Translations under genes and position numbers: made by a program
Shown here: piece after piece, positions 1 to 60,369 of the stretch
Numbering within the stretch: the first letter of the stretch is position 1
Layout of the letters: every line of letters starts with the position of its first letter
Notes under the pieces: generated by a model
The model's database searches: none
Told to the model about the DNA's origin: nothing
The model's input: the letters and a program-made list of their open reading frames with translations, nothing else
Assembly (NCBI GenBank): GCA_002733805.1
Contig: NVXG01000038.1
Coordinates: forward strand, 1-60,369
Reading direction: 5' to 3'
Length of the DNA: 60,369 nucleotides
From: Robiginitomaculum sp.
GTDB lineage: Bacteria; Pseudomonadota; Alphaproteobacteria; Caulobacterales; Maricaulaceae

Positions 1-189
1 CGTAGCCCCATCGCGCTCGATCACCAGATCGTCGTCATCGGGCGCATCTGCAAAATCAAAGGTATAGGAAAAGCCAGAACAACCGCCGCCGATGACCGCG
101 ACGCGCAAGGCATTTCGTTTTTGTTCTGCCATGATCTGATTGATCCGAATGGCGGCTGAGGCGCTCAAGGTTACGGGTGTGTCGGGCAT
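1..189 (-). CDS. erpA: ErpA/IscA-type iron-sulfur carrier, 5' part only
   Basis: This is the first 63 residues of an A-type Fe-S cluster carrier (HesB/IscA/ErpA family, usually about 110 residues), which delivers assembled clusters to apoproteins in the cytoplasm. The gene is read leftwards and leaves the window at base 1 with the frame still open. The ATG is at 189 and the product starts MPDTPVTLSASAAIRINQIM. The first conserved cysteine is visible in GGGCSGFSY (Cys37); the C-terminal GCG pair would lie outside the window. It is divergent from dgt with about 80 bases between the two starts, which must hold both promoters. The assignment to ErpA rather than IscA/SufA rests on the neighbourhood (next to dgt, as in many alphaproteobacteria) and is less certain than the family. 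Confidence 0.85.
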   Translation of the reverse strand, partial: MPDTPVTLSASAAIRINQIMAEQKRNALRVAVIGGGCSGFSYTFDFADAPDDDDLVIERDGAT

Positions 190-271
190 GATGATCTTTC
201 GTTACCGAAGGTGTGATTGGTTAAGCTTTTCCTATATATGGGGACTGTCCCCAATTAGGCAAAACAAATTT

Positions 272-1456
272 ATGAGCAAACTGTTTCAAATTCCGCCGCG
301 CGCCAGCTTTGCGTCCGACCCATTGAAATCAAGAGGGCGATTGTTTGAGCAAAGCCCCAGCGCAACCCGCACCCCATATCAACGGGACCGCGACCGGGTC
401 ATTCATTGCACGGCGTTTCGGCGGCTCAAGCACAAAACCCAAGTTTTTATCGCCCATGAGGACGATTATTACCGGACCCGGCTGACCCACTCATTGGAAG
501 TGGCGCAAATTGCCCGCTCGATTGCGCGAGTATTGGGTCTTGATGAGGATCTGGCCGAAACCTTGGCATTGGGGCACGACATTGGGCATCCGCCGTTTGG
601 TCATGCCGGGGAAGACGTGCTTGACGAAGCCATGAAAGATTATGAGGGGTTCGACCACAACGCCCAGACCTTGCGGGTGATCACCCAGATGGAGCGGGTG
701 TATCCGGGTTTTGATGGGTTAAACCTGACGTGGGAAACCTTGGAGGGCATGGTCAAGCACAATGGCCCGATCAAGCTGTCCGCTGGCAAAAAACTGCCGT
801 GGGCCTTTCGTGCCTATGAAGGCTGGGATTGGCTGGAAACCCACACCTTTGCCGGGCCAGAGGCGCAAGTGGCGGCGCTGGCTGACGACATTGCCTATAA
901 CAATCATGATATTGATGACGGGTTGCGGGCCGGGCTGATTACGATAGAGCAATTGCTGGAACTGCCCATGGTCGGACCTGCGTTTCAAGGGGTGATCGAC
1001 CAATATCCCGGCCTGTCTGAAAACCGGATTATTCGCGAAGCTGTGCGACGGTTGATCGGATTTTGGATCAATGATTTGCTGAACGAAACCCAAGCCAATA
1101 TCAAAAAGCTAAAACCGCAAACCGCTGATGATGTGCGGATGCTGGATCAGCCTTTGGTCATTTTTTCAGCCGAAATGGAACGCAATATCGCCGTGCTTCG
1201 CACTTTCTTACTGGATAATCTGTATCGGCATTACAAGGTCAACCGGACGCGCAGCAAATCAAAACGGGCTTTGGGCAAATTGTTCGATGTGTTTTTAGAT
1301 GATCCGACCTTGTTGCCGCCGGAGCGGTTTCGTTTGACCAGCCAGACAGATAAAGCCAAAACGGCGCGCGTTGTGTGCGATTATATGGCCGGAATGACCG
1401 ACACCTTTGCATTAGAAGAATATAATCGGTTATTTTCGCTTGATGTGGAACTTTAG
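272..1456 (+). CDS. dgt: Deoxyguanosinetriphosphate triphosphohydrolase-like protein (dGTPase, HD domain)
   Basis: This cytoplasmic HD-domain enzyme (394 residues) is of the type that hydrolyses dNTPs to deoxynucleoside plus triphosphate. Metal-ligand motifs are visible in order: THSLEVAQ (His73), ALGHDIGHPPFGH (His102, Asp103, His106) and ADDIAYNNHDIDDG (about 205-216). Length and motif spacing fit the short type-2 dGTPase-like proteins common in Alphaproteobacteria rather than E. coli Dgt. The frame is open from 140, but I chose the ATG at 272 because the product then begins MSKLFQIPPRASFASDP, as family members do, and because the longer form would run into the start of the divergent erpA. 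A SPOR-domain gene follows after 52 bases. In many alphaproteobacteria argS lies between these two genes; it is absent here. Confidence 0.92.
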   Translation: MSKLFQIPPRASFASDPLKSRGRLFEQSPSATRTPYQRDRDRVIHCTAFRRLKHKTQVFIAHEDDYYRTRLTHSLEVAQIARSIARVLGLDEDLAETLALGHDIGHPPFGHAGEDVLDEAMKDYEGFDHNAQTLRVITQMERVYPGFDGLNLTWETLEGMVKHNGPIKLSAGKKLPWAFRAYEGWDWLETHTFAGPEAQVAALADDIAYNNHDIDDGLRAGLITIEQLLELPMVGPAFQGVIDQYPGLSENRIIREAVRRLIGFWINDLLNETQANIKKLKPQTADDVRMLDQPLVIFSAEMERNIAVLRTFLLDNLYRHYKVNRTRSKSKRALGKLFDVFLDDPTLLPPERFRLTSQTDKAKTARVVCDYMAGMTDTFALEEYNRLFSLDVEL

Positions 1457-1508
1457 GCTGGTTTCTAATATCTGGAACTGATTCGAAACAAATGCCGGGA
1501 ACGGGAAG

Positions 1509-2228
1509 ATGACGGATAAGGATCGCGGCGTGTATTCTCCGCCACCTGATCAATATGATCGATTTGACGTTGGTGAAGAGGACGACTCGCGGCGCGGACC
1601 GTTGCTGCTGGTCGTGGCTATTGCGGTTTTGATCGCCTTTGCGGCGGTCATATATACCGCCTATCATCAGGGTATCAGGTCCGGCGGGCGCGATGATGCT
1701 CCATTGATTGCGGCTGAAACCAGCCCGGTTAAAACCGTCCCGAATGATCCGGGCGGCAAACCATCGGTTGATTCTGATAACGCTGCGTATGATCCGCTAG
1801 ACGGAAATACCGGGAAACGCGAAGTAAGTATTGCGCCGCCGCCGGAACAACCCATTGAACGCGCGCCAGAGCGCAAGCCTGACCCAAAACCGGAACCCGT
1901 AGCAACCAATCGCCAGCCCGATCCGATTGCTACCCAACCTGTGCCCGTGGTTCGCGCGACCATTCCGGTGCAATCCGATGGCCGCTATGTGGTGCAATTG
2001 GGGGCGTATCGTTCAGAAGAACAAGCACTGGACAGTTGGGCCAAACTGCGGAACCGCCTGCCCGTGGTAATGGATATAACCACCGCTGATGTGCAGCGGG
2101 CTGATTTGGGGGCCAAAGGGATATATTACCGGCTTCGCGCCGCCGCCTTTGGCGACCGGACCACCGCAACGGCTTTTTGCAACGCATTAAAAGCCAAGGG
2201 GCAGGACTGTATCGTCGTTAGTCGATGA
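1509..2228 (+). CDS. SPOR-domain membrane protein
   Basis: This 239-residue protein is predicted to bind denuded peptidoglycan. It has a short cytoplasmic N-terminus with an acidic stretch, one membrane helix (about residues 31-51, GPLLLVVAIAVLIAFAAVIY), a long Pro/Glu/Arg-rich periplasmic linker, and a C-terminal SPOR domain (about 158-239, starting GRYVVQLGAYRSEEQA). SPOR domains recognise glycan strands lacking stem peptides and often mark division proteins. The ATG at 1509 has a GGGAAG ribosome-binding sequence just upstream. Its stop overlaps the nagZ start (ATGA at 2225-2228), so the two genes are almost certainly translationally coupled. This fits a joint role in cell-wall turnover. 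No closer family name is justified. Confidence 0.85.
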   Translation: MTDKDRGVYSPPPDQYDRFDVGEEDDSRRGPLLLVVAIAVLIAFAAVIYTAYHQGIRSGGRDDAPLIAAETSPVKTVPNDPGGKPSVDSDNAAYDPLDGNTGKREVSIAPPPEQPIERAPERKPDPKPEPVATNRQPDPIATQPVPVVRATIPVQSDGRYVVQLGAYRSEEQALDSWAKLRNRLPVVMDITTADVQRADLGAKGIYYRLRAAAFGDRTTATAFCNALKAKGQDCIVVSR

Positions 2229-3232
2229 GTGCTTCAGCCATAATCTTTGGATGTGAAGGCACCACGCTTTTGGCCGATGAGCGGGCATTGTTCGCCGATG
2301 TGCAGCCGTGGGGCTTTATTCTGTTTGCTCGCAATCTTGAAACGGATGCCCAGGTCAAAAAACTGATCGCGGATTTGCGACAAACCGTGTCGCACGATCC
2401 GCATATCTTTGTGGATGAAGAGGGCGGGCGGGTTTCGCGTTTGCGCGCTTTGGGCGGGTGGATCGGTCCACCGGCCATGACTTTTATTCAAGCCAAAGCC
2501 AAAACACCGGATATTATTGCGGCGATCCGGGCCAATTACTGCGCCATTGGCGCGCGCTTGGCCGAATTGGGATTTACCGCCGATTGTGCGCCGGTACTGG
2601 ACGTACCAACCGACACTGCTGATCCGATTATCGGGGATCGGGCATTTTGCGTACAACCGGAGCAAGTTGCGCCCTTGGCCCAAGCCTGTCTGGATGGATT
2701 GAATGATGCCGGCATTGCCGGGGTGATCAAGCATATTCCGGGTCATGGCCGGGCCGATGTGGATAGTCATTTGTCCCTGCCCATTGTCACCACCAAACAT
2801 GCCGAACTGTCCGCAACGGATTTTGTTCCGTTTCAGGCATTATCTTATGCCAAAATGGCCATGACTGCCCATGTGGTCTATTCGGACATTGATCCCGACC
2901 ATGCGGCCACAACCTCACGTAAAGTCATCAAACAGATAATCCGGGGCGAAATTGGCTTTGCCGGATTGTTGATGAGTGATGATCTGGAAATGAAGGCATT
3001 GCCCGGCACCTTGCAACAACGGGCGGAACAATCCTTGGCTGCTGGGTGCGATATATTGCTGCATTGCAGTGGGGATTTTGCCGCCATGCAGGAGCTGGCC
3101 AAAGTGGTTCCCACCTTATGTGATTTTGCGCTGGAACGGGCCAAGCGGGCGGCCCCGGCCGGGCAATCTGCAAAGATAGGCGTGGACCAGGCCATTTTGG
3201 CGGCGCAATCTGCACGGGCTTTGCTGGGCTAA
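2225..3232 (+). CDS. nagZ: Beta-N-acetylhexosaminidase NagZ (GH3)
   Basis: This cytoplasmic glycoside hydrolase family 3 enzyme (335 residues) removes GlcNAc from anhydro-muropeptides during peptidoglycan recycling. The diagnostic loop is intact: KHIPGHGRADVDSH (residues 169-182) supplies the catalytic Asp180/His182 dyad, and SDDLEMKA carries the nucleophile Asp252. The substrate-binding DEEGGRVSRL is at 64-73. Length matches the family. The start overlaps the end of the SPOR gene by four bases. The gene sits between a SPOR protein and scpA, a typical alphaproteobacterial arrangement. In organisms with inducible AmpC, NagZ products feed beta-lactamase induction; no ampC or ampR is seen here. 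Confidence 0.95.
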   Translation: MSASAIIFGCEGTTLLADERALFADVQPWGFILFARNLETDAQVKKLIADLRQTVSHDPHIFVDEEGGRVSRLRALGGWIGPPAMTFIQAKAKTPDIIAAIRANYCAIGARLAELGFTADCAPVLDVPTDTADPIIGDRAFCVQPEQVAPLAQACLDGLNDAGIAGVIKHIPGHGRADVDSHLSLPIVTTKHAELSATDFVPFQALSYAKMAMTAHVVYSDIDPDHAATTSRKVIKQIIRGEIGFAGLLMSDDLEMKALPGTLQQRAEQSLAAGCDILLHCSGDFAAMQELAKVVPTLCDFALERAKRAAPAGQSAKIGVDQAILAAQSARALLG

Positions 3233-3297
3233 CCTCCCTTGCGGATTGGGGTGGGCATTAGATACTATCAAGGGGTAGTGATTCTGGGGCGCATAGC

Positions 3298-4140
3298 TTG
3301 ACCAATATGGAATTTGAAGAAGATATACGTTTTGAGGCATCTGATGATGCTGCGCAGGATGGTGTGCAGTCAGCACAAGTCTTACGCGTTGATCTGGATG
3401 GCTATGAAGGGCCGCTTCATATCTTGCTCGAACTGTCGCGCAAACAAAAAGTCGATTTGCGCAATATTTCCATTGTGGAACTGGCCGAGCAATACCTCGA
3501 ATTTATTCGCCATATCCAATCTTTGCGTATTGAGTTGGCGGCAGATTATCTGGTGATGGCCGCATGGCTAACCTACCTCAAATCCAGATTGATTTTACCC
3601 AAGCCCAAACAATTGGACGATGGCCCCGGCGCCGATGATATGGCCGCGATATTGGCGTTTCGTCTGCAACGACTGGCCGCGATGCGCGCCGCGTCCAAAG
3701 CGTTGATGGCCCGTGATCTGCAAGGGGTGCATGTTTTGTTGCGCGGTCAGCCAGAAGGCGTGCGGCGCATTCGTTCCCCGATTTATCAAGCCAGCATTTA
3801 TGACCTGCTGTCGGCCTATGCGACCCGCCGTTCGCGAACCTCGCGGGCCAGAGTTGTTTTCAAGAAACCGGTACTTCTAGCCTTGGAAGAAGCGCGGCAC
3901 CGCTTGGAAAAAATATTGGGAAAAATGTCTGACTGGTTATCGCTCGACCAGTTGGTGATTGATTTCAATCTAACCACAGATGGGACCGGACCGCCCCGGT
4001 CCAGCTTGCTGGCATCCTCTTTGGTTGCCTCTTTGGAATTGGCCAAAGAAGGCCGCGTTGAATTGCGACAAACCCAAGCGTTTGCGCCGCTGTTTGTACG
4101 TCCACGCCCCGGTGCAACAAAAGATGGGATTGCCTCATGA
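3298..4140 (+). CDS. scpA: Segregation and condensation protein A
   Basis: ScpA is the kleisin subunit that bridges SMC heads and, with ScpB, forms the bacterial condensin needed for chromosome compaction and segregation. The product is 280 residues from a TTG at 3298, or 277 from the ATG at 3307; no ribosome-binding site decides between them. The kleisin N-terminal core is recognisable at LDGYEGPLHILLELSRKQ, followed by the helical AAWLTYLKSRLILPKP and a C-terminal winged-helix-like part (LGKMSDWLSLDQLVIDF). Its stop overlaps the scpB start (ATGA at 4137-4140), so ScpA and ScpB are made together, as expected for complex partners. Confidence 0.93.
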   Translation: MTNMEFEEDIRFEASDDAAQDGVQSAQVLRVDLDGYEGPLHILLELSRKQKVDLRNISIVELAEQYLEFIRHIQSLRIELAADYLVMAAWLTYLKSRLILPKPKQLDDGPGADDMAAILAFRLQRLAAMRAASKALMARDLQGVHVLLRGQPEGVRRIRSPIYQASIYDLLSAYATRRSRTSRARVVFKKPVLLALEEARHRLEKILGKMSDWLSLDQLVIDFNLTTDGTGPPRSSLLASSLVASLELAKEGRVELRQTQAFAPLFVRPRPGATKDGIAS

Positions 4141-4889
4141 GCAAGGAAGCAAATCCAACTTTGGATGCCATCGAGTTGGCGGTCAAAAGCCTGGCCCAAC
4201 GGTCGATACGCATGTCAGTCGAACCGGCGCGCCAATCTGATGGTCAATTACGGATGATCGAGGCCTTGATGTTTGCGGCCCATGAGCCGTTGGACATGGA
4301 AAGCATTCGCGCTCGGATGCCAGACGGCGTTGATTGCAATGCACTGCTGGTTCGGATGCAAAGTGAATATGCGGAGCGCGGGGTTAATCTAGTTCGGGTG
4401 GCCGATAAATGGCGCTTGCAAACCGCGCCTGATCTGACGGCAATCCTGATTGATGAACGCGAAGAACAACGTAAATTGTCCAATGCGGCGCTCGAAACCT
4501 TGTCGATTATTGCCTATCACCAGCCGGTGACACGAGCCGAAATCGAGGAGGTGCGTGGCGTGGCCGTTTCGCGTGGCACGCTGGATTTGCTGATGGAGCT
4601 GGGTTGGGTGGGCCTGCGCGGTCGCAGGCGAACGCCGGGCCGGCCGGTAACTTGGGGCACAACCGAAGGGTTCCTAGCGCATTTTGGTTTGGAGCAAATC
4701 GAAGATTTACCGGGCAAGGATGAATTAAAAGCCGCTGGCCTGCTCGATAGTCGCATTCCGGCTGATTTTGAAGTTCCCATGCCGTCGTCTGACCCGGATA
4801 TGGACAATTTATTGCCGGTTGATGAAGAAGCGCAAGACAGCACCTTTCATACGGATTTTCTGGATAGTGACGAAGCGGGTGCAGATTAG
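4137..4889 (+). CDS. scpB: Segregation and condensation protein B
   Basis: ScpB (250 residues) dimerises through two winged-helix domains and binds ScpA in the SMC-ScpAB condensin. The conserved core is visible at EALMFAAHEPLDMESIRARM, LVRVADKWRLQT, LSIIAYHQPVTRAEIEEVRG and GRRRTPGRPVTWGTTEGFL. An N-terminal extension of about 35 residues and an acidic C-terminal tail (about 40 residues, no hydrophobic segment) flank the core; such tails are common and poorly conserved. It is coupled to scpA by a 4-base overlap, and tatA follows after 78 bases. Confidence 0.93.
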   Translation: MSKEANPTLDAIELAVKSLAQRSIRMSVEPARQSDGQLRMIEALMFAAHEPLDMESIRARMPDGVDCNALLVRMQSEYAERGVNLVRVADKWRLQTAPDLTAILIDEREEQRKLSNAALETLSIIAYHQPVTRAEIEEVRGVAVSRGTLDLLMELGWVGLRGRRRTPGRPVTWGTTEGFLAHFGLEQIEDLPGKDELKAAGLLDSRIPADFEVPMPSSDPDMDNLLPVDEEAQDSTFHTDFLDSDEAGAD

Positions 4890-4967
4890 GCTCGCTTTGA
4901 CAGCCAAAGCGGCGTAAACTGGCATTTACATTTTAGGGCCGTTTCGGTCAGGAAAAGGAAGTACACC

Positions 4968-5180
4968 ATGGGTTCCGTTGGACCATTACAGATCGTTGTT
5001 ATTGCCGTTGTTGCGCTCATCCTGTTTGGGGGGCGTGGTAAAATATCGTCAGTGATGGGTGATCTGGCAAAAGGGATTAAGAGCTTTCGTAAAGGCTTGA
5101 AAGACGATGATCCATCGATTGAAGACGCTGGCGAAACCATTGATGTAGAAGCCAACACCACCAAAGAAAAAAAGAAATAA
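4968..5180 (+). CDS. tatA: Sec-independent translocase protein TatA
   Basis: TatA (70 residues) is the pore-forming or membrane-thinning subunit of the twin-arginine translocase, which exports folded proteins. One N-terminal transmembrane helix (about 5-22, [16 protein letters not shown]) is followed by the amphipathic helix [20 protein letters not shown] and a short charged tail ending in a lysine run. The ATG follows an AAGGAAG ribosome-binding sequence. It leads a tatA-tatB-tatC cluster with gaps of 30 and 6 bases, so the whole translocase comes from one transcript. Confidence 0.95.
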
Positions 5181-5210
5181 GCGCAGTTCAGAAGCGCGAG
5201 GTGATCAGCG

Positions 5211-5501
5211 ATGATACCACAAATAGGATTTGTCGAGCTGTTGGTTCTGGGTGTGATTGCCCTGATCGTGGTTGGACCTAAAGACCTGCCGGCCATGTTA
5301 CGAAAACTGGGCGCGATGACCGGCCGGGCCAAAGCCATGGCTGCTGAATTTCGCGGGGCCTTTGACGATATGGGCCGTGAGGTGGAACTGGACGAGCTTC
5401 GAAAAGAAATCGCCGCCATTAAAGACTCCAACCCAATCGGTGAAATTCAGCAAGAGCTGGGTGATGTCGAGCGCGACATTGATGCCTCGGGTCGGGAATA
5501 A
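5211..5501 (+). CDS. tatB: Sec-independent translocase protein TatB
   Basis: TatB (96 residues) forms the twin-arginine signal receptor with TatC. It has the N-terminal helix FVELLVLGVIALIVVGPKDL with the conserved Glu at position 8 and the Gly-Pro hinge, followed by an amphipathic helix (LPAMLRKLGAMTGRAKAM) and a charged coiled-coil-like tail. It is shorter than E. coli TatB (171 residues) but typical of alphaproteobacterial forms with a reduced tail. The Glu near the start, the GPKDLP hinge and its position before tatC distinguish it from a second TatA. Confidence 0.92.
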   Translation: MIPQIGFVELLVLGVIALIVVGPKDLPAMLRKLGAMTGRAKAMAAEFRGAFDDMGREVELDELRKEIAAIKDSNPIGEIQQELGDVERDIDASGRE

Positions 5502-5507
5502 AATGCC

Positions 5508-6356
5508 ATGACAGACAAATCGACCGAACAGGTCGAAACGGAACCCGAAGACGATGAAATGGATGCCAGTCGCGCCCCGCTGCTCGACCATTTGGTCGAG
5601 TTGCGTTCCCGGTTGATCCATTCCTTCATTGCGGTTCTGGTGGCGTTTGGTGTCTGCTTTTTCTTTGCACAAGATATCTATAATTTCCTGCTGGCCCCAT
5701 TTTTGTTGGCAGCGGAAAACGCGCGCAATGCCAGCGAAGATGGATTGGCGCTGGAATTGATTTTCACTGGCCCGTTGGAATTTTTCTTTGCCAAGATGAA
5801 GCTGGCTTTGTTCGGCGGGGTAATTGTTGCCTTTCCGTTTTTGGCTTGGCAGGTTTATCGTTTTGTGGCCCCCGGTTTGTATCGCAATGAGCGTGGTGCG
5901 TTTTTACCGTTTCTGGTCGCGTCGCCAGCTCTGTTTTTTACCGGAGCCAGCTTCGTTTATTTTGTGATGTTGCCGATGGTGATGCGGTTTGCCTTTCATC
6001 AGGAACAAGCAGCCGGGGCCGGGCAGGTGGCCATTCAATTGCTGCCCCGAGTGTCTGAGTATTTGAGTCTGGTCACCACGTTGATTATGGCGTTTGGTTT
6101 TTCGTTTCAATTGCCGGTGGTGCTGTCCCTGATGGGCCGGGTCGGGTTGGTTAGCGCCGACGGGCTACGCAAAGGGCGCAAATACGCAGTGGTTGGCATT
6201 TTGGCCTTCGCCGCATTTTTCACGCCGCCAGATGTCATTTCGCAATTCCTGTTGGGTGTGCCGGTGTTTCTTTTATATGAAATATCAATCTGGTCGGTAT
6301 CGCTGATCGAACGAAAACGCGAAGAAGAAGACGCAAAATTCGAGGCCAAAGAATAA
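5508..6356 (+). CDS. tatC: Sec-independent translocase protein TatC
   Basis: TatC (282 residues) is the polytopic core of the Tat receptor and binds the twin-arginine motif of substrates. The cytoplasmic N-terminal signature APLLDHLVELRSRLIHSF is present, followed by six hydrophobic segments, with the conserved periplasmic and inner-face region LALFGGVIVAFPFLAWQVYRF. The C-terminus is a charged tail rich in Glu, Lys and Arg. It closes the tat operon. The stop is followed by 343 bases without a gene, filled by palindromic repeats that may also end transcription. Confidence 0.95.
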   Translation: MTDKSTEQVETEPEDDEMDASRAPLLDHLVELRSRLIHSFIAVLVAFGVCFFFAQDIYNFLLAPFLLAAENARNASEDGLALELIFTGPLEFFFAKMKLALFGGVIVAFPFLAWQVYRFVAPGLYRNERGAFLPFLVASPALFFTGASFVYFVMLPMVMRFAFHQEQAAGAGQVAIQLLPRVSEYLSLVTTLIMAFGFSFQLPVVLSLMGRVGLVSADGLRKGRKYAVVGILAFAAFFTPPDVISQFLLGVPVFLLYEISIWSVSLIERKREEEDAKFEAKE

Positions 6357-6375
6357 GCGGTGCCGTCACGGGTCC

Positions 6376-6491
6376 GATGCTTCGAGGCTCCTTGCAGTCG
6401 CACCTCAGCATGAGGAACTTTTTGAAACGAACCAAACCTACACCACTCACCTCATGCTGAGGTGTGAGGCAAAGCCGAGCCTCGAAGCATC
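6376..6491. repeat. Large inverted repeat (palindromic intergenic element), type A
   Basis: Two arms face each other between tatC and serS. The left arm has GATGCTTCGAGGCTC (6376-6390) and ACCTCAGCATGAGG (6402-6415). The right arm has CCTCATGCTGAGGT (6450-6463) and GAGCCTCGAAGCATC (6477-6491). The outer 15 bases and the inner 14 bases are exact reverse complements, so the RNA or single-stranded DNA can form a long branched hairpin. Within each arm CCTCA and TGAGG are themselves self-complementary. Similar cctcatgctgagg elements are scattered in intergenic regions of many alphaproteobacterial genomes (from memory, not checked). Confidence 0.85.
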
Positions 6492-6516
6492 AGCCAGCGG
6501 TAGACTGTAACATCCC

Positions 6517-6603
6517 GGTCCCCGGCCTTCGCGCCGGGGTCCAGTTCTTCTCGGGTGTCGTTGGCATCAAACCTGTCTGGACCCCGGATTAAATTCGGGG
6601 ACC
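6517..6603. repeat. Pair of GGTCCCCG...CGGGGTCCAG palindromes, type B
   Basis: Two copies of a different REP-like unit lie head to head: 6517-6544 (GGTCCCCG, then CGGGGTCCAG) and 6577-6603 (CTGGACCCCGG, then CGGGGACC). The second is the reverse complement of the first with a changed centre, and each can fold on itself with a GC-rich stem of about 8 pairs. They follow the type A element immediately, so the whole tatC-serS gap (6357-6699) is essentially repeat sequence plus about 90 bases before serS. No gene is seen in this gap. Confidence 0.8.
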
Positions 6604-6699
6604 AAAAACAAAATCAGAAACATAATTGACGCATTTGCCATCTGGACAACAGTCGGGACCAATTCTAAACCCGGCACTCAATGATGTAAGAGCCAACTC

Positions 6700-7974
6700 A
6701 TGCACGACATACGAAATATTCGAGAGCACCCGGACGCGTTTGATGCCGCCATGAAAAGGCGCGGACTTGATGCGGTTTCCGCCTCGTTGCTTGAGCTGGA
6801 TAGCACAAGGCGCACTGCCGTCAGCGCCAAGCAGGAAGCTGAAACCGCACGCAATGCTGCCTCCAAACTCATTGGCGCGGCCAAGGGGCGCGGTGACGAG
6901 GATGAGTTTAACCGGCTGCGGGCCGAAGTGGCTGGATTGAAAGACACGCTGGAAACCCAAGCCAAAATCGACACCGAAACTAGTGGTGCGTTGCAAGACT
7001 TGTTGTTGGCATTGCCCAACATCATGAGCGATGAAGTACCGGATGGTGCCGACGAAGCGGCCAATGTGGAACTGCGAAGCGTGGGAAGTCCGGTCACGCT
7101 GGGTTTTGCAGCAAAGGATCATACCGAATTGGGCGAGGCATTGGGCCTGCTCGATTTCGAAGCTGCCGCCAAAATATCCGGGGCCAGATTTGCCTTCTTA
7201 AAAGGCGATTTAGCTCGTCTTGAGCGCGCGTTGGCCAACTTCATGTTGGACGTGCAAACCGGCGAAAACGGATTTACCGAAATCGCACCGCCCTTGTTGG
7301 TTCGCGACAATGCGGTGCTTGGCACCAGCCAATTGCCCAAATTTGCCGATGATTTGTTTCAAACCACCAGTGGACACTGGCTGATCCCGACCGCCGAAGT
7401 GCCCTTGACCAATTTGGTCCGCGAAGCCATTCAGAACGAGGCTGACCTGCCATTGCGTTATTGCGCCTATACGCCGTGTTTTCGATCCGAAGCTGGATCG
7501 GCTGGCAAGGACACGCGCGGCCTGATCCGCATGCACCAGTTTATGAAGGTGGAAATGGTCACCATTTGCGCGCCGGAACAATCGGTTGCCGAACACGAGC
7601 GGATGACCACCGCCGCCGAGAGCATTTTGCAAAAGCTGGGTCTGGCCTATCGGGTGATGTTGTTGTGTAGCGGCGATACCGGGTTTGGCGCAACCAAAAC
7701 GCACGATCTGGAAGTGTGGTTACCAAGCCAGGATTGCTATCGCGAGATCAGCTCAATTTCCAATTGCGGAGAGTTTCAAGCGCGTCGGATGAATGCCCGT
7801 TGCCGTCTTGAGGGCGAAAAACAAACCCGGTTTGTCCATACCCTGAACGGCTCCGGCATTGCGGTGGGTCGTGCTTTGCTGGCCGTCATGGAAAACTATC
7901 AACGTGAAGATGGCAGTATTGAAATCCCTGAAGTTTTACGGCCCTATATGGGCGGGCAGGAGGTCATTCAATGA
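6700..7974 (+). CDS. serS: Seryl-tRNA synthetase
   Basis: This class II aminoacyl-tRNA synthetase charges tRNA-Ser (424 residues, usual length). The N-terminal tRNA-binding coiled coil occupies about 1-100 (start [20 protein letters not shown]). The catalytic domain shows motif 2 in [20 protein letters not shown] and motif 3 in [18 protein letters not shown]. It overlaps surE by four bases (ATGA, 7971-7974). The ATG at 6700 lies just after the repeat block. A gene for one of its substrates, tRNA-Ser(GCT), is also in this window at 49176. Confidence 0.96.
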
Positions 7975-8750
7975 TCCCAAAAAATCCACGTATATTGCTC
8001 TCCAATGATGATGGAATTGACGCACCCGGTCTGGCGCTGCTGGAGCGGGTGGCGCGTCATTTATCTGATGATATTTGGGTGGTAGCACCGGCGTTTGAAC
8101 AATCGGCTGCGTCTCGGGCCTTATCCATTCGCGATCCGTTGCGCGTTGAGCGCCGCGATGAGCGGCACATTGCAGTATTCGGAACACCAACCGACAGCGT
8201 CATGATGGGCGTGCTGGAACTGGTCGAGGGCAAGAAACCCGATCTCATTCTGTCCGGGGTCAATAAGGGACAAAACTTGGCCGAACACATTACCTTGTCA
8301 GGTACGGTGGCGGCGGCCATTCAAGGCATGGAGATGGGCATTTCGTCTGTTGCTTTGTCGCAGACATACCCGTTTACCGAAGATGGAATCATTCATTGGG
8401 AAACGGCAGAATTCCATGCGGTCGCAGTTCTGGAAAAACTCATCGAAGCTGGCTGGCCAGACGATGTCTTGCTGAATGTGAATTTCCCGGATTGTCCACC
8501 AGAGGATGTAAGCCGGATCGAGTTGACCCGCATGGGGCGGCGCGATGCTGATCTGATTGAAATTCATACACGCAAAGACCCCGGCGGCCGTGAATATCAC
8601 TGGCTTGGGTTTAACGGACGGTTGTCGACCCCGCCGGAGGGTGTCGATTTGCGGGCCATTTACGATAAACGGATTTCCATCACGCCGTTGCACATGGACC
8701 TGACCCATTACAAAACTTTGGCCGCATTAAATGCCTGTTTTGATGACTAG
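7971..8750 (+). CDS. surE: 5'/3'-nucleotidase SurE
   Basis: SurE (259 residues) is a metal-dependent nucleoside-monophosphate phosphatase linked to stationary-phase survival and stress. The N-terminal metal site [14 protein letters not shown] (two Asp residues), the downstream Ser/Asn loop in [20 protein letters not shown] and the NFP motif in [10 protein letters not shown] are all in place. It is translationally coupled to serS upstream and followed 12 bases later by pcm. The surE-pcm-nlpD order matches the well-known E. coli arrangement. Confidence 0.95.
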
Positions 8751-8762
8751 GTTTGGTTCAAC

Positions 8763-9395
8763 ATGAACCCGGGTACCGTCCAGTTGATTATGGCGCTTCG
8801 CTCATCCGGTGTGACCGATCACGGGGTATTGTCGGCCATTGAAACCACACCGCGTGATTTGTTTGTCACCCCGGAGTTTATTGATCAGGCTTGGGAAGAT
8901 CGGGCGCTGCCAATTGCTTGTGGCCAAACCATCTCCCAACCGATGGTGGTTGGTCGGATGACCGAAGCCTTGTGCTTGACTGGCCGGGAAAAGGTGCTTG
9001 AGATCGGTACGGGCTCCGGATATCAGTGCGCGATCCTGTCGAAATTGGCGCGCCGAGTGTACACCATTGAACGGTACAGAACTCTATTGGAAGAAGCCAA
9101 GCGCCGGTTTGCTGCGTTAAAGCTGCGCAACATTGTGCCTCGGTTGGGCGATGGCGGGCTGGGCTGGCCAGAACAGGACAGTTTTGACCGGATCATCATG
9201 ACCGCCGCCGCCATTGAACCCCCCAAAGCCTTGCTGGCCCAATTGCGCGATAACGGCTTGATGGTGGCTCCAATTGGACCCAGTGGCCGCCAGAAATTGA
9301 CCGTATATCGCCGCGATGGTGAGACATTTCACCAGCACGTTTTAGATGAAGTGCGCTTTGTGCCCCTATTATCGGGTATTGCACGCACGTTATAG
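8763..9395 (+). CDS. pcm: Protein-L-isoaspartate O-methyltransferase
   Basis: This SAM-dependent methyltransferase (210 residues) starts repair of isoaspartyl damage in ageing proteins. The SAM-binding motif I is VLEIGTGSGYQCAILSKL, preceded by the family hallmark GQTISQPMVVGRMTEAL. Motif II/III is DRIIMTAAAIEPPKAL. It lies 12 bases after surE, presumably on the same transcript. The next gene, an NlpD-like lipoprotein, starts 71 bases downstream. Confidence 0.94.
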   Translation: MNPGTVQLIMALRSSGVTDHGVLSAIETTPRDLFVTPEFIDQAWEDRALPIACGQTISQPMVVGRMTEALCLTGREKVLEIGTGSGYQCAILSKLARRVYTIERYRTLLEEAKRRFAALKLRNIVPRLGDGGLGWPEQDSFDRIIMTAAAIEPPKALLAQLRDNGLMVAPIGPSGRQKLTVYRRDGETFHQHVLDEVRFVPLLSGIARTL

Positions 9396-9466
9396 CTTTT
9401 GGATTTGCCTTCAAAATGCCTATTTTCAAGCAGGATTGATTAACCAGTTGGCGTGAAAATAGCGCC

Positions 9467-10657
9467 ATGATTCGTACATCCCTGATTTCGATTGTTCTTG
9501 TTGCCGCGATTGCCGTGACCTCTTGCTCCAAAGGGCGGGACATGGCGCCTGTGGTCTATCGTGGCCCGGACGCAGATCGCACCTCGCCCTATGAAAAAGC
9601 AGCAACGCCAGCTGCCCTGCCAGAGTATCGGGGCGAAGAACTTCCAACAGATTCTGCTCAAGTTGTGTCGGCGGACACCGAGGCGTTAAGTGAAGCGGAC
9701 GAGATGGATATGCTCGACCATGGCCCGGTAGAGCCGGGGTCGCAGGATGATTTGGCCGGTGACAATGAAACCGTCGAAATTGTCGAATTGGCCCCACAAT
9801 CTGTAACCAGCTTTCCGGAGCAGGAAATTATTCCCACGCGGGAGCGACCAGCCAGTATCCGGGTGCAAAGCGGAGATACGCTGTTCAGCCTTTCAGAAAA
9901 ATATCAGGTTGCATTGCGTCCACTGATTGATCTGAATGGATTAAAACAGCCGTATGATTTGAACAAAGGGCAAGTGCTGAACTTGCCGCCTCCTTTGCAC
10001 TACCGGGTGCGAAAGGGAGATACACTTTATTCCATATCGCGGCGGTATAAAATTGATTTTCAGTCTTTGGCCGGGATCAATGGTATTGATGAGCCTTATA
10101 TGATTTCACCGGATTCCATCTTGGTCCTGCCAACTCTGGCCGGGGATCAACAGGGACATTGGCATGCCGCAGCACCCAAATCGGCACCGGCAATTACACC
10201 CGAAACAGGTGCGGCGCCCAAGTCGGGAGCCAAGCCAACGCCAGCTCCGAAACGAAAATCAATCAAGCCGGCTGCGACTTCGACCTTTATCTGGCCGCTG
10301 GAAGGCAAAGTATTGTCACGATTTGGCGGCAAAGCTGGTGGCATGCGAAATGATGGCGTAAACATCGCCGCCAAGCAGGATGCTGAGATCCGTGCGGCTG
10401 GCGCGGGTACAGTGATTTATTCTGGCTCTGAGTTGAAAAACTATGGCCGTTTGATCCTGATTCGACACGGTAATGGCTGGGTTACGGCCTACGCGCACAA
10501 TTCACAGTCCAATGTACGCGAGGGCGCGCAGGTCAAAAGTGGTGAGATCATTGCGCTGGCTGGCTCATCCGGATCAGTTGATGTTCCACAGTTACATTTT
10601 GAGACCCGTAAGGGGGTCAAACCGGTTGATCCCTTGAAGCATTTGCCAAAGCGCTAA
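9467..10657 (+). CDS. nlpD: LysM-LysM-M23 lipoprotein, NlpD-like amidase activator
   Basis: This 396-residue lipoprotein has a signal peptide ending in the lipobox VTSC (Cys20), an acidic linker, two LysM peptidoglycan-binding domains (about 131-174 and 178-222), a Pro/Ala/Lys linker, and a LytM/M23 domain (about 280-392). The zinc-ligand positions are degenerate: NDGVN (295-299) stands where active enzymes have HxGxD, and QLH (375-377) replaces HxH. E. coli NlpD and EnvC lack the same ligands and act by activating amidases rather than cutting peptidoglycan. That role, and the surE-pcm neighbourhood, support NlpD. The symbol is by analogy; the protein could also be called an M23-family protein of unknown partner. 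Confidence 0.8.
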   Translation: MIRTSLISIVLVAAIAVTSCSKGRDMAPVVYRGPDADRTSPYEKAATPAALPEYRGEELPTDSAQVVSADTEALSEADEMDMLDHGPVEPGSQDDLAGDNETVEIVELAPQSVTSFPEQEIIPTRERPASIRVQSGDTLFSLSEKYQVALRPLIDLNGLKQPYDLNKGQVLNLPPPLHYRVRKGDTLYSISRRYKIDFQSLAGINGIDEPYMISPDSILVLPTLAGDQQGHWHAAAPKSAPAITPETGAAPKSGAKPTPAPKRKSIKPAATSTFIWPLEGKVLSRFGGKAGGMRNDGVNIAAKQDAEIRAAGAGTVIYSGSELKNYGRLILIRHGNGWVTAYAHNSQSNVREGAQVKSGEIIALAGSSGSVDVPQLHFETRKGVKPVDPLKHLPKR

Positions 10658-10765
10658 AACGACCCTTTGAGTGAATTTGCCTGATTGCAATTTGGGCGAT
10701 CAACCCTATATTCCGAACAATATGAACCGGGACGTGGTGCCGGTCATGAAATTCAGGGGAATGAG

Positions 10766-11158
10766 ATGTCAAATCCAAGCGTATCTAGCGCAATAATGTT
10801 CTTACAGGCCGATGCAGGTCAAAGTCCGTTCGGCTTCTTCGCAATGATGATTGCGATGTTTGCGATCTTTTATTTTCTGCTGATCCGTCCGCAGCAAAAA
10901 CGCATGCGTGAACACAAAGATATGGTCGCCGCCGTTCGTCGTGGAGACACGGTGGTAACCGCCGGTGGCTTGGTGGCCAAGGCAACCAAAGTTGTCGATG
11001 GGGATGAAGAAATCACCGTTGAAATTGCTACGGGTGTGAAGGTCAAAGTCCTGCGCACCACGTTGCAAGATGTTCGATCCAAAAATGCCCCAAAAGCGGC
11101 CAATGATACGCCGGCGAAAAAGACACCCGCAAAAAAGACACCCGCAAAAAAGAAGTAA
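10766..11158 (+). CDS. yajC: Preprotein translocase subunit YajC
   Basis: YajC is a single-pass accessory protein of the SecDF complex. The frame is open from 10685, but the ATG at 10766 is chosen because AGGGGA lies 6-11 bases upstream and gives a normal 130-residue product (MSNPSVSSAIMFLQAD). The transmembrane helix is FGFFAMMIAMFAIFYFLLI, followed by the signature RPQQKRMREHKDMVAAVRRGD and a small beta domain. The C-terminus is unusual: three near-identical repeats of Lys-Lys-Thr-Pro-Ala give a very basic tail. secD starts 6 bases after the stop. Confidence 0.94.
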   Translation: MSNPSVSSAIMFLQADAGQSPFGFFAMMIAMFAIFYFLLIRPQQKRMREHKDMVAAVRRGDTVVTAGGLVAKATKVVDGDEEITVEIATGVKVKVLRTTLQDVRSKNAPKAANDTPAKKTPAKKTPAKKK

Positions 11159-11164
11159 TTTACC

Positions 11165-12796
11165 ATGCTGCATTTTTCCAAGGCAAAACAGATAACCATC
11201 TGGCTGGTCATTTTTTTAGGGCTGTTGTTTGCCCTGCCTAATTTTCTTTCAGAGAGCATTCGCGGTAGCGAGGATGTCAAAGGTATCATTCCGGTATTTT
11301 TACCGTCGAAAACCGTCAACCTTGGCCTCGATTTGCAAGGTGGTTCTTATCTGTTGTTGGAGGTGGATACGGATTCGGTGCGCGCCAATAAACTGGAATC
11401 CACCCAAGAAGAAGCTCGCCAATTATTGCGTAGCGACAAGCCGATTATCCCGGCCCGTAAATTTCGAATTTCCGGCAACACCGTTTCGTTCAAATTGTCC
11501 CGTCCCAATCAGATGGAACTAGCGTTGGAACGATTGGAACCCTTAAATGAAGTTAGTCAGAACCAGTTGATCAGCGGCAATTCTGATCGGCCGTTTGTGA
11601 TCAAGAGTGATCCGGTGACCGGAAACATTTCACTGAGCCTTACCGAAAAGGCACTGACTAAGCAAACCAAGGATGCGGTGGCACGATCCGTCGAAGTGAT
11701 TCGCAATCGGATTACCGAACTGGGCACCAAAGACCCGACCATTTTGCGTCAGGGAGATTCGCGGATTATCGTCGAAGTTCCGGGCGAAAGCGATCCGGTT
11801 CGGATCAAACGCATTATTGAAAAAACAGCTCAGATGTCATTCCATCTGGTTGATTCGTCTGTTTCCATTCAAGAAGCCTTGGCCGGACGTATTCCGCCGG
11901 GCGCGAAGCTAGTTACAACCACAAACCCGGCTGAACCTGATCTATTGATCCGCCGGCGGGCGCTGGTCGATGGCAGTGACCTGACCGACGCGCAGCAATC
12001 TTTTAATCAGGGCGGACAACCGGCTGTATCGTTCAGTTTTAATTCGCGTGGTTCGATCCGCTTTGGCAACGCCACGGCGCAGAACGTCAATCGGCGCTTT
12101 TCCATTCTGCTGGACAATGAATCGATTACCGCACCGGTGATCCGCTCACCGATTTTGGGCGGCAGCGGTATTATTGATGGCGGCTTTACGGTTGAGACGG
12201 CAAATGATTTGGCCATTTTGCTACGAGCCGGTGCCCTACCAGCCAAGCTGGAAACCATAAACGAACGCTCAGTAGGTCCGGGGTTGGGGCAAGACTCGAT
12301 CCGTGCTGGCGCCATTGCCTTGCTGATCGGATTTGTCGCGGTCATGATCTATATGGTTTTGGCCTATGGATTATTTGGCGTGTTCGCCAATGCGGCCCTG
12401 ATTACCAATCTGGTGTTGATCCTGGGAGCACTTTCCGGGCTGCAGGCCACGTTGACCCTACCGGGGATTGCCGGGGTGATTTTGACCATTGGTATGGCGG
12501 TTGATGCCAATGTGTTGATTTTTGAGCGAATACGCGAAGAAATTGCCGTGGGCCGAACTCCGCTAAATGCAGTTGAAACCGGCTTTATAAAAGCCCGCTC
12601 AACTATTTTGGATGCCAATATCACCACGTTGATTGCTGCGGTTTTGTTGCTGTTATTCGGGGCCGGTCCTGTGCAGGGCTTCGGTGTAACCTTGGCCATC
12701 GGCATCTTTACCTCGGTGTTCACCGCCTTTTTGTTCTCGCGCATGTTGACCGCCTATTGGTTGATGCGGTTCAAACCCACAACCCTGTCACTCTGA
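11165..12796 (+). CDS. secD: Protein translocase subunit SecD
   Basis: SecD (543 residues) is an RND-type membrane protein that uses the proton gradient to help complete Sec-dependent export. It has a first transmembrane helix at about 8-25, the periplasmic P1 region beginning with the signature VNLGLDLQGGSYLLLEVD, and a C-terminal bundle of five helices containing GMAVDANVLIFERIREE, where the Asp is the proton-relay residue. It lies between yajC and secF with gaps of 6 and 14 bases, so the three form one operon. Length is in the usual range for separate SecD proteins. Confidence 0.95.
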   Translation: MLHFSKAKQITIWLVIFLGLLFALPNFLSESIRGSEDVKGIIPVFLPSKTVNLGLDLQGGSYLLLEVDTDSVRANKLESTQEEARQLLRSDKPIIPARKFRISGNTVSFKLSRPNQMELALERLEPLNEVSQNQLISGNSDRPFVIKSDPVTGNISLSLTEKALTKQTKDAVARSVEVIRNRITELGTKDPTILRQGDSRIIVEVPGESDPVRIKRIIEKTAQMSFHLVDSSVSIQEALAGRIPPGAKLVTTTNPAEPDLLIRRRALVDGSDLTDAQQSFNQGGQPAVSFSFNSRGSIRFGNATAQNVNRRFSILLDNESITAPVIRSPILGGSGIIDGGFTVETANDLAILLRAGALPAKLETINERSVGPGLGQDSIRAGAIALLIGFVAVMIYMVLAYGLFGVFANAALITNLVLILGALSGLQATLTLPGIAGVILTIGMAVDANVLIFERIREEIAVGRTPLNAVETGFIKARSTILDANITTLIAAVLLLLFGAGPVQGFGVTLAIGIFTSVFTAFLFSRMLTAYWLMRFKPTTLSL

Positions 12797-12810
12797 AGGA
12801 CTAGACAATC

Positions 12811-14007
12811 ATGGCTCTCGCATTCATTCGTCTGGTTCCTAATGAGACCAGCATTCGTTTTGTCCGGTTGCGCAAGTTCGGTTTTACCTTCTCGATTTTG
12901 GCAATCATCGGCTCTATCGCCGCTTTTTTAGTGCTGGGGATCAATCTGGGCATTGATTTTAAGGGCGGCGGTAATATCGAAGTGCAGACAGAACAACCGG
13001 CTGACCTAACCCGGATCGGCACCATTGTTCGCAGTCTTGGGTTGGGCGAAGTCGAAGTGCGAGAGTTCGGCTCACCTAACGAAGTGTTGATCCGGTTCGA
13101 GCGCCAAGAAGCTACGGATCCCTCGCAAAGTGAAGAGCGCTTGCAACAACAGGCAGCGCGCAAGGTTCATGTGGCGCTTTATACTTCGTATTCCGGCATT
13201 GAAATGGATTTTGATGGCGCTCGCGCAGCGACCATTACCGCTCCGATTGCGCTTGACCCAAACAAAGGCATCGAAGCATTAAGCGTGTTTGGCTTAGAGG
13301 AACTGACCCTCAGCCAAGGCGATGACGCCAATTCCCTGAAACTACAATTGCCTGTGGTGGTCCAAGACCGTAAATCCAGCCCCGAATTGCAACAACAATT
13401 GTTTGATCAAGTGGGCTATAAATTGCTGGAAACCTACAGCACGCTCAGCTCGCAACGTACCGAGATCGTCGGACCAAAGGTCTCTGGCGAATTGGTGCGC
13501 TCCGGGGTAACCGCTGTGCTGGGCGCGCTATTTTGCATGTCAATCTATATCTGGTTGCGGTTTGAATGGCAGTTCTCGGTCGGCGCTGTGATTGCTTTGG
13601 CTCATGATGTTTTGCTGACCATTGGCATGTTCTCGCTGACTCGGATCGAGTTTAATCTGGCCAGCATCGCGGCGATTTTGACCATTGTCGGCTATTCGAT
13701 GAATGACACGGTTGTGGTCTATGATCGAATTCGTGAAAAAATGCGTATGTACAAAAAAATGCCATTTGCAGATTTGATTGACTTGGCGATCAACAGGACA
13801 TTGTCCAGAACCTCGATCACTTCGCTGACCACTTTGCTGGCTTTGGTTTCCTTGTACTTTTTGGGCGGTGAGGCGTTGCGCGGATTTGCCGCGACCATGA
13901 TCTGGGGCGTGATTGTTGGGACATATTCTTCGATCTTTATCGCGGCCCCCATTTTGTTATTTCTCAATGTTAATCGCGCCGAAATGATTGAAAACGAGAA
14001 CGAATAA
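12811..14007 (+). CDS. secF: Protein translocase subunit SecF
   Basis: SecF (398 residues) partners SecD in the Sec accessory complex. It has a first helix at about 25-45, the signature LGIDFKGGGNIEVQ and five C-terminal helices with IVGYSMNDTVVVYDRIREKM, where the conserved Asp matches the transport motif of SecD. It is somewhat longer than E. coli SecF (323) because of an enlarged periplasmic domain. The tail ends in an acidic run. It closes the yajC-secD-secF operon; a small stem-loop follows at 14014-14036. Confidence 0.94.
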   Translation: MALAFIRLVPNETSIRFVRLRKFGFTFSILAIIGSIAAFLVLGINLGIDFKGGGNIEVQTEQPADLTRIGTIVRSLGLGEVEVREFGSPNEVLIRFERQEATDPSQSEERLQQQAARKVHVALYTSYSGIEMDFDGARAATITAPIALDPNKGIEALSVFGLEELTLSQGDDANSLKLQLPVVVQDRKSSPELQQQLFDQVGYKLLETYSTLSSQRTEIVGPKVSGELVRSGVTAVLGALFCMSIYIWLRFEWQFSVGAVIALAHDVLLTIGMFSLTRIEFNLASIAAILTIVGYSMNDTVVVYDRIREKMRMYKKMPFADLIDLAINRTLSRTSITSLTTLLALVSLYFLGGEALRGFAATMIWGVIVGTYSSIFIAAPILLFLNVNRAEMIENENE

Positions 14008-14013
14008 GAATTA

Positions 14014-14036
14014 TTGGCAAGCTTGTTTTTTGCCAA
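14014..14036 (+). terminator. Weak stem-loop after secF
   Basis: TTGGCAA (14014-14020) pairs exactly with TTGCCAA (14030-14036) across a T-rich 9-base loop, directly after the secF stop. There is no T-tract behind it on the plus strand, so it may only protect the 3' end or act as a weak terminator. Confidence 0.3.
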
Positions 14037-14125
14037 AAAATGACTGTGGCGGATTGACGCAGGGCCGCTCGTGCCTGACAAGTTGACCACCAATTGATTT
14101 CACCCAATGCAGACAGGGGGGCCTT

Positions 14126-14737
14126 ATGGCTGGCATTCTTTCTAATCTTCGCTCGACGGTTATTTTTTCCGTTATTCTGGCGATACTGATGTACGCGCTT
14201 TATTTTGTGGTTTCCGGTGACGAATATAACGGCATGCTGGTGACCATCGCATTTTTGCGCTGGACCCATGTGGTTTCTGGCGTGATGTGGATTGGCCTGT
14301 TGTGGTATTTCAACTTTGTGCAAATTCCCAACATGGTGAATATCCCGGATGACCAAAAACCGGCCATTGGCAAAGTCATTGCCCCGGCTGCATTGTTCTG
14401 GTTCCGTTGGGGTGCTGCTGCCACATTGATCACCGGCTTGGCACTGATCGCCCATACGGGTTCGATTGTTGGAACCTTGACCATTGGCGCCATGGACGGA
14501 TTTTCCAATGGCAAAGATGTGTTCTTGGGCTTGGGCATGTGGATGGGCATTATCATGGCATTTAATGTTTGGGTCATCATCTGGCCCAATCAAAAAATTG
14601 CACTTGGCCTGATCGATGCACCGACCGAAGCCAAAGCGCCGGCAGGGCGCAAAGCCATGTTGTTCTCACGAACCAACACATTGCTTTCCCTACCCATGTT
14701 AGTGGCGATGGCCGGATCCCAAACCCTATTTGGCTGA
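14126..14737 (+). CDS. Urate-oxidase N-terminal-type (PuuD-like) membrane protein
   Basis: This 203-residue protein has about five transmembrane segments. The signature LRWTHVVSGVMWIGLLWYFNFVQIP matches the membrane part of the Urate_ox_N/PuuD family; I recognise it from memory. True PuuD enzymes carry a C-terminal cytochrome c domain; this one ends after the membrane domain, and no CxxCH motif is present. Urate oxidation should therefore not be assumed; the product may be a heme- or quinone-associated membrane protein of unknown role. The ATG has a strong GGGGGG-containing leader. A clear intrinsic terminator follows at 14761. Confidence 0.65.
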   Translation: MAGILSNLRSTVIFSVILAILMYALYFVVSGDEYNGMLVTIAFLRWTHVVSGVMWIGLLWYFNFVQIPNMVNIPDDQKPAIGKVIAPAALFWFRWGAAATLITGLALIAHTGSIVGTLTIGAMDGFSNGKDVFLGLGMWMGIIMAFNVWVIIWPNQKIALGLIDAPTEAKAPAGRKAMLFSRTNTLLSLPMLVAMAGSQTLFG

Positions 14738-14760
14738 TTAACTGATTTTGATGCTTTGAA

Positions 14761-14790
14761 AAAGGCGGCGGGGAATCCTGCCGCCTTTTT
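14761..14790 (+). terminator. Intrinsic terminator
   Basis: AAAGGCGGC (14761-14769) pairs with GCCGCCTTT (14780-14788) around a 10-base loop and is followed by TTTTTATTAT. It lies 23 bases after the stop of the PuuD-like gene. The complementary A-run on the other side means it could also serve trmFO, which ends at 14809 on the minus strand. Confidence 0.9.
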
Positions 14791-14808
14791 ATTATCTGAA
14801 CCGTTGCA

Positions 14809-16176
14809 TTAGCTTTGTAGCCAAGCCTCTAGATCAACCAAAGCCCGCGCTGTAATCAGTTTTCGGCGGGCCCGTGTTTTGTCTTTGCCACGTAGACGAT
14901 TGCCATCCGCATCCCGGCTTGGAGTTTCGGCGGTTGGCATCAATCCAAAATTGATATTCATTGGCTGGAACGTGCCTTTGCCAGTAATGTGTCCGCCGGT
15001 GATATGGTTCAACAGCGAGCCAAATGCAGTGGTTTGCGGTGGTGGGTTCAACGATTTTCCCAGTGCCTGTGCCGCCGCAAAACGTCCGGCCATCATGCCG
15101 CAAGCGGCGCTTTCAACATAGCCTTCCACTCCGGTGACTTGTCCAGCAAAGCGCAATCGGGGATCGACCCGCAAACGCAATTTGCTATCTAGTAATTTGG
15201 GTGAGTTCAAAAAGGTATTGCGGTGAATACCGCCGAGCCGGGCAAATTCGGCCTTTTCCAGTCCGGGGATCATACGAAAGACTTGCGCTTGCGAACCGTA
15301 ATTCATCTTGGTCTGAAAGCCGACCATATTGTACAGGCTGGCCAGTTTGTTGTCCTGACGCAATTGCACAATGGCATGGGCTTTGACCGTCGGATTGTGT
15401 GGATTGGTCAGACCCACCGGCTTCATGGGGCCCCAACGCAAGGTTTCACGGCCGCGCTCGGCCATGACTTCGATCGGTAGGCACCCCTCGAAATAGGGCG
15501 TGTCCTTTTCCCAATCCTTGAACTCAGTTTTTTGCGCGTCTCCCATGGCATCCAGAAATGCGTTGTATTGCGCTTCATCCATTGGGCAGTTGATGTAATC
15601 AGCACCATCGCCTTTGTCGTATCGCGACTGAAACCAGGCTTGGTCCATATTGATACTGTCCCGGTGAATGATCGGAGCGATCGCATCAAAAAAGGCCAGA
15701 TTGTCTTCCCCGGTCAGGGTCAGGATGGCTGCGCTTAAATCGGGTGAGGTGAGGGGACCGGTGGCAATCACCACATTGTCCCAATCGGCTGGGGGCAAGC
15801 CAGCGATTTCGCCGCGCTTGATCTCGATATTGGGATGGCTCTCGATGGCAGCGGTTACGTGGTCCGAAAACTCGTTGCGATCCACCGCCAACGCACCGCC
15901 TGCGGGCACTTTATTTTCTGCGGCGGCAGCCATAACCAATGAGTCGCACCGGCGCATTTCTTCATGAAGCAGACCAACCGCGTTATGTTCGGAATCATCG
16001 GAGCGAAACGAATTGGAGCAAACCAGCTCGGCCAAACCGTCCGTTTGGTGGGCTTCGGTTTTTCGGATGGGGCGCATTTCATGCAAAATGACTTGGCACC
16101 CAAGATTAGCTGCGGCCCAGGCTGCTTCGCAACCGGCCAGTCCACCGCCAATGATATGTATATCTGCTTTGCTCAT
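14809..16176 (-). CDS. trmFO: Folate/FAD-dependent tRNA (uracil-54-C5) methyltransferase TrmFO
   Basis: TrmFO makes ribothymidine at position 54 of tRNAs using methylenetetrahydrofolate and FAD. The N-terminal Rossmann motif is [20 protein letters not shown], followed by the family signatures VLHEMRP-like ([17 protein letters not shown]) and [20 protein letters not shown]. The distal [17 protein letters not shown] is also typical. I chose the ATG at 16176 (455 residues, [12 protein letters not shown]) over a GTG at 16200, because homologues start close to the FAD motif and neither site has a clear ribosome-binding sequence. It is convergent with the PuuD-like gene and probably follows the unknown membrane protein gene upstream (50-base gap). 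Confidence 0.94.
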
Positions 16177-16226
16177 GGTGGCGGGTTTTGGGCGTGTCAC
16201 GGCGCAAGGTCAAGCGATTGCTTAGG

Positions 16227-17366
16227 TTAAACCTGTTTCTTTCGAACCGACCAGATAAATCCATCATACCAAAAATGCAGCAGTGCGACCGACAGAACAA
16301 ATGCATACAGCCAATCGGACGGGATATTCACCCACTCTTGTACCAACCCAAATCCAAATGCCGGTAGGAAAAACAAGGCAATCAATGCAGGTTTGCCCCA
16401 TGGTTTTCCGACCAGACCAAAGCGGGTTGAGAGGTTCTTTTTTTCCTTGATCCAGACGATGGCAAAATACTGGAGGGCATGAAACGCATTCATCACCACA
16501 AAAGCGATAAAAAATGGATTGAAGCCCCATGCAATGATCGAGGTCAAAGCGGTCGAGGCCAGCAAGGCAACTTTCTGGGTGGAAATTTTGTAGCCTTGTT
16601 TGGCCAAGCGCCAATAGCCGATCACATAGACCGCAACCATTGCTAATGAGCCGCCAATGACTAGCCAGCGCAAGGTTCCGGCAAAGCCTTCAACGGTTTG
16701 CGGAAACGCAGCCAATGCGGCCCAGCCCAATTGTTCAAATTCACCAAAATCTTCAACATGATCCATCAGTACCAACCCGGCGGCAATCGGCCCCGCATAC
16801 AAAACATAGTTCATCCAGCTATCCAACATACGGCCGACCTTGGCTGGATTGCCCGCCTTCATGTCGTAAATGCGGCTCAACCCAAAAGTTTGCATGGCGG
16901 AATGATACACATCCCAAAAGGTGGCAATGACCGACATGATGACCATGAACCAAGGCAACAGGCCAAGGCCAAAAAACAGCAGGACAGGAACCAGCGTAAA
17001 TCGCAGCGGCCATTGCCAAAAAACGGTCGCATTGCCGTGGGAGCGAAAAAAGACCGCAAACAAGTGTGATGCGGTCAGAAAACCACTGGCGGCATTCAAG
17101 ATCGCATCGTCTTCATGTAAGGGTAATTCGCGGACCTCCCACAACGGGGTTTGCGCCAGAAACAAGCAGATACCAAGGCAGATGATCGGCGATCCAATAA
17201 AGATCAGCCAGTCAAATCGAGGGCTGCGAATGCATAGTTTCGGGTTTGTCGCGTCGGCCCAGGCTCGTCTAAAAAGCTGCTTTACTCTGGACGCTCGGCC
17301 CGTGGCGCGTTCGGGATCGGCAAAGGTCATGTTAGCCCCGTACTCATCAATTCTTGATTCGTTCAT
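16227..17366 (-). CDS. Multi-pass membrane protein of unknown function with intramembrane histidines
   Basis: I do not recognise this 379-residue protein. After a basic, soluble first 50 residues there are roughly eight to nine hydrophobic segments. Histidines sit at or near helix ends: His101 (TASHLF), His110 (FRSHGN), His155 (FWDVYHSAMQTFGLSRIYD), His296 (NAFHALQYF) and His364 with Asp367 (LLHFWYDGF). Such a pattern resembles membrane-embedded metal enzymes (desaturase, hydroxylase or carotenoid-oxygenase-like), but no canonical His box is present, so this is only a suggestion. The ATG at 17366 is used; a second ATG at 17330 with GGGG upstream is also possible. It lies upstream of trmFO on the same strand and is divergent from the CPBP operon. 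Confidence 0.7.
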   Translation of the reverse strand: MNESRIDEYGANMTFADPERATGRASRVKQLFRRAWADATNPKLCIRSPRFDWLIFIGSPIICLGICLFLAQTPLWEVRELPLHEDDAILNAASGFLTASHLFAVFFRSHGNATVFWQWPLRFTLVPVLLFFGLGLLPWFMVIMSVIATFWDVYHSAMQTFGLSRIYDMKAGNPAKVGRMLDSWMNYVLYAGPIAAGLVLMDHVEDFGEFEQLGWAALAAFPQTVEGFAGTLRWLVIGGSLAMVAVYVIGYWRLAKQGYKISTQKVALLASTALTSIIAWGFNPFFIAFVVMNAFHALQYFAIVWIKEKKNLSTRFGLVGKPWGKPALIALFFLPAFGFGLVQEWVNIPSDWLYAFVLSVALLHFWYDGFIWSVRKKQV

Positions 17367-17490
17367 TGGATGCCGATGACCTTTAAGAGTTCGTTACGCT
17401 CCGGGGCGGATGCTTTGATGTTTTTTTGGTTTACTCGATCATTTGAGACGCTAGTTTCATCATCAGTTTTGTACGTAGTCAGGAAAATCC

Positions 17491-18354
17491 ATGACCCCAT
17501 CAACCCATAACGTACCGGTTGCACAATGCGTTGTTGCAGCGTGGGGGTTTTTTTCCCGCAATCTGGTTCAGGTTTATCAATTCGGGCTGCCTTATGTGTT
17601 GGCGTCGGCAATTGGCATGGCCTGCGTGCAGTTTTCAACCGCAGAGTCTGGTTTGGCCGGCTTGGGTAGTTTGTTGATTGTTGGTTCGTGGTTTTTATAT
17701 TTCGCCATGGATGCTGCCTTGTTCCGACTGGCATTGGGACAGCCAAAATCAGGTCCGTTTGGCTTACAATTAGGTGCCGACGAAGCTCGGTTGTTTGCCA
17801 CTAGCTTGTTGGTTGCGATGGTAGCCGCGATTGCGGCCGCTGTGGCGATGGTCATTGCCATGCTGGCTATCAATTCCATTTTACTGATCGGGTTGGACCC
17901 AGAGTTGGTCCAACAAAATCCGGAAGTGGTATTTGAGCAATCCGGTTCCAAATTTTGGATTTTACTGACCATCGCCGCCATTGTTATCGGGGCCATTCTG
18001 CTTTATTTACAAGCTAGATTTGCGCCAGCTTTTGCGGCGGCGATTGGTGAAAAATCCATTCATATTTTTGAAGCCGCCGCATGGACCAAAGGGCAAGGCT
18101 GGCGCATTGCACTGGCTTTTGTTGTTTCCATTGCCCCGCTATATTTGATCCTCTCCCCCAGCCTGATGATTGCAGCCAAGCAAATGATGGGTTTGGCTAT
18201 GGCCATTATCGAAAATCCATCGACCCCGACCCGGATTGATCCGGTGGACGTGGCCTTTCATTGGCGATTGCTGCCTATTTTGATGGCACCTGCCTTAAAT
18301 GCGGTGCGGGCTGGATTATTTGCTACGGTTTACCGCGGATTGCGACCCGCCTGA
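17491..18354 (+). CDS. Multi-pass membrane protein, first gene of CPBP operon
   Basis: This 287-residue protein has about six transmembrane segments and no enzymatic motif I recognise. The N-terminus (VAQCVVAAWGFFSRN, then FGLPYVL) resembles the N-terminus of the next gene product (SQCVFNGYSAARG, then IGLPFGV), so the two look like diverged tandem paralogues. A central segment is very rich in Ala, Val and Met. It is the first of four genes with gaps of 11, 29 and -4 bases (17491-21258), the last two encoding intramembrane proteases. Function is unknown; a helper or substrate-presenting role for the proteases is only an inference from position. Confidence 0.75.
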   Translation: MTPSTHNVPVAQCVVAAWGFFSRNLVQVYQFGLPYVLASAIGMACVQFSTAESGLAGLGSLLIVGSWFLYFAMDAALFRLALGQPKSGPFGLQLGADEARLFATSLLVAMVAAIAAAVAMVIAMLAINSILLIGLDPELVQQNPEVVFEQSGSKFWILLTIAAIVIGAILLYLQARFAPAFAAAIGEKSIHIFEAAAWTKGQGWRIALAFVVSIAPLYLILSPSLMIAAKQMMGLAMAIIENPSTPTRIDPVDVAFHWRLLPILMAPALNAVRAGLFATVYRGLRPA

Positions 18355-18365
18355 AAGGTTCAAAT

Positions 18366-19325
18366 ATGAGCAAGGCACCCGCAGAGAAAATCCCTTTTCC
18401 GACCAGCCAATGCGTATTTAACGGGTATTCTGCCGCTAGAGGCCACCAAGGTCTTCTACTTCGGCGGATCGGTCTGCCGTTCGGGGTTTTGATCTTTCTG
18501 CTGTATGGCAGCGCTCTTTATGTCACGTCCATTGTGTTATCGGATTTCCCCCTTTTTTCCGAGGTTATGACGGCAGAAGCCGTAGGAAAGCTGACGATCC
18601 TGTATGGTTCCATAATAATTTTCAATTTGCTGATTATGACTTCTGGAATAAACGCAGCTTTTCGGTGGTATTTAACCGGTGATTTAGGTGGATACATTGG
18701 TGCCTTGCGGTTTGGCATGGATGAAATGCGTACATTGGGCGTGTTGCTTGCTTATTGGCTATTGGTGTTCACTTTGCCGTATATTGTTATGATTGTGGTC
18801 GTCGTGCTGGGCATCGCAATCAGCGTAAGTTTGTCTTCGTTTGCCAGCACAATGGCGGTCGGGACTTTGTTTCTACTGGCCATTCCAAGTCTGTTTGCAG
18901 CCATGGTTTATTTATCGGTAAAACTTTCCCTGTGCGTACCACTTTCATTGGAACGCAAGAAATTCACGATGTTTGCCAGCTTTCGTTTGACCCGAAAACG
19001 TGGGTGGGAATTGCTGGGTTGTTACGTCATTATGGGATTGATCTACATGGTTGGAATTGTGGCCATTTCAACGTTTCAGAATATCATGTTTATGAGGCGA
19101 ATAACGCCCCTGTTTGCCGATTCTGATTTTATGACCAGTGATGTTGCTGCAGCATTTGAGGCCATGAGTAATATGCTCACCTCGCCTGTAGCCTTAGCCG
19201 GGTTGGTGATTTTGGTGTTTTTTCAGGCCTTGATTGGTTTACTATTTTTGTTTGGTTATACCGGTTTGACCGCTTTTTCTTTGCGATTTTTGCAAAAGGA
19301 AAAGGGTCATTTTTCTGCGAGCTAA
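18366..19325 (+). CDS. Multi-pass membrane protein, second gene of CPBP operon
   Basis: This is a 319-residue protein with about six transmembrane segments. The frame is open from 18261, inside the preceding gene, but the ATG at 18366 fits best: it leaves an 11-base gap, and the product then begins MSKAPAEKIPFPTSQCVFNG, whose SQCV...GLP pattern matches the N-terminus of the upstream protein. No catalytic motif is seen. The shared N-terminal pattern suggests duplication. The first CPBP protease gene follows after 29 bases. Confidence 0.75.
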   Translation: MSKAPAEKIPFPTSQCVFNGYSAARGHQGLLLRRIGLPFGVLIFLLYGSALYVTSIVLSDFPLFSEVMTAEAVGKLTILYGSIIIFNLLIMTSGINAAFRWYLTGDLGGYIGALRFGMDEMRTLGVLLAYWLLVFTLPYIVMIVVVVLGIAISVSLSSFASTMAVGTLFLLAIPSLFAAMVYLSVKLSLCVPLSLERKKFTMFASFRLTRKRGWELLGCYVIMGLIYMVGIVAISTFQNIMFMRRITPLFADSDFMTSDVAAAFEAMSNMLTSPVALAGLVILVFFQALIGLLFLFGYTGLTAFSLRFLQKEKGHFSAS

Positions 19326-19354
19326 CCGCGAAGTTTACGTGCGAGGGTTATACT

Positions 19355-20290
19355 ATGGCTGGATACAAAGACGAGATTTTTGGTAAAATAGAACCGGGTG
19401 CTCGCTTGCACCTGATCTATGCCACGTTTGTTCCATTGGTCGGGTTGGTGTTGATGGCCGTGGTCCCCGGTCTTGTTCTCATTCCGGCATTTCTTGCAGA
19501 TTGGGTGCCAACCGATGATCAGCAAATTAGCAATCCCGGACTTTTGTATGTGCTAGCAGTATCGTTTGGCGCGTTGTCCTTGGCGGTATTTGCTTGGGTC
19601 AAATGGGTCGAAAAACGACCTCTGGCTAGCATGGGGTGGCGGTTTGAGCGAGCATTTGCGCGCTATGGTCGCGGGTTCGCCATCGGTTTAGGTATGAATA
19701 TCATCTCAATCGCGCTGATCGGCTTGGCCGGTGGCTATGAAGTGGGCGCTTGGTTGCCAGCCATGGCCAGCCCAATGGCGCTGGTTTGGATTTTCCTCTT
19801 TTTGATCGGGTTTGTTATTCAGGGCGGTACTGAAGAGGTGTTAACCCGGGGGTGGTTGATGTCGACCTTTGCGTCGCGCTGGGGTTGGCCTGCAGCGGTT
19901 GGGGTGACTTCGGTCATGTTTGCGCTGATGCATATTGGCAATGAGCCGGGGCATATCAATTGGATCGCCATGACCAATATCGTCCTGATCGGGATATTTT
20001 TCGGGTTGTACGCCGTACGCGAAAAATCCTTGATGGGAGTTTGTGCCGCACATGCTTCTTGGAATTGGATGATGGGGATTGGCTTTGGCTTGAATGTCAG
20101 CGCCATGAAGATAGATGTCGCGCCCTTGCTGGTTGAACTTGAGCAAATGCCTCTGGTGGACAAAGCGATCACTGGTGGCAGTTTTGGACCGGAAGGCAGC
20201 CTGATTGTCAGTGCGGTTCTGGCCGTGTCCTGTTGGTTAGTTTGGCGCTGGAAAGGCGAAGAAGTTCCAGATAAAGGTCAGAGCAATTGA
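19355..20290 (+). CDS. CPBP family intramembrane metalloprotease (first of two)
   Basis: This 311-residue protein belongs to the CAAX protease/bacteriocin-processing (ABI/CPBP) family of intramembrane glutamic or metal-dependent proteases. All catalytic motifs are present: GGTEEVLTRGW (Glu160, Glu161, Arg165), SVMFALMHIG (His193) and CAAHASWNW (His233, Asn237). It has about eight hydrophobic segments. Known relatives process prenylated proteins, mature or resist bacteriocins, or regulate sigma-factor pathways; nothing here identifies the substrate. Its stop overlaps the start of the next gene, a second CPBP protein. Confidence 0.88.
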   Translation: MAGYKDEIFGKIEPGARLHLIYATFVPLVGLVLMAVVPGLVLIPAFLADWVPTDDQQISNPGLLYVLAVSFGALSLAVFAWVKWVEKRPLASMGWRFERAFARYGRGFAIGLGMNIISIALIGLAGGYEVGAWLPAMASPMALVWIFLFLIGFVIQGGTEEVLTRGWLMSTFASRWGWPAAVGVTSVMFALMHIGNEPGHINWIAMTNIVLIGIFFGLYAVREKSLMGVCAAHASWNWMMGIGFGLNVSAMKIDVAPLLVELEQMPLVDKAITGGSFGPEGSLIVSAVLAVSCWLVWRWKGEEVPDKGQSN

Positions 20291-21258
20291 ACTACCCGTT
20301 TAGCGATCCAAATCGAATTCGAAATACGCCGGTTTGGGCTTGTGTATTGCTGTTGATCGGATTTTGGGCCATCGCCCAATTGGTCACCATGCCATTCGTC
20401 ATGCCGTTGATTGTGCCCGCCACCCGGTCCGGAGAAGATATCGAGCCATTTGCACAAATGCTAGTTATTCTGATCTCGCTGGTTGTGACCTTTGTCACTA
20501 TGGCTGGCTTGACCCTTGCGTGGGCAAAGCGGGTCGAAGGACGGCAACTGGCTGACCTGGGATTGATTTTCACGGCGACGGGTTGGGCTCAATATCGGCG
20601 CGGCCTCGCTGTTGGGGGCCTGTTCACTGTCGGCTTGATCTTGTTGGTCACGCTGCTCACCGTTTTGTCTGGGTTTGGTGAAATATCGGCCAATGATCCG
20701 GCGCAAAATGTAGTGCATTGGGACCGTTTGGCTGACCCGACCTTGTGGTTGATCCTGTTGGTGTTGGGTTTGGCAATTGCTATTCAGGGCGCGGCTGAGG
20801 AAATTTTGTGTCGTGGCTGGTTACTGTCCAATGTTACCGCCTTGCGTGGGTTACCGATTGGATTTCTGCTCTCCATGTTGATGTTTGCCAGTCTGCATCC
20901 GCACTATCTGTTTGTTGATGGATTTTCGGTGTCACCTGCCCAGATGCTAACCGGATTGTTCGGCATGGCAGCGATTTTAGGCATGGGAGCGATGTTGGCC
21001 ATGTTGGCCATCGCTGATCGTTCGATTATGGGGGCGTGCGGTCTACATTCCGGCTTTAATTATTCGGCAATTACTATTGCCTTGCTGGTCATCATATTAA
21101 GTAGTGACGAGCCAAATGCCGTGCATGCCTTTGTCCAAAGTTTTAAGCAAAGTACAGACCTGACCGCCGTACAACCGGCACTGGTTTTTCAGTTTTTACT
21201 GTCGGCACTGGTCGCGTTTTTCCTATTTCGTCGATTTGGGTTTCCGCGAGCGGGCTAG
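20287..21258 (+). CDS. CPBP family intramembrane metalloprotease (second of two)
   Basis: This is a 323-residue membrane protein starting at a TTG (20287) that overlaps the TGA of the upstream gene by four bases, so it is translationally coupled. The CPBP motifs are complete: GAAEEILCRGW (Glu171, Glu172, Arg176), MFASLHPH (His204) and CGLHSGFNYSA (His254, Asn258). It is clearly a paralogue of the preceding protease but well diverged. It closes the four-gene membrane operon and is convergent with uvrA, with only 15 bases between the stops and no obvious terminator. Confidence 0.88.
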   Translation: MNYPFSDPNRIRNTPVWACVLLLIGFWAIAQLVTMPFVMPLIVPATRSGEDIEPFAQMLVILISLVVTFVTMAGLTLAWAKRVEGRQLADLGLIFTATGWAQYRRGLAVGGLFTVGLILLVTLLTVLSGFGEISANDPAQNVVHWDRLADPTLWLILLVLGLAIAIQGAAEEILCRGWLLSNVTALRGLPIGFLLSMLMFASLHPHYLFVDGFSVSPAQMLTGLFGMAAILGMGAMLAMLAIADRSIMGACGLHSGFNYSAITIALLVIILSSDEPNAVHAFVQSFKQSTDLTAVQPALVFQFLLSALVAFFLFRRFGFPRAG

Positions 21259-21273
21259 AATTTAACCGCTGGA

Positions 21274-24126
21274 TCAGTTCAGTAGGTCTTTCAAATAGTG
21301 GCCAGTCCAACTTTGTTTGCATTTTGCAACTTCTTCCGGGGTGCCGTCGGCCACTACTTCGCCGCCGCCATCACCGCCCTCTGGGCCCAGATCAATAATC
21401 CAGTCGGCTTGTTTGATCACATCCAAATTGTGCTCAATGACCAATACGGTATTTCCGGTTTCGACCAGTTCTTGCAACACCTCGAGTAGTTTTCGCACGT
21501 CCTCGAAGTGTAAGCCGGTGGTGGGTTCATCCAGAATATAAAGCGTGCGTCCGGTGGCCCGCTTTGATAGTTCGCGCGATAACTTAACCCGCTGCGCTTC
21601 GCCGCCGGACAAGGTGGTGGCCCGCTGCCCCACATGGACATAGCCCAGCCCGACTCGTTGCAAAGTTACCATTTTTTCCCGTACGGAAGGGACTGCTTTG
21701 AAGAAGTCAGCGGCTTCATCAACGGTCATTTCCAATACGTCAGAAATTGACTTTCCCTTGAATTTTATTTGCAAGGTTTCGCGATTATAGCGTTTGCCGT
21801 GACAGGTATCGCATTCCACATAGACATCGGGCAGAAAATGCATTTCAATTTTCAAAACCCCGTCACCCCGACAGGCCTCACAACGCCCACCTTTGACATT
21901 GAATGAAAACCGTCCGGGCAGATACCCGCGTGTTTTGGCTTCGGGTAGACCGGCGAACCAGTCCCGAATTGGCGTAAATGCGCCAGTGTACGTTGCCGGA
22001 TTGGAGCGCGGCGTGCGGCCAATCGGCGACTGGTCAATCTCGATGACCTTGTCCAGATGTTCGACGCCTTCCAGATGTTCGTGCGGCATCGGCGCTTTGG
22101 TGCTGCCATGCAGTTTTCGCATGATACCCTTGTACAAGGTCTCGGTAACCAGGGTTGATTTACCGCCACCTGACACGCCGGTGATACAGACAAACAGCCC
22201 TAACGGAAATTCTGCCGTAATGTTTTTTAGATTGTTGCCGGTTGCGCCCTCAATGCGAAGAATACGCCTTGGGTTTACCTCGCGCCTTTTGGCTGGAATC
22301 GGTATTTTCTTTTTGCCAGACAGATACTGTCCAGTCAGGCTTTTGGGGTTTTTACGGATTTGTGCCGGTGTGCCCTGACCGATGATTTCGCCGCCATGGA
22401 TGCCAGCCAATGGCCCCATATCAATAACATGATCGGCAGCTAAAATGGCTTCTTCGTCATGTTCAACCACCAGTACGGAATTGCCCAAATCGCGCAGGTT
22501 TCGCAAAGTTTCCAACAGCCGGGCATTGTCTCGTTGATGCAAGCCAATGCTGGGTTCATCCAGCACATACAAGACGCCGGTCAGACCGGAGCCAATTTGA
22601 CTGGCCAGGCGAATGCGTTGGCTCTCGCCGCCCGACAAAGTGCCAGAAGCGCGCGACAGGGACAGGTATTCCAGTCCCACATCGTTCAAAAAGGACAGCC
22701 GGTCGCGAATTTCCTTCATCACCCGTGCGCCAATGGCTTTTTGTTGCTTGTTTAGTTGTCCCTCTAGGTCTCCGAACCACTGATCCGCATCCAAAATAGA
22801 AAATCCGGTGACTGTGGAAATATCTAGTCCGCCGAGTTTTACGGCAAGGCTTTGTGGTTTCAGGCGCTTGCCAACGCAAATATCACACGGCGCGGCGGAC
22901 TGGTATTTGCCCAGCTCTTCGCGCACCCAATTGCTTTCGGTGTCGCGCCAACGTCTTTCCAAATTGGGAACCACGCCTTCGAATGTTTTTTCCGTTTCAA
23001 ATTTGCGTTTTCCTTCGGAATAGACGAATTGCAAGACCTCACTGCCGGTTCCGAACAAAACCTTATCTTGAAAATCTGGGTCCAGATCGTGCCAGTTTTC
23101 AGTCATGCTGGCTCCAAAATGCCGAGCCAGACTTTCCAGCGTTTGCCGATACATTCGCGAGGAGCCGCTGGACCAGGGTTTGATTGCGCCTTTTTCCAGT
23201 GACAGGTCCGAATTGGGAACCACCAGATCGGCATCAAAGCGCGAAGTTACGCCCAACCCATCACAGGTCGGACAGGCTCCATAGGGGTTATTGAACGAAA
23301 ACAATCTTGGTTCGATTTCCGGGATAGTAAAACCAGAAACCGGGCAGGCAAATTTTTCAGAAAATACAATTTCTGTCTCGCCGTCCTTGGTTTTGGTCTT
23401 GTCGGCAAATTCAGCCATGGCCAAGCCATCGGCCAGTTTCAATGCGGTTTCCAAACTGTCGGCCAAACGGCCTTCCAGATCATCACGGATCACTACCCGG
23501 TCGACCACAACATCGATGGTGTGTTTATATTTTTTGTCGAGGTCAGGAAAATCTTCGATAGCATAAAATTCGCCATCGACTTTCAGCCGTTGAAAGCCTT
23601 GCTTCATCAACTCGGCAATGTCTTTTTTGTATTCCCCTTTACGACCTCGTACGATCGGGGCCAATAGATAGAGCCGCGTGCCGGTGGGCAGAGCCATCAA
23701 AATATCAACCATGTGGCTGATGGTTTGGCTTTCAATCGGCAGGCCAGTGGCGGGTGAATAGGGCACGCCAATTCGCGCCCAAAGCAGACGCATATAGTCG
23801 TAAATCTCGGTTACCGTACCCACGGTCGAGCGCGGGTTGCGTGACGTAGTTTTTTGCTCGATGGAAATGGCGGGCGACAGCCCCTCGATCCGCTCCACAT
23901 CTGGTTTGGACATTAGCTCCAGAAATTGCCGCGCATAGGCCGACAGGCTCTCTACATAACGGCGCTGTCCTTCTGCATAGATTGTGTCAAACGCCAAAGA
24001 GGATTTACCCGACCCGGACAATCCGGTGATCACCACCAGCTTGTCGCGAGGGATGTCCACATTGACGTTCCGCAAGTTGTGCTCTTTGGCACCGACAACG
24101 CGAATGAAATTTTTACCAGAAGCCAT
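21274..24126 (-). CDS. uvrA: Excinuclease ABC subunit A
   Basis: UvrA (950 residues) is the damage-recognition ATPase of nucleotide excision repair. It shows two ABC modules: Walker [15 protein letters not shown] with the adjacent [15 protein letters not shown], and a second P-loop [14 protein letters not shown]. It has two signature motifs ([16 protein letters not shown] and [15 protein letters not shown]) and a zinc-binding CEACRGDG...CDTC region. The frame extends upstream to 24291, but the ATG at 24126 ([20 protein letters not shown]) matches the usual family start and sits 29 bases from an SOS operator at 24155-24169. The longer reading would put the operator inside the gene. It is divergent from ssb. 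Confidence 0.96.
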
Positions 24127-24154
24127 AATCCAACCCGACTCAACTTGACAAACG

Positions 24155-24169
24155 GAACATAAAGAGAAC
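24155..24169 (-). promoter_or_regulatory. Alphaproteobacterial LexA (SOS) box upstream of uvrA
   Basis: On the minus strand this reads GTTC-TCTTTAT-GTTC, an exact match to the alphaproteobacterial LexA consensus GTTC-N7-GTTC. It ends 28 bases before the uvrA ATG, where a repressor would block the promoter or early transcription. The ssb start is 190 bases away on the other side and could share the operator, though that is less clear. Confidence 0.8.
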
Positions 24170-24361
24170 AAAATGAACTGTCCAGCATATTTTGACTGCC
24201 CATTTTTGCAGCGGGCAAGCAAGCATGAAACCGGCGCTTTATCGAGTCGTTTGCTGAAAAAAAGCTGGCCTAATGGTGGTTGGCGGATCAAACTGTGAAG
24301 GAATCAAATTTGGCTTTGGCGTCAACGCCGATGTCAACAAAACAGGATACAGGGGTAGAAT

Positions 24362-24868
24362 ATGGCTGGTGTGAATAAAGTAATTATTGTGGGCAATCTA
24401 GGGCGTGACCCGGAAGCTCGCGCCATGCCGTCCGGTGACCGGATGGTAACTTTCAGTGTGGCGACATCGGAAACTTGGAAAGACAAGCAATCTGGCGAGC
24501 GCCGGGAAAAAACCGAATGGCATAACATTGTTATTTTCAACACCCATTTGGCCAAGGTCGCTGAGAACTATTTGAAGAAGGGTTCAAAAGTCTATCTGGA
24601 AGGGGCTTTGCAAACCCGCAAATATACCAATCGCGACGGTCAGGAAGTACGCACTACTGAAATCGTGCTGCAAAACTTCCGTGGCGAGCTGCAAATGCTG
24701 GATAGCCGTGGCGAAGGCGGCGGCGGTGGCGGCTATAGCAGCGGTGGCGGCGGTGGGCGCGGTGATTACGGTGGCTCCAGCCCGGCTGGTGGCTCAGGTG
24801 GCTCCGGCAGCTCAGGCGGTTCTGGCCCGGCTTCCGATTATGATCTGAATGACGAGGTGCCGTTTTAG
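24362..24868 (+). CDS. ssb: Single-stranded DNA-binding protein
   Basis: SSB (168 residues) coats single-stranded DNA in replication, repair and recombination. The N-terminal OB fold starts [20 protein letters not shown] and includes TEWHNIVIF and [16 protein letters not shown] Gly/Ser-rich linker of about 45 residues follows, and the C-terminal acidic tip DLNDEVPF that recruits partner proteins is intact. It is divergent from uvrA, a common arrangement, with an SOS box in the shared 235-base region. A 12-base perfect palindrome (CCCGTCGACGGG, 24895-24906) follows before the next gene and may be a weak terminator. Confidence 0.96.
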
Positions 24869-24916
24869 AGGGGCCTATGCCAATCGAGATCGTCCCCGTC
24901 GACGGGATTTGAGCAA

Positions 24917-26215
24917 ATGAAAGTATTGGTCACAGGTGGATATGGTTTCATCGGGGCCAGTGTTTGCGCTCGGCTGCTGGAGGCTGGGCATGATGTTGTC
25001 GGGGCAGGGCGGCAATTATCTTGGGCCAAACGTCGGTTTGCAGCTTGGGATTGGGTGCATTGCGATTTTAATACGGATCAAGACCCTGAAGACTGGAAGT
25101 CCCGCCTCGTCGGAATTGACGCGGTGGTCAATTGTGTCGGCGTTTTGCAGGATGGCGGTGCGGATAGCACCGAAAAAGCCCATGTATCCGGATTGCAAAG
25201 CTTGATCACAGCCTGTGAGCGAGCCGGAATAAAACGATTTGTCCATATCTCGGCCATCGGGGCCGACCCGGCGGCCGGAACCGCTTATGCCCGGACCAAG
25301 GCGCGGGGGGCGGCTAGCCTGAAGCAATCAAATCTGGATTGGGTTATTCTGGAGCCATCTCTGGTTCTGGGTCGAAAGGTTTATGGCGGATCGGCGCTCA
25401 TCCGGACATTGGCGGCAATGCCGGGCTTTGTGCCGATGGTGTATGGCGATACCAAATTCCAACCGGTAATGATGGATGATCTTACCCATATTATTGTTTT
25501 GTTTTTGCGTGACGCTGTCCCGACAAAAATACAAGTAGAAATCGCCGGGCCAGATCAGTTGTCCTTGCGTGAAATACTTGCCCAAACCCGGATCTGGCTA
25601 GGGTTTGGTCCGGCCAGATTTGTTGAATTTCCGCCATGGATGGCTGCGCCGCTCTTTGTGTTGGGGGATTTCTTGGGCAAATTGGGGATACGCGATGCCT
25701 TGCGCTCTACGGCCAAAGCGCAAATGCAGTTTGATGTGGGCGGCGACCCAAACCAGATCAAACAGCAATTGGACTATACCACTGGATCGATGGCAGATTG
25801 GTTCGCCGCCCATCCGGCCAACGCCGCCGATCGGTTGCAAGCCAGATTGGGTTGGGCCAAGCCAGCCAGTCGGGTCATTCTGGCGCTCTATTGGATGTTG
25901 TCCGGCCTGATCCCGCTATTGTTCTCACAGCAATGGTCATTCGAGATTATGACCAAAGCCGGTCTTCCAGAGATGACCCATTGGCCGGTATGGTTTTTAG
26001 GCGCAATCGCCGACCTGATGTTAGGCGCCCTGCTATTGTTTGGCATTTCGGTACGAAAAGTTTGTCTAGCCATGGTGTTGCTGACCATCGGATATGTCAG
26101 CGTCATTTCTATGGTGCTGCCCGAATTATGGTTTGATCCTCTGGCCAGTGTTTTGAAGGTGTTTCCCATGATCGCATTGGCCGGATTGGTCGCTGCGATG
26201 GAGGGAGATCGATGA
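24917..26215 (+). CDS. NAD(P)-binding SDR protein with C-terminal DoxX-like membrane domain
   Basis: This is a 432-residue two-part protein. Residues about 1-290 form an atypical SDR/NmrA-NDUFA9-type Rossmann domain (MKVLVTGGYGFIGASVCARL; VVNCVGVLQDGG; FVHISAIGADP; YARTKARGAASL). Residues about 300-432 hold four hydrophobic helices of DoxX type (ALYWMLSGLIPLLFS; FLGAIADLMLGALLLFG). Single-chain SDR-DoxX fusions occur widely and their reaction is not settled. The next gene (DUF2269) overlaps by four bases and is a frequent partner of this fusion, which suggests a shared membrane redox or lipid/quinone-related role. Confidence 0.8.
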   Translation: MKVLVTGGYGFIGASVCARLLEAGHDVVGAGRQLSWAKRRFAAWDWVHCDFNTDQDPEDWKSRLVGIDAVVNCVGVLQDGGADSTEKAHVSGLQSLITACERAGIKRFVHISAIGADPAAGTAYARTKARGAASLKQSNLDWVILEPSLVLGRKVYGGSALIRTLAAMPGFVPMVYGDTKFQPVMMDDLTHIIVLFLRDAVPTKIQVEIAGPDQLSLREILAQTRIWLGFGPARFVEFPPWMAAPLFVLGDFLGKLGIRDALRSTAKAQMQFDVGGDPNQIKQQLDYTTGSMADWFAAHPANAADRLQARLGWAKPASRVILALYWMLSGLIPLLFSQQWSFEIMTKAGLPEMTHWPVWFLGAIADLMLGALLLFGISVRKVCLAMVLLTIGYVSVISMVLPELWFDPLASVLKVFPMIALAGLVAAMEGDR

Positions 26216-26676
26216 GTTGGTTTATACTGGCCAAATTAATCCACATTTTGTCCGCCGCCGTATTGTTTGGCACCGGGGCCGGGATCGCGTTTTTTATGCT
26301 GATGGCTTGGCGTTCAAAGGAGGCGAAAGCCTTTGCCATGGTGGCGCGTCATGTGGTCGTGGCAGATTTTCTGTTCACTACAACGGCAGTCATCGTGCAG
26401 CCGATTAGCGGTATCGCCCTGATTATATTGGGTGGCCATGACCCGTTTGCGCCATGGTTATTATGGGCTTACGGCTTGTTTGGTTTGGTTGGTCTGTGTT
26501 GGTTGCCGGTCGTGGCGATCCAGATGAAAATCAGACGATTGACCGCCCGGGCCGCCGACGGAGATGACGCAGCCCGGCAACAAATAAAACCCCTTATGCA
26601 ATTGTGGTTTGTCCTGGGGTGGCCGGCATTTGGTGGTGTGTTGGGTATTTATTTGTTGATGATTATAAAGCCTTGA
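26212..26676 (+). CDS. DUF2269 family membrane protein
   Basis: This 154-residue protein with four transmembrane helices resembles the DUF2269 family. The first helix contains the typical LAKLIHILSAAVLFGTGAGIAFFML with a His in the membrane; a second region reads RHVVVADFLFTTTAVIVQPISG. It overlaps the SDR-DoxX gene by four bases, so the two are made together. No function has been established for the family as far as I know. The final hydrophobic segment ends almost at the C-terminus. Confidence 0.8.
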   Translation: MSWFILAKLIHILSAAVLFGTGAGIAFFMLMAWRSKEAKAFAMVARHVVVADFLFTTTAVIVQPISGIALIILGGHDPFAPWLLWAYGLFGLVGLCWLPVVAIQMKIRRLTARAADGDDAARQQIKPLMQLWFVLGWPAFGGVLGIYLLMIIKP

Positions 26677-26807
26677 AATCTGGACATTTTTGGTTTGAGA
26701 AAACCAATTCAATGCGCGTGGTTTTTCTATGAAAACTGGGTGACAACTGGTACCTTGGTCACTTGAATTTGCCGGTCGATTCGGCGCGATGGATCAAGGT
26801 CAGAGAA

Positions 26808-29627
26808 TTGAGCGATACAGACGATAATTCAATCCCGCCAGAAGGTGGTAATGATGGTGCGGAGCCGCCAATGGAAGATGGCATTTCGCCGATTTCCATA
26901 ACGGAAGAGCTAGCCACCTCCTATCTCGATTATGCGATGAGTGTAATTGTATCTCGCGCTATTCCTGATGTGCGTGATGGATTAAAACCGGTGCACCGAC
27001 GGGTGCTCTATGCCATGCACGAGAGCGGCTATACCCACGACAAAAAATACCGGAAATGCGCCCGTGTAGTCGGGGATGTCATGGGTAAATATCACCCCCA
27101 TGGTGACTTGGCGATTTATGATGCTCTGGTCCGGTTGGCACAGGATTTTTCCATGTCGCTGCCATTGTTGGACGGGCAGGGTAACTTTGGCTCGGTCGAT
27201 GGCGATCGCGCGGCGGCCATGCGCTATACAGAAGTTCGCATGGATCGTTCGGCCGAAGCTTTGCTGGCTGATATCGACAAAGACACGGTCACATTCCAGG
27301 ACAATTATGATGGCGGCGAAAGCGAGCCAACCGTCTTGCCGGCCCGCTACCCTAACATGCTGGTCAATGGGGCGAGTGGCATTGCGGTTGGCATGGCCAC
27401 TAACATTCCGCCGCACAATCTGGGCGAGGTCGTGGACGCGACTTTGGCGCTGATGGATCGTCCTGACATGACCATGGACGAGTTGCTGGAGATTGTACCG
27501 GGACCGGATTTTCCAACTGGCGGTGAAATCATTGGGCGATTAGGGTCGCGATCCGGCTTGTCGGAAAGCAAAGGCTCCGTAGTGCTACGCGCCAAATGCT
27601 CCATTGAGGAAATCCGCAAAGGGCGCACGGCTATTCTGGTTCATGAAATTCCCTATCAGGTCAATAAATCAACCCTGATCGAACGAATTGCCGAGCATGT
27701 GCGCGACAAGAAAATTGAAGGCATTTCCGATTTGCGTGATGAGTCGGACCGGACCGGCATGCGGATCGTGATTGAGATCAAGCGCGATGCCAATGCCGAT
27801 GTGGTGTTGAACCAGTTGTATCGCCATTCACAATTACAAACCCGGTTCGGGGTCAATATGTTGGCACTGGATCACGGTCGCCCGCGCCAGATGAATTTGC
27901 GCGAAATGCTGACCGCGTTCATTGATTTTCGGATTGAAGTCATTGCGCGTCGCTGTCGGTTTGAGCTTGGAAAATCGCGCAATCGGGCCCACGTTCTGGT
28001 GGCGTTGGCTGTTGCCGTAGCCAATATCGATGAAGTCATTGCGTTGATCCGCAAAGCACCGGATCCGGCTTCTGCCCGCGAAGCATTGCGCTCCCGGTCA
28101 TGGCCCGCCAAAGAAATGGGTCCGTTGGTCGACTTGATCGCTGATCCCAGATCGCGACTTGATGACAATGGCGACATCCATCTGACCATGGAGCAGGCCA
28201 AGGCCATTCTTGAATTGCGCTTGCAGCGCCTGACCGCACTGGGTGGCGACGAGATCGGCGAAGAAGCCAAAAAGATTTCTGAAACCATTGCCGAATTGCT
28301 CGATATTTTGCGCTCCAGAGAGCGAGTGATGGATATTATCCGACAGGAGCTGGGCGAATCCCGTGAACAGTTTGCCGTGCCACGTCGAACTATATTCATC
28401 GAGGGCGAGCTGGATGTGGACGATGAATCGCTCATTCCACGTCAAGAAATGGTGGTGACGTTTACGGCGCAGGGCTATGCCAAACGCACGCCGCTGGATG
28501 TCTATCGCGAACAACGGCGCGGTGGCACAGGTCGGGCGGGCATGACCACCAAGGATGAAGACGTGGTGACCAAGGTATTTGTTGCCTCGACCCATTCGCC
28601 GATCTTATGTTTTTCATCAGCGGGCATGGTTTATACCTTAAAGGTCTGGCGCTTGCCGCAAGGTGATCCACGAACCCGAGGCAAGGCGCTGGTTAATTTG
28701 CTGCCATTGGATGCCGGCGAAACCATCACCTCGATTCTGGTTCTGCCTGAAGATCAGGAAAGCTGGAGCGAGCTGGACGTGATGTTTGCCACGCGTTCCG
28801 GCGGAATACGACGCAATAAACTTTCTGATTTTGCCAATGTCATGCGAAATGGCAAAATCGCCATGAAGCCGGGTGAAGGCGATGGTATTTTGGCCGTGGA
28901 ACCATGTTCTGCCTCTGATGATGTCATGCTGACCACCAGAAAGGGAAAATGTATCCGCTTCCCGGTTGAAGCGGTGCGGGTCTTTGTGGGCCGAACCTCT
29001 ACTGGTGTGCGGGGTATTCGTCTGGCCGATGGGGATGAAGTGATTTCCATGGCGATCTTGCAGCATGTGGATGTCGCACCGGCCGAGGCCCGGGCCTATT
29101 TGAAACATGCCAGCGCGGTGCGCCGCGCGGCGGGCGATGGCGAAGAAGAAGCCAGCACCGAAGCCAGTTCTGACGAAGGCGAAGATGCAGATTTGTCCAT
29201 TGAGCGAATTGCCGAACTGGAAGCGGGTGAACAGTTTGTATTCACCATGTCTGACAATGGATATGGCAAGCGTTCGTCTGCCTTTGAGTACCGGGTTTCC
29301 GGTCGGGGCGGTAAGGGCCTAATCGCCCATGATTTGCGCCTTGCTAAAATGAAGGACGCACAATTGGCGGCATCCTTCCCGGTCGAAATGGAAGACGGCC
29401 TGATGCTGGTTACCGATGGCGGGCAATTGATCCGTGTGCCGGTGAACGGTATTCGTATTGCCGGACGCGCCACGGCTGGCGTAACCATCATTCGATTGCG
29501 TGGAGATGAAAAAGTAGTCTCGGTACAACGAGTTGTAGATGCTGGGGATGACGAAGAAGAGCAAGCCAGTGATCAAGGCGAGGACCAAACCGAGGATGCC
29601 CCTGATGCTCCGGAAGAACAGGCTTGA
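26808..29627 (+). CDS. gyrA: DNA gyrase subunit A
   Basis: GyrA (939 residues from this start) cuts and rejoins DNA in the GyrA2B2 topoisomerase. Catalytic Tyr140 lies in [11 protein letters not shown]. The N-terminal core opens with [20 protein letters not shown], and the C-terminal wrapping domain contains GyrA-box-like blades ([11 protein letters not shown]). In the quinolone-resistance region [15 protein letters not shown], Leu101 replaces the usual Ser (E. coli Ser83), while Asp105 (E. coli Asp87) is kept. No ATG is well placed: a TTG at 26808 with AAGG about 10 bases upstream is preferred; another TTG at 26763 would add 15 residues. An acidic insertion (about 793-815) and acidic tail are usual for alphaproteobacteria. 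Confidence 0.95.
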
Positions 29628-29713
29628 TCTTTTCGGTTGATTTTTTGGATTGGCTTGCAATGCGCCAAGGGTTATGTCTATTTGCTGCGACCCATTGGTA
29701 AGGCCATTTCACC

Positions 29714-30205
29714 ATGCGTACAGGACTATTCCCCGGTACTTTTGATCCCGTTACCAACGGCCATGCTGATTTGATTGGCCGGGCGGTAAAACTGGTGGAC
29801 CGCCTCGTGATTGGAGTGGCCAGTAATGCCGAGAAAAAACCGTTGTTTTCACTTGAGGAACGGGTGGCAATGGTCAACGAAGAAGCCGCCAAATTCAGTG
29901 GTAATTGCGAGGTGTTGGTTCGACCGATGACCGGGCTTTTGATGCATTTTGCTGAAGAAGTCGGGGCCACTGCGATCATCCGTGGCTTGCGGGCTGTGTC
30001 AGACTTTGAATATGAATTTCAAATGGTTGGCATGAACCAGCGTTTGAATTCGGAAATTGAAACCATGTTTTTGATGGCGGATCCTTTGCACCAGCCGATT
30101 GCGTCGAGACTGGTCAAGGAAATTTGTAAATTGGGTGGAGACATTCGGCCGTTTGTCTCGCCTAAAGTTGCTGAATTATTAGAGAAAAAGTACAAAAATA
30201 AATGA
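29714..30205 (+). CDS. coaD: Pantetheine-phosphate adenylyltransferase
   Basis: CoaD (163 residues) converts 4'-phosphopantetheine and ATP to dephospho-CoA, the penultimate step of coenzyme A synthesis. The nucleotidyltransferase motif is GTFDPVTNGHADLIGRA (the T/HxGH type), the phosphate-binding region is RGLRAVSDFEYEFQM, and a Ser/Arg loop is at IASRLVKEICKLGGDI. Length is as expected. It lies between gyrA and two cyclophilin genes and overlaps the first cyclophilin gene by four bases. Confidence 0.95.
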   Translation: MRTGLFPGTFDPVTNGHADLIGRAVKLVDRLVIGVASNAEKKPLFSLEERVAMVNEEAAKFSGNCEVLVRPMTGLLMHFAEEVGATAIIRGLRAVSDFEYEFQMVGMNQRLNSEIETMFLMADPLHQPIASRLVKEICKLGGDIRPFVSPKVAELLEKKYKNK

Positions 30206-31170
30206 AAAAATTTCTACCGTTATTGCCGTTAGTTGCTGTTTGCCTGTTTGCCTGTGGCGCGGCTGAGCAAGTTGAACCGGCTCAGACATCTGATGTTTTG
30301 GAAACAACTTCAGATGCAACCGCGTCCCAGGCGAGCGTCTCCAAAGGCGCTGCATTTCAACCAGTGGGCGCGGTGGATGTGTCCACAATGTCGACCCCGG
30401 AAGACGCGCCAGACGACTGGCGGGCAGTGGCTGCCAATCAATTGGTGGTGCTAAAGACCGCCCATGGCGTTACCCTAATTGAGTTGGCCCCGCAATTTGC
30501 ACCAGGACATACCGCGCGCATTCAAGCATTGGCCAGCAATGAATACTTTGTAGGCATGCCGTTTCACCGGGTTTTGAAAGGGTTCATGGCGCAAGCTGGC
30601 GATAATAAATTGGTCGGTCGTCCAGAACCAACAACCGAAAACCTGACCGCAGAATTTCGGTTTCGCCGCTCGCCCAATATGAAAATGATTGTAACCGGCG
30701 AACGCCGTTCAGCCGAAGCGGGGTTTATTGATGGGTTTAATGTTGCATCGCAAAACCCGGCGCTGGCCATGATGACCGCAGATGGTAAAGTTGATGCTTG
30801 GTCGTTGCATTGTCCCGGCGCAGCGGCTGCGGCTCGACTTGGCAACGACATCAACAGCGCCAATGCCCAGTTTTACATCACCATGGGATACCCTGAGGCT
30901 CTGGATAAGAATTATACGGTTTGGGGTCGGGTCCGCGCTGGTCTACCGGCCATTTTCCGTATCAAGCGGGGCGAGCCGGTTATTCCTCCGGATTTGATCG
31001 AACAATTCGCGTTGGTTTCAGGTTTGGATGCAGCCAATGCGCCCTTGGTTTGGGTGATGAACACAAATTCCCCGGCTTTTTCGGCCTATCTGGAAACCTT
31101 AAAAACTTCCAGTGGCAGTTTGCCGGATGTATGCAAAATCGATGTGCCTGTATGGGTGCGTTGGCCATAA
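30202..31170 (+). CDS. Cyclophilin-type peptidyl-prolyl isomerase, lipoprotein form
   Basis: This 322-residue protein starts with a lipoprotein signal (MKKFLPLLPLVAVCLFACGA, lipid-accepting Cys18), a Ser/Thr/Ala-rich spacer and then a cyclophilin domain (about 85-275). The active-site stretch GMPFHRVLKGFMAQAGD and the later INSANAQFYITMGYPEALDKNYTVWG are present, with an insertion between them (about 150-205) compared with the small cyclophilin encoded next. A C-terminal extension of about 45 residues has no recognisable domain. It should act in the periplasm or at a membrane as a folding helper. It is coupled to coaD by overlap and followed 21 bases later by a cytosolic cyclophilin. Confidence 0.85.
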   Translation: MKKFLPLLPLVAVCLFACGAAEQVEPAQTSDVLETTSDATASQASVSKGAAFQPVGAVDVSTMSTPEDAPDDWRAVAANQLVVLKTAHGVTLIELAPQFAPGHTARIQALASNEYFVGMPFHRVLKGFMAQAGDNKLVGRPEPTTENLTAEFRFRRSPNMKMIVTGERRSAEAGFIDGFNVASQNPALAMMTADGKVDAWSLHCPGAAAAARLGNDINSANAQFYITMGYPEALDKNYTVWGRVRAGLPAIFRIKRGEPVIPPDLIEQFALVSGLDAANAPLVWVMNTNSPAFSAYLETLKTSSGSLPDVCKIDVPVWVRWP

Positions 31171-31191
31171 ACTTTTGAAAAGGCTAGAAAA

Positions 31192-31650
31192 ATGAGCGAT
31201 CATAACGAACAAATTTTGACATTAGACCTTTCTACCGGAGAGGTAAAAATCCGACTGCGGGCTGATTTGGCACCCAAGCACGTGAAACAAATCACAGATT
31301 TGGTTGGTCAGGGCTTTTATGACGGCCTGACGTTTCATCGGGTGATTGACGGATTTATGGCGCAGGGTGGTTGCCCGAATGGCACCGGCATGGGCGGAGC
31401 TGACAACCATATTCCGGCTGAGTTTTCAGGCGAAAGCCACCAACGCGGTGTGTGCTCCATGGCCCGCTCGCAAGACCCAGATTCAGCCTCCAGCCAATTT
31501 TTCATCTGCCTCGATGATGCCAGTTTTCTGGACCGGCAATATACGGTCTGGGGCGAGGTTATTTCTGGGATGGATGCGGTTGATGCTCTGCCAAAGGGCG
31601 AACCTCCTGCAAGTCCGGGTTTAATCGAAAAAGCCAGCGTCAGCGGTTAA
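31192..31650 (+). CDS. Cyclophilin-type peptidyl-prolyl isomerase, cytosolic
   Basis: This compact single-domain cyclophilin (152 residues, no signal peptide) catalyses cis-trans isomerisation of prolyl bonds. The motifs are textbook: GLTFHRVIDGFMAQGGCPNGTG, then RGVCSMARSQDPDSASSQFF and FLDRQYTVWGEV. It pairs with the exported cyclophilin immediately upstream, giving one enzyme for the envelope and one for the cytoplasm from the same transcript. queA follows after 32 bases. Confidence 0.92.
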   Translation: MSDHNEQILTLDLSTGEVKIRLRADLAPKHVKQITDLVGQGFYDGLTFHRVIDGFMAQGGCPNGTGMGGADNHIPAEFSGESHQRGVCSMARSQDPDSASSQFFICLDDASFLDRQYTVWGEVISGMDAVDALPKGEPPASPGLIEKASVSG

Positions 31651-31682
31651 TTTCTCCCACCTAATTACGGAACCATTGCGCC

Positions 31683-32744
31683 ATGCGTGTGGACGATTTT
31701 GACTTCCCCTTACCCGAAGCCAGCATTGCGTTGCGCCCGGCTGTTCCACGTGATTCTTCCAAATTGTTACAGGTCGCGTCTGACGGTGCGATCTCGGATC
31801 ATATTGCCCGTGACTTGCCGGATCTGCTACGGGCTGGCGATGTGCTAGTTTTGAATGATACGCGAGTTTTCCCGGCGCATCTAATCGGCCAACGACCCGC
31901 CCGCGAAATGGGTGGGGGTGGTCCGGCCAGTATCTCGTTCAATTTACACAAACAGGTGGATGCTCGCACGTGGGCTGCCTTTGCTCGTCCGGCGCGACGG
32001 GTTCGGGTCGGGGATATTATCCATTTCAGTAAAAGTCTGGAGGCTCAGGTTTCGCAACGCGGCGAGGGCGGTGAAACCCGCTTAGTTTTCAATTTGGATG
32101 GGACCGATTTGCTAGCCGCCTTTGGCCAGATCGGGGCGATGCCGCTGCCACCTTATATTGGCTCCAAACGCCAAGCCGATGCCCGCGATGAAGCCGATTA
32201 CCAGACCATTTTTGCCAAAGACAGCGGTTCAGTCGCTGCGCCAACCGCTGGTCTGCATTTTACCCATGATCTGTTGTCCGCCCTAGGTGAAATAGGTGTT
32301 CAGGTCTGTCATTTGACTCTGCATGTGGGGGCTGGAACGTTTTTGCCAGTGAAGGCGACTGACACCCAGGACCATGTAATGCATGGCGAGTGGCGGGAAA
32401 TCCCGGAACAAACCGCCAAATTGATCAATCAGGCCAAGGCGGAGGGGCGCCGGGTCATTGCGGTTGGCACCACGGCATTACGTTCGTTGGAAAGCGCCGC
32501 TCTTGCGCTTGGGCAAGTGGTTGCTTGCGCCGGGGAGACCGATATTTTCATCACGCCGGGCTACGAATTTCAGATTGTTGATGGTCTTCTGACCAATTTT
32601 CATTTGCCGAAATCGACCCTGTTTATGCTGGTCAGTGCCCTATGCGGCTTGCCGGAAATGCAAGTTGCTTACGCGCATGCGATTCGAAATGAATACCGGT
32701 TTTATTCCTATGGGGATGCGTGCTTGCTTTGGAACGCCCAATGA
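31683..32744 (+). CDS. queA: S-adenosylmethionine:tRNA ribosyltransferase-isomerase
   Basis: QueA (353 residues) adds the epoxycyclopentane precursor to 7-aminomethyl-7-deazaguanine in tRNA, the penultimate step to queuosine. Signatures include MRVDDFDFPLPEASIALRPA, LLRAGDVLVLNDTRVFPAHL, SVAAPTAGLHFT and HVGAGTFLPVKATD, with FHLPKSTLFMLVSALCG near the C-terminus. Length is normal. In many alphaproteobacteria tgt follows queA; here an enoyl-CoA hydratase gene follows instead. Confidence 0.95.
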   Translation: MRVDDFDFPLPEASIALRPAVPRDSSKLLQVASDGAISDHIARDLPDLLRAGDVLVLNDTRVFPAHLIGQRPAREMGGGGPASISFNLHKQVDARTWAAFARPARRVRVGDIIHFSKSLEAQVSQRGEGGETRLVFNLDGTDLLAAFGQIGAMPLPPYIGSKRQADARDEADYQTIFAKDSGSVAAPTAGLHFTHDLLSALGEIGVQVCHLTLHVGAGTFLPVKATDTQDHVMHGEWREIPEQTAKLINQAKAEGRRVIAVGTTALRSLESAALALGQVVACAGETDIFITPGYEFQIVDGLLTNFHLPKSTLFMLVSALCGLPEMQVAYAHAIRNEYRFYSYGDACLLWNAQ

Positions 32745-32832
32745 CCATAACGGGTGCGGCAAATGACCTTTTGCCAAGCCATTGCAAATGCGCCAAACTT
32801 GCCATGGTTCCTTTAATCTGCGGGAGACAGTT

Positions 32833-33624
32833 ATGAGCAATTTTCAAACCATCAAGCTAAAATCAAGCCCCGGCGGCGTGACCAGTATTTTGATTAACCG
32901 CCCGGAAAAACACAACGCTTTTACCGCCCAAGTAATTGATGAACTGGCCGATGCATTCGAGACGGTTCGCACTTCAAACTGCCGGATGTTGTTGTTGCGT
33001 GGTGCGGGCAAGAGCTTTTCGGCTGGAGCCGATCTGAACTGGATGAAAGCAGCGGCGCATTATTCCAAATCTGAAAATCAGGCTGATGCTTTGAAACTGG
33101 CGCAAATGCTACACCGACTGGCTGATTTGCCCATGATGACGGTAGCTTGTGTGCAAGGGGCGTGCATGGGCGGTGGTGTCGGTTTGGCGGCAGCTTGCGA
33201 TGTGGTGATCGCGCACAAGGACGCCATGTTCCGTTTTTCCGAAGTGCGTCTTGGTTTGACCCCCGGTACCATTTCTCCCTTTGTTATTCGGGCAATCGGG
33301 CCGCGTTGGGCCAATGCGTTGTTTGTTTCGGGGGAAAGTTTCAACGCGAATTATGCTGAAAAAATTGGGTTGGTTCATTACCCGGTGGCCGATGAAACCG
33401 AAATGGAAGACATGATCGAACATCTGGGGAAATTGGCGTTTCACACCGCACCCCAGGCCGTGGCCAAAGCCAAACAACTGGTGCGCGAGGTCACCGGACA
33501 ACCCATAGATGACGAGTTGATGCACGTCACCGCCAAGCATATTGCCGAGCGCCGCGCCTCAGATGAGGGCATTGAAGGTTTGAGCGCATTTCTGGAAAAA
33601 CGAAAACCCAAATGGGCCGAATGA
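32833..33624 (+). CDS. Enoyl-CoA hydratase/isomerase family protein, LiuC-like
   Basis: This 263-residue crotonase-fold enzyme acts on acyl-CoAs. The oxyanion-hole and CoA-binding stretches are FSAGADLNWMKAAAHYS and CVQGACMGGGVGLAAACDVV, followed by FRFSEVRLGLTPGTISPFV. The combination GADLNWMK, YSKSENQ and RLGLTPGTISPFVIRAIG is what I associate with LiuC/methylglutaconyl-CoA hydratase of leucine and isoprenoid degradation, but no other liu gene is present, so no symbol is given. The ATG at 32833 is chosen over an in-frame ATG at 32782 because GGGAGA lies close upstream and the length then matches the family. Confidence 0.8.
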   Translation: MSNFQTIKLKSSPGGVTSILINRPEKHNAFTAQVIDELADAFETVRTSNCRMLLLRGAGKSFSAGADLNWMKAAAHYSKSENQADALKLAQMLHRLADLPMMTVACVQGACMGGGVGLAAACDVVIAHKDAMFRFSEVRLGLTPGTISPFVIRAIGPRWANALFVSGESFNANYAEKIGLVHYPVADETEMEDMIEHLGKLAFHTAPQAVAKAKQLVREVTGQPIDDELMHVTAKHIAERRASDEGIEGLSAFLEKRKPKWAE

Positions 33625-33680
33625 TGGTTGCTTTGGGTGCTTCCAAATAACGACCCCACCAGTTGCTTTAATTCCAAGGG

Positions 33681-33725
33681 CGACAATTGATTAAAAACTG
33701 TCTATAGTACCTCCTTAACAGGAGG
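33681..33725 (+). promoter_or_regulatory. Possible promoter and leader hairpin before small membrane protein gene
   Basis: GCGACA (33680-33685), 17 bases, then TATAGT (33703-33708) resembles a sigma-70-type promoter with a weak -35. It is followed by CCTCC-TTAACA-GGAGG (33710-33725), a 5-pair hairpin, and a smaller CTCG-AAA-CGAG hairpin (33729-33739), both in the presumed leader of the gene at 33751. The GGAGG is too far from the ATG (25 bases) to be its ribosome-binding site. Confidence 0.3.
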
Positions 33726-33750
33726 CGGCTCGAAACGAGTTGAGTGTAGT

Positions 33751-34059
33751 ATGGGTTTATTCGGCCGGATCACTGGATCCAGTTTTGTTATTTTTATTTC
33801 ATTTGTGTTGGCGACGGCTTTGCTAGTGTTGATGGGCTTAAAAGCGCCCGATCAGCTCAAGCAGGTGCTGGATATGGCTTCGTGGGTCGAGAATCAACTC
33901 ACCCATCTTGGTCTGCCCACCGAATACAATAATTGGATGCGTCTGTTTATTGATGACTCGCAACTGACCATGATTTTCTTCGTGGTGTTGATACGTGGCT
34001 TGTTGGCCATGATTGGTTCCGGGTTTAGTCGCATGGTCAATGGACCGGATTACGACTGA
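33751..34059 (+). CDS. Small two-helix membrane protein
   Basis: This 102-residue protein has two hydrophobic segments (about 10-30, SFVIFISFVLATALLVLMG; and about 72-92, MIFFVVLIRGLLAMIGSG), separated by a loop of about 40 residues that would face the periplasm or cytoplasm. I do not recognise the family. It stands alone, with its own likely promoter and leader hairpins upstream and a GST gene 101 bases downstream. Base composition and codon use look like the surrounding genes, so it is probably real. Confidence 0.65.
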   Translation: MGLFGRITGSSFVIFISFVLATALLVLMGLKAPDQLKQVLDMASWVENQLTHLGLPTEYNNWMRLFIDDSQLTMIFFVVLIRGLLAMIGSGFSRMVNGPDYD

Positions 34060-34070
34060 GTCTAAGATTT

Positions 34071-34092
34071 TGTGAATATCACACTGTTGTGA
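34071..34092. promoter_or_regulatory. TGTGA/TCACA inverted-repeat cluster upstream of GST gene
   Basis: TGTGA-ATA-TCACA (34071-34083) is followed by CTGT and another TGTGA (34088-34092), so three alternating half-sites stand in 22 bases, 70 bases before the GST start. The half-sites are those of CRP/FNR-type operators, but the spacing (3 and 4 instead of 6) is not. It could be an operator for another dimeric regulator or a short hairpin. Confidence 0.3.
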
Positions 34093-34160
34093 CTCTTTGG
34101 TCCTGACAATCCGCCGTTCAGTTCCTATGTAAGTAGGGACATGAATGGAAGGGCTGGCCT

Positions 34161-34868
34161 ATGACTAAACCAATTGAGCTGTATTATTTCCCGACTCCCA
34201 ATGGTTGGAAGATTTCCATCGCGTTGGAGGAAATGGGACTGCCTTATAAAATGATCCCGGTGATGATCGGTGCCGGCGATCAGTTCAAACCAGAATTTTT
34301 GAAATTCAGCCCGAACAATCGCATGCCGGCCATTATTGATCCGGATGGTCCGGATGGGAAACCCGTTTCGGTGTTCGAAAGCGGGGCGATCTTGCAATAC
34401 CTAGCTCGAAAAACTGGAAAGTTTTATGGCCAGAACGAACGTCAGCGGATTGCTGTCGATGAATGGTTGATGTGGCAAATGAGCGGCTTGGGACCGATGG
34501 CCGGGCAAGCGCATCATTTTCGGGGTTATACAGAGGAAAAAATCCCGTATGCAATCGAGCGCTACACCAATGAAGTGGCCCGGTTGTACGGGGTGATGAA
34601 CAAACGCCTTGAGGGACGCGATTATTTAGCCGATGCGTATTCCATTGCCGATATGGCGTGCTGGGGCTGGATTTTACCCTACGAGCGCCAAGGCCAGGAC
34701 TTGAACGATTTTCCCAATTTGAAAAAATGGTTCGAACGGCTGGGCGAACGCGATGCCGTAAAGGCAGGATTTGCCCTCGGGTTGGAATTGCGCGGCGATC
34801 TGACCCAAAACACCGAAGCCTCCAAAGCAGCCAAGAAAGTTTTGTTTGGACAAAAAGCGCAGGAATAA
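34161..34868 (+). CDS. Glutathione S-transferase, YfcG/YghU-like
   Basis: This 235-residue cytosolic GST has an N-terminal thioredoxin-fold domain (LYYFPTPNGWKISIALEEMG) with TPNGWK at the glutathione-activating site and the cis-Pro and glutathione-binding region NNRMPAIIDPDG...VFESGAILQYLARKTG. The all-helical C-terminal domain includes SIADMACWGWILPY. The TxNxxK-type active-site loop and the WLMWQMSGLGPM stretch are those of Nu-class enzymes (YfcG/YghU), which act as disulfide-bond reductases with glutathione. It is convergent with the broken serine hydrolase gene, leaving only 5 bases between the stops. Confidence 0.85.
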   Translation: MTKPIELYYFPTPNGWKISIALEEMGLPYKMIPVMIGAGDQFKPEFLKFSPNNRMPAIIDPDGPDGKPVSVFESGAILQYLARKTGKFYGQNERQRIAVDEWLMWQMSGLGPMAGQAHHFRGYTEEKIPYAIERYTNEVARLYGVMNKRLEGRDYLADAYSIADMACWGWILPYERQGQDLNDFPNLKKWFERLGERDAVKAGFALGLELRGDLTQNTEASKAAKKVLFGQKAQE

Positions 34869-34873
34869 TTGGT

Positions 34874-36094
34874 TTATCCAGGGAATTCCCAATCGCTGTA
34901 ATGTTCGGCAATGCTGCGGAATAATTCGATATTTTTGCTCAAATAATCAACACCCGCTTCATCGATTTCGGTGAATTCGCGGTGAGCTGCATTTTTGGCA
35001 ATGACAATTCCTGCTTTCGGATTGACGTAAATGTACTGGCCGTACACGCCGACTGCAAAAAACTCGTCATCAGCTTGCGGCGGCATCCACCATTGATAGC
35101 CATAGCCAAAAGGAAAGCCGGTGACGTCGGCCGGTGCAGTGTCGGTGGTTGAAATGGCTACCCAGTCGGCCGGGATGATCTGTACGTCGCCGCGTCGTCC
35201 GCCATTACGCATTAACTCGCCAAACAGGGCATAGTCCCGGGTCCGCAGGTTCAACCCACCCAATGCAAAGGCATTGCCATCACTGTCAGTTGAGTAATAG
35301 CCATCGCTGCCCGCGCCGATTTTTGATCACAGGTTTTGCACAAAATAATCTTGCAGGGTTTTGCCAGTTGCGGCGCGCAGCACCATGGAAATGACATGGG
35401 TATCAATCGATACATATTGGCGGCCCGTTCCGGGCAAGCGGGCCTGTTCGGTGATCGAGGCTGAAAATTCATCCAATGATCCACCCAATGCCAACACGCG
35501 ACCCATTTTGTTGATGTCCGAATTAAAAGCCAGATAGTCTTCGTCAAACGCAACCCCGCTCGACATGTGCATCACATCGCGTAATGACACTTCATTATAG
35601 GCCGAAGCAGCCAATGCAGGGACATATTTGGTCACCGGATCGTCAAGGCTGGCAATATCGCCATTGGCCAAGGCCAAGCCGGTCAGGGCCGATACGAACG
35701 ACTTGGACATCGACCACGAAATACGTAAATCATCCGGTCCGGTGCCTTTGAAATAGGCCTCGTGCACAAGGGTGCCGTCTTTGATGACAATCAAAGCGGT
35801 GGTTTGCAGTTCCGACAACATGGCAGCAACTTCTATGGTTTTGCCAGAGCTTTGATAGGTTTGGTTAATCGGGGAGAGTGCGACGGGCCATGAATGAATT
35901 TCGCCACTTTGGGGCAGTGGGTCAGATGGCAATATTTCACTCATGTGAGAGAAATTGTAGACAATCTTGTCTTCAGCAAACAGTGAGTTGACCAGCAACA
36001 AGCGCGAAATCCGCCCCCAATTCGCGGTCAAAACAAGTGTAGCCACCACCACCAAGCCCAAGGCACCCTTGGCCACCCAATTCCAGTTTTTCAT
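34874..36094 (-). pseudogene. Beta-lactamase-fold serine hydrolase interrupted by an in-frame TGA
   Basis: The reading frame from ATG 36094 to 34874 encodes a class C beta-lactamase/DD-peptidase-like hydrolase of about 406 residues (6-aminohexanoate-dimer-hydrolase type). There is an N-terminal membrane anchor and the catalytic SMSK (Ser128, Lys131). A TGA at 35327-35329 replaces codon 256. The protein reads LQDYFVQNL, stop, SKIGAGSDGYY; relatives usually have LW-KIG there, so a single TGG-to-TGA change explains it. After the stop the same frame continues undisturbed for about 150 residues to GGLNLRTRDYALFG and a normal C-terminus, implying recent loss or a sequencing error. The catalytic Ser-Lys half would still be made, but without the third active-site strand. 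Confidence 0.85.
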
Positions 36095-36150
36095 ATTACC
36101 CACTCCCAATCCGGATTATCGGGCACAGGTGTATTTGAATTGGCCGTTCT

Positions 36151-37590
36151 CTACAACCGGTTCTGAATTTCGTCCTTTAATAGTTGGATGGTAAAGGCAA
36201 TGTCTTTGCGTCTTGTGCGTGGATTGATTGTGCAGAGGCGCAGAACCATTTTTCCATCCTGCCGGGTTGGCGCAACCATTGCGTCACCAGAGGCCATAAT
36301 CCCTCGAACCGTTGCAATCAGGATTGCTTCGGCTTGTTCTTTTGGAAGTTTGTCCAGTGCCCGCGCAGCAAAAGTGAGGGTGCATAATTGTGCCGGTGTG
36401 CAAACTCGCCAAAAATTGTCAGGGTCTGCTTGCAATATATGTTGTGCATGTTCGGCCAGCATGAACCCACGATCGACAGCACCAGCAAAGTTTTCCAATC
36501 CGAATATTTTCAGCGACATCCAGAATTTCAATGCGCGAAACTCCCGGGTTAGCTGAACCCCGTAATCGCAATAATTAACTTGCTGGTCGTCAGCAGAGGT
36601 GTGTTCAAATATTTCCAGATATTCGGCTTTCACCGAAAATGTATCGGCCAGATGGTTTTTATCTCGAACTAATACACAGCCGATTTCATAGGGTTGAAAC
36701 ATCCATTTATGGGGGTCAATGGTAATACTATCGGCCTGTTCAATCCCGTTCAATAAATGGCGTTTCTTATGGGAAAGAATAGCCCCGCCGCCAAAGGCGG
36801 CATCCACATGAAGCCAAAGCCCCTCACGCTGACAAAAGGGGGCAAGTTTTGTCAGTGGGTCAATCGCGCCAGTATTTGTGGTGCCAGCATTGGCAACCAG
36901 ACAAAATGGAACCATGCCACGTGCCCGGTCGCTATCCAGTTGCTTGAGTAGGGCGCTCAAGTCAATTTGGCCAAAATCATTAGAAGGCACGACCCGCGCC
37001 TGATAGGGTTGGAACCCCAATATTGCCAGGTCTTTACGAACCGAGGAATGGGTTTGATTAGAAAAATAGATCGTGGCATTGGTGATATTGCCACGTAATT
37101 TCACATGCCGGGCGACCGCGATCGCAGTCAGATTCGCCATGGAGCCGCCGCTGACAAATAATCCGCCGGAGCCATTGCTAAAACCAAACAGCTGTTTGAG
37201 CCAGCCAATCGCCTTGATCTCAATGGCGGCAATTCCAGAGGGTCCCAGCCAAGCACCAGCAAAGATATTATAGGCTGATGCCAACATATCGCCGATTGCG
37301 GAGGCAAAATTGCTTGGTCCCGGAACAAATGCAAAATACCGGGGGTGGGTAATATTCATGGTATCGGCCAAAGCCTTGTTTTTCAGTTCCTCCAGTACAT
37401 CAAGCGGATCAGAGCTTTGCATTGGTGGTGGTTCATCAAGCCATTCTTTGAGCATTTGGGGGTCGGATGCCCGACCCACAGGGGCCTCCGACAAGCCATC
37501 ATGGTGGTCAATGATGGTATCAAGCGCGGCTTGGCCAAAGCGCTGCATTTGCGCGCGGGTCATCGAAAGAGTCGGGTTGTCGGCACTCAT
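36151..37590 (-). CDS. PLP-dependent group II amino-acid decarboxylase
   Basis: This 479-residue enzyme belongs to the aromatic-L-amino-acid/glutamate/2,4-diaminobutyrate decarboxylase family. The PLP lysine is Lys295 in TIDPHKWMFQP. Asp263 in LHVDAAFGGGAIL contacts the pyridine nitrogen, and THPRYFAFVPGPS near residue 81 is typical. Substrate cannot be read from the sequence; tyrosine, DOPA, tryptophan and related acids are all possible. The start at 37590 gives MSADNPTLSMTRAQMQRFG. It lies 41 bases upstream of the broken serine hydrolase on the same strand, so both may share a promoter in the 37.6-38.1 kb gap. Confidence 0.88.
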   Translation of the reverse strand: MSADNPTLSMTRAQMQRFGQAALDTIIDHHDGLSEAPVGRASDPQMLKEWLDEPPPMQSSDPLDVLEELKNKALADTMNITHPRYFAFVPGPSNFASAIGDMLASAYNIFAGAWLGPSGIAAIEIKAIGWLKQLFGFSNGSGGLFVSGGSMANLTAIAVARHVKLRGNITNATIYFSNQTHSSVRKDLAILGFQPYQARVVPSNDFGQIDLSALLKQLDSDRARGMVPFCLVANAGTTNTGAIDPLTKLAPFCQREGLWLHVDAAFGGGAILSHKKRHLLNGIEQADSITIDPHKWMFQPYEIGCVLVRDKNHLADTFSVKAEYLEIFEHTSADDQQVNYCDYGVQLTREFRALKFWMSLKIFGLENFAGAVDRGFMLAEHAQHILQADPDNFWRVCTPAQLCTLTFAARALDKLPKEQAEAILIATVRGIMASGDAMVAPTRQDGKMVLRLCTINPRTRRKDIAFTIQLLKDEIQNRL

Positions 37591-38094
37591 GGTTTATCTC
37601 ATACTGAGTTAAGTAGTCACATAAGTTACTAAATTTAATTCTATTCGTAAAGGGTCGAAATTCAAGACAAAAAAATAAAAACCGGGAAAACATGGATAAT
37701 AATGTCTTAAATTTCCGGTTTTTGGCATGGTTGTTGCGAAAAACTGGTTGGTTTAAAAAAAAAGATTCAAATCTTTTTGGAGCAAATTGTAACACAGGAG
37801 CAGAAAAACCAGCACAATCCTTACCGGGGAGGTTGCTGTTGCAGGTGTTGGAATCCTTTTGATTCAATGATTTTGCCGTGCTCGGAAAACTGGCAGTTAA
37901 GGCAAGTAAACAAAGTGTTTCCACGCGCCTGGCCCGTAACGTAAAGGTATGGTTTTGCTTGTTAACCTAAGGGAAACCCCAATCCTGAAAAATCAGAGGG
38001 CAAAAGAAATTTGCATTTGGTGAGAAGCGCTTTTTATTGCTGCAGCAACAACAAAAAAATGCAGCACGGCGCGAAAAAGAATGGGGAGGACGTC
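37591..38094. other. 504-base intergenic region with two hairpins
   Basis: No convincing gene is seen here. AAAAACCGG (37677-37685) pairs with CCGGTTTTT (37715-37723) over a 29-base loop. AAAAAGATT (37760-37768) pairs with AATCTTTTT (37771-37779) over a 2-base loop. Between them is a sigma-54-like element (37723-37738). The region separates the divergent decarboxylase and SEL1 genes and is AT-rich. Confidence 0.5.
37723..37738 (+). promoter_or_regulatory. Sigma-54-type (-24/-12) promoter candidate
   Basis: TGGCATGGTTGTTGCG matches the sigma-54 consensus TGGCAC-N5-TTGCW, with GG and GC exactly at -24 and -12 and the correct 10-base spacing; the sixth base is T instead of C. It points towards the SEL1 gene at 38095, leaving a leader of about 345 bases with a hairpin at its start. 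A chance match is possible. Confidence 0.4.
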
Positions 38095-38367
38095 ATGGCG
38101 TTCACAGATGTTGAAGTCGCAGAAGCGCATGCAGCCATAGATGCTGGGCCAAGCGGTGACGAATTAAACAAACTTGGATTGATCTATTCAACCGGAGACG
38201 GTCCGACAATGGACTTTGTGGAAGCCCACAAATGGTTCAATCTAGCGGCATTTCGCGGTTGTGATGCTGCCAAAACCTACCGGGCAGAGCTGGCCGACGA
38301 AATGAGTTCGGACGACATTGCAGACGCACAACGTGCCGCGCGGGAATGGTTACACGGCAACGCCTGA
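38095..38367 (+). CDS. SEL1-like repeat protein
   Basis: This 90-residue soluble protein has one SEL1/TPR-like helical repeat (LNKLGLIYSTGDGPTMDFVEAHKWFNLAAFRG) followed by a helical C-terminus (ADAQRAAREWLHG). Short proteins of this shape, with the MSS-(D/E)DIA-AQR-AREW ending, are widespread in Alphaproteobacteria; no function is established. The ATG at 38095 is preferred over an upstream in-frame ATG at 38011 because GGGGAGG lies 7 bases before it. It is convergent with the export lipoprotein gene of the polysaccharide locus. Confidence 0.8.
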   Translation: MAFTDVEVAEAHAAIDAGPSGDELNKLGLIYSTGDGPTMDFVEAHKWFNLAAFRGCDAAKTYRAELADEMSSDDIADAQRAAREWLHGNA

Positions 38368-38392
38368 GTTTCGGTTTTAGCAAAAATCTAAC

Positions 38393-39232
38393 CTAGAATT
38401 GCTGGCCAATATTATAGGTCAGGCCAAAGGTGATCGGCAGTGCATCCCGAATGTATTGCTGCATAAACAGATTGATATTGCCAATCGTCGAGCGGGGCAC
38501 ATATATAACATCGCCTCGTTGCAATGGCGTGGTATCGGCATGTGATTTACCGCGTAATACACTGCGAACATCGATCACTTTCATCATCGGCATGCCACTT
38601 GGATGGCGACGGACCAGCACTACTTGTTTGGTTTTGGCCGTGTTGGTGAAGCCACCGGCCATGAATACGGCTTCCATGACGCCGATTTGTCCGGGTAATT
38701 CAAAAATACCACCTTGGACAACATCGCCGCCAATAAAAATTCGTTGCGAGCCATAGGTCAATGGGGAAAGTTCCAGCTCTGGATCAACCAATTGGCTGGA
38801 CAGGGCTTGGCGCAGTTTTTGTTCCAATTGTTCAATCGATAAATTGGCCGCCATAACCGGTTGGGCCAATGGCATGACCACACGGCCATCCGGGCCAACG
38901 ATCAAAGTTTGGTTCAGTTCCGGAGCTGAATATACAAATACATTGAGCTGGTCGCCCGGCAATAAACGGTAGATCGGATCCGAATCAACCCAGGTGCGAA
39001 ACTGCCCAGATTGAAAGCTGTTACGGCGCAATTGCGGCTGCTGGGCATTTTGGAACTGCCCAGACTGATTGGGAGCCGATGAGTAATACTGCTTTTGTGA
39101 GAAGTTATTTGGTTTTTTTGTTGGCTTTACCTGCGAACCATAGCGTGCAGAGCCGGTAGGTTCGGGACCAACACAGCCAACCAGCATGCTGGTTATGCAC
39201 AAAGCAATCATTGGAGAAAAAATCAAACGCAC
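38393..39232 (-). CDS. hfsD: Polysaccharide export outer-membrane lipoprotein (Wza-like, HfsD type)
   Basis: This 279-residue lipoprotein (signal peptide with lipobox LVGC, Cys20) forms the outer-membrane exit channel for an exopolysaccharide. The Poly_export domain begins YRLLPGDQLNVFVYSAPELN and continues VGPDGRVVMPLAQPV; an SLBB-like beta-grasp follows (FIGGDVVQGGIFELPGQIGV, MEAVFMAGGFTNTAKTKQVV). The C-terminus INLFMQQYIRDALPITFGL would be the membrane helix. It is divergent from the co-polymerase gene at 39350. The gene set downstream matches the holdfast cluster of Caulobacter-type bacteria, hence the symbol; a generic Wza would be the alternative. Confidence 0.75.
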   Translation of the reverse strand: MRLIFSPMIALCITSMLVGCVGPEPTGSARYGSQVKPTKKPNNFSQKQYYSSAPNQSGQFQNAQQPQLRRNSFQSGQFRTWVDSDPIYRLLPGDQLNVFVYSAPELNQTLIVGPDGRVVMPLAQPVMAANLSIEQLEQKLRQALSSQLVDPELELSPLTYGSQRIFIGGDVVQGGIFELPGQIGVMEAVFMAGGFTNTAKTKQVVLVRRHPSGMPMMKVIDVRSVLRGKSHADTTPLQRGDVIYVPRSTIGNINLFMQQYIRDALPITFGLTYNIGQQF

Positions 39233-39349
39233 AGCAAAAGACTCAAAATAATTTCAACTAATAGTGAAGGTTAACAAAATTGGTTAGGATTTGTTAAACA
39301 GAGGTTGCGAGAACAGGGGGAAGAGTAATTTTGTTAGGCGGAATTTTCC

Positions 39350-41173
39350 ATGCAGAACGCTGGAACGACATCCTTTGCGGGTTCGATGCAAAACACAGGT
39401 GATGCCGCCAGAGGCTGGGACCGGGTGGCATCGTTATCTGTATTTGATCTGATTGGACTGCTTTGGCGGCAATTGCCGATCATGCTGATCGTATTCATTG
39501 CGATATTCTCAATTGGCCTGATGGGCGCTATGAGCCTGAAAAAAGAATATACCGCCCAGGGCCGTATTCTTGTGCAGTATGGCGAGGAGTATATCTACAA
39601 TCCGGTCATTGGCTCAGCCGGGCAGGGTACAGCTTATACTACGGACCAGATGATTCAGGCCGAAGTCGGGTTTTTCACCGCAGCAATCCTCAAAGAACGA
39701 GTGCTAGAAAAGCTGGGGCTGCGACAGATATTTCCGAAACTGGCCATTGAATTTGACAATCGGGCCTCTAGTCAGGCCCAAGCGACAGGCAAAGCTGTCC
39801 GGGACATGAACAAAAACCTGGGAGCCTATACCGCGCCAAATCAACCACTGATTTCAGTGAGTTACAAAAACTCGAACCCGGAAGTGTCGGCGCTTGTTTT
39901 GAACGCCATCATTGATGAATACATGGTATATCGCCGGGAGATTCTGCTGGACTCCAGTACAGAGCGGTATGGTAATGAACGCAAAACAACCGAGGTAAAA
40001 TTGACTGAGGTCAATACCGAATTGGCTTTGTTCCTGAATGCGAACAGTATTGGAGATTTTGAGGCAGAGCGCGTTGCGGCGGGTGTTCGGTACGCTGCGT
40101 TGAGCGATCAATTGTTGGCTGCCAAAGCGCGCAGTCGGGAAATTGATGCCGGGATCAGGGCGCGCGAAGACCGTCTGGTTACTATCCCCAAGGAAATTTT
40201 ACAATATACCGATGATAGCTCGTCCGGTGAGTTGGCGGCCTTGCAAATTGAACGTGAACAATTGCTGGCACGCTACAAACCTGCTTCCAAACCGGTACAG
40301 GCGATAGATGCCAGTATCAGCCGGTTGAGAAAATTTATTGCTGATGGAAAAAACAAGGATCTGGGCGTGCGGCGTACTGGCGTAAATCTGGTGCATCAAA
40401 CCTTGCAGTCCGAAAAACTGTCCCTTGAGTCAGAAGCGCAATCCAATGCTGAACGGATTTCTGTTTTGGGGGCACAAATTTCTCAAGTGCGGGCAAAGCA
40501 GTCCAAAATGCAAAAATTATTCCCGCAATATCAACGTCTTGCGGGAAAGGTCGAGGTTTTACAGGTGGCGGTGCGACAGTTCTCGACCCGTGAAGAGGAG
40601 CTAAAGGCTCGACACAATCTGGCCGAAGAAGCTTCCAACAATATCCGGGTGATCGAACGTCCGGTTGTGCCGTTTGAAGGAAAGTCCATGAAGAAAGCGG
40701 CTGCTGTTCTGGCCTTTTTGTTCGCTGGGTTTACCGCTCTGATGGTTGGGCTGGGTATTGTGTTTTCCAAAATTGCCAAGAGTGCCGCTTTGGCCAAACC
40801 GGTTCCGGTTGGCGCCTATCCAGCCGTAGAGGGGCGTCCAATACACCCAGGTGGCGGTGCGCGGCGAACCGCAGCCCGGTCTATGGCGCAGCCCTCTGCC
40901 GCACCACACACGGTTCCACCACACGTGGCGGCGGCAAATATGGCCAATGCAGCATATGAAGCAGCGGTTGCGCCGCAGCCGCAGCCTGATCCTTATGGCT
41001 ATTACAGCTCACCAGCAGCGGCGAATAGACCGCCAGCGATGGCTGTGCCGCCAATTCCACGGCCGGTACAACAACCCACAAACCCTTTTGTGCAGGGCTT
41101 TGCGCCAGGTGGATTGCCGGTTTTGGCCAATATTGGTCCGCAAACTAGATCAGACCAGCTAAAAAACTTCTAA
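39350..41173 (+). CDS. hfsA: Polysaccharide co-polymerase (Wzz/GumC-type, HfsA-like)
   Basis: This 607-residue inner-membrane protein controls chain length and links polymerase to export channel. The first transmembrane helix is about 43-63 (PIMLIVFIAIFSIGLMG), followed by the Wzz domain (KKEYTAQGRILVQYGEEYIY). There are long coiled coils between about 190 and 420, and a second helix at about 445-465 (AAAVLAFLFAGFTALMVG). A Pro/Ala/Gln-rich, probably disordered tail of about 130 residues faces the cytoplasm. It has no kinase domain; the partner is the P-loop-like protein encoded next. It is divergent from the export lipoprotein gene with 117 bases between, so the two transcripts share a control region. 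Confidence 0.8.
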   Translation: MQNAGTTSFAGSMQNTGDAARGWDRVASLSVFDLIGLLWRQLPIMLIVFIAIFSIGLMGAMSLKKEYTAQGRILVQYGEEYIYNPVIGSAGQGTAYTTDQMIQAEVGFFTAAILKERVLEKLGLRQIFPKLAIEFDNRASSQAQATGKAVRDMNKNLGAYTAPNQPLISVSYKNSNPEVSALVLNAIIDEYMVYRREILLDSSTERYGNERKTTEVKLTEVNTELALFLNANSIGDFEAERVAAGVRYAALSDQLLAAKARSREIDAGIRAREDRLVTIPKEILQYTDDSSSGELAALQIEREQLLARYKPASKPVQAIDASISRLRKFIADGKNKDLGVRRTGVNLVHQTLQSEKLSLESEAQSNAERISVLGAQISQVRAKQSKMQKLFPQYQRLAGKVEVLQVAVRQFSTREEELKARHNLAEEASNNIRVIERPVVPFEGKSMKKAAAVLAFLFAGFTALMVGLGIVFSKIAKSAALAKPVPVGAYPAVEGRPIHPGGGARRTAARSMAQPSAAPHTVPPHVAAANMANAAYEAAVAPQPQPDPYGYYSSPAAANRPPAMAVPPIPRPVQQPTNPFVQGFAPGGLPVLANIGPQTRSDQLKNF

Positions 41174-41259
41174 AAACTTAACGCATGCGGTGCTCTGTCC
41201 ATACCTCGTTAACCACAAGATTGGTATTTTCGGGGAATTAAGGATTCGGAACACAGGCG

Positions 41260-41964
41260 ATGTTTGATTTGACCGAAGAATTGCAAGGTCTTGTCCATTT
41301 ATACCGAACGCGGGCTGATCGGCGGCGCGGTACGGTTATTGCGTTTGTTGGTGTGACCAGCAATTGCGGTGTGTCTACCTGTGCCCGGGCCTTTGCAAGG
41401 CAAGTCGCACCGAATTCAACCAAGGGCGTTTGGTTGTTCGATCTCGATTTTTACGCCAACCAGCAATACGCCATGTTTTCAACGCCTCAGGCCAGCCGTT
41501 TATACGGCCCAGTTGGCGAACCGCTGGACCCAACTTTGCAAATGGAACCGTTTTGGCAGGTTTCCCCACAATTGGTTCGTGAGGACGGTCGTGAAGTATC
41601 GTCGGCTTGGTATTTGGCCGTGCATCAAATCGGCCAGCACCGTTTGTTTGTTTCGCGGTTCCGGTCCGAAGCCTTGCAGGATGGTCAAAGCGTTCATGTG
41701 AAGCGGGCAGCGGCCTATTGGCAGAAAATGCGCGATGCGATTGATCTAGCTGTGGTTGATGTGCCGGCGCGGGATCGCTCCCGGACCATTTTGGCACTGG
41801 CTCCGGATGTCGATGGTGTGGTCTTGCTGGCCGAACACGGTTCCGATCCAAATGCCCTCATTGCCTTGCAGCAAGAAATTGAAGCCAGCGGCGGCACTTG
41901 TATCGGGGTGGTCTACAATTCCATTCACGCGATCCCCGGTGCACCGCAACAGATCCAGCAATGA
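41260..41964 (+). CDS. hfsB: P-loop-like partner of the polysaccharide co-polymerase (HfsB-like)
   Basis: This 234-residue cytoplasmic protein resembles bacterial tyrosine autokinases and MinD-type ATPases in overall layout. The Walker A position reads GVTSNCGVSTC (31-41): the usual GKS/T lysine is Val37, so normal ATP binding is doubtful. A Walker A'-like GVWLFDLDFYAN and a later hydrophobic strand LAVVDVPA follow in the right order; no Tyr-rich tail is present. Position directly after the co-polymerase and four-base overlap with the polymerase gene fit the HfsB role of a co-polymerase accessory. It could alternatively be a degenerate kinase that only binds the co-polymerase. Confidence 0.7.
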   Translation: MFDLTEELQGLVHLYRTRADRRRGTVIAFVGVTSNCGVSTCARAFARQVAPNSTKGVWLFDLDFYANQQYAMFSTPQASRLYGPVGEPLDPTLQMEPFWQVSPQLVREDGREVSSAWYLAVHQIGQHRLFVSRFRSEALQDGQSVHVKRAAAYWQKMRDAIDLAVVDVPARDRSRTILALAPDVDGVVLLAEHGSDPNALIALQQEIEASGGTCIGVVYNSIHAIPGAPQQIQQ

Positions 41965-43571
41965 TAAATTCGGTCCAGTATGGAGCCAAACCGTCGTACT
42001 TAACCTTGCCAAAGTTGGGCACCGCCGCCGAAATCACCCTGTTATTCATCGCAATGTTTTTGTTTTCTGGTGGGCTGCTGAGCCAATTGCTCGGCGATGA
42101 CGCATCGACGCAAGGTTCTCCGTTTTTACGGGCCTTGTTTTATCCGGTTTATCTGCTCACCTTGCTCCTGTTGGTATTGCGCCCGTGGTCTACGGTCCAT
42201 GGCATCGGGCGTAGCTTTTTATTGCTGATACCGGTGGGGCTGGCTCTGGCATCGGTTAGCTGGTCAATTGATCCTGACCCCACGTTGCGTCGGGCTGTTG
42301 CCCTGCTGATGACCACCATGTTTGCGATCTATATTGCTACGCGATTTGATTGGCCGGAATTCATCGAACTATTTGCCGCCGGTTTTTTGATTTTGGCGGT
42401 ACTGAGTTTGATTGTGGCGTTGATTATGCCGGATATCGGCATTATGAGCGAAATTCACCCTGGGGCATGGTCCGGTATTTATTGGGAGAAAAACCAGTTC
42501 GGCATGAATATGGCTAAATTAGCCCACCTATGCCTGTGCGCGATGATTTTCAAACCCAGCCGCCGCTTATTTTGGGGTGGTGCCTTTTTGTTGGCTGTGA
42601 TGCTGGTTTTATTATCGACATCCAAAACCTCGCTTATCGCGTTGATGTTGATCCTGTCCGGCATGGGAGGATTGTATCTGGTGCGAAAAGGGCCGGTGAT
42701 TGCCATTCCTCTGACTTATTTTGCCATGGTGTTCGGGGTTGGGTTGGTGATGGCGCTTCAGTTTTTCCCGGAGTTCATGTTTGGTTTGATCGGGCGGGAA
42801 CCGACCTTGACCGGTCGTACCGACATCTGGGCGGCGTTATTTGATCAGATCAGAAACCGGCCATGGTTCGGGCATGGCTATGCGATTTTTTGGATGGATG
42901 AGACCGGGCCGGCATTTTGGGTGCGCCAACGCACCGAATGGCTGGTCCCGACCGCCCATAATGGCTGGTTGGAAACTTGGCTTTCCATCGGGCTGGTCGG
43001 GGTCATTTGTTTTGCATTGGTTTATGCAACAGCCCTGATCTCCGCCTTGCGAAACCTGCTCAAGGGAAAAATGGCATATTGGGCGTTGATCTCAACCTTG
43101 GTTTTTTTGCTATTTTCGATGTCCGAAAGCAATATTTTGCAGCAAAACAATCTGGGCTGGATTTTGTTTGCGGCTACAGCGGCAAAATTGTTCGGGGCCA
43201 GACCATTGGCCTTTGGTTCAAAGTACCGCCGCCCCGTAGAATTTGGGTTCAAGCCCGCGAAACCACAACACCTTGCCCAAGCCTTGGGCGGCCCGGTCGG
43301 CTATTTCGGCCCGTCTCTTACTTTGGAAAGCCCAATGGAAGATCGACAGAGTACCGAATACAAGGGCCTGCGCCAAGCCAACCGCCATCCAATAGGCCAC
43401 ACCAATCAGGCGGCGATGTTGCCACGCGGTTTGCGACGGCCCTTGGCCAAAAGCAAAGGCTTTGATCAAGTTGTAGCGCAAGGTGGCCCGGTCCGGCGGA
43501 ATTTCCTCATAAACCAAGGCGTCAGCAGCCCAAGCAAACACCGCCCCATCCTGCTCAACACGCGAAAATAA
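41961..43571 (+). CDS. hfsC: O-antigen ligase/polymerase-type protein (Wzy, HfsC-like)
   Basis: This is a polytopic inner-membrane protein with about ten to eleven helices in the first 420 residues and a large periplasmic loop containing GREPTLTGRTDIWAALFDQI and WFGHGYAIFW, the Wzy_C signature of O-antigen polymerases and ligases. The ATG at 41961 overlaps the stop of the upstream gene. The membrane domain ends near residue 420, but the frame remains open for about 118 more residues, until 43571. That tail is antisense to the 3' third of the glycosyltransferase gene at 43218-44135 and looks like low-quality protein sequence, so it is probably a by-product of a lost stop codon. Confidence 0.8.
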   Translation: MINSVQYGAKPSYLTLPKLGTAAEITLLFIAMFLFSGGLLSQLLGDDASTQGSPFLRALFYPVYLLTLLLLVLRPWSTVHGIGRSFLLLIPVGLALASVSWSIDPDPTLRRAVALLMTTMFAIYIATRFDWPEFIELFAAGFLILAVLSLIVALIMPDIGIMSEIHPGAWSGIYWEKNQFGMNMAKLAHLCLCAMIFKPSRRLFWGGAFLLAVMLVLLSTSKTSLIALMLILSGMGGLYLVRKGPVIAIPLTYFAMVFGVGLVMALQFFPEFMFGLIGREPTLTGRTDIWAALFDQIRNRPWFGHGYAIFWMDETGPAFWVRQRTEWLVPTAHNGWLETWLSIGLVGVICFALVYATALISALRNLLKGKMAYWALISTLVFLLFSMSESNILQQNNLGWILFAATAAKLFGARPLAFGSKYRRPVEFGFKPAKPQHLAQALGGPVGYFGPSLTLESPMEDRQSTEYKGLRQANRHPIGHTNQAAMLPRGLRRPLAKSKGFDQVVAQGGPVRRNFLINQGVSSPSKHRPILLNTRK

Positions 43572-44135
43572 CTCGCAATCCTCGCCGCCAATCTCATTGG
43601 TTGCCGGATTAAACACCGGACTGTCTCGAAAAAACTTGGCTCGTTTGAACAGAGTATTTCCGCATCCATAAAAGACTTTGATCACGCCAGATGTGGCAGG
43701 GCCTTGGCGGGTAAAGGTCGATTCGATGTATTCTTGATGTGGCGCTTCTTTCTCTAATCGGCCCTGTACTGGACCAAAAACAATGTCCGCATCGGTCTGT
43801 TGCTGAACCTCGATCAGGTCATGCAACCAGTTCTCGGTGGCGGTTTCGTCATCATCCAGAAACGCAATAAACTTACCGCGAGCCAACGCCAATGCTGCAT
43901 TTCTGGCGTTGGCCACGCCGGGATTTGGTTCATGACCGTAGATCACGGGCCAACGGGTTCCGGCCTTGATCAGGCCATCAACTGTAGCGCGGGCTGAGGC
44001 CACGGGGTCATTGTCCATGATGACGACTTCAACCAAAGCCGCCACATTTTTCTGATTGAGTACGCTGGCCAGCGCCCGGCGCACCCTGTCTGGTCGGCAA
44101 AAGGTCGGGATCACAATGGAAACTTCGGGTTTCAT
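43218..44135 (-). CDS. Family 2 glycosyltransferase
   Basis: This is a 305-residue GT-A-fold enzyme. The N-terminus VSIVIPTFCRPDRVRRALAS, the acceptor/donor region NPGVANARNAALALARG, the DXD-like FLDDDE (metal binding) and GGEDCELFSRVEQDG (catalytic base region) define a GT2 enzyme that adds a sugar to the growing lipid-linked repeat. A C-terminal amphipathic part of about 80 residues (LIGVAYWMAVGLAQALVFG) probably attaches it to the membrane. It overlaps the polymerase gene tail-to-tail by 354 bases and is coupled to the deacetylase gene by a 4-base overlap. It may correspond to HfsG or HfsL; I cannot separate them. Confidence 0.88.
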   Translation of the reverse strand: MKPEVSIVIPTFCRPDRVRRALASVLNQKNVAALVEVVIMDNDPVASARATVDGLIKAGTRWPVIYGHEPNPGVANARNAALALARGKFIAFLDDDETATENWLHDLIEVQQQTDADIVFGPVQGRLEKEAPHQEYIESTFTRQGPATSGVIKVFYGCGNTLFKRAKFFRDSPVFNPATNEIGGEDCELFSRVEQDGAVFAWAADALVYEEIPPDRATLRYNLIKAFAFGQGPSQTAWQHRRLIGVAYWMAVGLAQALVFGTLSIFHWAFQSKRRAEIADRAAQGLGKVLWFRGLEPKFYGAAVL

Positions 44136-44875
44136 GATGTTGCCTCTTGGCTGATTTGTTTGAAAACGTCAGAAACCGGGGCGATGGTCGCTCCCATCTG
44201 AACTGCAGCTTCGATGACGTGCTTCAATAATGTGGGCGTACAACCCCAATCGCTGCAATCTTTGCGAACATCATGGGTATAAAAAATCAACCAGCCAGGC
44301 TTGCTGGCCAACGCTCGCAAGAAAGATAAGGCATAGTCTGCGTCTGGCAGGTCGCCCTCCAGCGGTACGGCCAGCAATTGGTTGGCATCGGCAAACCGGT
44401 GATTGATACCAGGTTGCACCCCGCGCAGGGTCGCATAAAACGCAGCCAGTATTTTTTTGCTGGCAAAGGAAACATCACCATAGGGAAATGCAAACGAGTT
44501 TACTTCGTGTACGCCCAGTTCGCCTAAAACTTGGCGGTTACGACTTGCATCGGACTCCGCAATTGCCGGGTGGCTTATTGCACAATCAATATGGTTTTCG
44601 GTATGGCATCCAATTTCATGACCCGCATTGGCCAGTCTTTGAATGTCCTTGGCTGAACACAATTTCCCAAAATGGTTTTCAGTGTCCAATTGACCAGTGC
44701 AGGCATAATACGTTCCGCGAAGATCGTGAGATTCGAGTGCGGCAGCGCCATGCTCGGCACTTGATTTGGGAAAGTCATCGAAGCTGAAGCTGACATAGCG
44801 CCTGGTAAATGTGGGCAGGGGCTTGCGATCTGCCAACCGGGTCACCCGGCGACGCAGTTTCCCTTTCAGGCTCAT
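44132..44875 (-). CDS. hfsH: NodB-type polysaccharide deacetylase (HfsH-like)
   Basis: This 247-residue carbohydrate esterase family 4 protein should deacetylate N-acetylated sugars of the exopolysaccharide. The motifs are SFSFDDFPKSS (catalytic base and metal Asp), GCHTENHID (metal histidines), FAFPYGD and LIFYTHDVR (catalytic His). There is no signal peptide, so it acts in the cytoplasm on the lipid-linked repeat, as proposed for Caulobacter HfsH, whose deacetylation is needed for holdfast adhesion. I prefer ATG 44875 over the in-frame ATG 44932, which would overlap the upstream gene by 37 bases. It sits between two glycosyltransferase genes, all on one transcript. Confidence 0.8.
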   Translation of the reverse strand: MSLKGKLRRRVTRLADRKPLPTFTRRYVSFSFDDFPKSSAEHGAAALESHDLRGTYYACTGQLDTENHFGKLCSAKDIQRLANAGHEIGCHTENHIDCAISHPAIAESDASRNRQVLGELGVHEVNSFAFPYGDVSFASKKILAAFYATLRGVQPGINHRFADANQLLAVPLEGDLPDADYALSFLRALASKPGWLIFYTHDVRKDCSDWGCTPTLLKHVIEAAVQMGATIAPVSDVFKQISQEATS

Positions 44876-44895
44876 ATCGGGCAAATAGGGCGCGT

Positions 44896-45849
44896 TCACG
44901 CCAATTTCTCCGCATACCAGCCCGCCCGCCACAATTTAAGGGCGAGCACTCGCAATTTCATCGGGAACACCTGCCAAGGGTCCAGTGCCAAGCTTCGCAA
45001 CACGGGGCGAAGCAGTTTCAGGCCTGGAATTTTCCCAGCCAGCTTGGCGGTTCGATAGCTGGGTAATTGCTGGGCCAGCACGGGGTGACGTGCCACGAAA
45101 ATCGCGTAGTTTTCTGCGGAATCCCGGAACCGGTTAATCAGGGTTTCGGCATTTTCCAACCCCAGATGGATTGCTGAATTGTCGATGTGGGTAATGGTAA
45201 ATTGCTCGGCGACCCGTGCAGCCCATTCGACATCTTCCCAACCCCAGCCCACAAACTCGGTATCAAACGTGCAAACTTCTAATACATCACGGCGCACCAG
45301 CAGGTTTGATGTGCAAACATGCTTGGCCGGGATTTTGTTGCGTTGTTCGGCATCGAGACAATCAGAGCTGACCGACAACGCCCGGTGTAGGTCGTAAGCT
45401 CTGTCACCGGATGCTTCCAATACCGAAAACCCGCCAAATACTACTGCGGGTTGGTTCGCAGCAATTTCTGCCATCCATGTACTCAGGAACTGTTCAGTAC
45501 CCGGCAGCATATCTGCATCCAAAAACAGCAGGTATTGGCCCCGAGCGGCTTGTATCAATCGATTGCGGGCATTGCTGCGTCCGTGATTGTTCGTGCATGT
45601 CAGGATCTGGGCGGGCAGGTTTGCCGCCACAATGACTTGTCGGAGTTGATCGTGCAATTGCCCACTCTGGGTGCCATCATCATACAGGATCAATTCAATT
45701 CCATCACAGGCCTGTGCCGAGATTGCAGCAATCAATTGTGCCGGGTCATCATGATAAAACGGCACCAGAATAGACATGATCAAGCCGCTATCTGGTATTG
45801 GATCTGCGTTATTGAAAACCTCAATAGTGGATTCTACGGCGTGGCTCAT
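44896..45849 (-). CDS. Family 2 glycosyltransferase (galactosyltransferase-like C-terminus)
   Basis: This 317-residue GT-A enzyme has MSILVPFYHDDPAQLIAAIS after about 24 leading residues, then NHGRSNARNRLIQAARGQYLL, the metal-binding FLDADM and the catalytic GWGWEDVEWAARV. The GWGxEDxEW form is typical of the Glyco_transf_7C branch (galactosaminyl/galactosyltransferases and chondroitin-synthase-like). In Caulobacter-type clusters HfsG lies between the flippase and the deacetylase genes, which is this gene's position, but sequence alone does not prove it. It overlaps the flippase gene by four bases upstream. Confidence 0.88.
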   Translation of the reverse strand: MSHAVESTIEVFNNADPIPDSGLIMSILVPFYHDDPAQLIAAISAQACDGIELILYDDGTQSGQLHDQLRQVIVAANLPAQILTCTNNHGRSNARNRLIQAARGQYLLFLDADMLPGTEQFLSTWMAEIAANQPAVVFGGFSVLEASGDRAYDLHRALSVSSDCLDAEQRNKIPAKHVCTSNLLVRRDVLEVCTFDTEFVGWGWEDVEWAARVAEQFTITHIDNSAIHLGLENAETLINRFRDSAENYAIFVARHPVLAQQLPSYRTAKLAGKIPGLKLLRPVLRSLALDPWQVFPMKLRVLALKLWRAGWYAEKLA

Positions 45850-47315
45850 TGCTCCGGTTCCGCCTGCAATTCAGACCGGCGCGCCAGTTTTTCCATCAGA
45901 ATTTTACGACAATCCACCAAGTTCAAAACCAAAGCCATGATGGCGTAAACCACAGCACCGGTAGAGGCCATGATGATCAACCTGACGAGATCGGGCAGGT
46001 CTTCTGAAAGAGGCAGTGCCATGACCGCAACCGCCATGGCGGCACAGGCTAAACCTGTTTTTGCAACGACCAAAACCGGCAGGGGTAGGGGGAAGTGCTT
46101 TCGACCAATAATGGTCGTCATAACCATGCCCAATGAATAAGCGATTATGGTGGCGGCAACCGCGCCCATTAAACCCATGATGGGTAGGAGCAGGATATTC
46201 AACCCAATGTTCAAGACCGCCGGTATGACAGTGATCAATGCCATTACGCCGGTGCGTTTTGAAAGGGTAAATGCGTTCAGCAAATAATATGTGGTGATGC
46301 CATTCATCACGCCCGCCATCGCGATCCACGGCATGATAGCTGCGGCACCCTCGCGATACCCTGGCCCGACCATGATGTTGGCCAATGGTGTGGCAACCAA
46401 CGCAATTCCCGTGGCGGCCGGAAAGGTCAAAAAAGCCATGATGCCGAACGCTTTTGCCGCCATGTCACGGGCTTTTTCACGATTGCCAAGTTCGAGCGCG
46501 GCGATCAGCAACGGCCCCGCTGCCATGCCTGCCCAGATAAACAAAACATCCAATCCACGATTGGCCGTGCCATAGCCCGCTGCATAGATCCCAACCGAGG
46601 CATTGCCCATCATGGCCGAAATGACAAAGCGGTCTCCAGCGGACAACACATAGCTCAGGATCAAGGATAAAGAGACCGGCATGCCATACGAGAAAAAGGT
46701 TTTCAGTTTTTCAAATGACGGTGTGCCGCCTTTGGCGCGGGCCAGCATTTTGGGTAGATCGAATGCCAGAGCCATGGCAGCCGAAAGAGCCAATCCGGCG
46801 AAAGGTCCGGCGGCGCGCAATTCGGTTGTTAAGATCAATGTGATCCCCAACCCAAATCCAGCGACGATGTTAAAAAATTCGATGACAGAATACCGGGTGA
46901 CTTCGCGCGCCGCTTTTCGGGCTTCCAGTGTCATGACCAGAAAGCTGCGTACCAATACGGCACCAAGTCCATATCCCATAACAGTTTTAAGCTCATTGGA
47001 AAAGGGAAGTGCCAAGATCGTAACGGCACCCAACACAGCAACGATAATCGTGCCGATCAACAAATAATGGTAGGCCGTTGCCAGCAAATCAGCCAATTCT
47101 TTATCTGCTTCCGCTCTTGCATATGAGCGGGCAATGGCTGCTTCAATCCAAGTGAAGCACAGGGAATGTAAAATAATTGTGGCAGAAAACACCAAGCTAT
47201 AGACCCCGAATTGTTCCGGAGTGAGCAATCGAGTTAACAGGAATATCCCGCCAAACCCGACAACTGCCTGGGCGATATTTAACGGTAAATATCCAAAAAG
47301 GTGGCGCCAGAGCAT
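45846..47315 (-). CDS. hfsF: Polysaccharide repeat-unit flippase (Wzx/MATE-like, HfsF type)
   Basis: This is a 489-residue protein with about fourteen transmembrane helices of the polysaccharide-synthase/MVF superfamily, which moves undecaprenyl-linked repeat units to the periplasmic face. The N-terminus FGYLPLNIAQAVVGFGGIFLLTRLLTPEQFGVYSLVFS is diagnostic (Arg-Leu-Leu-x-Pro-Glu-x-x-G). A basic cytoplasmic tail ends in SELQAEPEQ. It follows the sugar transferase gene on the same strand after 69 bases and overlaps the next glycosyltransferase gene, so assembly and flipping steps are co-expressed. With the polymerase at 41961 it completes a Wzx/Wzy system. Confidence 0.82.
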   Translation of the reverse strand: MLWRHLFGYLPLNIAQAVVGFGGIFLLTRLLTPEQFGVYSLVFSATIILHSLCFTWIEAAIARSYARAEADKELADLLATAYHYLLIGTIIVAVLGAVTILALPFSNELKTVMGYGLGAVLVRSFLVMTLEARKAAREVTRYSVIEFFNIVAGFGLGITLILTTELRAAGPFAGLALSAAMALAFDLPKMLARAKGGTPSFEKLKTFFSYGMPVSLSLILSYVLSAGDRFVISAMMGNASVGIYAAGYGTANRGLDVLFIWAGMAAGPLLIAALELGNREKARDMAAKAFGIMAFLTFPAATGIALVATPLANIMVGPGYREGAAAIMPWIAMAGVMNGITTYYLLNAFTLSKRTGVMALITVIPAVLNIGLNILLLPIMGLMGAVAATIIAYSLGMVMTTIIGRKHFPLPLPVLVVAKTGLACAAMAVAVMALPLSEDLPDLVRLIIMASTGAVVYAIMALVLNLVDCRKILMEKLARRSELQAEPEQ

Positions 47316-47384
47316 GAGTGGGTTTCCAAAATTATTGTTTAGTTGATTTAGTCTACGTGCGTTCTTGCTAATCTCTCGTGAAGA

Positions 47385-48965
47385 TCAACGAGTATTTTCA
47401 CTGTCCCCCAACAGGCAGGGAGCCGTTTTGAGTATGATCATAATATCCTGCCAAAAATTGGCCCGGTCGATATATTCAACATCAAGGCGAACTCGCTCGC
47501 GAACATCACCTGCATTGTGCAATGGTCCGCGGGAGCCATTGATTTGCGCCCATCCAGTCAGACCGGGTTTGACCCGGTGGCGGTGCGCATATTCGGCCAC
47601 CAACAGGCGGCTTTCCACATCGCCGGTATGCATATCAATGGCGTGAGGGCGGGGACCAACCAATGACATATCACCCATCAGCACGTTGAATAACTGCGGT
47701 AATTCATCAAGGCTGGTCCGTCGGATAAATTTGCCAACAGCGGTGATCCGGTTGTCGCCGACTGTGACTTGTTGCATGGGACCATCGGTTTTTGCCACGC
47801 GCATCGAGCGGAACTTGAAAACCTCGATCACTTGATTGTTAAAACCATGTCGTTTTTGTTTGAACAGCACTGGCCCTTTGGAATTGAGTTTGATGGCCAA
47901 CGCAACCAAAGCCATCACCGGCAAAAAGGCGACCAGCATGATGCTGCCAAAAACAATATCCTGAACCCGTTTTGCAACAATCCGCATTTCACTTTGTGGA
48001 CCGCCTGAAATGTAGGCCATTGGCGCATGGGCAATTTCCGCCAAGCTGGTTTTTTCCGGATTGAAATTGCCCATATCAATGAACAGGACCAGATCTTGCG
48101 GCAACCCGCGCAGGCGGTCGATCATATTACGGACCCGGGCGTTGGCGGTCGAAGTGACGGTAATGATGATCCGGTCGATTTTTGGTAAATGTTCCCAATT
48201 CAACAGATCATCAACGCTGCCCAACACCGGCACATCTCCAATGGTTCTTGGGGCACGCTCGGCCCTGTCTTCAAAAATACCGGCCACATGCAGCTCACCC
48301 GTCCGGGTGTTTTCTTCAATCAATTGCCGGGCATTTGGCGTGGCTCCAACCATGATCACATTGGTCGACAGGGCGCCAGAGCGAGTCCAAGAAGCGATCA
48401 AGGCCATATAATTGGCGTGCAGACAAAGCACGGCAACCGATGCAACGGCCAATGTAACGAGCAAAACCATCATTTCCTCAACGGGTAACCGGCCAAGTGC
48501 GGCAATTAATGCGATCAAGCCGGTCCCGACCAGCAACCCACCTAAGGTTTTGCCCCAATGCGAGACTAGGGTTTCACCATGGGCAAAGTTATAAGCCCCT
48601 GACATAATAATCCCGCCAGCCATCAAGAGTGGCACCAACACGAACGGTGCGCTGATCGAAAATGGTGCGGTGCCCAGCGACAATGGCGAAACAGTTGTAA
48701 ATGCAAACAAAGCGGCGGCGATCAATACGATAAAGTCAATGGATTGAAAAATCCGCAAAGCCAGAGTTTTGGCAACTTTTGAAGAGCGCGGTGGCGGTGC
48801 CACGGTTGTTTTGGCTGCAGCGACTACTTTTTCGGTAAAAACGGGAGGTTGTGCCAAAGCGGCCGGGGCGGCTTGATCTACTTTGGCGTGGGTTTGCGAA
48901 GTCGGCGCGGGCGACTCTCGTAAAGCCGGGCCCTCCCCCATATTTTTTGTTGCTGTTGCCACCAT
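47385..48965 (-). CDS. hfsE: Polyprenyl-phosphate hexose-1-phosphate transferase (WcaJ/HfsE type)
   Basis: This 526-residue membrane enzyme attaches the first sugar phosphate to undecaprenyl phosphate. About four N-terminal helices are followed by a CoA-binding-3-like Rossmann domain (NVIMVGATPNARQLIEENTR, VLGSVDDLLNW). A further helix then leads into the C-terminal catalytic domain with FKFRSMRVAK, SLDELPQLFNVLMGDMSLVG and KPGLTGWAQINGSRG. The frame is open up to 49115; the ATG at 48965 (MVATATKNMGEG) is preferred because translation from further up would start with a stretch unlike the family. It is the first gene of the minus-strand run, 211 bases from tRNA-Ser, which points the other way. 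Confidence 0.85.
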   Translation of the reverse strand: MVATATKNMGEGPALRESPAPTSQTHAKVDQAAPAALAQPPVFTEKVVAAAKTTVAPPPRSSKVAKTLALRIFQSIDFIVLIAAALFAFTTVSPLSLGTAPFSISAPFVLVPLLMAGGIIMSGAYNFAHGETLVSHWGKTLGGLLVGTGLIALIAALGRLPVEEMMVLLVTLAVASVAVLCLHANYMALIASWTRSGALSTNVIMVGATPNARQLIEENTRTGELHVAGIFEDRAERAPRTIGDVPVLGSVDDLLNWEHLPKIDRIIITVTSTANARVRNMIDRLRGLPQDLVLFIDMGNFNPEKTSLAEIAHAPMAYISGGPQSEMRIVAKRVQDIVFGSIMLVAFLPVMALVALAIKLNSKGPVLFKQKRHGFNNQVIEVFKFRSMRVAKTDGPMQQVTVGDNRITAVGKFIRRTSLDELPQLFNVLMGDMSLVGPRPHAIDMHTGDVESRLLVAEYAHRHRVKPGLTGWAQINGSRGPLHNAGDVRERVRLDVEYIDRANFWQDIMIILKTAPCLLGDSENTR

Positions 48966-49175
48966 GACCGTTTTCCGATTCTTCAATTTGGGATAAATAT
49001 AGAAGGTCGTGCCCAATATCCGGTTAAACAACGTGCTTAATTTTGGGTGAACCTGCTGCTGTCTGGTTCTGATTAAGCCCTGTGCGAATGCAATAAAAAT
49101 CTGCAGTTCGGCCAAAGCAGTATTTTTCCAAAATATCGCTTGAACCCGCTAGAGTTCGCAGTTAGACCCCTCCTC

Positions 49176-49266
49176 GGAGAGGTGGCCGAGTGGTCGAAGG
49201 CGCTCCCCTGCTAAGGGAGTAGGCGGTGCTCCCGTCTCGAGGGTTCGAATCCCTTCCTCTCCGCCA
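49176..49266 (+). tRNA. tRNA-Ser (anticodon GCT)
   Basis: A complete class II tRNA of 91 bases including an encoded CCA. Acceptor arms are GGAGAGG and CCTCTCC with discriminator G. The anticodon stem is CTCCC/GGGAG (49203-49207 and 49215-49219) with anticodon GCT at 49210-49212. The variable arm is long, and the T-loop GGTTCGAAT is normal. TTGAAC (49140-49145) and TTAGAC (49162-49167), 16 bases apart, could be its promoter. The 3' end is followed by AT-rich sequence and an integrase fragment, so the tRNA has been used as an integration site. Confidence 0.97.
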
Positions 49267-49374
49267 TTTTCTCTTATTATTCAATAATATCAATATCTTA
49301 AAAAGATGGTCACCCCGCAAAATATTCATGTGTTCCAATCCAGTGTTCCAATTTAGGATGCACTGCATGCTGTC

Positions 49375-49539
49375 ATGAGCAAGCATACGATCCGATATAT
49401 GTGCCGACGGGGTGGTATATTTCAGCTTCGTGTCCCGATTCCGAAAGACTTGCACCACCGATTTGCCCGAACTGTCCCCCGTCAGCGCCTATGGGCCAGA
49501 TTTAGTTCTGTGCTAAGAGAGGGTTTTTGTTCATCTTGA
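49375..49539 (+). pseudogene. Tyrosine integrase, N-terminal fragment next to tRNA-Ser
   Basis: From ATG 49375 the frame reads MSKHTIRYMCRRGGIFQLRV, then PIPKDLHHRFART, typical of the N-terminal DUF6538-type segment of phage and island tyrosine recombinases (Y-x-RRGG-x-F-x-x-R-x-P-x-DL). About 33 residues match; the sequence then changes abruptly near 49473, where an IS-like segment starts, and stops at 49539. The catalytic domain is missing. Its position 108 bases downstream of tRNA-Ser suggests an integrated element whose integrase was destroyed. Confidence 0.7.
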
Positions 49540-49556
49540 TCTCAGTGGAGGACAAG

Positions 49557-49935
49557 ATGAGACAGAAACGAAGTAGTGAGCAATCGCCATCGGAGCGAGT
49601 TGTTCAGAACATTCAGCGCAAAACCCGCAAGCAATATGGTGCGGAGGAAAAGATACGCATTGTGCTGGATGGCCTGCGCGGTGAGGACCGCATTGCTGAG
49701 CTATGCCGCCAGGAAGGCATATCGCAGGGGCCTGTACTACAAATGGTCGAAGGACTTCCTTGAAGCAGGCAGGAAACGCTTGGCGGATGATATCACTCGC
49801 CAAGCCAACACCGATGAGGTTAAAACTTTGCGAGCCTAGGCTCGTGACCTCAAAGACATTGGTGTGGCCGATCTGGAGTGCGTTGGACTTGTTGTGTCGG
49901 AGCTTACCGGAAAGGTAATGCGAAAACAGCTTTGA
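49557..49935 (+). pseudogene. IS3-family OrfA remnant (first element)
   Basis: The frame from ATG 49557 gives RKTRKQYGAEEKIRIVLDGL and then RIAELCRQEGIS, the helix-turn-helix part of an IS3-type OrfA. One extra base in the G-run near 49730 shifts it: the continuation GLYYKWSKDFLEAGRKRL is in the next frame, which then hits a TAG at 49837. The rest (ARDLKD, then unrelated residues) is further decayed. The left edge is probably near 49473 (TGTCCCCC), where it cuts the integrase fragment; the right edge is truncated by the second element at 49933. No OrfB of this element is seen. Confidence 0.75.
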
Positions 49936-49980
49936 TGTGCGCCTAGATTTGTAGACGCATAATGTAGCAAGGAGGCTTAC

Positions 49981-50193
49981 ATGTCTGGGCTGAGGTACAC
50001 CGAGGCATTTAAACGTGAGGCTGTGACCCAGATCACAGATTGAGGGCATTCGGTTAAAAGCGTGGCGGAGGGGTTAGGTGTCTGCACCAAATCTATTTAT
50101 GACTGGGTCAAGCGTTATGGCTCACAAGAACCGGAGCGCCACATGGTTGAAGACGAGCGAACAGAAAACCGTCGTTTGAATCGAAAGCATTGA
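49981..50193 (+). pseudogene. IS3-family OrfA of the second element, with internal stop
   Basis: ATG 49981 follows AAGGAGG and reads MSGLRYTEAFKREAVTQITD; a TGA at 50041 interrupts it. The same frame continues GHSVKSVAEGLGVCTKSIYD, then WVKRYGSQEPERHMVEDERT and ENRRLNRK to a TGA at 50191. This is the helix-turn-helix and leucine-zipper half of an IS3-type OrfA. One point mutation created the first stop. The OrfB start that should follow is missing. Confidence 0.8.
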
Positions 50194-50280
50194 GAATTAC
50201 CGATCTCAGATCAAGAGCTTTGGAGAAGCCGAGTGGCGCTCATAATCCGTCTTGGATGTTCTTCTTTATTTGGGGGTGGG

Positions 50281-50409
50281 TTAGCGTGGCTTTGTTGGCG
50301 TTGGCACCTGAGTTGGAATTGGCTGGCTGGTTTTTCGCCGGTTCGGCGAGGTTCTTGGTGCGCGGTTTGGTTGTGATCTGGGTTGGGTTTTGGGTGGTGG
50401 TTGTCCCAT
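50281..50409 (-). CDS. Possible 42-residue proline-rich basic peptide inside the IS remnant
   Basis: On the minus strand TAAGGAG precedes an ATG at 50409 by 6-7 bases and a 42-codon frame runs to TAA at 50281. The peptide is almost only Pro, Thr, Gln, Arg, Asn, Ser and Lys (MGQPPPKTQPRSQPNRAP at the start). The underlying DNA is strikingly G/T-rich on the plus strand. It could be a real small gene carried into the element, or an accident of the biased composition. I know no homologue. Confidence 0.2.
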   Translation of the reverse strand: MGQPPPKTQPRSQPNRAPRTSPNRRKTSQPIPTQVPTPTKPR

Positions 50410-50521
50410 AGCGGCTCTCCTTAGGTTTTATCAACAATAGATGGTGGGTTGAATATTTTTTGTCAATCCATTTGTTGGAGGAACCGACTCAGCGTCTGCG
50501 GCCTCTGCCCTCCGACTTGAT

Positions 50522-50734
50522 CGGTGGGACAATGCGGTTACCGCGAACTTCTTCCACTTGCTCAAAACCGAGAGGATCAGGTAAAAAACTTACAAAACCC
50601 GCGAAATGGCGCGCCATGACGTGTTTGATTACATCGCATTATTCTACGACCCAAAACGAAAGCATGGTAACAACAGGATGCTGTCACCCGTCGAGTTCGA
50701 ACGGCAGCAAAAAGTGAAGCTGCAAGGTGTCTAA
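50522..50734 (+). pseudogene. IS3-family OrfB (DDE transposase) 3' fragment
   Basis: The frame reads RWDNAVTANFFHLLKTERIR, a TAA at 50582, then KTYKTREMARHDVFDYIALF, YDPKRKHGNNRM and LSPVEFERQQKVKLQGV before the stop at 50732. This is the last third of an IS3-type integrase-core transposase. The position of the catalytic Glu (NAV-x-ES-FF in active enzymes) reads TANFF, so the Glu appears lost. The fragment lacks the two catalytic Asp residues. Confidence 0.8.
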
Positions 50735-50901
50735 CAAACTAGGGGCACATCACTGGTTCATCTGGTTGACTATATTAAGCGGCGTACTTTCGGTTTTCCA
50801 AACATTATAGAGAATGGGTGTAAGGAAAATTGAAGGACCTTGCGGTCTATATCTGGCATGGTATCGTAAATACGACCTTGGGTGGAGTAGCAAAGTCGAT
50901 C

Positions 50902-51456
50902 ATGGGAATCATGCCGAATATGCAACGCGAGGAACTATCCGCCCTATATATTGAGCAGCAGGCCGCGTTGTTGCGTTTCCTGATTGCGCGTTTGCGCAAC
51001 CCGACGCTGGCAGAAGATGTATTGCAGGACTTATACATCAAACTGGCCGAATGCCGTCTGCCGGAACAAATTGAAAATCAGACTGGCTTCCTGTTTCGGA
51101 TGGCATCCAATCTGGCGTTTGACCATATTCGTAAAATTAAACGTTCGAAAGTTCGCGATCATGCTTGGAGTGATCTCAACCATGAAAAAATAGGCAATGA
51201 TTACAAAATAGACACGCCTCATGTCGATGACGCACTCATCGCCAAAGAACGACTAGCAGCATTGATGCTATGTTTGGAAAGTTTATCTCCCAAGGCGCGA
51301 GAGGCTTTCACGCGACATAAAATTCGGGGTCAATCTTACCGACAGGTCGCAGATGAGATGGACATAACCATCGGTACGGTTGGAAAACATATGGTAAAAG
51401 CGTTAAAGCACATTATGAGCGGTAATCTTGAGGATAGCGAAAATGAACGTAACTAA
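50902..51456 (+). CDS. ECF-family RNA polymerase sigma factor (FecI-like)
   Basis: This 184-residue sigma-70-family factor has region 2 in LRFLIARLRNPTLAEDVLQD and LYIKLAECRLPEQIENQTGF to MASNLAFDHIRKIKR, and region 4 in LCLESLSPKAREAFTRHKIR followed by SYRQVADEMDITIGTVGKHM. It is followed by a FecR-type regulator and a TonB receptor with a signalling domain, so it most likely directs transcription of the receptor gene when the ligand is bound. The ATG at 50902 is chosen, with others at 50911 and 50920; no ribosome-binding sequence settles this. It begins 149 bases after the IS remnant. Confidence 0.88.
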   Translation: MGIMPNMQREELSALYIEQQAALLRFLIARLRNPTLAEDVLQDLYIKLAECRLPEQIENQTGFLFRMASNLAFDHIRKIKRSKVRDHAWSDLNHEKIGNDYKIDTPHVDDALIAKERLAALMLCLESLSPKAREAFTRHKIRGQSYRQVADEMDITIGTVGKHMVKALKHIMSGNLEDSENERN

Positions 51457-51582
51457 CCGAAAAGATATTTTTGTATGGGGGTATGATAGTGTTGGCGGCG
51501 TCATAGTACATAAGAGCGGGTGTATGTTCTCCATATGCCAGATCGACACAAATACCATCGCAGCACAAATGCAGGCAAAAAT

Positions 51583-52578
51583 ATGAATACCCAAAGCAAC
51601 TTTTCTGCGGATATTCTCGAGGAGGCGCAAATCTGGCATGCCCGCCTGTCTGATGATCAGATGGGGCAAAATATCTGGATAGACTTTACCGTCTGGCTCG
51701 AACAAAGCTCGTCACATGCCGATGCCTATGATGCGGTTGAACTGGCCATGTTCGAGATTTCTGCACCAAGTGCTGTTGAAAATGTGGAACACGCCGCTGA
51801 GCTGCAGGCTGATCATGCGACGATTCTGCCTTTTTCTAAGCCAAAGAAAAAGCGGCTTTTCTATCGGGAGATAGCGGCAATTGCCGCCGTGCTGATGGTC
51901 GGGCTGATGGTCATGAGCCAGATCGATATTTTTGCTCCTCAAGTCGAAACGGTCCAATATGCTACAAATATTGGTGGCCAGCGCGATGTTGTCCTTTCTG
52001 ATGGAACACGTGTTACCTTGAACACAAATACGCAGCTAAGCGTGGTTATGGATAAGAAATCGAGACGGGTTAATCTTGAAAGTGGAGAGGCTTTTTTTGA
52101 GATAGCAAAAGATCAGGAACGACCATTTCTTGTGATGGCAATGGGCACGCAAATTACGGATATTGGCACTTCATTTAATGTTTATGCCACTGAAAACCGG
52201 CTACAAGTGTCAGTAGTCGAGGGAATTGTTGAACTGTCGGCATCCACTGAAAAAGTACGCTTGACCAAAGGCATGACCGGAACACAATTCCGCGGAAAAC
52301 CTTCTTTTCATGTTGCCTCTGTTGATATTGATATAATTTCCACCTGGCGCAACGGCGTGTTAGTATATGAAGATATACCGCTTTCAACCCTTATCCCAGA
52401 AATTAATCGGTATTTTGAAACCCCAATTGTTATTGAGGATTCCAATATCTCAGCCTTGACATTTTCTGGCGCTCTTAACATCCGAGATGAGCACAAAATG
52501 CTTCGCTCTTTGGCAGCGCTTCTGCCGATCAAAACTGAGGAAAAGAACGATCAAATCCTAATTAGCTCTCAGCGTTAA
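51583..52578 (+). CDS. FecR-type anti-sigma/signal-transducing membrane protein
   Basis: This 331-residue protein holds the ECF sigma factor in check and passes the signal from the TonB receptor. It has an N-terminal cytoplasmic DUF4880 segment (EEAQIWHARLSDDQMGQNIW), one transmembrane helix (about 99-118, IAAIAAVLMVGLMVMSQIDI) and a periplasmic FecR domain (DVVLSDGTRVTLNTNTQLSV, LESGEAFFEIAKD, GTSFNVYATENRLQVSVVEG). A C-terminal STN-like DUF4974 domain follows (IPEINRYFETPIVIEDSNIS). The ATG at 51583 gives the usual short N-terminus. It lies 126 bases after the sigma gene and 18 before the receptor gene. Confidence 0.9.
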   Translation: MNTQSNFSADILEEAQIWHARLSDDQMGQNIWIDFTVWLEQSSSHADAYDAVELAMFEISAPSAVENVEHAAELQADHATILPFSKPKKKRLFYREIAAIAAVLMVGLMVMSQIDIFAPQVETVQYATNIGGQRDVVLSDGTRVTLNTNTQLSVVMDKKSRRVNLESGEAFFEIAKDQERPFLVMAMGTQITDIGTSFNVYATENRLQVSVVEGIVELSASTEKVRLTKGMTGTQFRGKPSFHVASVDIDIISTWRNGVLVYEDIPLSTLIPEINRYFETPIVIEDSNISALTFSGALNIRDEHKMLRSLAALLPIKTEEKNDQILISSQR

Positions 52579-52596
52579 AGAAATTGGAAATGGGAC

Positions 52597-55101
52597 ATGG
52601 CTTTGCCTTCTTTTCATAAGCAGAGGCTGAAATCGTTGTTATGTGGCTGCGCTGTTTCCTTATGCGCACCGCAATTTGCAACCGCCGCAGAAACCGCATC
52701 GGATGTTATTGCGCCAATCCTGCTTGATCTACCGGCGCAGTCGCTTGATCGTGATATTCGAGACATTGCGCTGCGGGCCAATATTACCATTAGTTTTTCA
52801 AGGCGGGCCCTTAAAAAAATAGAACGAAATGCATTGCGCGGTAGTTATAGCGTGGCCAAGAGCTTGGCGGTACTGCTTCAAGGAACCGAGTATTCATTTG
52901 AGTTTGTTAACGCCAGTACCGTGCGTATTTTTAAGATTAGGAAGCATAGAAAGAAACGGAACAAAGCGCCGGGCCCGCTTCAGAAGTTGAAACCACTTCC
53001 CGCTATTTTGCCAAGGGACGAAATTATAATTACGGCCAACAAGCGAAAACGCTTTGATTTGTTGCAATCTGCACCCTATAGCGCCAGTGTTGTGTCTGGA
53101 GAAACATTGTCACTACTGGGCATTGTAAAGACACAATCACTAAGTCTCTATATTCCGGGTATTGAAATGACCAACCTCGGGTCCAGCCGAAATAAAATGT
53201 CAATTCGAGGCATTTCAGATGGCGTGTTCAATGGCCGGACCCAATCCACCGTCGGGGTGTATTTCAATGATACACCAATCAATTTCAACGCGCCTTTTCC
53301 AGATATCCCGCTTTTGGATGTAAAAAGCCTTGAAGTCTTGCGTGGGCCGCAAGGGTCTTTGTACGGCACCGGGGCAATCGGCGGCATCTATAAGATTACC
53401 ACCAACAAGCCGGATACACGAAATGTCGATGGGTGGATTGAAAGCGCTTTGTCATCGACCAGACATGGGGGGACCAACAGTGAACTTTCCGCGATGGTTA
53501 ATCTTCCTATTATTCAGGATAAGGTGGCCGTGCGTGGGGTTGGTTATCTCCTTCGCAATAGCGGATATATTGATGATACCCGCCTTGGTCTAACGGATGT
53601 AAACAAGACGGAAATCAAGGGAGGGCGCGCCAATTTAGCTTGGCAACTATCATCGGACTGGCAAATGAGTATCGGAATTGGTTTTCAGGATGTGGAAACG
53701 GATGACACCCAATATCGTTTGGCCAATTTGCCCGGCCTTGCCCGGCAAAATTATCTGCGTGAACCACACGGTGATGATTTTATTCACACCCATATCAATA
53801 TTGTCGGGGATCTTGAATGGGGACACATTAAATCAAGTACATCGCGGGTCGCTCGAGATATTCATGATCTGTTTGATGCATCTCTTTCACTGCCCGATAA
53901 TGTGTCGAGACCAGTTCAGTCGGCCAGTTTTGCCGAAAACCGAAAAATTGACTTTATTTCACATGAAACAGTCCTTGATTTCGACTTTTCAGATAATGTC
54001 AATCTGTTGGTTGGTGGGTTTATCTCGCACACAAAAAACGACTACCAATCCGATTATGGAATTGTCGCCAGTGGAGCCCAGCCACGGGAAACCCTGTTCA
54101 GTGAAGTGCGGGACGACAGCACGCTGCATTATGGGGTCTTTGGCGAAGCTGACGCCCATTTAACGGACAAGTTGTTGCTTGGGCTTGGTATTCGGTGGTT
54201 TGACGAGCATTTGACAACAAGCACCATTGTTACAGACATTGGTAAAGCGCCCGCCACAATTCGGGGCGAAAAAAAAGATAGTGATATTCTGCCGCGGATC
54301 AGCTTGGGATATCAGTTCACCGACGATTCCTTTGTCTATGGTTTGGTTTCTGTAGGGTACCGTGTTGGAGGGTTGAATACAGGGAGTATTTTGAATTCTT
54401 TTGCGCCGGTTACCACCGAGCAAGACTCAGATAATGACGAAGCGCGGCTTTCGGTATTTGAATCGGATGTCATCACGATGTACGAGATCGGGGAAAAAAC
54501 CCGCTGGTTTGATGATCGTCTTGTCTTTAATGCCAGTGCGTTTCTGGTCGATTGGAAAAATATCCAGACCGATCATATTCTCGAAAATGGGTTTTCCAGT
54601 GTGCTAAATGCTGGCGATGCTATTAATCTTGGCTATGATTTTGAACTCGTTTGGAAACCGAATGAAAATTTTGTTTTTCAGGCAAATGCCACGATCAATA
54701 ATCCCGATGTAACAAATATAAATCCGGTTTTTAGTGGCGTTGTAACTGATCAACATCTTCCGCGTATTCCTGATTTTGCGGGCAGCATAATCCTCAGCTA
54801 TAAGAGGAGGATACCCAACACACTTTGGCAAAGTACTTGGACAGTTGACTATGCGTACACCGGGGTCTCTCAGCTCAGTTTTGCACCGACAGATGCATTG
54901 TTGCAGGGGGAAAACCATGTGTTGAACGCGCGTGTAAGTTTCAGTGACGGCAATTGGCAAATCGAAGGCTTTGTACAGAATATCTTTGATGATCAGTCCA
55001 ATACATTTGCCTTTGGCAATCCCTTCACCTTTCGCAAACAAAAGCATTCCACGCCACAGCGTCCTCGTACAATTGGCGTGCGCATGCGGCGTAATTTTTG
55101 A
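52597..55101 (+). CDS. TonB-dependent receptor with N-terminal signalling (STN) domain
   Basis: This is an 834-residue outer-membrane transporter. A signal peptide (about 1-30) is followed by a STN domain (about 44-105, LDLPAQSLDRDIRDIALRAN to GSYSVAKSLAVLLQGTEYSF), a TonB-box-like DEIIITANK, the plug (SIRGISDGVFNGRTQSTVGV, LRGPQGSLYGTGAIGGIYKI) and the 22-strand barrel ending in the usual terminal Phe. The STN domain means ligand binding is relayed to the FecR protein encoded just upstream. The ligand is unknown; iron-siderophore is the commonest case, but no biosynthetic or ABC transport genes are nearby to support it. Confidence 0.92.
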   Translation: MALPSFHKQRLKSLLCGCAVSLCAPQFATAAETASDVIAPILLDLPAQSLDRDIRDIALRANITISFSRRALKKIERNALRGSYSVAKSLAVLLQGTEYSFEFVNASTVRIFKIRKHRKKRNKAPGPLQKLKPLPAILPRDEIIITANKRKRFDLLQSAPYSASVVSGETLSLLGIVKTQSLSLYIPGIEMTNLGSSRNKMSIRGISDGVFNGRTQSTVGVYFNDTPINFNAPFPDIPLLDVKSLEVLRGPQGSLYGTGAIGGIYKITTNKPDTRNVDGWIESALSSTRHGGTNSELSAMVNLPIIQDKVAVRGVGYLLRNSGYIDDTRLGLTDVNKTEIKGGRANLAWQLSSDWQMSIGIGFQDVETDDTQYRLANLPGLARQNYLREPHGDDFIHTHINIVGDLEWGHIKSSTSRVARDIHDLFDASLSLPDNVSRPVQSASFAENRKIDFISHETVLDFDFSDNVNLLVGGFISHTKNDYQSDYGIVASGAQPRETLFSEVRDDSTLHYGVFGEADAHLTDKLLLGLGIRWFDEHLTTSTIVTDIGKAPATIRGEKKDSDILPRISLGYQFTDDSFVYGLVSVGYRVGGLNTGSILNSFAPVTTEQDSDNDEARLSVFESDVITMYEIGEKTRWFDDRLVFNASAFLVDWKNIQTDHILENGFSSVLNAGDAINLGYDFELVWKPNENFVFQANATINNPDVTNINPVFSGVVTDQHLPRIPDFAGSIILSYKRRIPNTLWQSTWTVDYAYTGVSQLSFAPTDALLQGENHVLNARVSFSDGNWQIEGFVQNIFDDQSNTFAFGNPFTFRKQKHSTPQRPRTIGVRMRRNF

Positions 55102-55130
55102 TTTGTCTTATTTTCTTTTGATATAGCAGT

Positions 55131-55220
55131 AATCCCCAAGCAGCGGCGTCATCAAGATACCAGAGCAGAGCTTTTGTTCTGGAATTCAGACAGGCGACAC
55201 CAGCCACTATATTGGGGATT
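55131..55220 (+). promoter_or_regulatory. Long-range inverted repeat enclosing the ribosome-binding site
   Basis: AATCCCCAA (55131-55139) and TTGGGGATT (55212-55220) are exact 9-base reverse complements 72 bases apart. The right arm contains GGGGA (55214-55218), the likely ribosome-binding sequence 5 bases before the ATG at 55224. Pairing in the mRNA would hide it, so the leader may control translation of the small exported protein. Confidence 0.4.
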
Positions 55221-55223
55221 TAT

Positions 55224-55754
55224 ATGATAAATTATCGCAAACTCGCAATGACAACCATTGCTCTTACGTGCCTGAGTTTAGGCGCACCCACTGTATCTGT
55301 AGCGCAAGATGCGGGATTTGGGTTAACCAAGCAGGAGCCTGTTTTTCGTACGGTAGCCGGCTTTCACCTGAGCATTCCCTTCGGAGCTAAGGCAAAGCAG
55401 GAAATGTATAAACCGCGGTTGGGTTTTGCCATAAACATGGAGCGCCAATTAAATGAACGCGGGTATGGCGTGCCTCTGAGGGCAAAAATCAACGCGTTGG
55501 ATTTTGGTTTCGGTTTTGACGGCCGCCCGATCATGATCGTGGGAGGGCAGGACGTCTATACACCTATATTCCGGCCCGATGAAGTTGCCTATATTGCAGG
55601 GGCAGGCACGTCGAGAAATACCTTCCTAATCATTGCTGGCGGCGTATTGGCAACCGGGGCCATTGTTGCCCTTGCCAGTAGTAGCAATGGCAATGGAAAT
55701 GATCGTGATTCCAACGGCCGAGATCGGGATGGAGATAGCGACGATAATGGTTAA
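55224..55754 (+). CDS. Small exported protein with C-terminal helix and Asp/Asn/Gly-rich tail
   Basis: I do not recognise this 176-residue protein. It has a Sec signal peptide (about 1-28, ending VSVAQDAG) and a soluble middle (GLTKQEPVFRTVAGFHLSIP, ERQLNERGYGVPLRAKINAL). A hydrophobic segment follows near the C-terminus (about 133-152, TFLIIAGGVLATGAIVALAS), and the tail is an alternation of Asn, Gly, Asp, Ser and Arg (about 25 residues) that looks disordered and possibly cation-binding. ATG 55224 is preferred over TTG 55212, which would start inside the leader inverted repeat. It follows the TonB receptor by 122 bases in the same direction and is convergent with apbE. Confidence 0.65.
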   Translation: MINYRKLAMTTIALTCLSLGAPTVSVAQDAGFGLTKQEPVFRTVAGFHLSIPFGAKAKQEMYKPRLGFAINMERQLNERGYGVPLRAKINALDFGFGFDGRPIMIVGGQDVYTPIFRPDEVAYIAGAGTSRNTFLIIAGGVLATGAIVALASSSNGNGNDRDSNGRDRDGDSDDNG

Positions 55755-55841
55755 TTACGAGGGATTCAAATGACCAGTTTGGTGAATTCTTGAACCCACT
55801 GAACAGTTGAATGAATAGATGTGGCGGAAACACATCGAAAC

Positions 55842-55885
55842 AGGCGACAGACGCAATATCACCCCTTCAATTGCGTCTGTCGCCT
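55842..55885. terminator. Bidirectional terminator hairpin
   Basis: AGGCGACAGACGCAAT (55842-55857) pairs perfectly over 16 bases with ATTGCGTCTGTCGCCT (55870-55885) around a 12-base loop. It lies between the convergent genes ending at 55754 and 55932. The flanking T-runs are short, but a 16-pair stem is strong enough to end transcription from either side. Confidence 0.75.
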
Positions 55886-55931
55886 TTCCTGTACCTGTTT
55901 TTCGAATTCACATGGCGGGATGGTAAGTCAA

Positions 55932-56801
55932 TCAGCGGATGCACCACGCGCGAAGATGTTCTTTTTTTAGAAAGCGTTCTGCCCGCTCGCCCTGCAACAT
56001 GGCCATAGTGGACAATACCCCGGCTTCCATGCAGGTGGGAGCCGATACCGTGACGGACCGTGGAGGGTTTTTCACAGGCCATCCCGTGCGCGGATCCAAT
56101 ATATGGCTGTAACGGATTCCATCTTTTAGCAAATAACGTTCCGCATCCCCGCTGGTGGCCAAGGCTCCGTTATGCAACGCCAACATCGCCTCGTTCTTGT
56201 TTTTAATATCCACAGATAGCAGGCCAATTTTCCAGGCGCTGCCGTCTGAACGTGACCCTGTTGCTCGCAAATCGCCTCCAAAATTCACCAAAGCCGGTTG
56301 GTCCGTGAGCCGTTGCATCGCCATCAATGCGCGGTCCACTGCGTATTCCTTACCCACCCCCCCCAAATCAACCTCCATGCCTGGGCGCAAGGTCAAATAG
56401 GGTGCAGACCAGGTCAGCTTATCCCACCCTATAAGTGGCAATATCTGCTCTACTTCTTTTTTTGAAGGTATTTTGTTTGATCCATCAAATCGCCATACAC
56501 GACGCAAAATCCCTGATGTAATATCGAATTGACCATTGCTCAATTCGAAGCATTGCTGCGCATAATTGAGGAGGTCAGATGTCTCATCATCAACCTTGAT
56601 GGGTTCGTTGGTCGCTTGGTTGATGCGTGCGATGATATTGTCATCGCGGTAGCGACTGTATTTCTTCTCAATTCGTAGCGCCTCGGCCTCGACAACTGCA
56701 CCGACACGCTGGATCAGGTCTGGGTCTTGCGTTTCTACCCGCACTTCGCATGGTGATGCCATGGCGCGAAATGTGTGTTTGAGAGAAGAGGAAAGAGTCA
56801 A
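55932..56801 (-). CDS. apbE: FAD:protein FMN transferase ApbE
   Basis: ApbE moves FMN from FAD onto a Ser or Thr of a target protein through a phosphoester bond. This 289-residue protein shows FRAMASPCEVRV at the N-terminus (the M-G/A-x-P-x-E type), SNGQFDITSGILRRVWRFDG, the metal and flavin region MEVDLGGVGKEYAVDRAL, FGGDLRATGSR and the signature SHILDPRTGWPV. Translation seems to start at a TTG (56801, MTLSSSLKHTF); an in-frame TAG upstream rules out a longer N-terminus, so no signal peptide or lipobox is visible, unlike most Gram-negative ApbE proteins. It is the last gene of the tlpA-DUF4266-DUF3570-apbE operon, 30 bases after DUF3570. Confidence 0.92.
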   Translation of the reverse strand: MTLSSSLKHTFRAMASPCEVRVETQDPDLIQRVGAVVEAEALRIEKKYSRYRDDNIIARINQATNEPIKVDDETSDLLNYAQQCFELSNGQFDITSGILRRVWRFDGSNKIPSKKEVEQILPLIGWDKLTWSAPYLTLRPGMEVDLGGVGKEYAVDRALMAMQRLTDQPALVNFGGDLRATGSRSDGSAWKIGLLSVDIKNKNEAMLALHNGALATSGDAERYLLKDGIRYSHILDPRTGWPVKNPPRSVTVSAPTCMEAGVLSTMAMLQGERAERFLKKEHLRAWCIR

Positions 56802-56831
56802 GACCTGATCCTATTGTCAATCACGTTTTTC

Positions 56832-58244
56832 CTAACGAAAAGCGTAGGAATAACCGACAATAATACTGTTGGAAGTTGCACCACTAAACAAGTCACGCCC
56901 GGCCAGATAACCCGGCGCATTCGCTTGACGGTCCTTTCCTGATGGTTTGTAGTGACTGAATCGAGCATATACTTCCCCTGTCCGGCCAATTTTATATCCA
57001 ATCAATAGGCTTGGCGTAATCGCACTAAAACTATCCAATCGGCTATCAGCGCTGGCAAATTGGGGAAGAGCCTCATTGTCCTGTAGGAAATACCGAAAGA
57101 AATCCGCGCCTGATTGTGTGTAATACCGTATTCCTGGTTCGATATATAAAGAACGGCCTAATGGAATATGCTGTGATGCTTTTAGGGTCAGAGAATCAAT
57201 GCCCCAATTGTCATGGTATCCGCGGACCGATATATTGGTGACCATATCTCCAATGGATATCTTGTTACCAAAATAGATACTTTGCCGAGTGCGACTTTCG
57301 GGTCGCGACTCATAAAGATACTGGTTTGGGCCGCCGGTGATATGATCAACAACCGAAATAATCCGGTAGGGGTCAGTCTGGTACCCGTCGCTTTTGGTGA
57401 CCGTATAATTGAGTTGCGCCAACCAGCGCCGATTCATGGTTTGGGTGATACCGATCAGCCCGCCAACCGTTGTCTTGTCTCGGTTTCCATTTTTGAGGTC
57501 CCCACTCATTACATCAAATGAGGTTGGATTTCCGATACTTGGTTTTGAGGTGTCAAACTCGAAATTTCCAGATACTGTAATCGTAGTGTTTTTCTGGTTC
57601 ATATCCTTTGAAAAACCAATATTTCCATAGATCGCGGTGTAGTCTGTTTCGAAAGAACCACCTGCACCTATGTTTGCTGTGGTGCCCTTTCCCCATGGTT
57701 TGCTATAGCTAATATCAACCGCGTAACGTTTGTCGTTAAACCCCGAGGCCAACGGCAATTGATTGGGATCAACGTCCGTACTGACGATGCTCAATCCATT
57801 GGCTCCAGGAGTGACAACAGCGCTGCCAGATGCCCCGGTTCCTCCGTCATCACCAGGTTTGATACCTGCTACAAATGTTTGAGTGCCTTTCCAAGGCGTT
57901 GCCCCGAACGGTGAGGCCCCGGTGAGCACATCGGCGGTAAATTGCAGGCTTAGTGCCGATCCATCTGTATTGTTAAAGGTCACGCCAAACACCGGCTCAA
58001 TTGCTTGCACCCGCCCTCCGTCTTCCTGGTACACCAAGACTGCACTGTCTAAACGGGTCAGGCCTTCGTCGGTATAAGTATCTCTATCGTCGAGGCCAGA
58101 GTCGAACTCTGGCCGAGTTGGGTTATCTTGGTTTATGGTGGCAAGTGTATCTGATTGTGCGTGCACACCGCCGGCCAAAAGGCTGGCGGTCATCGCGCCT
58201 AGCAGCCCAGCAAGGTTTCTGTTTTTCTTTCTCGTTAGTTGCAT
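56832..58244 (-). CDS. DUF3570 family exported protein with two ApbE-type flavinylation motifs
   Basis: This 470-residue protein has a signal peptide (about 1-30, ending VHAQSD) and a beta-rich body with many alternating hydrophobic strands and a terminal aromatic-rich strand (SIIVGYSYAFR), like an outer-membrane barrel. It resembles the DUF3570 family. Two sites fit the ApbE acceptor pattern Dxx(S/T)GA(S/T): DVLTGAS (105-111) and DGGTGAS (133-139), giving Ser111 and Ser139 as possible FMN attachment points. ATG 58244 is used rather than a longer in-frame start because it gives a clean signal peptide and a 10-base overlap with the DUF4266 gene. The apbE gene directly follows. That the protein carries FMN is an inference from motif plus neighbour. 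Confidence 0.82.
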   Translation of the reverse strand: MQLTRKKNRNLAGLLGAMTASLLAGGVHAQSDTLATINQDNPTRPEFDSGLDDRDTYTDEGLTRLDSAVLVYQEDGGRVQAIEPVFGVTFNNTDGSALSLQFTADVLTGASPFGATPWKGTQTFVAGIKPGDDGGTGASGSAVVTPGANGLSIVSTDVDPNQLPLASGFNDKRYAVDISYSKPWGKGTTANIGAGGSFETDYTAIYGNIGFSKDMNQKNTTITVSGNFEFDTSKPSIGNPTSFDVMSGDLKNGNRDKTTVGGLIGITQTMNRRWLAQLNYTVTKSDGYQTDPYRIISVVDHITGGPNQYLYESRPESRTRQSIYFGNKISIGDMVTNISVRGYHDNWGIDSLTLKASQHIPLGRSLYIEPGIRYYTQSGADFFRYFLQDNEALPQFASADSRLDSFSAITPSLLIGYKIGRTGEVYARFSHYKPSGKDRQANAPGYLAGRDLFSGATSNSIIVGYSYAFR

Positions 58245-58501
58245 CCGCAACCTCCCCCGCTGGCGCTTTGCCCTCCGGTCGAGGCTTCTTTCGAATAATT
58301 GGTGTGGATATCTATGCTGGCGATCATACGGTGGGTGACCGGGCGCATCGTGCGCTTGGCCAAAAGATCTCGTTCCCATGGCTTAACGCCCAAAGAGCTG
58401 CATCCGGCCAAAATTCCGATCGCACCTATCATCAGCAATACCAAACTAGGTCGAGGGGCCAAACCCCTCTTTTTTTGTTTGGATTTATTGTGAATTTTCA
58501 T
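58235..58501 (-). CDS. DUF4266 family small lipoprotein with Cys-rich C-terminus
   Basis: This 88-residue protein has a basic N-terminus, a hydrophobic signal and a lipobox ILAGC (Cys34), so the mature part is only about 55 residues. It begins CSSLGVKPWERDLLAKRTM, matching the DUF4266 pattern, and ends SASTGG-like (EASTGGQSASGGGCGCN) with Cys85 and Cys87 in a glycine run. The closing CGC could bind a metal or form a disulfide; EASTGGQS is a weak relative of the flavinylation motif. It overlaps the thioredoxin gene by 17 bases and DUF3570 by 10. ATG 58501 is chosen over TTG 58504. Confidence 0.8.
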   Translation of the reverse strand: MKIHNKSKQKKRGLAPRPSLVLLMIGAIGILAGCSSLGVKPWERDLLAKRTMRPVTHRMIASIDIHTNYSKEASTGGQSASGGGCGCN

Positions 58502-58985
58502 CAATTAACTCCTTGATATGTGATGTATATTCAGTCGTTTTGTCGTCGTGATATCCAGAATGGACGTAACGGATTTTGCCCTTCCGATCGATCAGAACGG
58601 AGGTTGGCATCGACTTGATATCGAATTGTCGGGCGATTTTTCCCTGGGGGTCATACAATGTCGGACAGGGCGCTTGAATTTGGGAGAGAAATTGGTCCGC
58701 TTTTTCTCGATCCTTATCCACATTAATCAAAATAATTTCGAAATCATCTTGTGGATAATTCTGTGCGAGGTCGTTCATAAATGGAAATGACTGCTGGCAG
58801 GGCCCACACCACGATGCCCAAAAGTCGACATAGATAACTTTGCCCTTGTGCTCTGCCATATCCAAGGCAATTTCTGGAGCCTTGGCGTGAGCAACTCCAA
58901 ACATCAGGAATGATGCAATTACAACCGAGGCGGCCCCCCGGGATGCGGAGTAGAGTTGTAATAAGAATTTATCAGAAAATGGCAT
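58485..58985 (-). CDS. TlpA/ResA-like exported thioredoxin
   Basis: This 166-residue periplasmic thiol-disulfide protein has a signal peptide (about 1-35, ending VAHAKA) and a thioredoxin fold with the active site FWASWCGPCQQ (Cys60, Cys63) and the cis-Pro loop KSMPTSVLIDRKGKIRYVHS. The WCGPC form and the ResA/TlpA layout suggest reduction of cysteines in exported proteins. It is the first gene of the operon that includes the Cys-ended DUF4266 lipoprotein, which is its most obvious partner. There is no gene on either strand in the 512 bases upstream. Confidence 0.9.
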   Translation of the reverse strand: MPFSDKFLLQLYSASRGAASVVIASFLMFGVAHAKAPEIALDMAEHKGKVIYVDFWASWCGPCQQSFPFMNDLAQNYPQDDFEIILINVDKDREKADQFLSQIQAPCPTLYDPQGKIARQFDIKSMPTSVLIDRKGKIRYVHSGYHDDKTTEYTSHIKELIDENSQ

Positions 58986-59497
58986 GATCTAGCCTCTTCG
59001 TTTCCATAAAATGAGAACACCGAATGGGCCAATGCCCCGAATTCAGATGCCACGTATCAAAATGACGTCGCCAGAATTGAATTTCTGCCATTACTCAGTG
59101 AATTATTTTAATGGGGAGGCGTTTCGCCTGACGTTCACTCACATGAAGGCCGCTATTTTTGCAACAATTGATGTACTCAGTATCTGAATCTTTCCCTGAA
59201 AGAGTTTTATCTTAGTAGGCGCATTCAACGTAAAAATATTGCAATTCGATCTACCTGTATGGAAAAGCCGAAACGTCAGGCGTTGGCTAAGGTCACATAT
59301 CAAATGCAATCGGCTGGCTTTGGCAAACTAAAACTAACTTGAACCCATGGCCTGCATTTTGAATTCTCAAACTGCGCGATATGTAGAGTTTTCGCACAGG
59401 GGCTTTTTAATCTGACAATGCTAATCGCCTGCAGGAGGTGCCGGGAATAATCGAATGATCCATCGCAAAATATTATAATATTGTAATGCCAAAAACC
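58986..59497. other. Intergenic region with an 11-base inverted repeat
   Basis: No gene longer than about 30 codons is seen. CGCCTGACGTT (59125-59135) recurs inverted as AACGTCAGGCG (59272-59282), 136 bases apart. An AT palindrome (AATATTATAATATT, near 59468-59481) lies just after the porin stop. The region should carry the promoter of the tlpA-apbE operon (leftwards) and the 3' end of the porin transcript. Confidence 0.45.
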
Positions 59498-60369
59498 CTA
59501 ATATCGAACCCGCAGATCCACTAATGCAACGGTTCCATTTCTGGTGTTACCAGAGATGAATTTTTCATCGAATACCACAAAATCGGAACGCAAGATCAAA
59601 TTTTTGGTTAAGCGAAAACTACCCCCTAGTCCATATAGGTTTCGCGAGGAACCGAAGCGTGTAATATGCGCGTAAGAACTAGCTATTGTCCATTTCTCCT
59701 CACGCCAACTGGCCCCTGCATTGAACTCTTCTTCATCTCGTCCAAAAGCCGCATTACTGTCGCCGCGCACAACATAGGCACCACCCAAGCGCAACTTGTT
59801 CCAGCGCGCCTCCGCCCCAATGCTCCATGAATCAATATCTTCACGTCCTGTGATCGGATTAGAATTGGCGGTTACATAGGCCCCGCTAATAGCCAGCACC
59901 ATTTTATCATTGATGGGTGTTTGATACTGGGCGGCAAATTCAATCGGGTCGGATTGAAGGGTTCTGCGCCTCGGATCAGGGTTGGTGGGGTTGACCCGCA
60001 ATTCAGGTCCCCAAGAGGCCCCGAACCGAAGTCCTCCTATTGGCGGGGAAAGGTAAATAACCTTGAATGTATCTTGCGAATCAAATGGCTTCAGTCGAGC
60101 TACGGATCCGGCGTATCTCGCAAAATCACCTCGGATCTGGCCCGTCCCGACCGTGGGCGCGTGCAGGGCAAAGGTGTCGGCCGGGCCATCTTGCTCGCCG
60201 ATTTCTATCCGACCCCACGGCGTCGAAACATATCCATATATTTCGTCGAGTTCCACATCATCAGCCGTTGGATCCGCGTCACTTTCAGCATCAAAATCCT
60301 GATCGACTTCGACGCGTAGCCCGACGAGCCAACCATTTGAAAAAATCCGCTGCAAGCGCAGGCGAGCGG
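59498..60369 (-). CDS. Outer-membrane porin, C-terminal part (gene continues beyond window)
   Basis: The reading frame is open to the right edge of the window, giving 289 residues of a larger protein; the signal peptide and first strands are outside. The visible part is a beta-barrel with alternating strands and acidic loops: GWLVGLRVEVDQDFD, then a Glu/Asp-rich loop, IYGYVSTPWGRIEIGEQDGP (the porin_4-type constriction region), many Tyr/Trp-ended strands and the C-terminal strand VALVDLRVRY with a terminal aromatic residue. It fits the alphaproteobacterial general porin family. The substrate is unknown. It is transcribed in the same direction as the tlpA operon but separated from it by 512 bases. 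Confidence 0.85.
   Translation of the reverse strand, partial: ARLRLQRIFSNGWLVGLRVEVDQDFDAESDADPTADDVELDEIYGYVSTPWGRIEIGEQDGPADTFALHAPTVGTGQIRGDFARYAGSVARLKPFDSQDTFKVIYLSPPIGGLRFGASWGPELRVNPTNPDPRRRTLQSDPIEFAAQYQTPINDKMVLAISGAYVTANSNPITGREDIDSWSIGAEARWNKLRLGGAYVVRGDSNAAFGRDEEEFNAGASWREEKWTIASSYAHITRFGSSRNLYGLGGSFRLTKNLILRSDFVVFDEKFISGNTRNGTVALVDLRVRY

Follow-up and report, generated by a model that had tools for sequence, protein, structure and literature searches.

A DUF3570 protein encoded beside an apparently signal-less ApbE in Robiginitomaculum sp. as a predicted flavinylated outer-membrane barrel with an outward-facing flavin

The DUF3570 protein encoded in a 60,369-nucleotide stretch of Robiginitomaculum sp. 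DNA (GenBank assembly GCA_002733805.1, contig NVXG01000038.1; hereafter the window) most likely carries one or two covalently bound flavins on the outward side of an outer-membrane barrel. The system to which it belongs is most likely a cell-surface flavin reductase fed by the thiols of a thioredoxin-like protein and of DUF4266. A study from 2021 had already reported flavinylation of DUF3570 (Meheust et al., PMC8238504, DUF3570 passages), and the window locus is a rediscovery and a further member of the family. The additions made here are predictions, namely the location of the flavin and an attaching enzyme that would act inside the cell before export. Taken jointly, a flavinylated outer-membrane barrel with an outward flavin is favored with modest confidence. 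The fuller reading is given somewhat less than an even chance; here, a cytosolic ApbE would flavinylate DUF3570 before Sec, the cofactor would reach the surface through Sec and BAM, and the product would be a heme-free conduit across the outer membrane with DUF4266 as its arm.

The locus consists of four genes on the minus strand, proposed to form a small envelope redox system. A thioredoxin-like protein of the TlpA/ResA type (58485..58985; Pfam Redoxin, E = 1.7e-24, and AhpC-TSA, E = 1.9e-19) has a WCGPC active site and, in its translation, a signal-like N-terminus; its best NCBIfam matches, ResA and DsbE, fall below their curated cut-offs. A small DUF4266 lipoprotein (58235..58504; PF14086, E = 1.5e-17) has a lipobox, LAGC, recognized by eye. 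Both genes lie upstream of DUF3570 on the same strand, and the 3′ end of DUF4266 overlaps the start of DUF3570 by 10 bases, which suggests coupled translation. DUF3570 (56832..58244) comprises 470 residues, and PF12094 is its sole Pfam match (E = 3.8e-94; residues 63-466, profile positions 32-426 of 427); the same scan found no FMN-bind domain of the NqrC/RnfG type in it. The apbE gene had been noted as the next gene, and a same-strand match to PF02424 at 55932..56801 bears this out (E = 1.3e-71; profile positions 1-262 of 266, TTG start). Upstream of the thioredoxin gene and on the same strand, a Porin_4 gene (59498-60367) is cut by the contig end. Genes for a sigma factor, FecR, and a TonB-dependent receptor, possibly iron-related, occupy 50830-55101 on the plus strand, convergent with the flavin cluster. 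A 180-residue protein encoded at 55212-55754 has a signal-like N-terminus, an N/D/G-rich C-terminal tail, and no Pfam match. No RNA family was found near the cluster; the window's single match, at 49176-49263, is a tRNA.

DUF3570 contains the two sequences originally proposed as ApbE sites, DVLTGAS (site 1, residues 105-111; 57912..57932, minus strand) and DGGTGAS (candidate site 2, residues 133-139; 57828..57848, minus strand). Both fit the pattern Dxx[ST]GA[ST] exactly, with predicted FMN attachment at Ser111 and Ser139. A third exact but unconserved fit, DLFSGAT (residues 451-457; 56874..56894, minus strand), had been overlooked. Of 20,000 shuffled versions of the protein (from residue 31 onward), 0.82% contained one or more matches to this pattern and 0.005% two or more; the motif count is well above chance. 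ApbE recognizes D-x-x-[S/T]-G-A-[S/T] and attaches FMN to the last residue, according to passages of a 2025 review (PMC12052999). In Chlorobium luteolum, DUF3570 is flavinylated by its cognate ApbE, and the modification is lost only when both serines are changed to alanine (PMC8238504, DUF3570 passages). The idea that the window DUF3570 is an ApbE substrate is thus correct yet not new, because the result for a homologue was already in print. For the window protein itself, flavinylation is highly likely.

The published clusters resemble the window closely. Passages of PMC8238504 describe clusters of thioredoxin-like, DUF4266, DUF3570, ApbE and, in part, DsbD proteins, count 316 clusters without DsbD, and report that DUF3570s associated with flavinylation have two conserved [S/T]GA[S/T] motifs (logo from 228). 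The window has the same domain (PF12094), two such motifs, and the same four genes, with apbE in the cluster. However, it differs from the published DUF3570s by an insertion around site 2 and by the third motif. The thioredoxin family named in those passages, PF13899, is not among the matches of the window thioredoxin-like protein. Compared with the DsbD-type clusters, the window has the thioredoxin-like protein and the DUF4266 CxC, but no DsbD was found beside its cluster. The DUF3570 passages of PMC8238504 neither place the protein in the outer membrane nor remark on an absent ApbE signal peptide. A full-text search of open PubMed Central found no DUF3570 literature besides PMC8238504; the name does not occur in the accessible text of a 2024 paper with three shared authors (PMC11334425). 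Neither an outward-facing flavin nor cytosolic attachment was found in print in the searches of the same open literature.

The conservation of the sites was assessed in 102 distinct aligned DUF3570 frames. These are the best matches per search, mostly from the phylum of the window, and form a non-random sample. Linkage to apbE was classified for 94 of them. Four frames were excluded, L012 (a 912-residue frame), L040 (cut by a contig end), and L077 and L105 (no DUF4266, poor alignment), and four with less than 900 bases of downstream sequence (L018, L051, L083, and L100) were left unclassified. L014, whose apbE lies upstream on the other strand, L037, L097, and L098 were set by hand as linked. 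L074 was set as unlinked because its ApbE carries a signal peptide and is encoded on the opposite strand. The term apbE-less denotes that no apbE was found with at least 900 bases downstream, and some loci hold only about 1.3 kb there.

Site 1 is a conserved feature of the apbE-linked proteins. Residues D105, G109, A110, and S111 are each conserved in at least 90% of a 71-sequence alignment chosen from the 102, and the site-1 motif is present in 60 of the 66 apbE-linked DUF3570s. In the region of sites 1 and 2, [ST]GA[ST] occurs in 64/66 apbE-linked but 9/28 apbE-less proteins, seven of the latter having it at site 1; the two linked exceptions, L006 and L044, have TGSS at site 1. Conservation is wide at site 1 but not at site 2; a motif after site 1 is found in only 12 of 68 sampled rows with ApbE, one of which (L033) overlaps site 1. 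A second motif aligned with site 2 is present in 11 of these 68 rows, counting the window and leaving out L033. The window shares TGASG with L097 and L098, its two nearest orthologues, whereas the Asp is present in the window only. Several other branches have SGAS or SGAT at site 2, and in 44/68 rows, both Psychrosphaera records among them, the loop carries F[ST]xPSG. The scarcity of a second motif sits uneasily with the two conserved motifs reported in the DUF3570 passages of PMC8238504, although the samples differ. Judged from these alignments, the number of flavins per DUF3570 probably varies between one and two. The third motif was rejected as a family feature, as the last 60 residues of the other 101 aligned proteins contain no [ST]GA[ST]. 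L097 and L098 have NLFSGVK at this position, and beyond the column of residue 150 only three [ST]GA[ST] occur in 32,302 residues, the window's among them. DLFSGAT may still be modified, and could then give the window DUF3570 a further flavin.

A constant neighborhood of DUF3570 and apbE is not found. No apbE lies near 28 of the 94 classified DUF3570s, most of which belong to one deep clade. In this main apbE-less clade, 21/25 proteins are without the site-1 motif and mostly have SSAS, SNAS, or SAAS instead, such that the site-1 Gly is lost while the Asp and Ser are kept. Loss of the motif would seem to reflect one or few events, mainly in this clade. Co-variation of the motif and apbE was considered as independent evidence and rejected; the raw Fisher test gives p = 3e-11, but the signal comes mostly from a single deep split of the tree. 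Only four changes map onto the tree, and the co-occurrence is not significant in independent pairs. The counts of motif and linkage are thus descriptive only.

The original prediction described DUF3570 as beta-rich and possibly located in the outer membrane, and two AlphaFold2 models together with Foldseek support this. The model of the window protein, built with 70 relatives, has a pLDDT of 84.4 and a pTM of 0.83, with 330 residues at 90 or above, and that of the relative L004 has a pLDDT of 95.2 and a pTM of 0.88. Both contain a barrel of 16 long strands, not counting short strands within loops. In the window model, the odd loops measure 4, 59, 2, 21, 29, 4, 28, and 21 residues, and the even turns 5, 4, 4, 2, 2, 3, and 3. 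All 50 Foldseek matches listed for each model are outer-membrane barrels; the matches listed are not close (TM-scores of 0.50 or less, normalized to query length). Sequence searches found no solved relatives, one of them returning two matches at chance level (E = 0.18-0.19). The N-terminus of the window protein is signal-like by eye, and 98 of 101 DUF3570s have an aromatic residue among their last three. With an even strand number, short periplasmic turns, a signal-like N-terminus, and a C-terminal aromatic, DUF3570 is very likely an outer-membrane barrel.

The sidedness of the barrel was assigned from loop lengths, as outer-membrane barrels usually place their long loops outside. In the window model, strand 3 carries site 1 at its predicted extracellular end, and site 2 is within the 59-residue predicted extracellular loop L2, which is poorly modeled (pLDDT below 50 at residues 133-135). 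Loop L8, also predicted to be extracellular, holds the third motif immediately ahead of strand 16. In the L004 model, strand 3 spans all of site 1, which puts the equivalents of D105 and S111 on one face. The Asp, being charged, should point into the lumen and, since S111 shares its face, the model suggests that the FMN should do so too. Conservation is concentrated on the predicted outer side, although such barrels usually vary most in their outer loops. Of the 37 positions conserved in at least 80%, 34 are on the predicted extracellular side (34/249 aligned columns vs. 3/134 on the other side; Fisher p = 1.9e-4), and 21 of these 34 are Asp, Glu, Arg, Tyr, or Trp in the window. These residues point to a conserved, charged pocket at the extracellular mouth of the predicted barrel. 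With the orientation taken from loop length, the flavin is likely to be extracellular.

The cluster ApbE has no evident export signal. In the window, 14 residues separate the upstream stop from the conserved RAMASPCEV, leaving no room for a signal peptide. ApbE N-termini were compared by a simple hydrophobicity measure and by eye in 66 loci with a usable cluster ApbE; the comparison omits the duplicates L063, L064, L099, and L109 as well as the ApbE of L074 but includes that of L014. The sequence preceding the domain is 25 residues or shorter in 32 of these loci and 45 or shorter in 55. No hydrophobic stretch precedes the domain in 63/66; the in-frame stretches of L037, L095, and L016 are taken to precede the real start, a judgment made by eye and, for L095, also through its close relative L094. 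Median hydrophobicity is 1.97 before the DUF3570 barrel (102 proteins) vs. 0.25 before the ApbE domain. A signal peptide, Tat-like sequence, or lipobox is visible in seven of nine control ApbEs, the second ApbE of this genome among them, whereas L107 and L108 show none. The short N-termini and the absence of an evident export signal, set against 7/9 controls, suggest that the cluster ApbE is probably cytosolic. Beside the nearest orthologue, L098, the apbE (13-1865) is split over three overlapping frames, through either a sequencing error or a broken gene.

Attachment of FMN to DUF3570 in the cytosol, before export, is accordingly considered the more probable order, with moderate confidence. 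A tag of seven residues can serve as an ApbE substrate, and a terminal position suits it better than a surface loop (PMC12052999, passages); the C. luteolum DUF3570 produced in E. coli, from constructs described as truncated for the signal peptide or similar, is mostly in the pellet yet flavinylated (PMC8238504, DUF3570 passages). Both observations fit attachment to an unfolded chain. However, the C. luteolum apbE may have a signal peptide, because it was cloned in a way ‘similar’ to the signal-peptide-truncated A. ursilacus apbE. A cytosolic ApbE is known from Klebsiella pneumoniae, where it serves fumarate reductase (PMC12052999, passages). Like the window ApbE, it has no signal peptide, but its substrate stays in the cytosol, whereas that of the window is predicted to be exported to the outer membrane. 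In the proposed order of events, the signal-less ApbE would add FMN to Ser111, and probably to Ser139, of the DUF3570 precursor while this is still unfolded in the cytosol, the site of FAD synthesis. Sec would then export the FMN-bearing chain, BAM would fold it into the 16-strand barrel, and the FMN would end in the charged pocket at the extracellular mouth. Should FMN indeed be attached ahead of export, the sequence of these two steps would be unusual for a cofactor.

The thioredoxin-like and DUF4266 proteins could supply electrons to this flavin. The window DUF4266 ends in a Gly-rich GGGCGCN, and a C-terminal CxC is present in 100/100 DUF4266s paired with sampled DUF3570s, apbE-linked or not; two further rows have no DUF4266 match. 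The window DUF3570 contains no Cys, and the barrel region is free of Cys in 94 of 99 family members counted, the window included. Large thioredoxin reductases have a C-terminal redox arm, and the Gly-rich CxC tail of DUF4266 is similar in idea. DsbD has been proposed to feed the thioredoxin/flavin system, and the CxC may undergo redox cycling (PMC8238504, DUF3570 passages). None of the 16 window ORFs scanned, from 39350 to the window end, encodes DsbD; elsewhere in the same genome, a DsbD-like frame is cut by a contig end. In L036, a DsbD with all its domains follows apbE. Electrons would pass from DsbD to the exported thioredoxin and on to the CxC at the tip of the DUF4266 tail, which would act as a swinging arm and reduce the FMN from inside the barrel. 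From the reduced FMN, electrons would go on to an extracellular acceptor such as ferric iron. The path from thioredoxin through DUF4266 to FMN has about an even chance of being right. However, the CxC tail is equally constant in apbE-less clusters, and thus independent of the flavin, which argues against a role tied to FMN alone. A metal as the acceptor is doubtful. L097 adjoins a P-type ATPase with a heavy-metal binding domain, and the VIT1 iron transporter occurs in 25 clusters (PMC8238504, DUF3570 passages).

Three other readings accept parts of this scheme or none of it. The strongest of them, though improbable, keeps the flavinylated outer-membrane barrel but loads FMN in the periplasm, through an exported second ApbE or through export of the cluster ApbE by an unrecognized route, with the flavin serving periplasmic partners only. 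In its favor, the N-terminus of a second ApbE encoded in the genome is Tat/lipobox-like, most ApbEs are secreted (PMC12052999, passages), and site 2 and its loop are poorly modeled. Against this, the dedicated ApbE has no evident export signal here or in 63/66 loci, and the long odd loops and the conserved pocket are on the predicted extracellular side. The second ApbE lies on contig C26 (1518-3673) near a frame with DGISGAT and a membrane protein that is PepSY-like by eye, so the genome seems to have two separate ApbE systems.

A still less probable reading reverses the electron flow. The surface flavin would be oxidized by oxygen or another outside acceptor, and the system would be a thiol oxidase that keeps thioredoxin and DUF4266 oxidized. 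Thiol oxidases also have CxC pairs beside flavins, and the direction of electron transfer cannot be read from sequence. However, TlpA/ResA-type thioredoxins and DsbD are reductive components, and the locus has such a thioredoxin, with DsbD adjacent in L036. It is very improbable that the motifs are structural remnants in an unflavinylated DUF3570, with the neighboring ApbE idle or acting elsewhere. The apbE-less relatives, which keep D105 and the SxAS positions without the Gly, do indicate that this element has a structural role too. However, 73 of the 74 proteins not listed in the apbE-less clade retain G109, the window ApbE matches nearly the whole Pfam model, and a homologue is flavinylated (PMC8238504, DUF3570 passages).

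Under the preferred reading of a surface flavin reductase, a parallel is offered by the porin-cytochrome conduits of the MtrB/PccB type, which likewise have an outer-membrane barrel in a proposed outward route for electrons. Chain B of the Mtr complex (6r2q_B), which we take to be MtrB, is match 44 of the window model among the Foldseek matches listed. However, those conduits are heme-based, whereas the window is predicted to use a flavin and thiols with a 16-strand barrel; no CxxCH, as expected of a multiheme c-type cytochrome, was found in the four cluster proteins. If correct, the window system would be a flavin/thiol counterpart of porin-cytochrome complexes. Flavins outside the barrel would provide a cytochrome-free way of moving electrons through the outer membrane.

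PF12094 is found in 1 of 61 genomes in the search of relatives, namely the window's own, in 5 of 385 genomes of its class (four above the cut-off), in 29 of 398 drawn from its phylum, and in 62 of 247 from another order (61 above the cut-off). DUF3570 was not found in PLSDB plasmids. Its occurrence in the window's genome alone among those 61 could reflect either gain by transfer or repeated loss. A contaminant contig was considered and is unlikely, because each of the 12 genomes of the genus that were searched has a match to another gene of this contig (39350-41173), one of them 90% identical.

Two kinds of relatives have further features. The L012 frame (1390-4125; 912 residues) contains DUF3570 followed by a long extension, maybe a further domain. 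In the apbE-less clade (e.g., L067-L085), thioredoxin-DUF4266-DUF3570 clusters retain the CGCN tail. It may be asked whether these clusters are a flavin-free version of the same module. Where the window protein has Leu at residue 70, His is invariant in this clade (25/25). Two loci of the clade, L070 and L076, were scanned, and two small upstream genes there match SH3_3 and, partly under the cut-off, OMP_b-brl.
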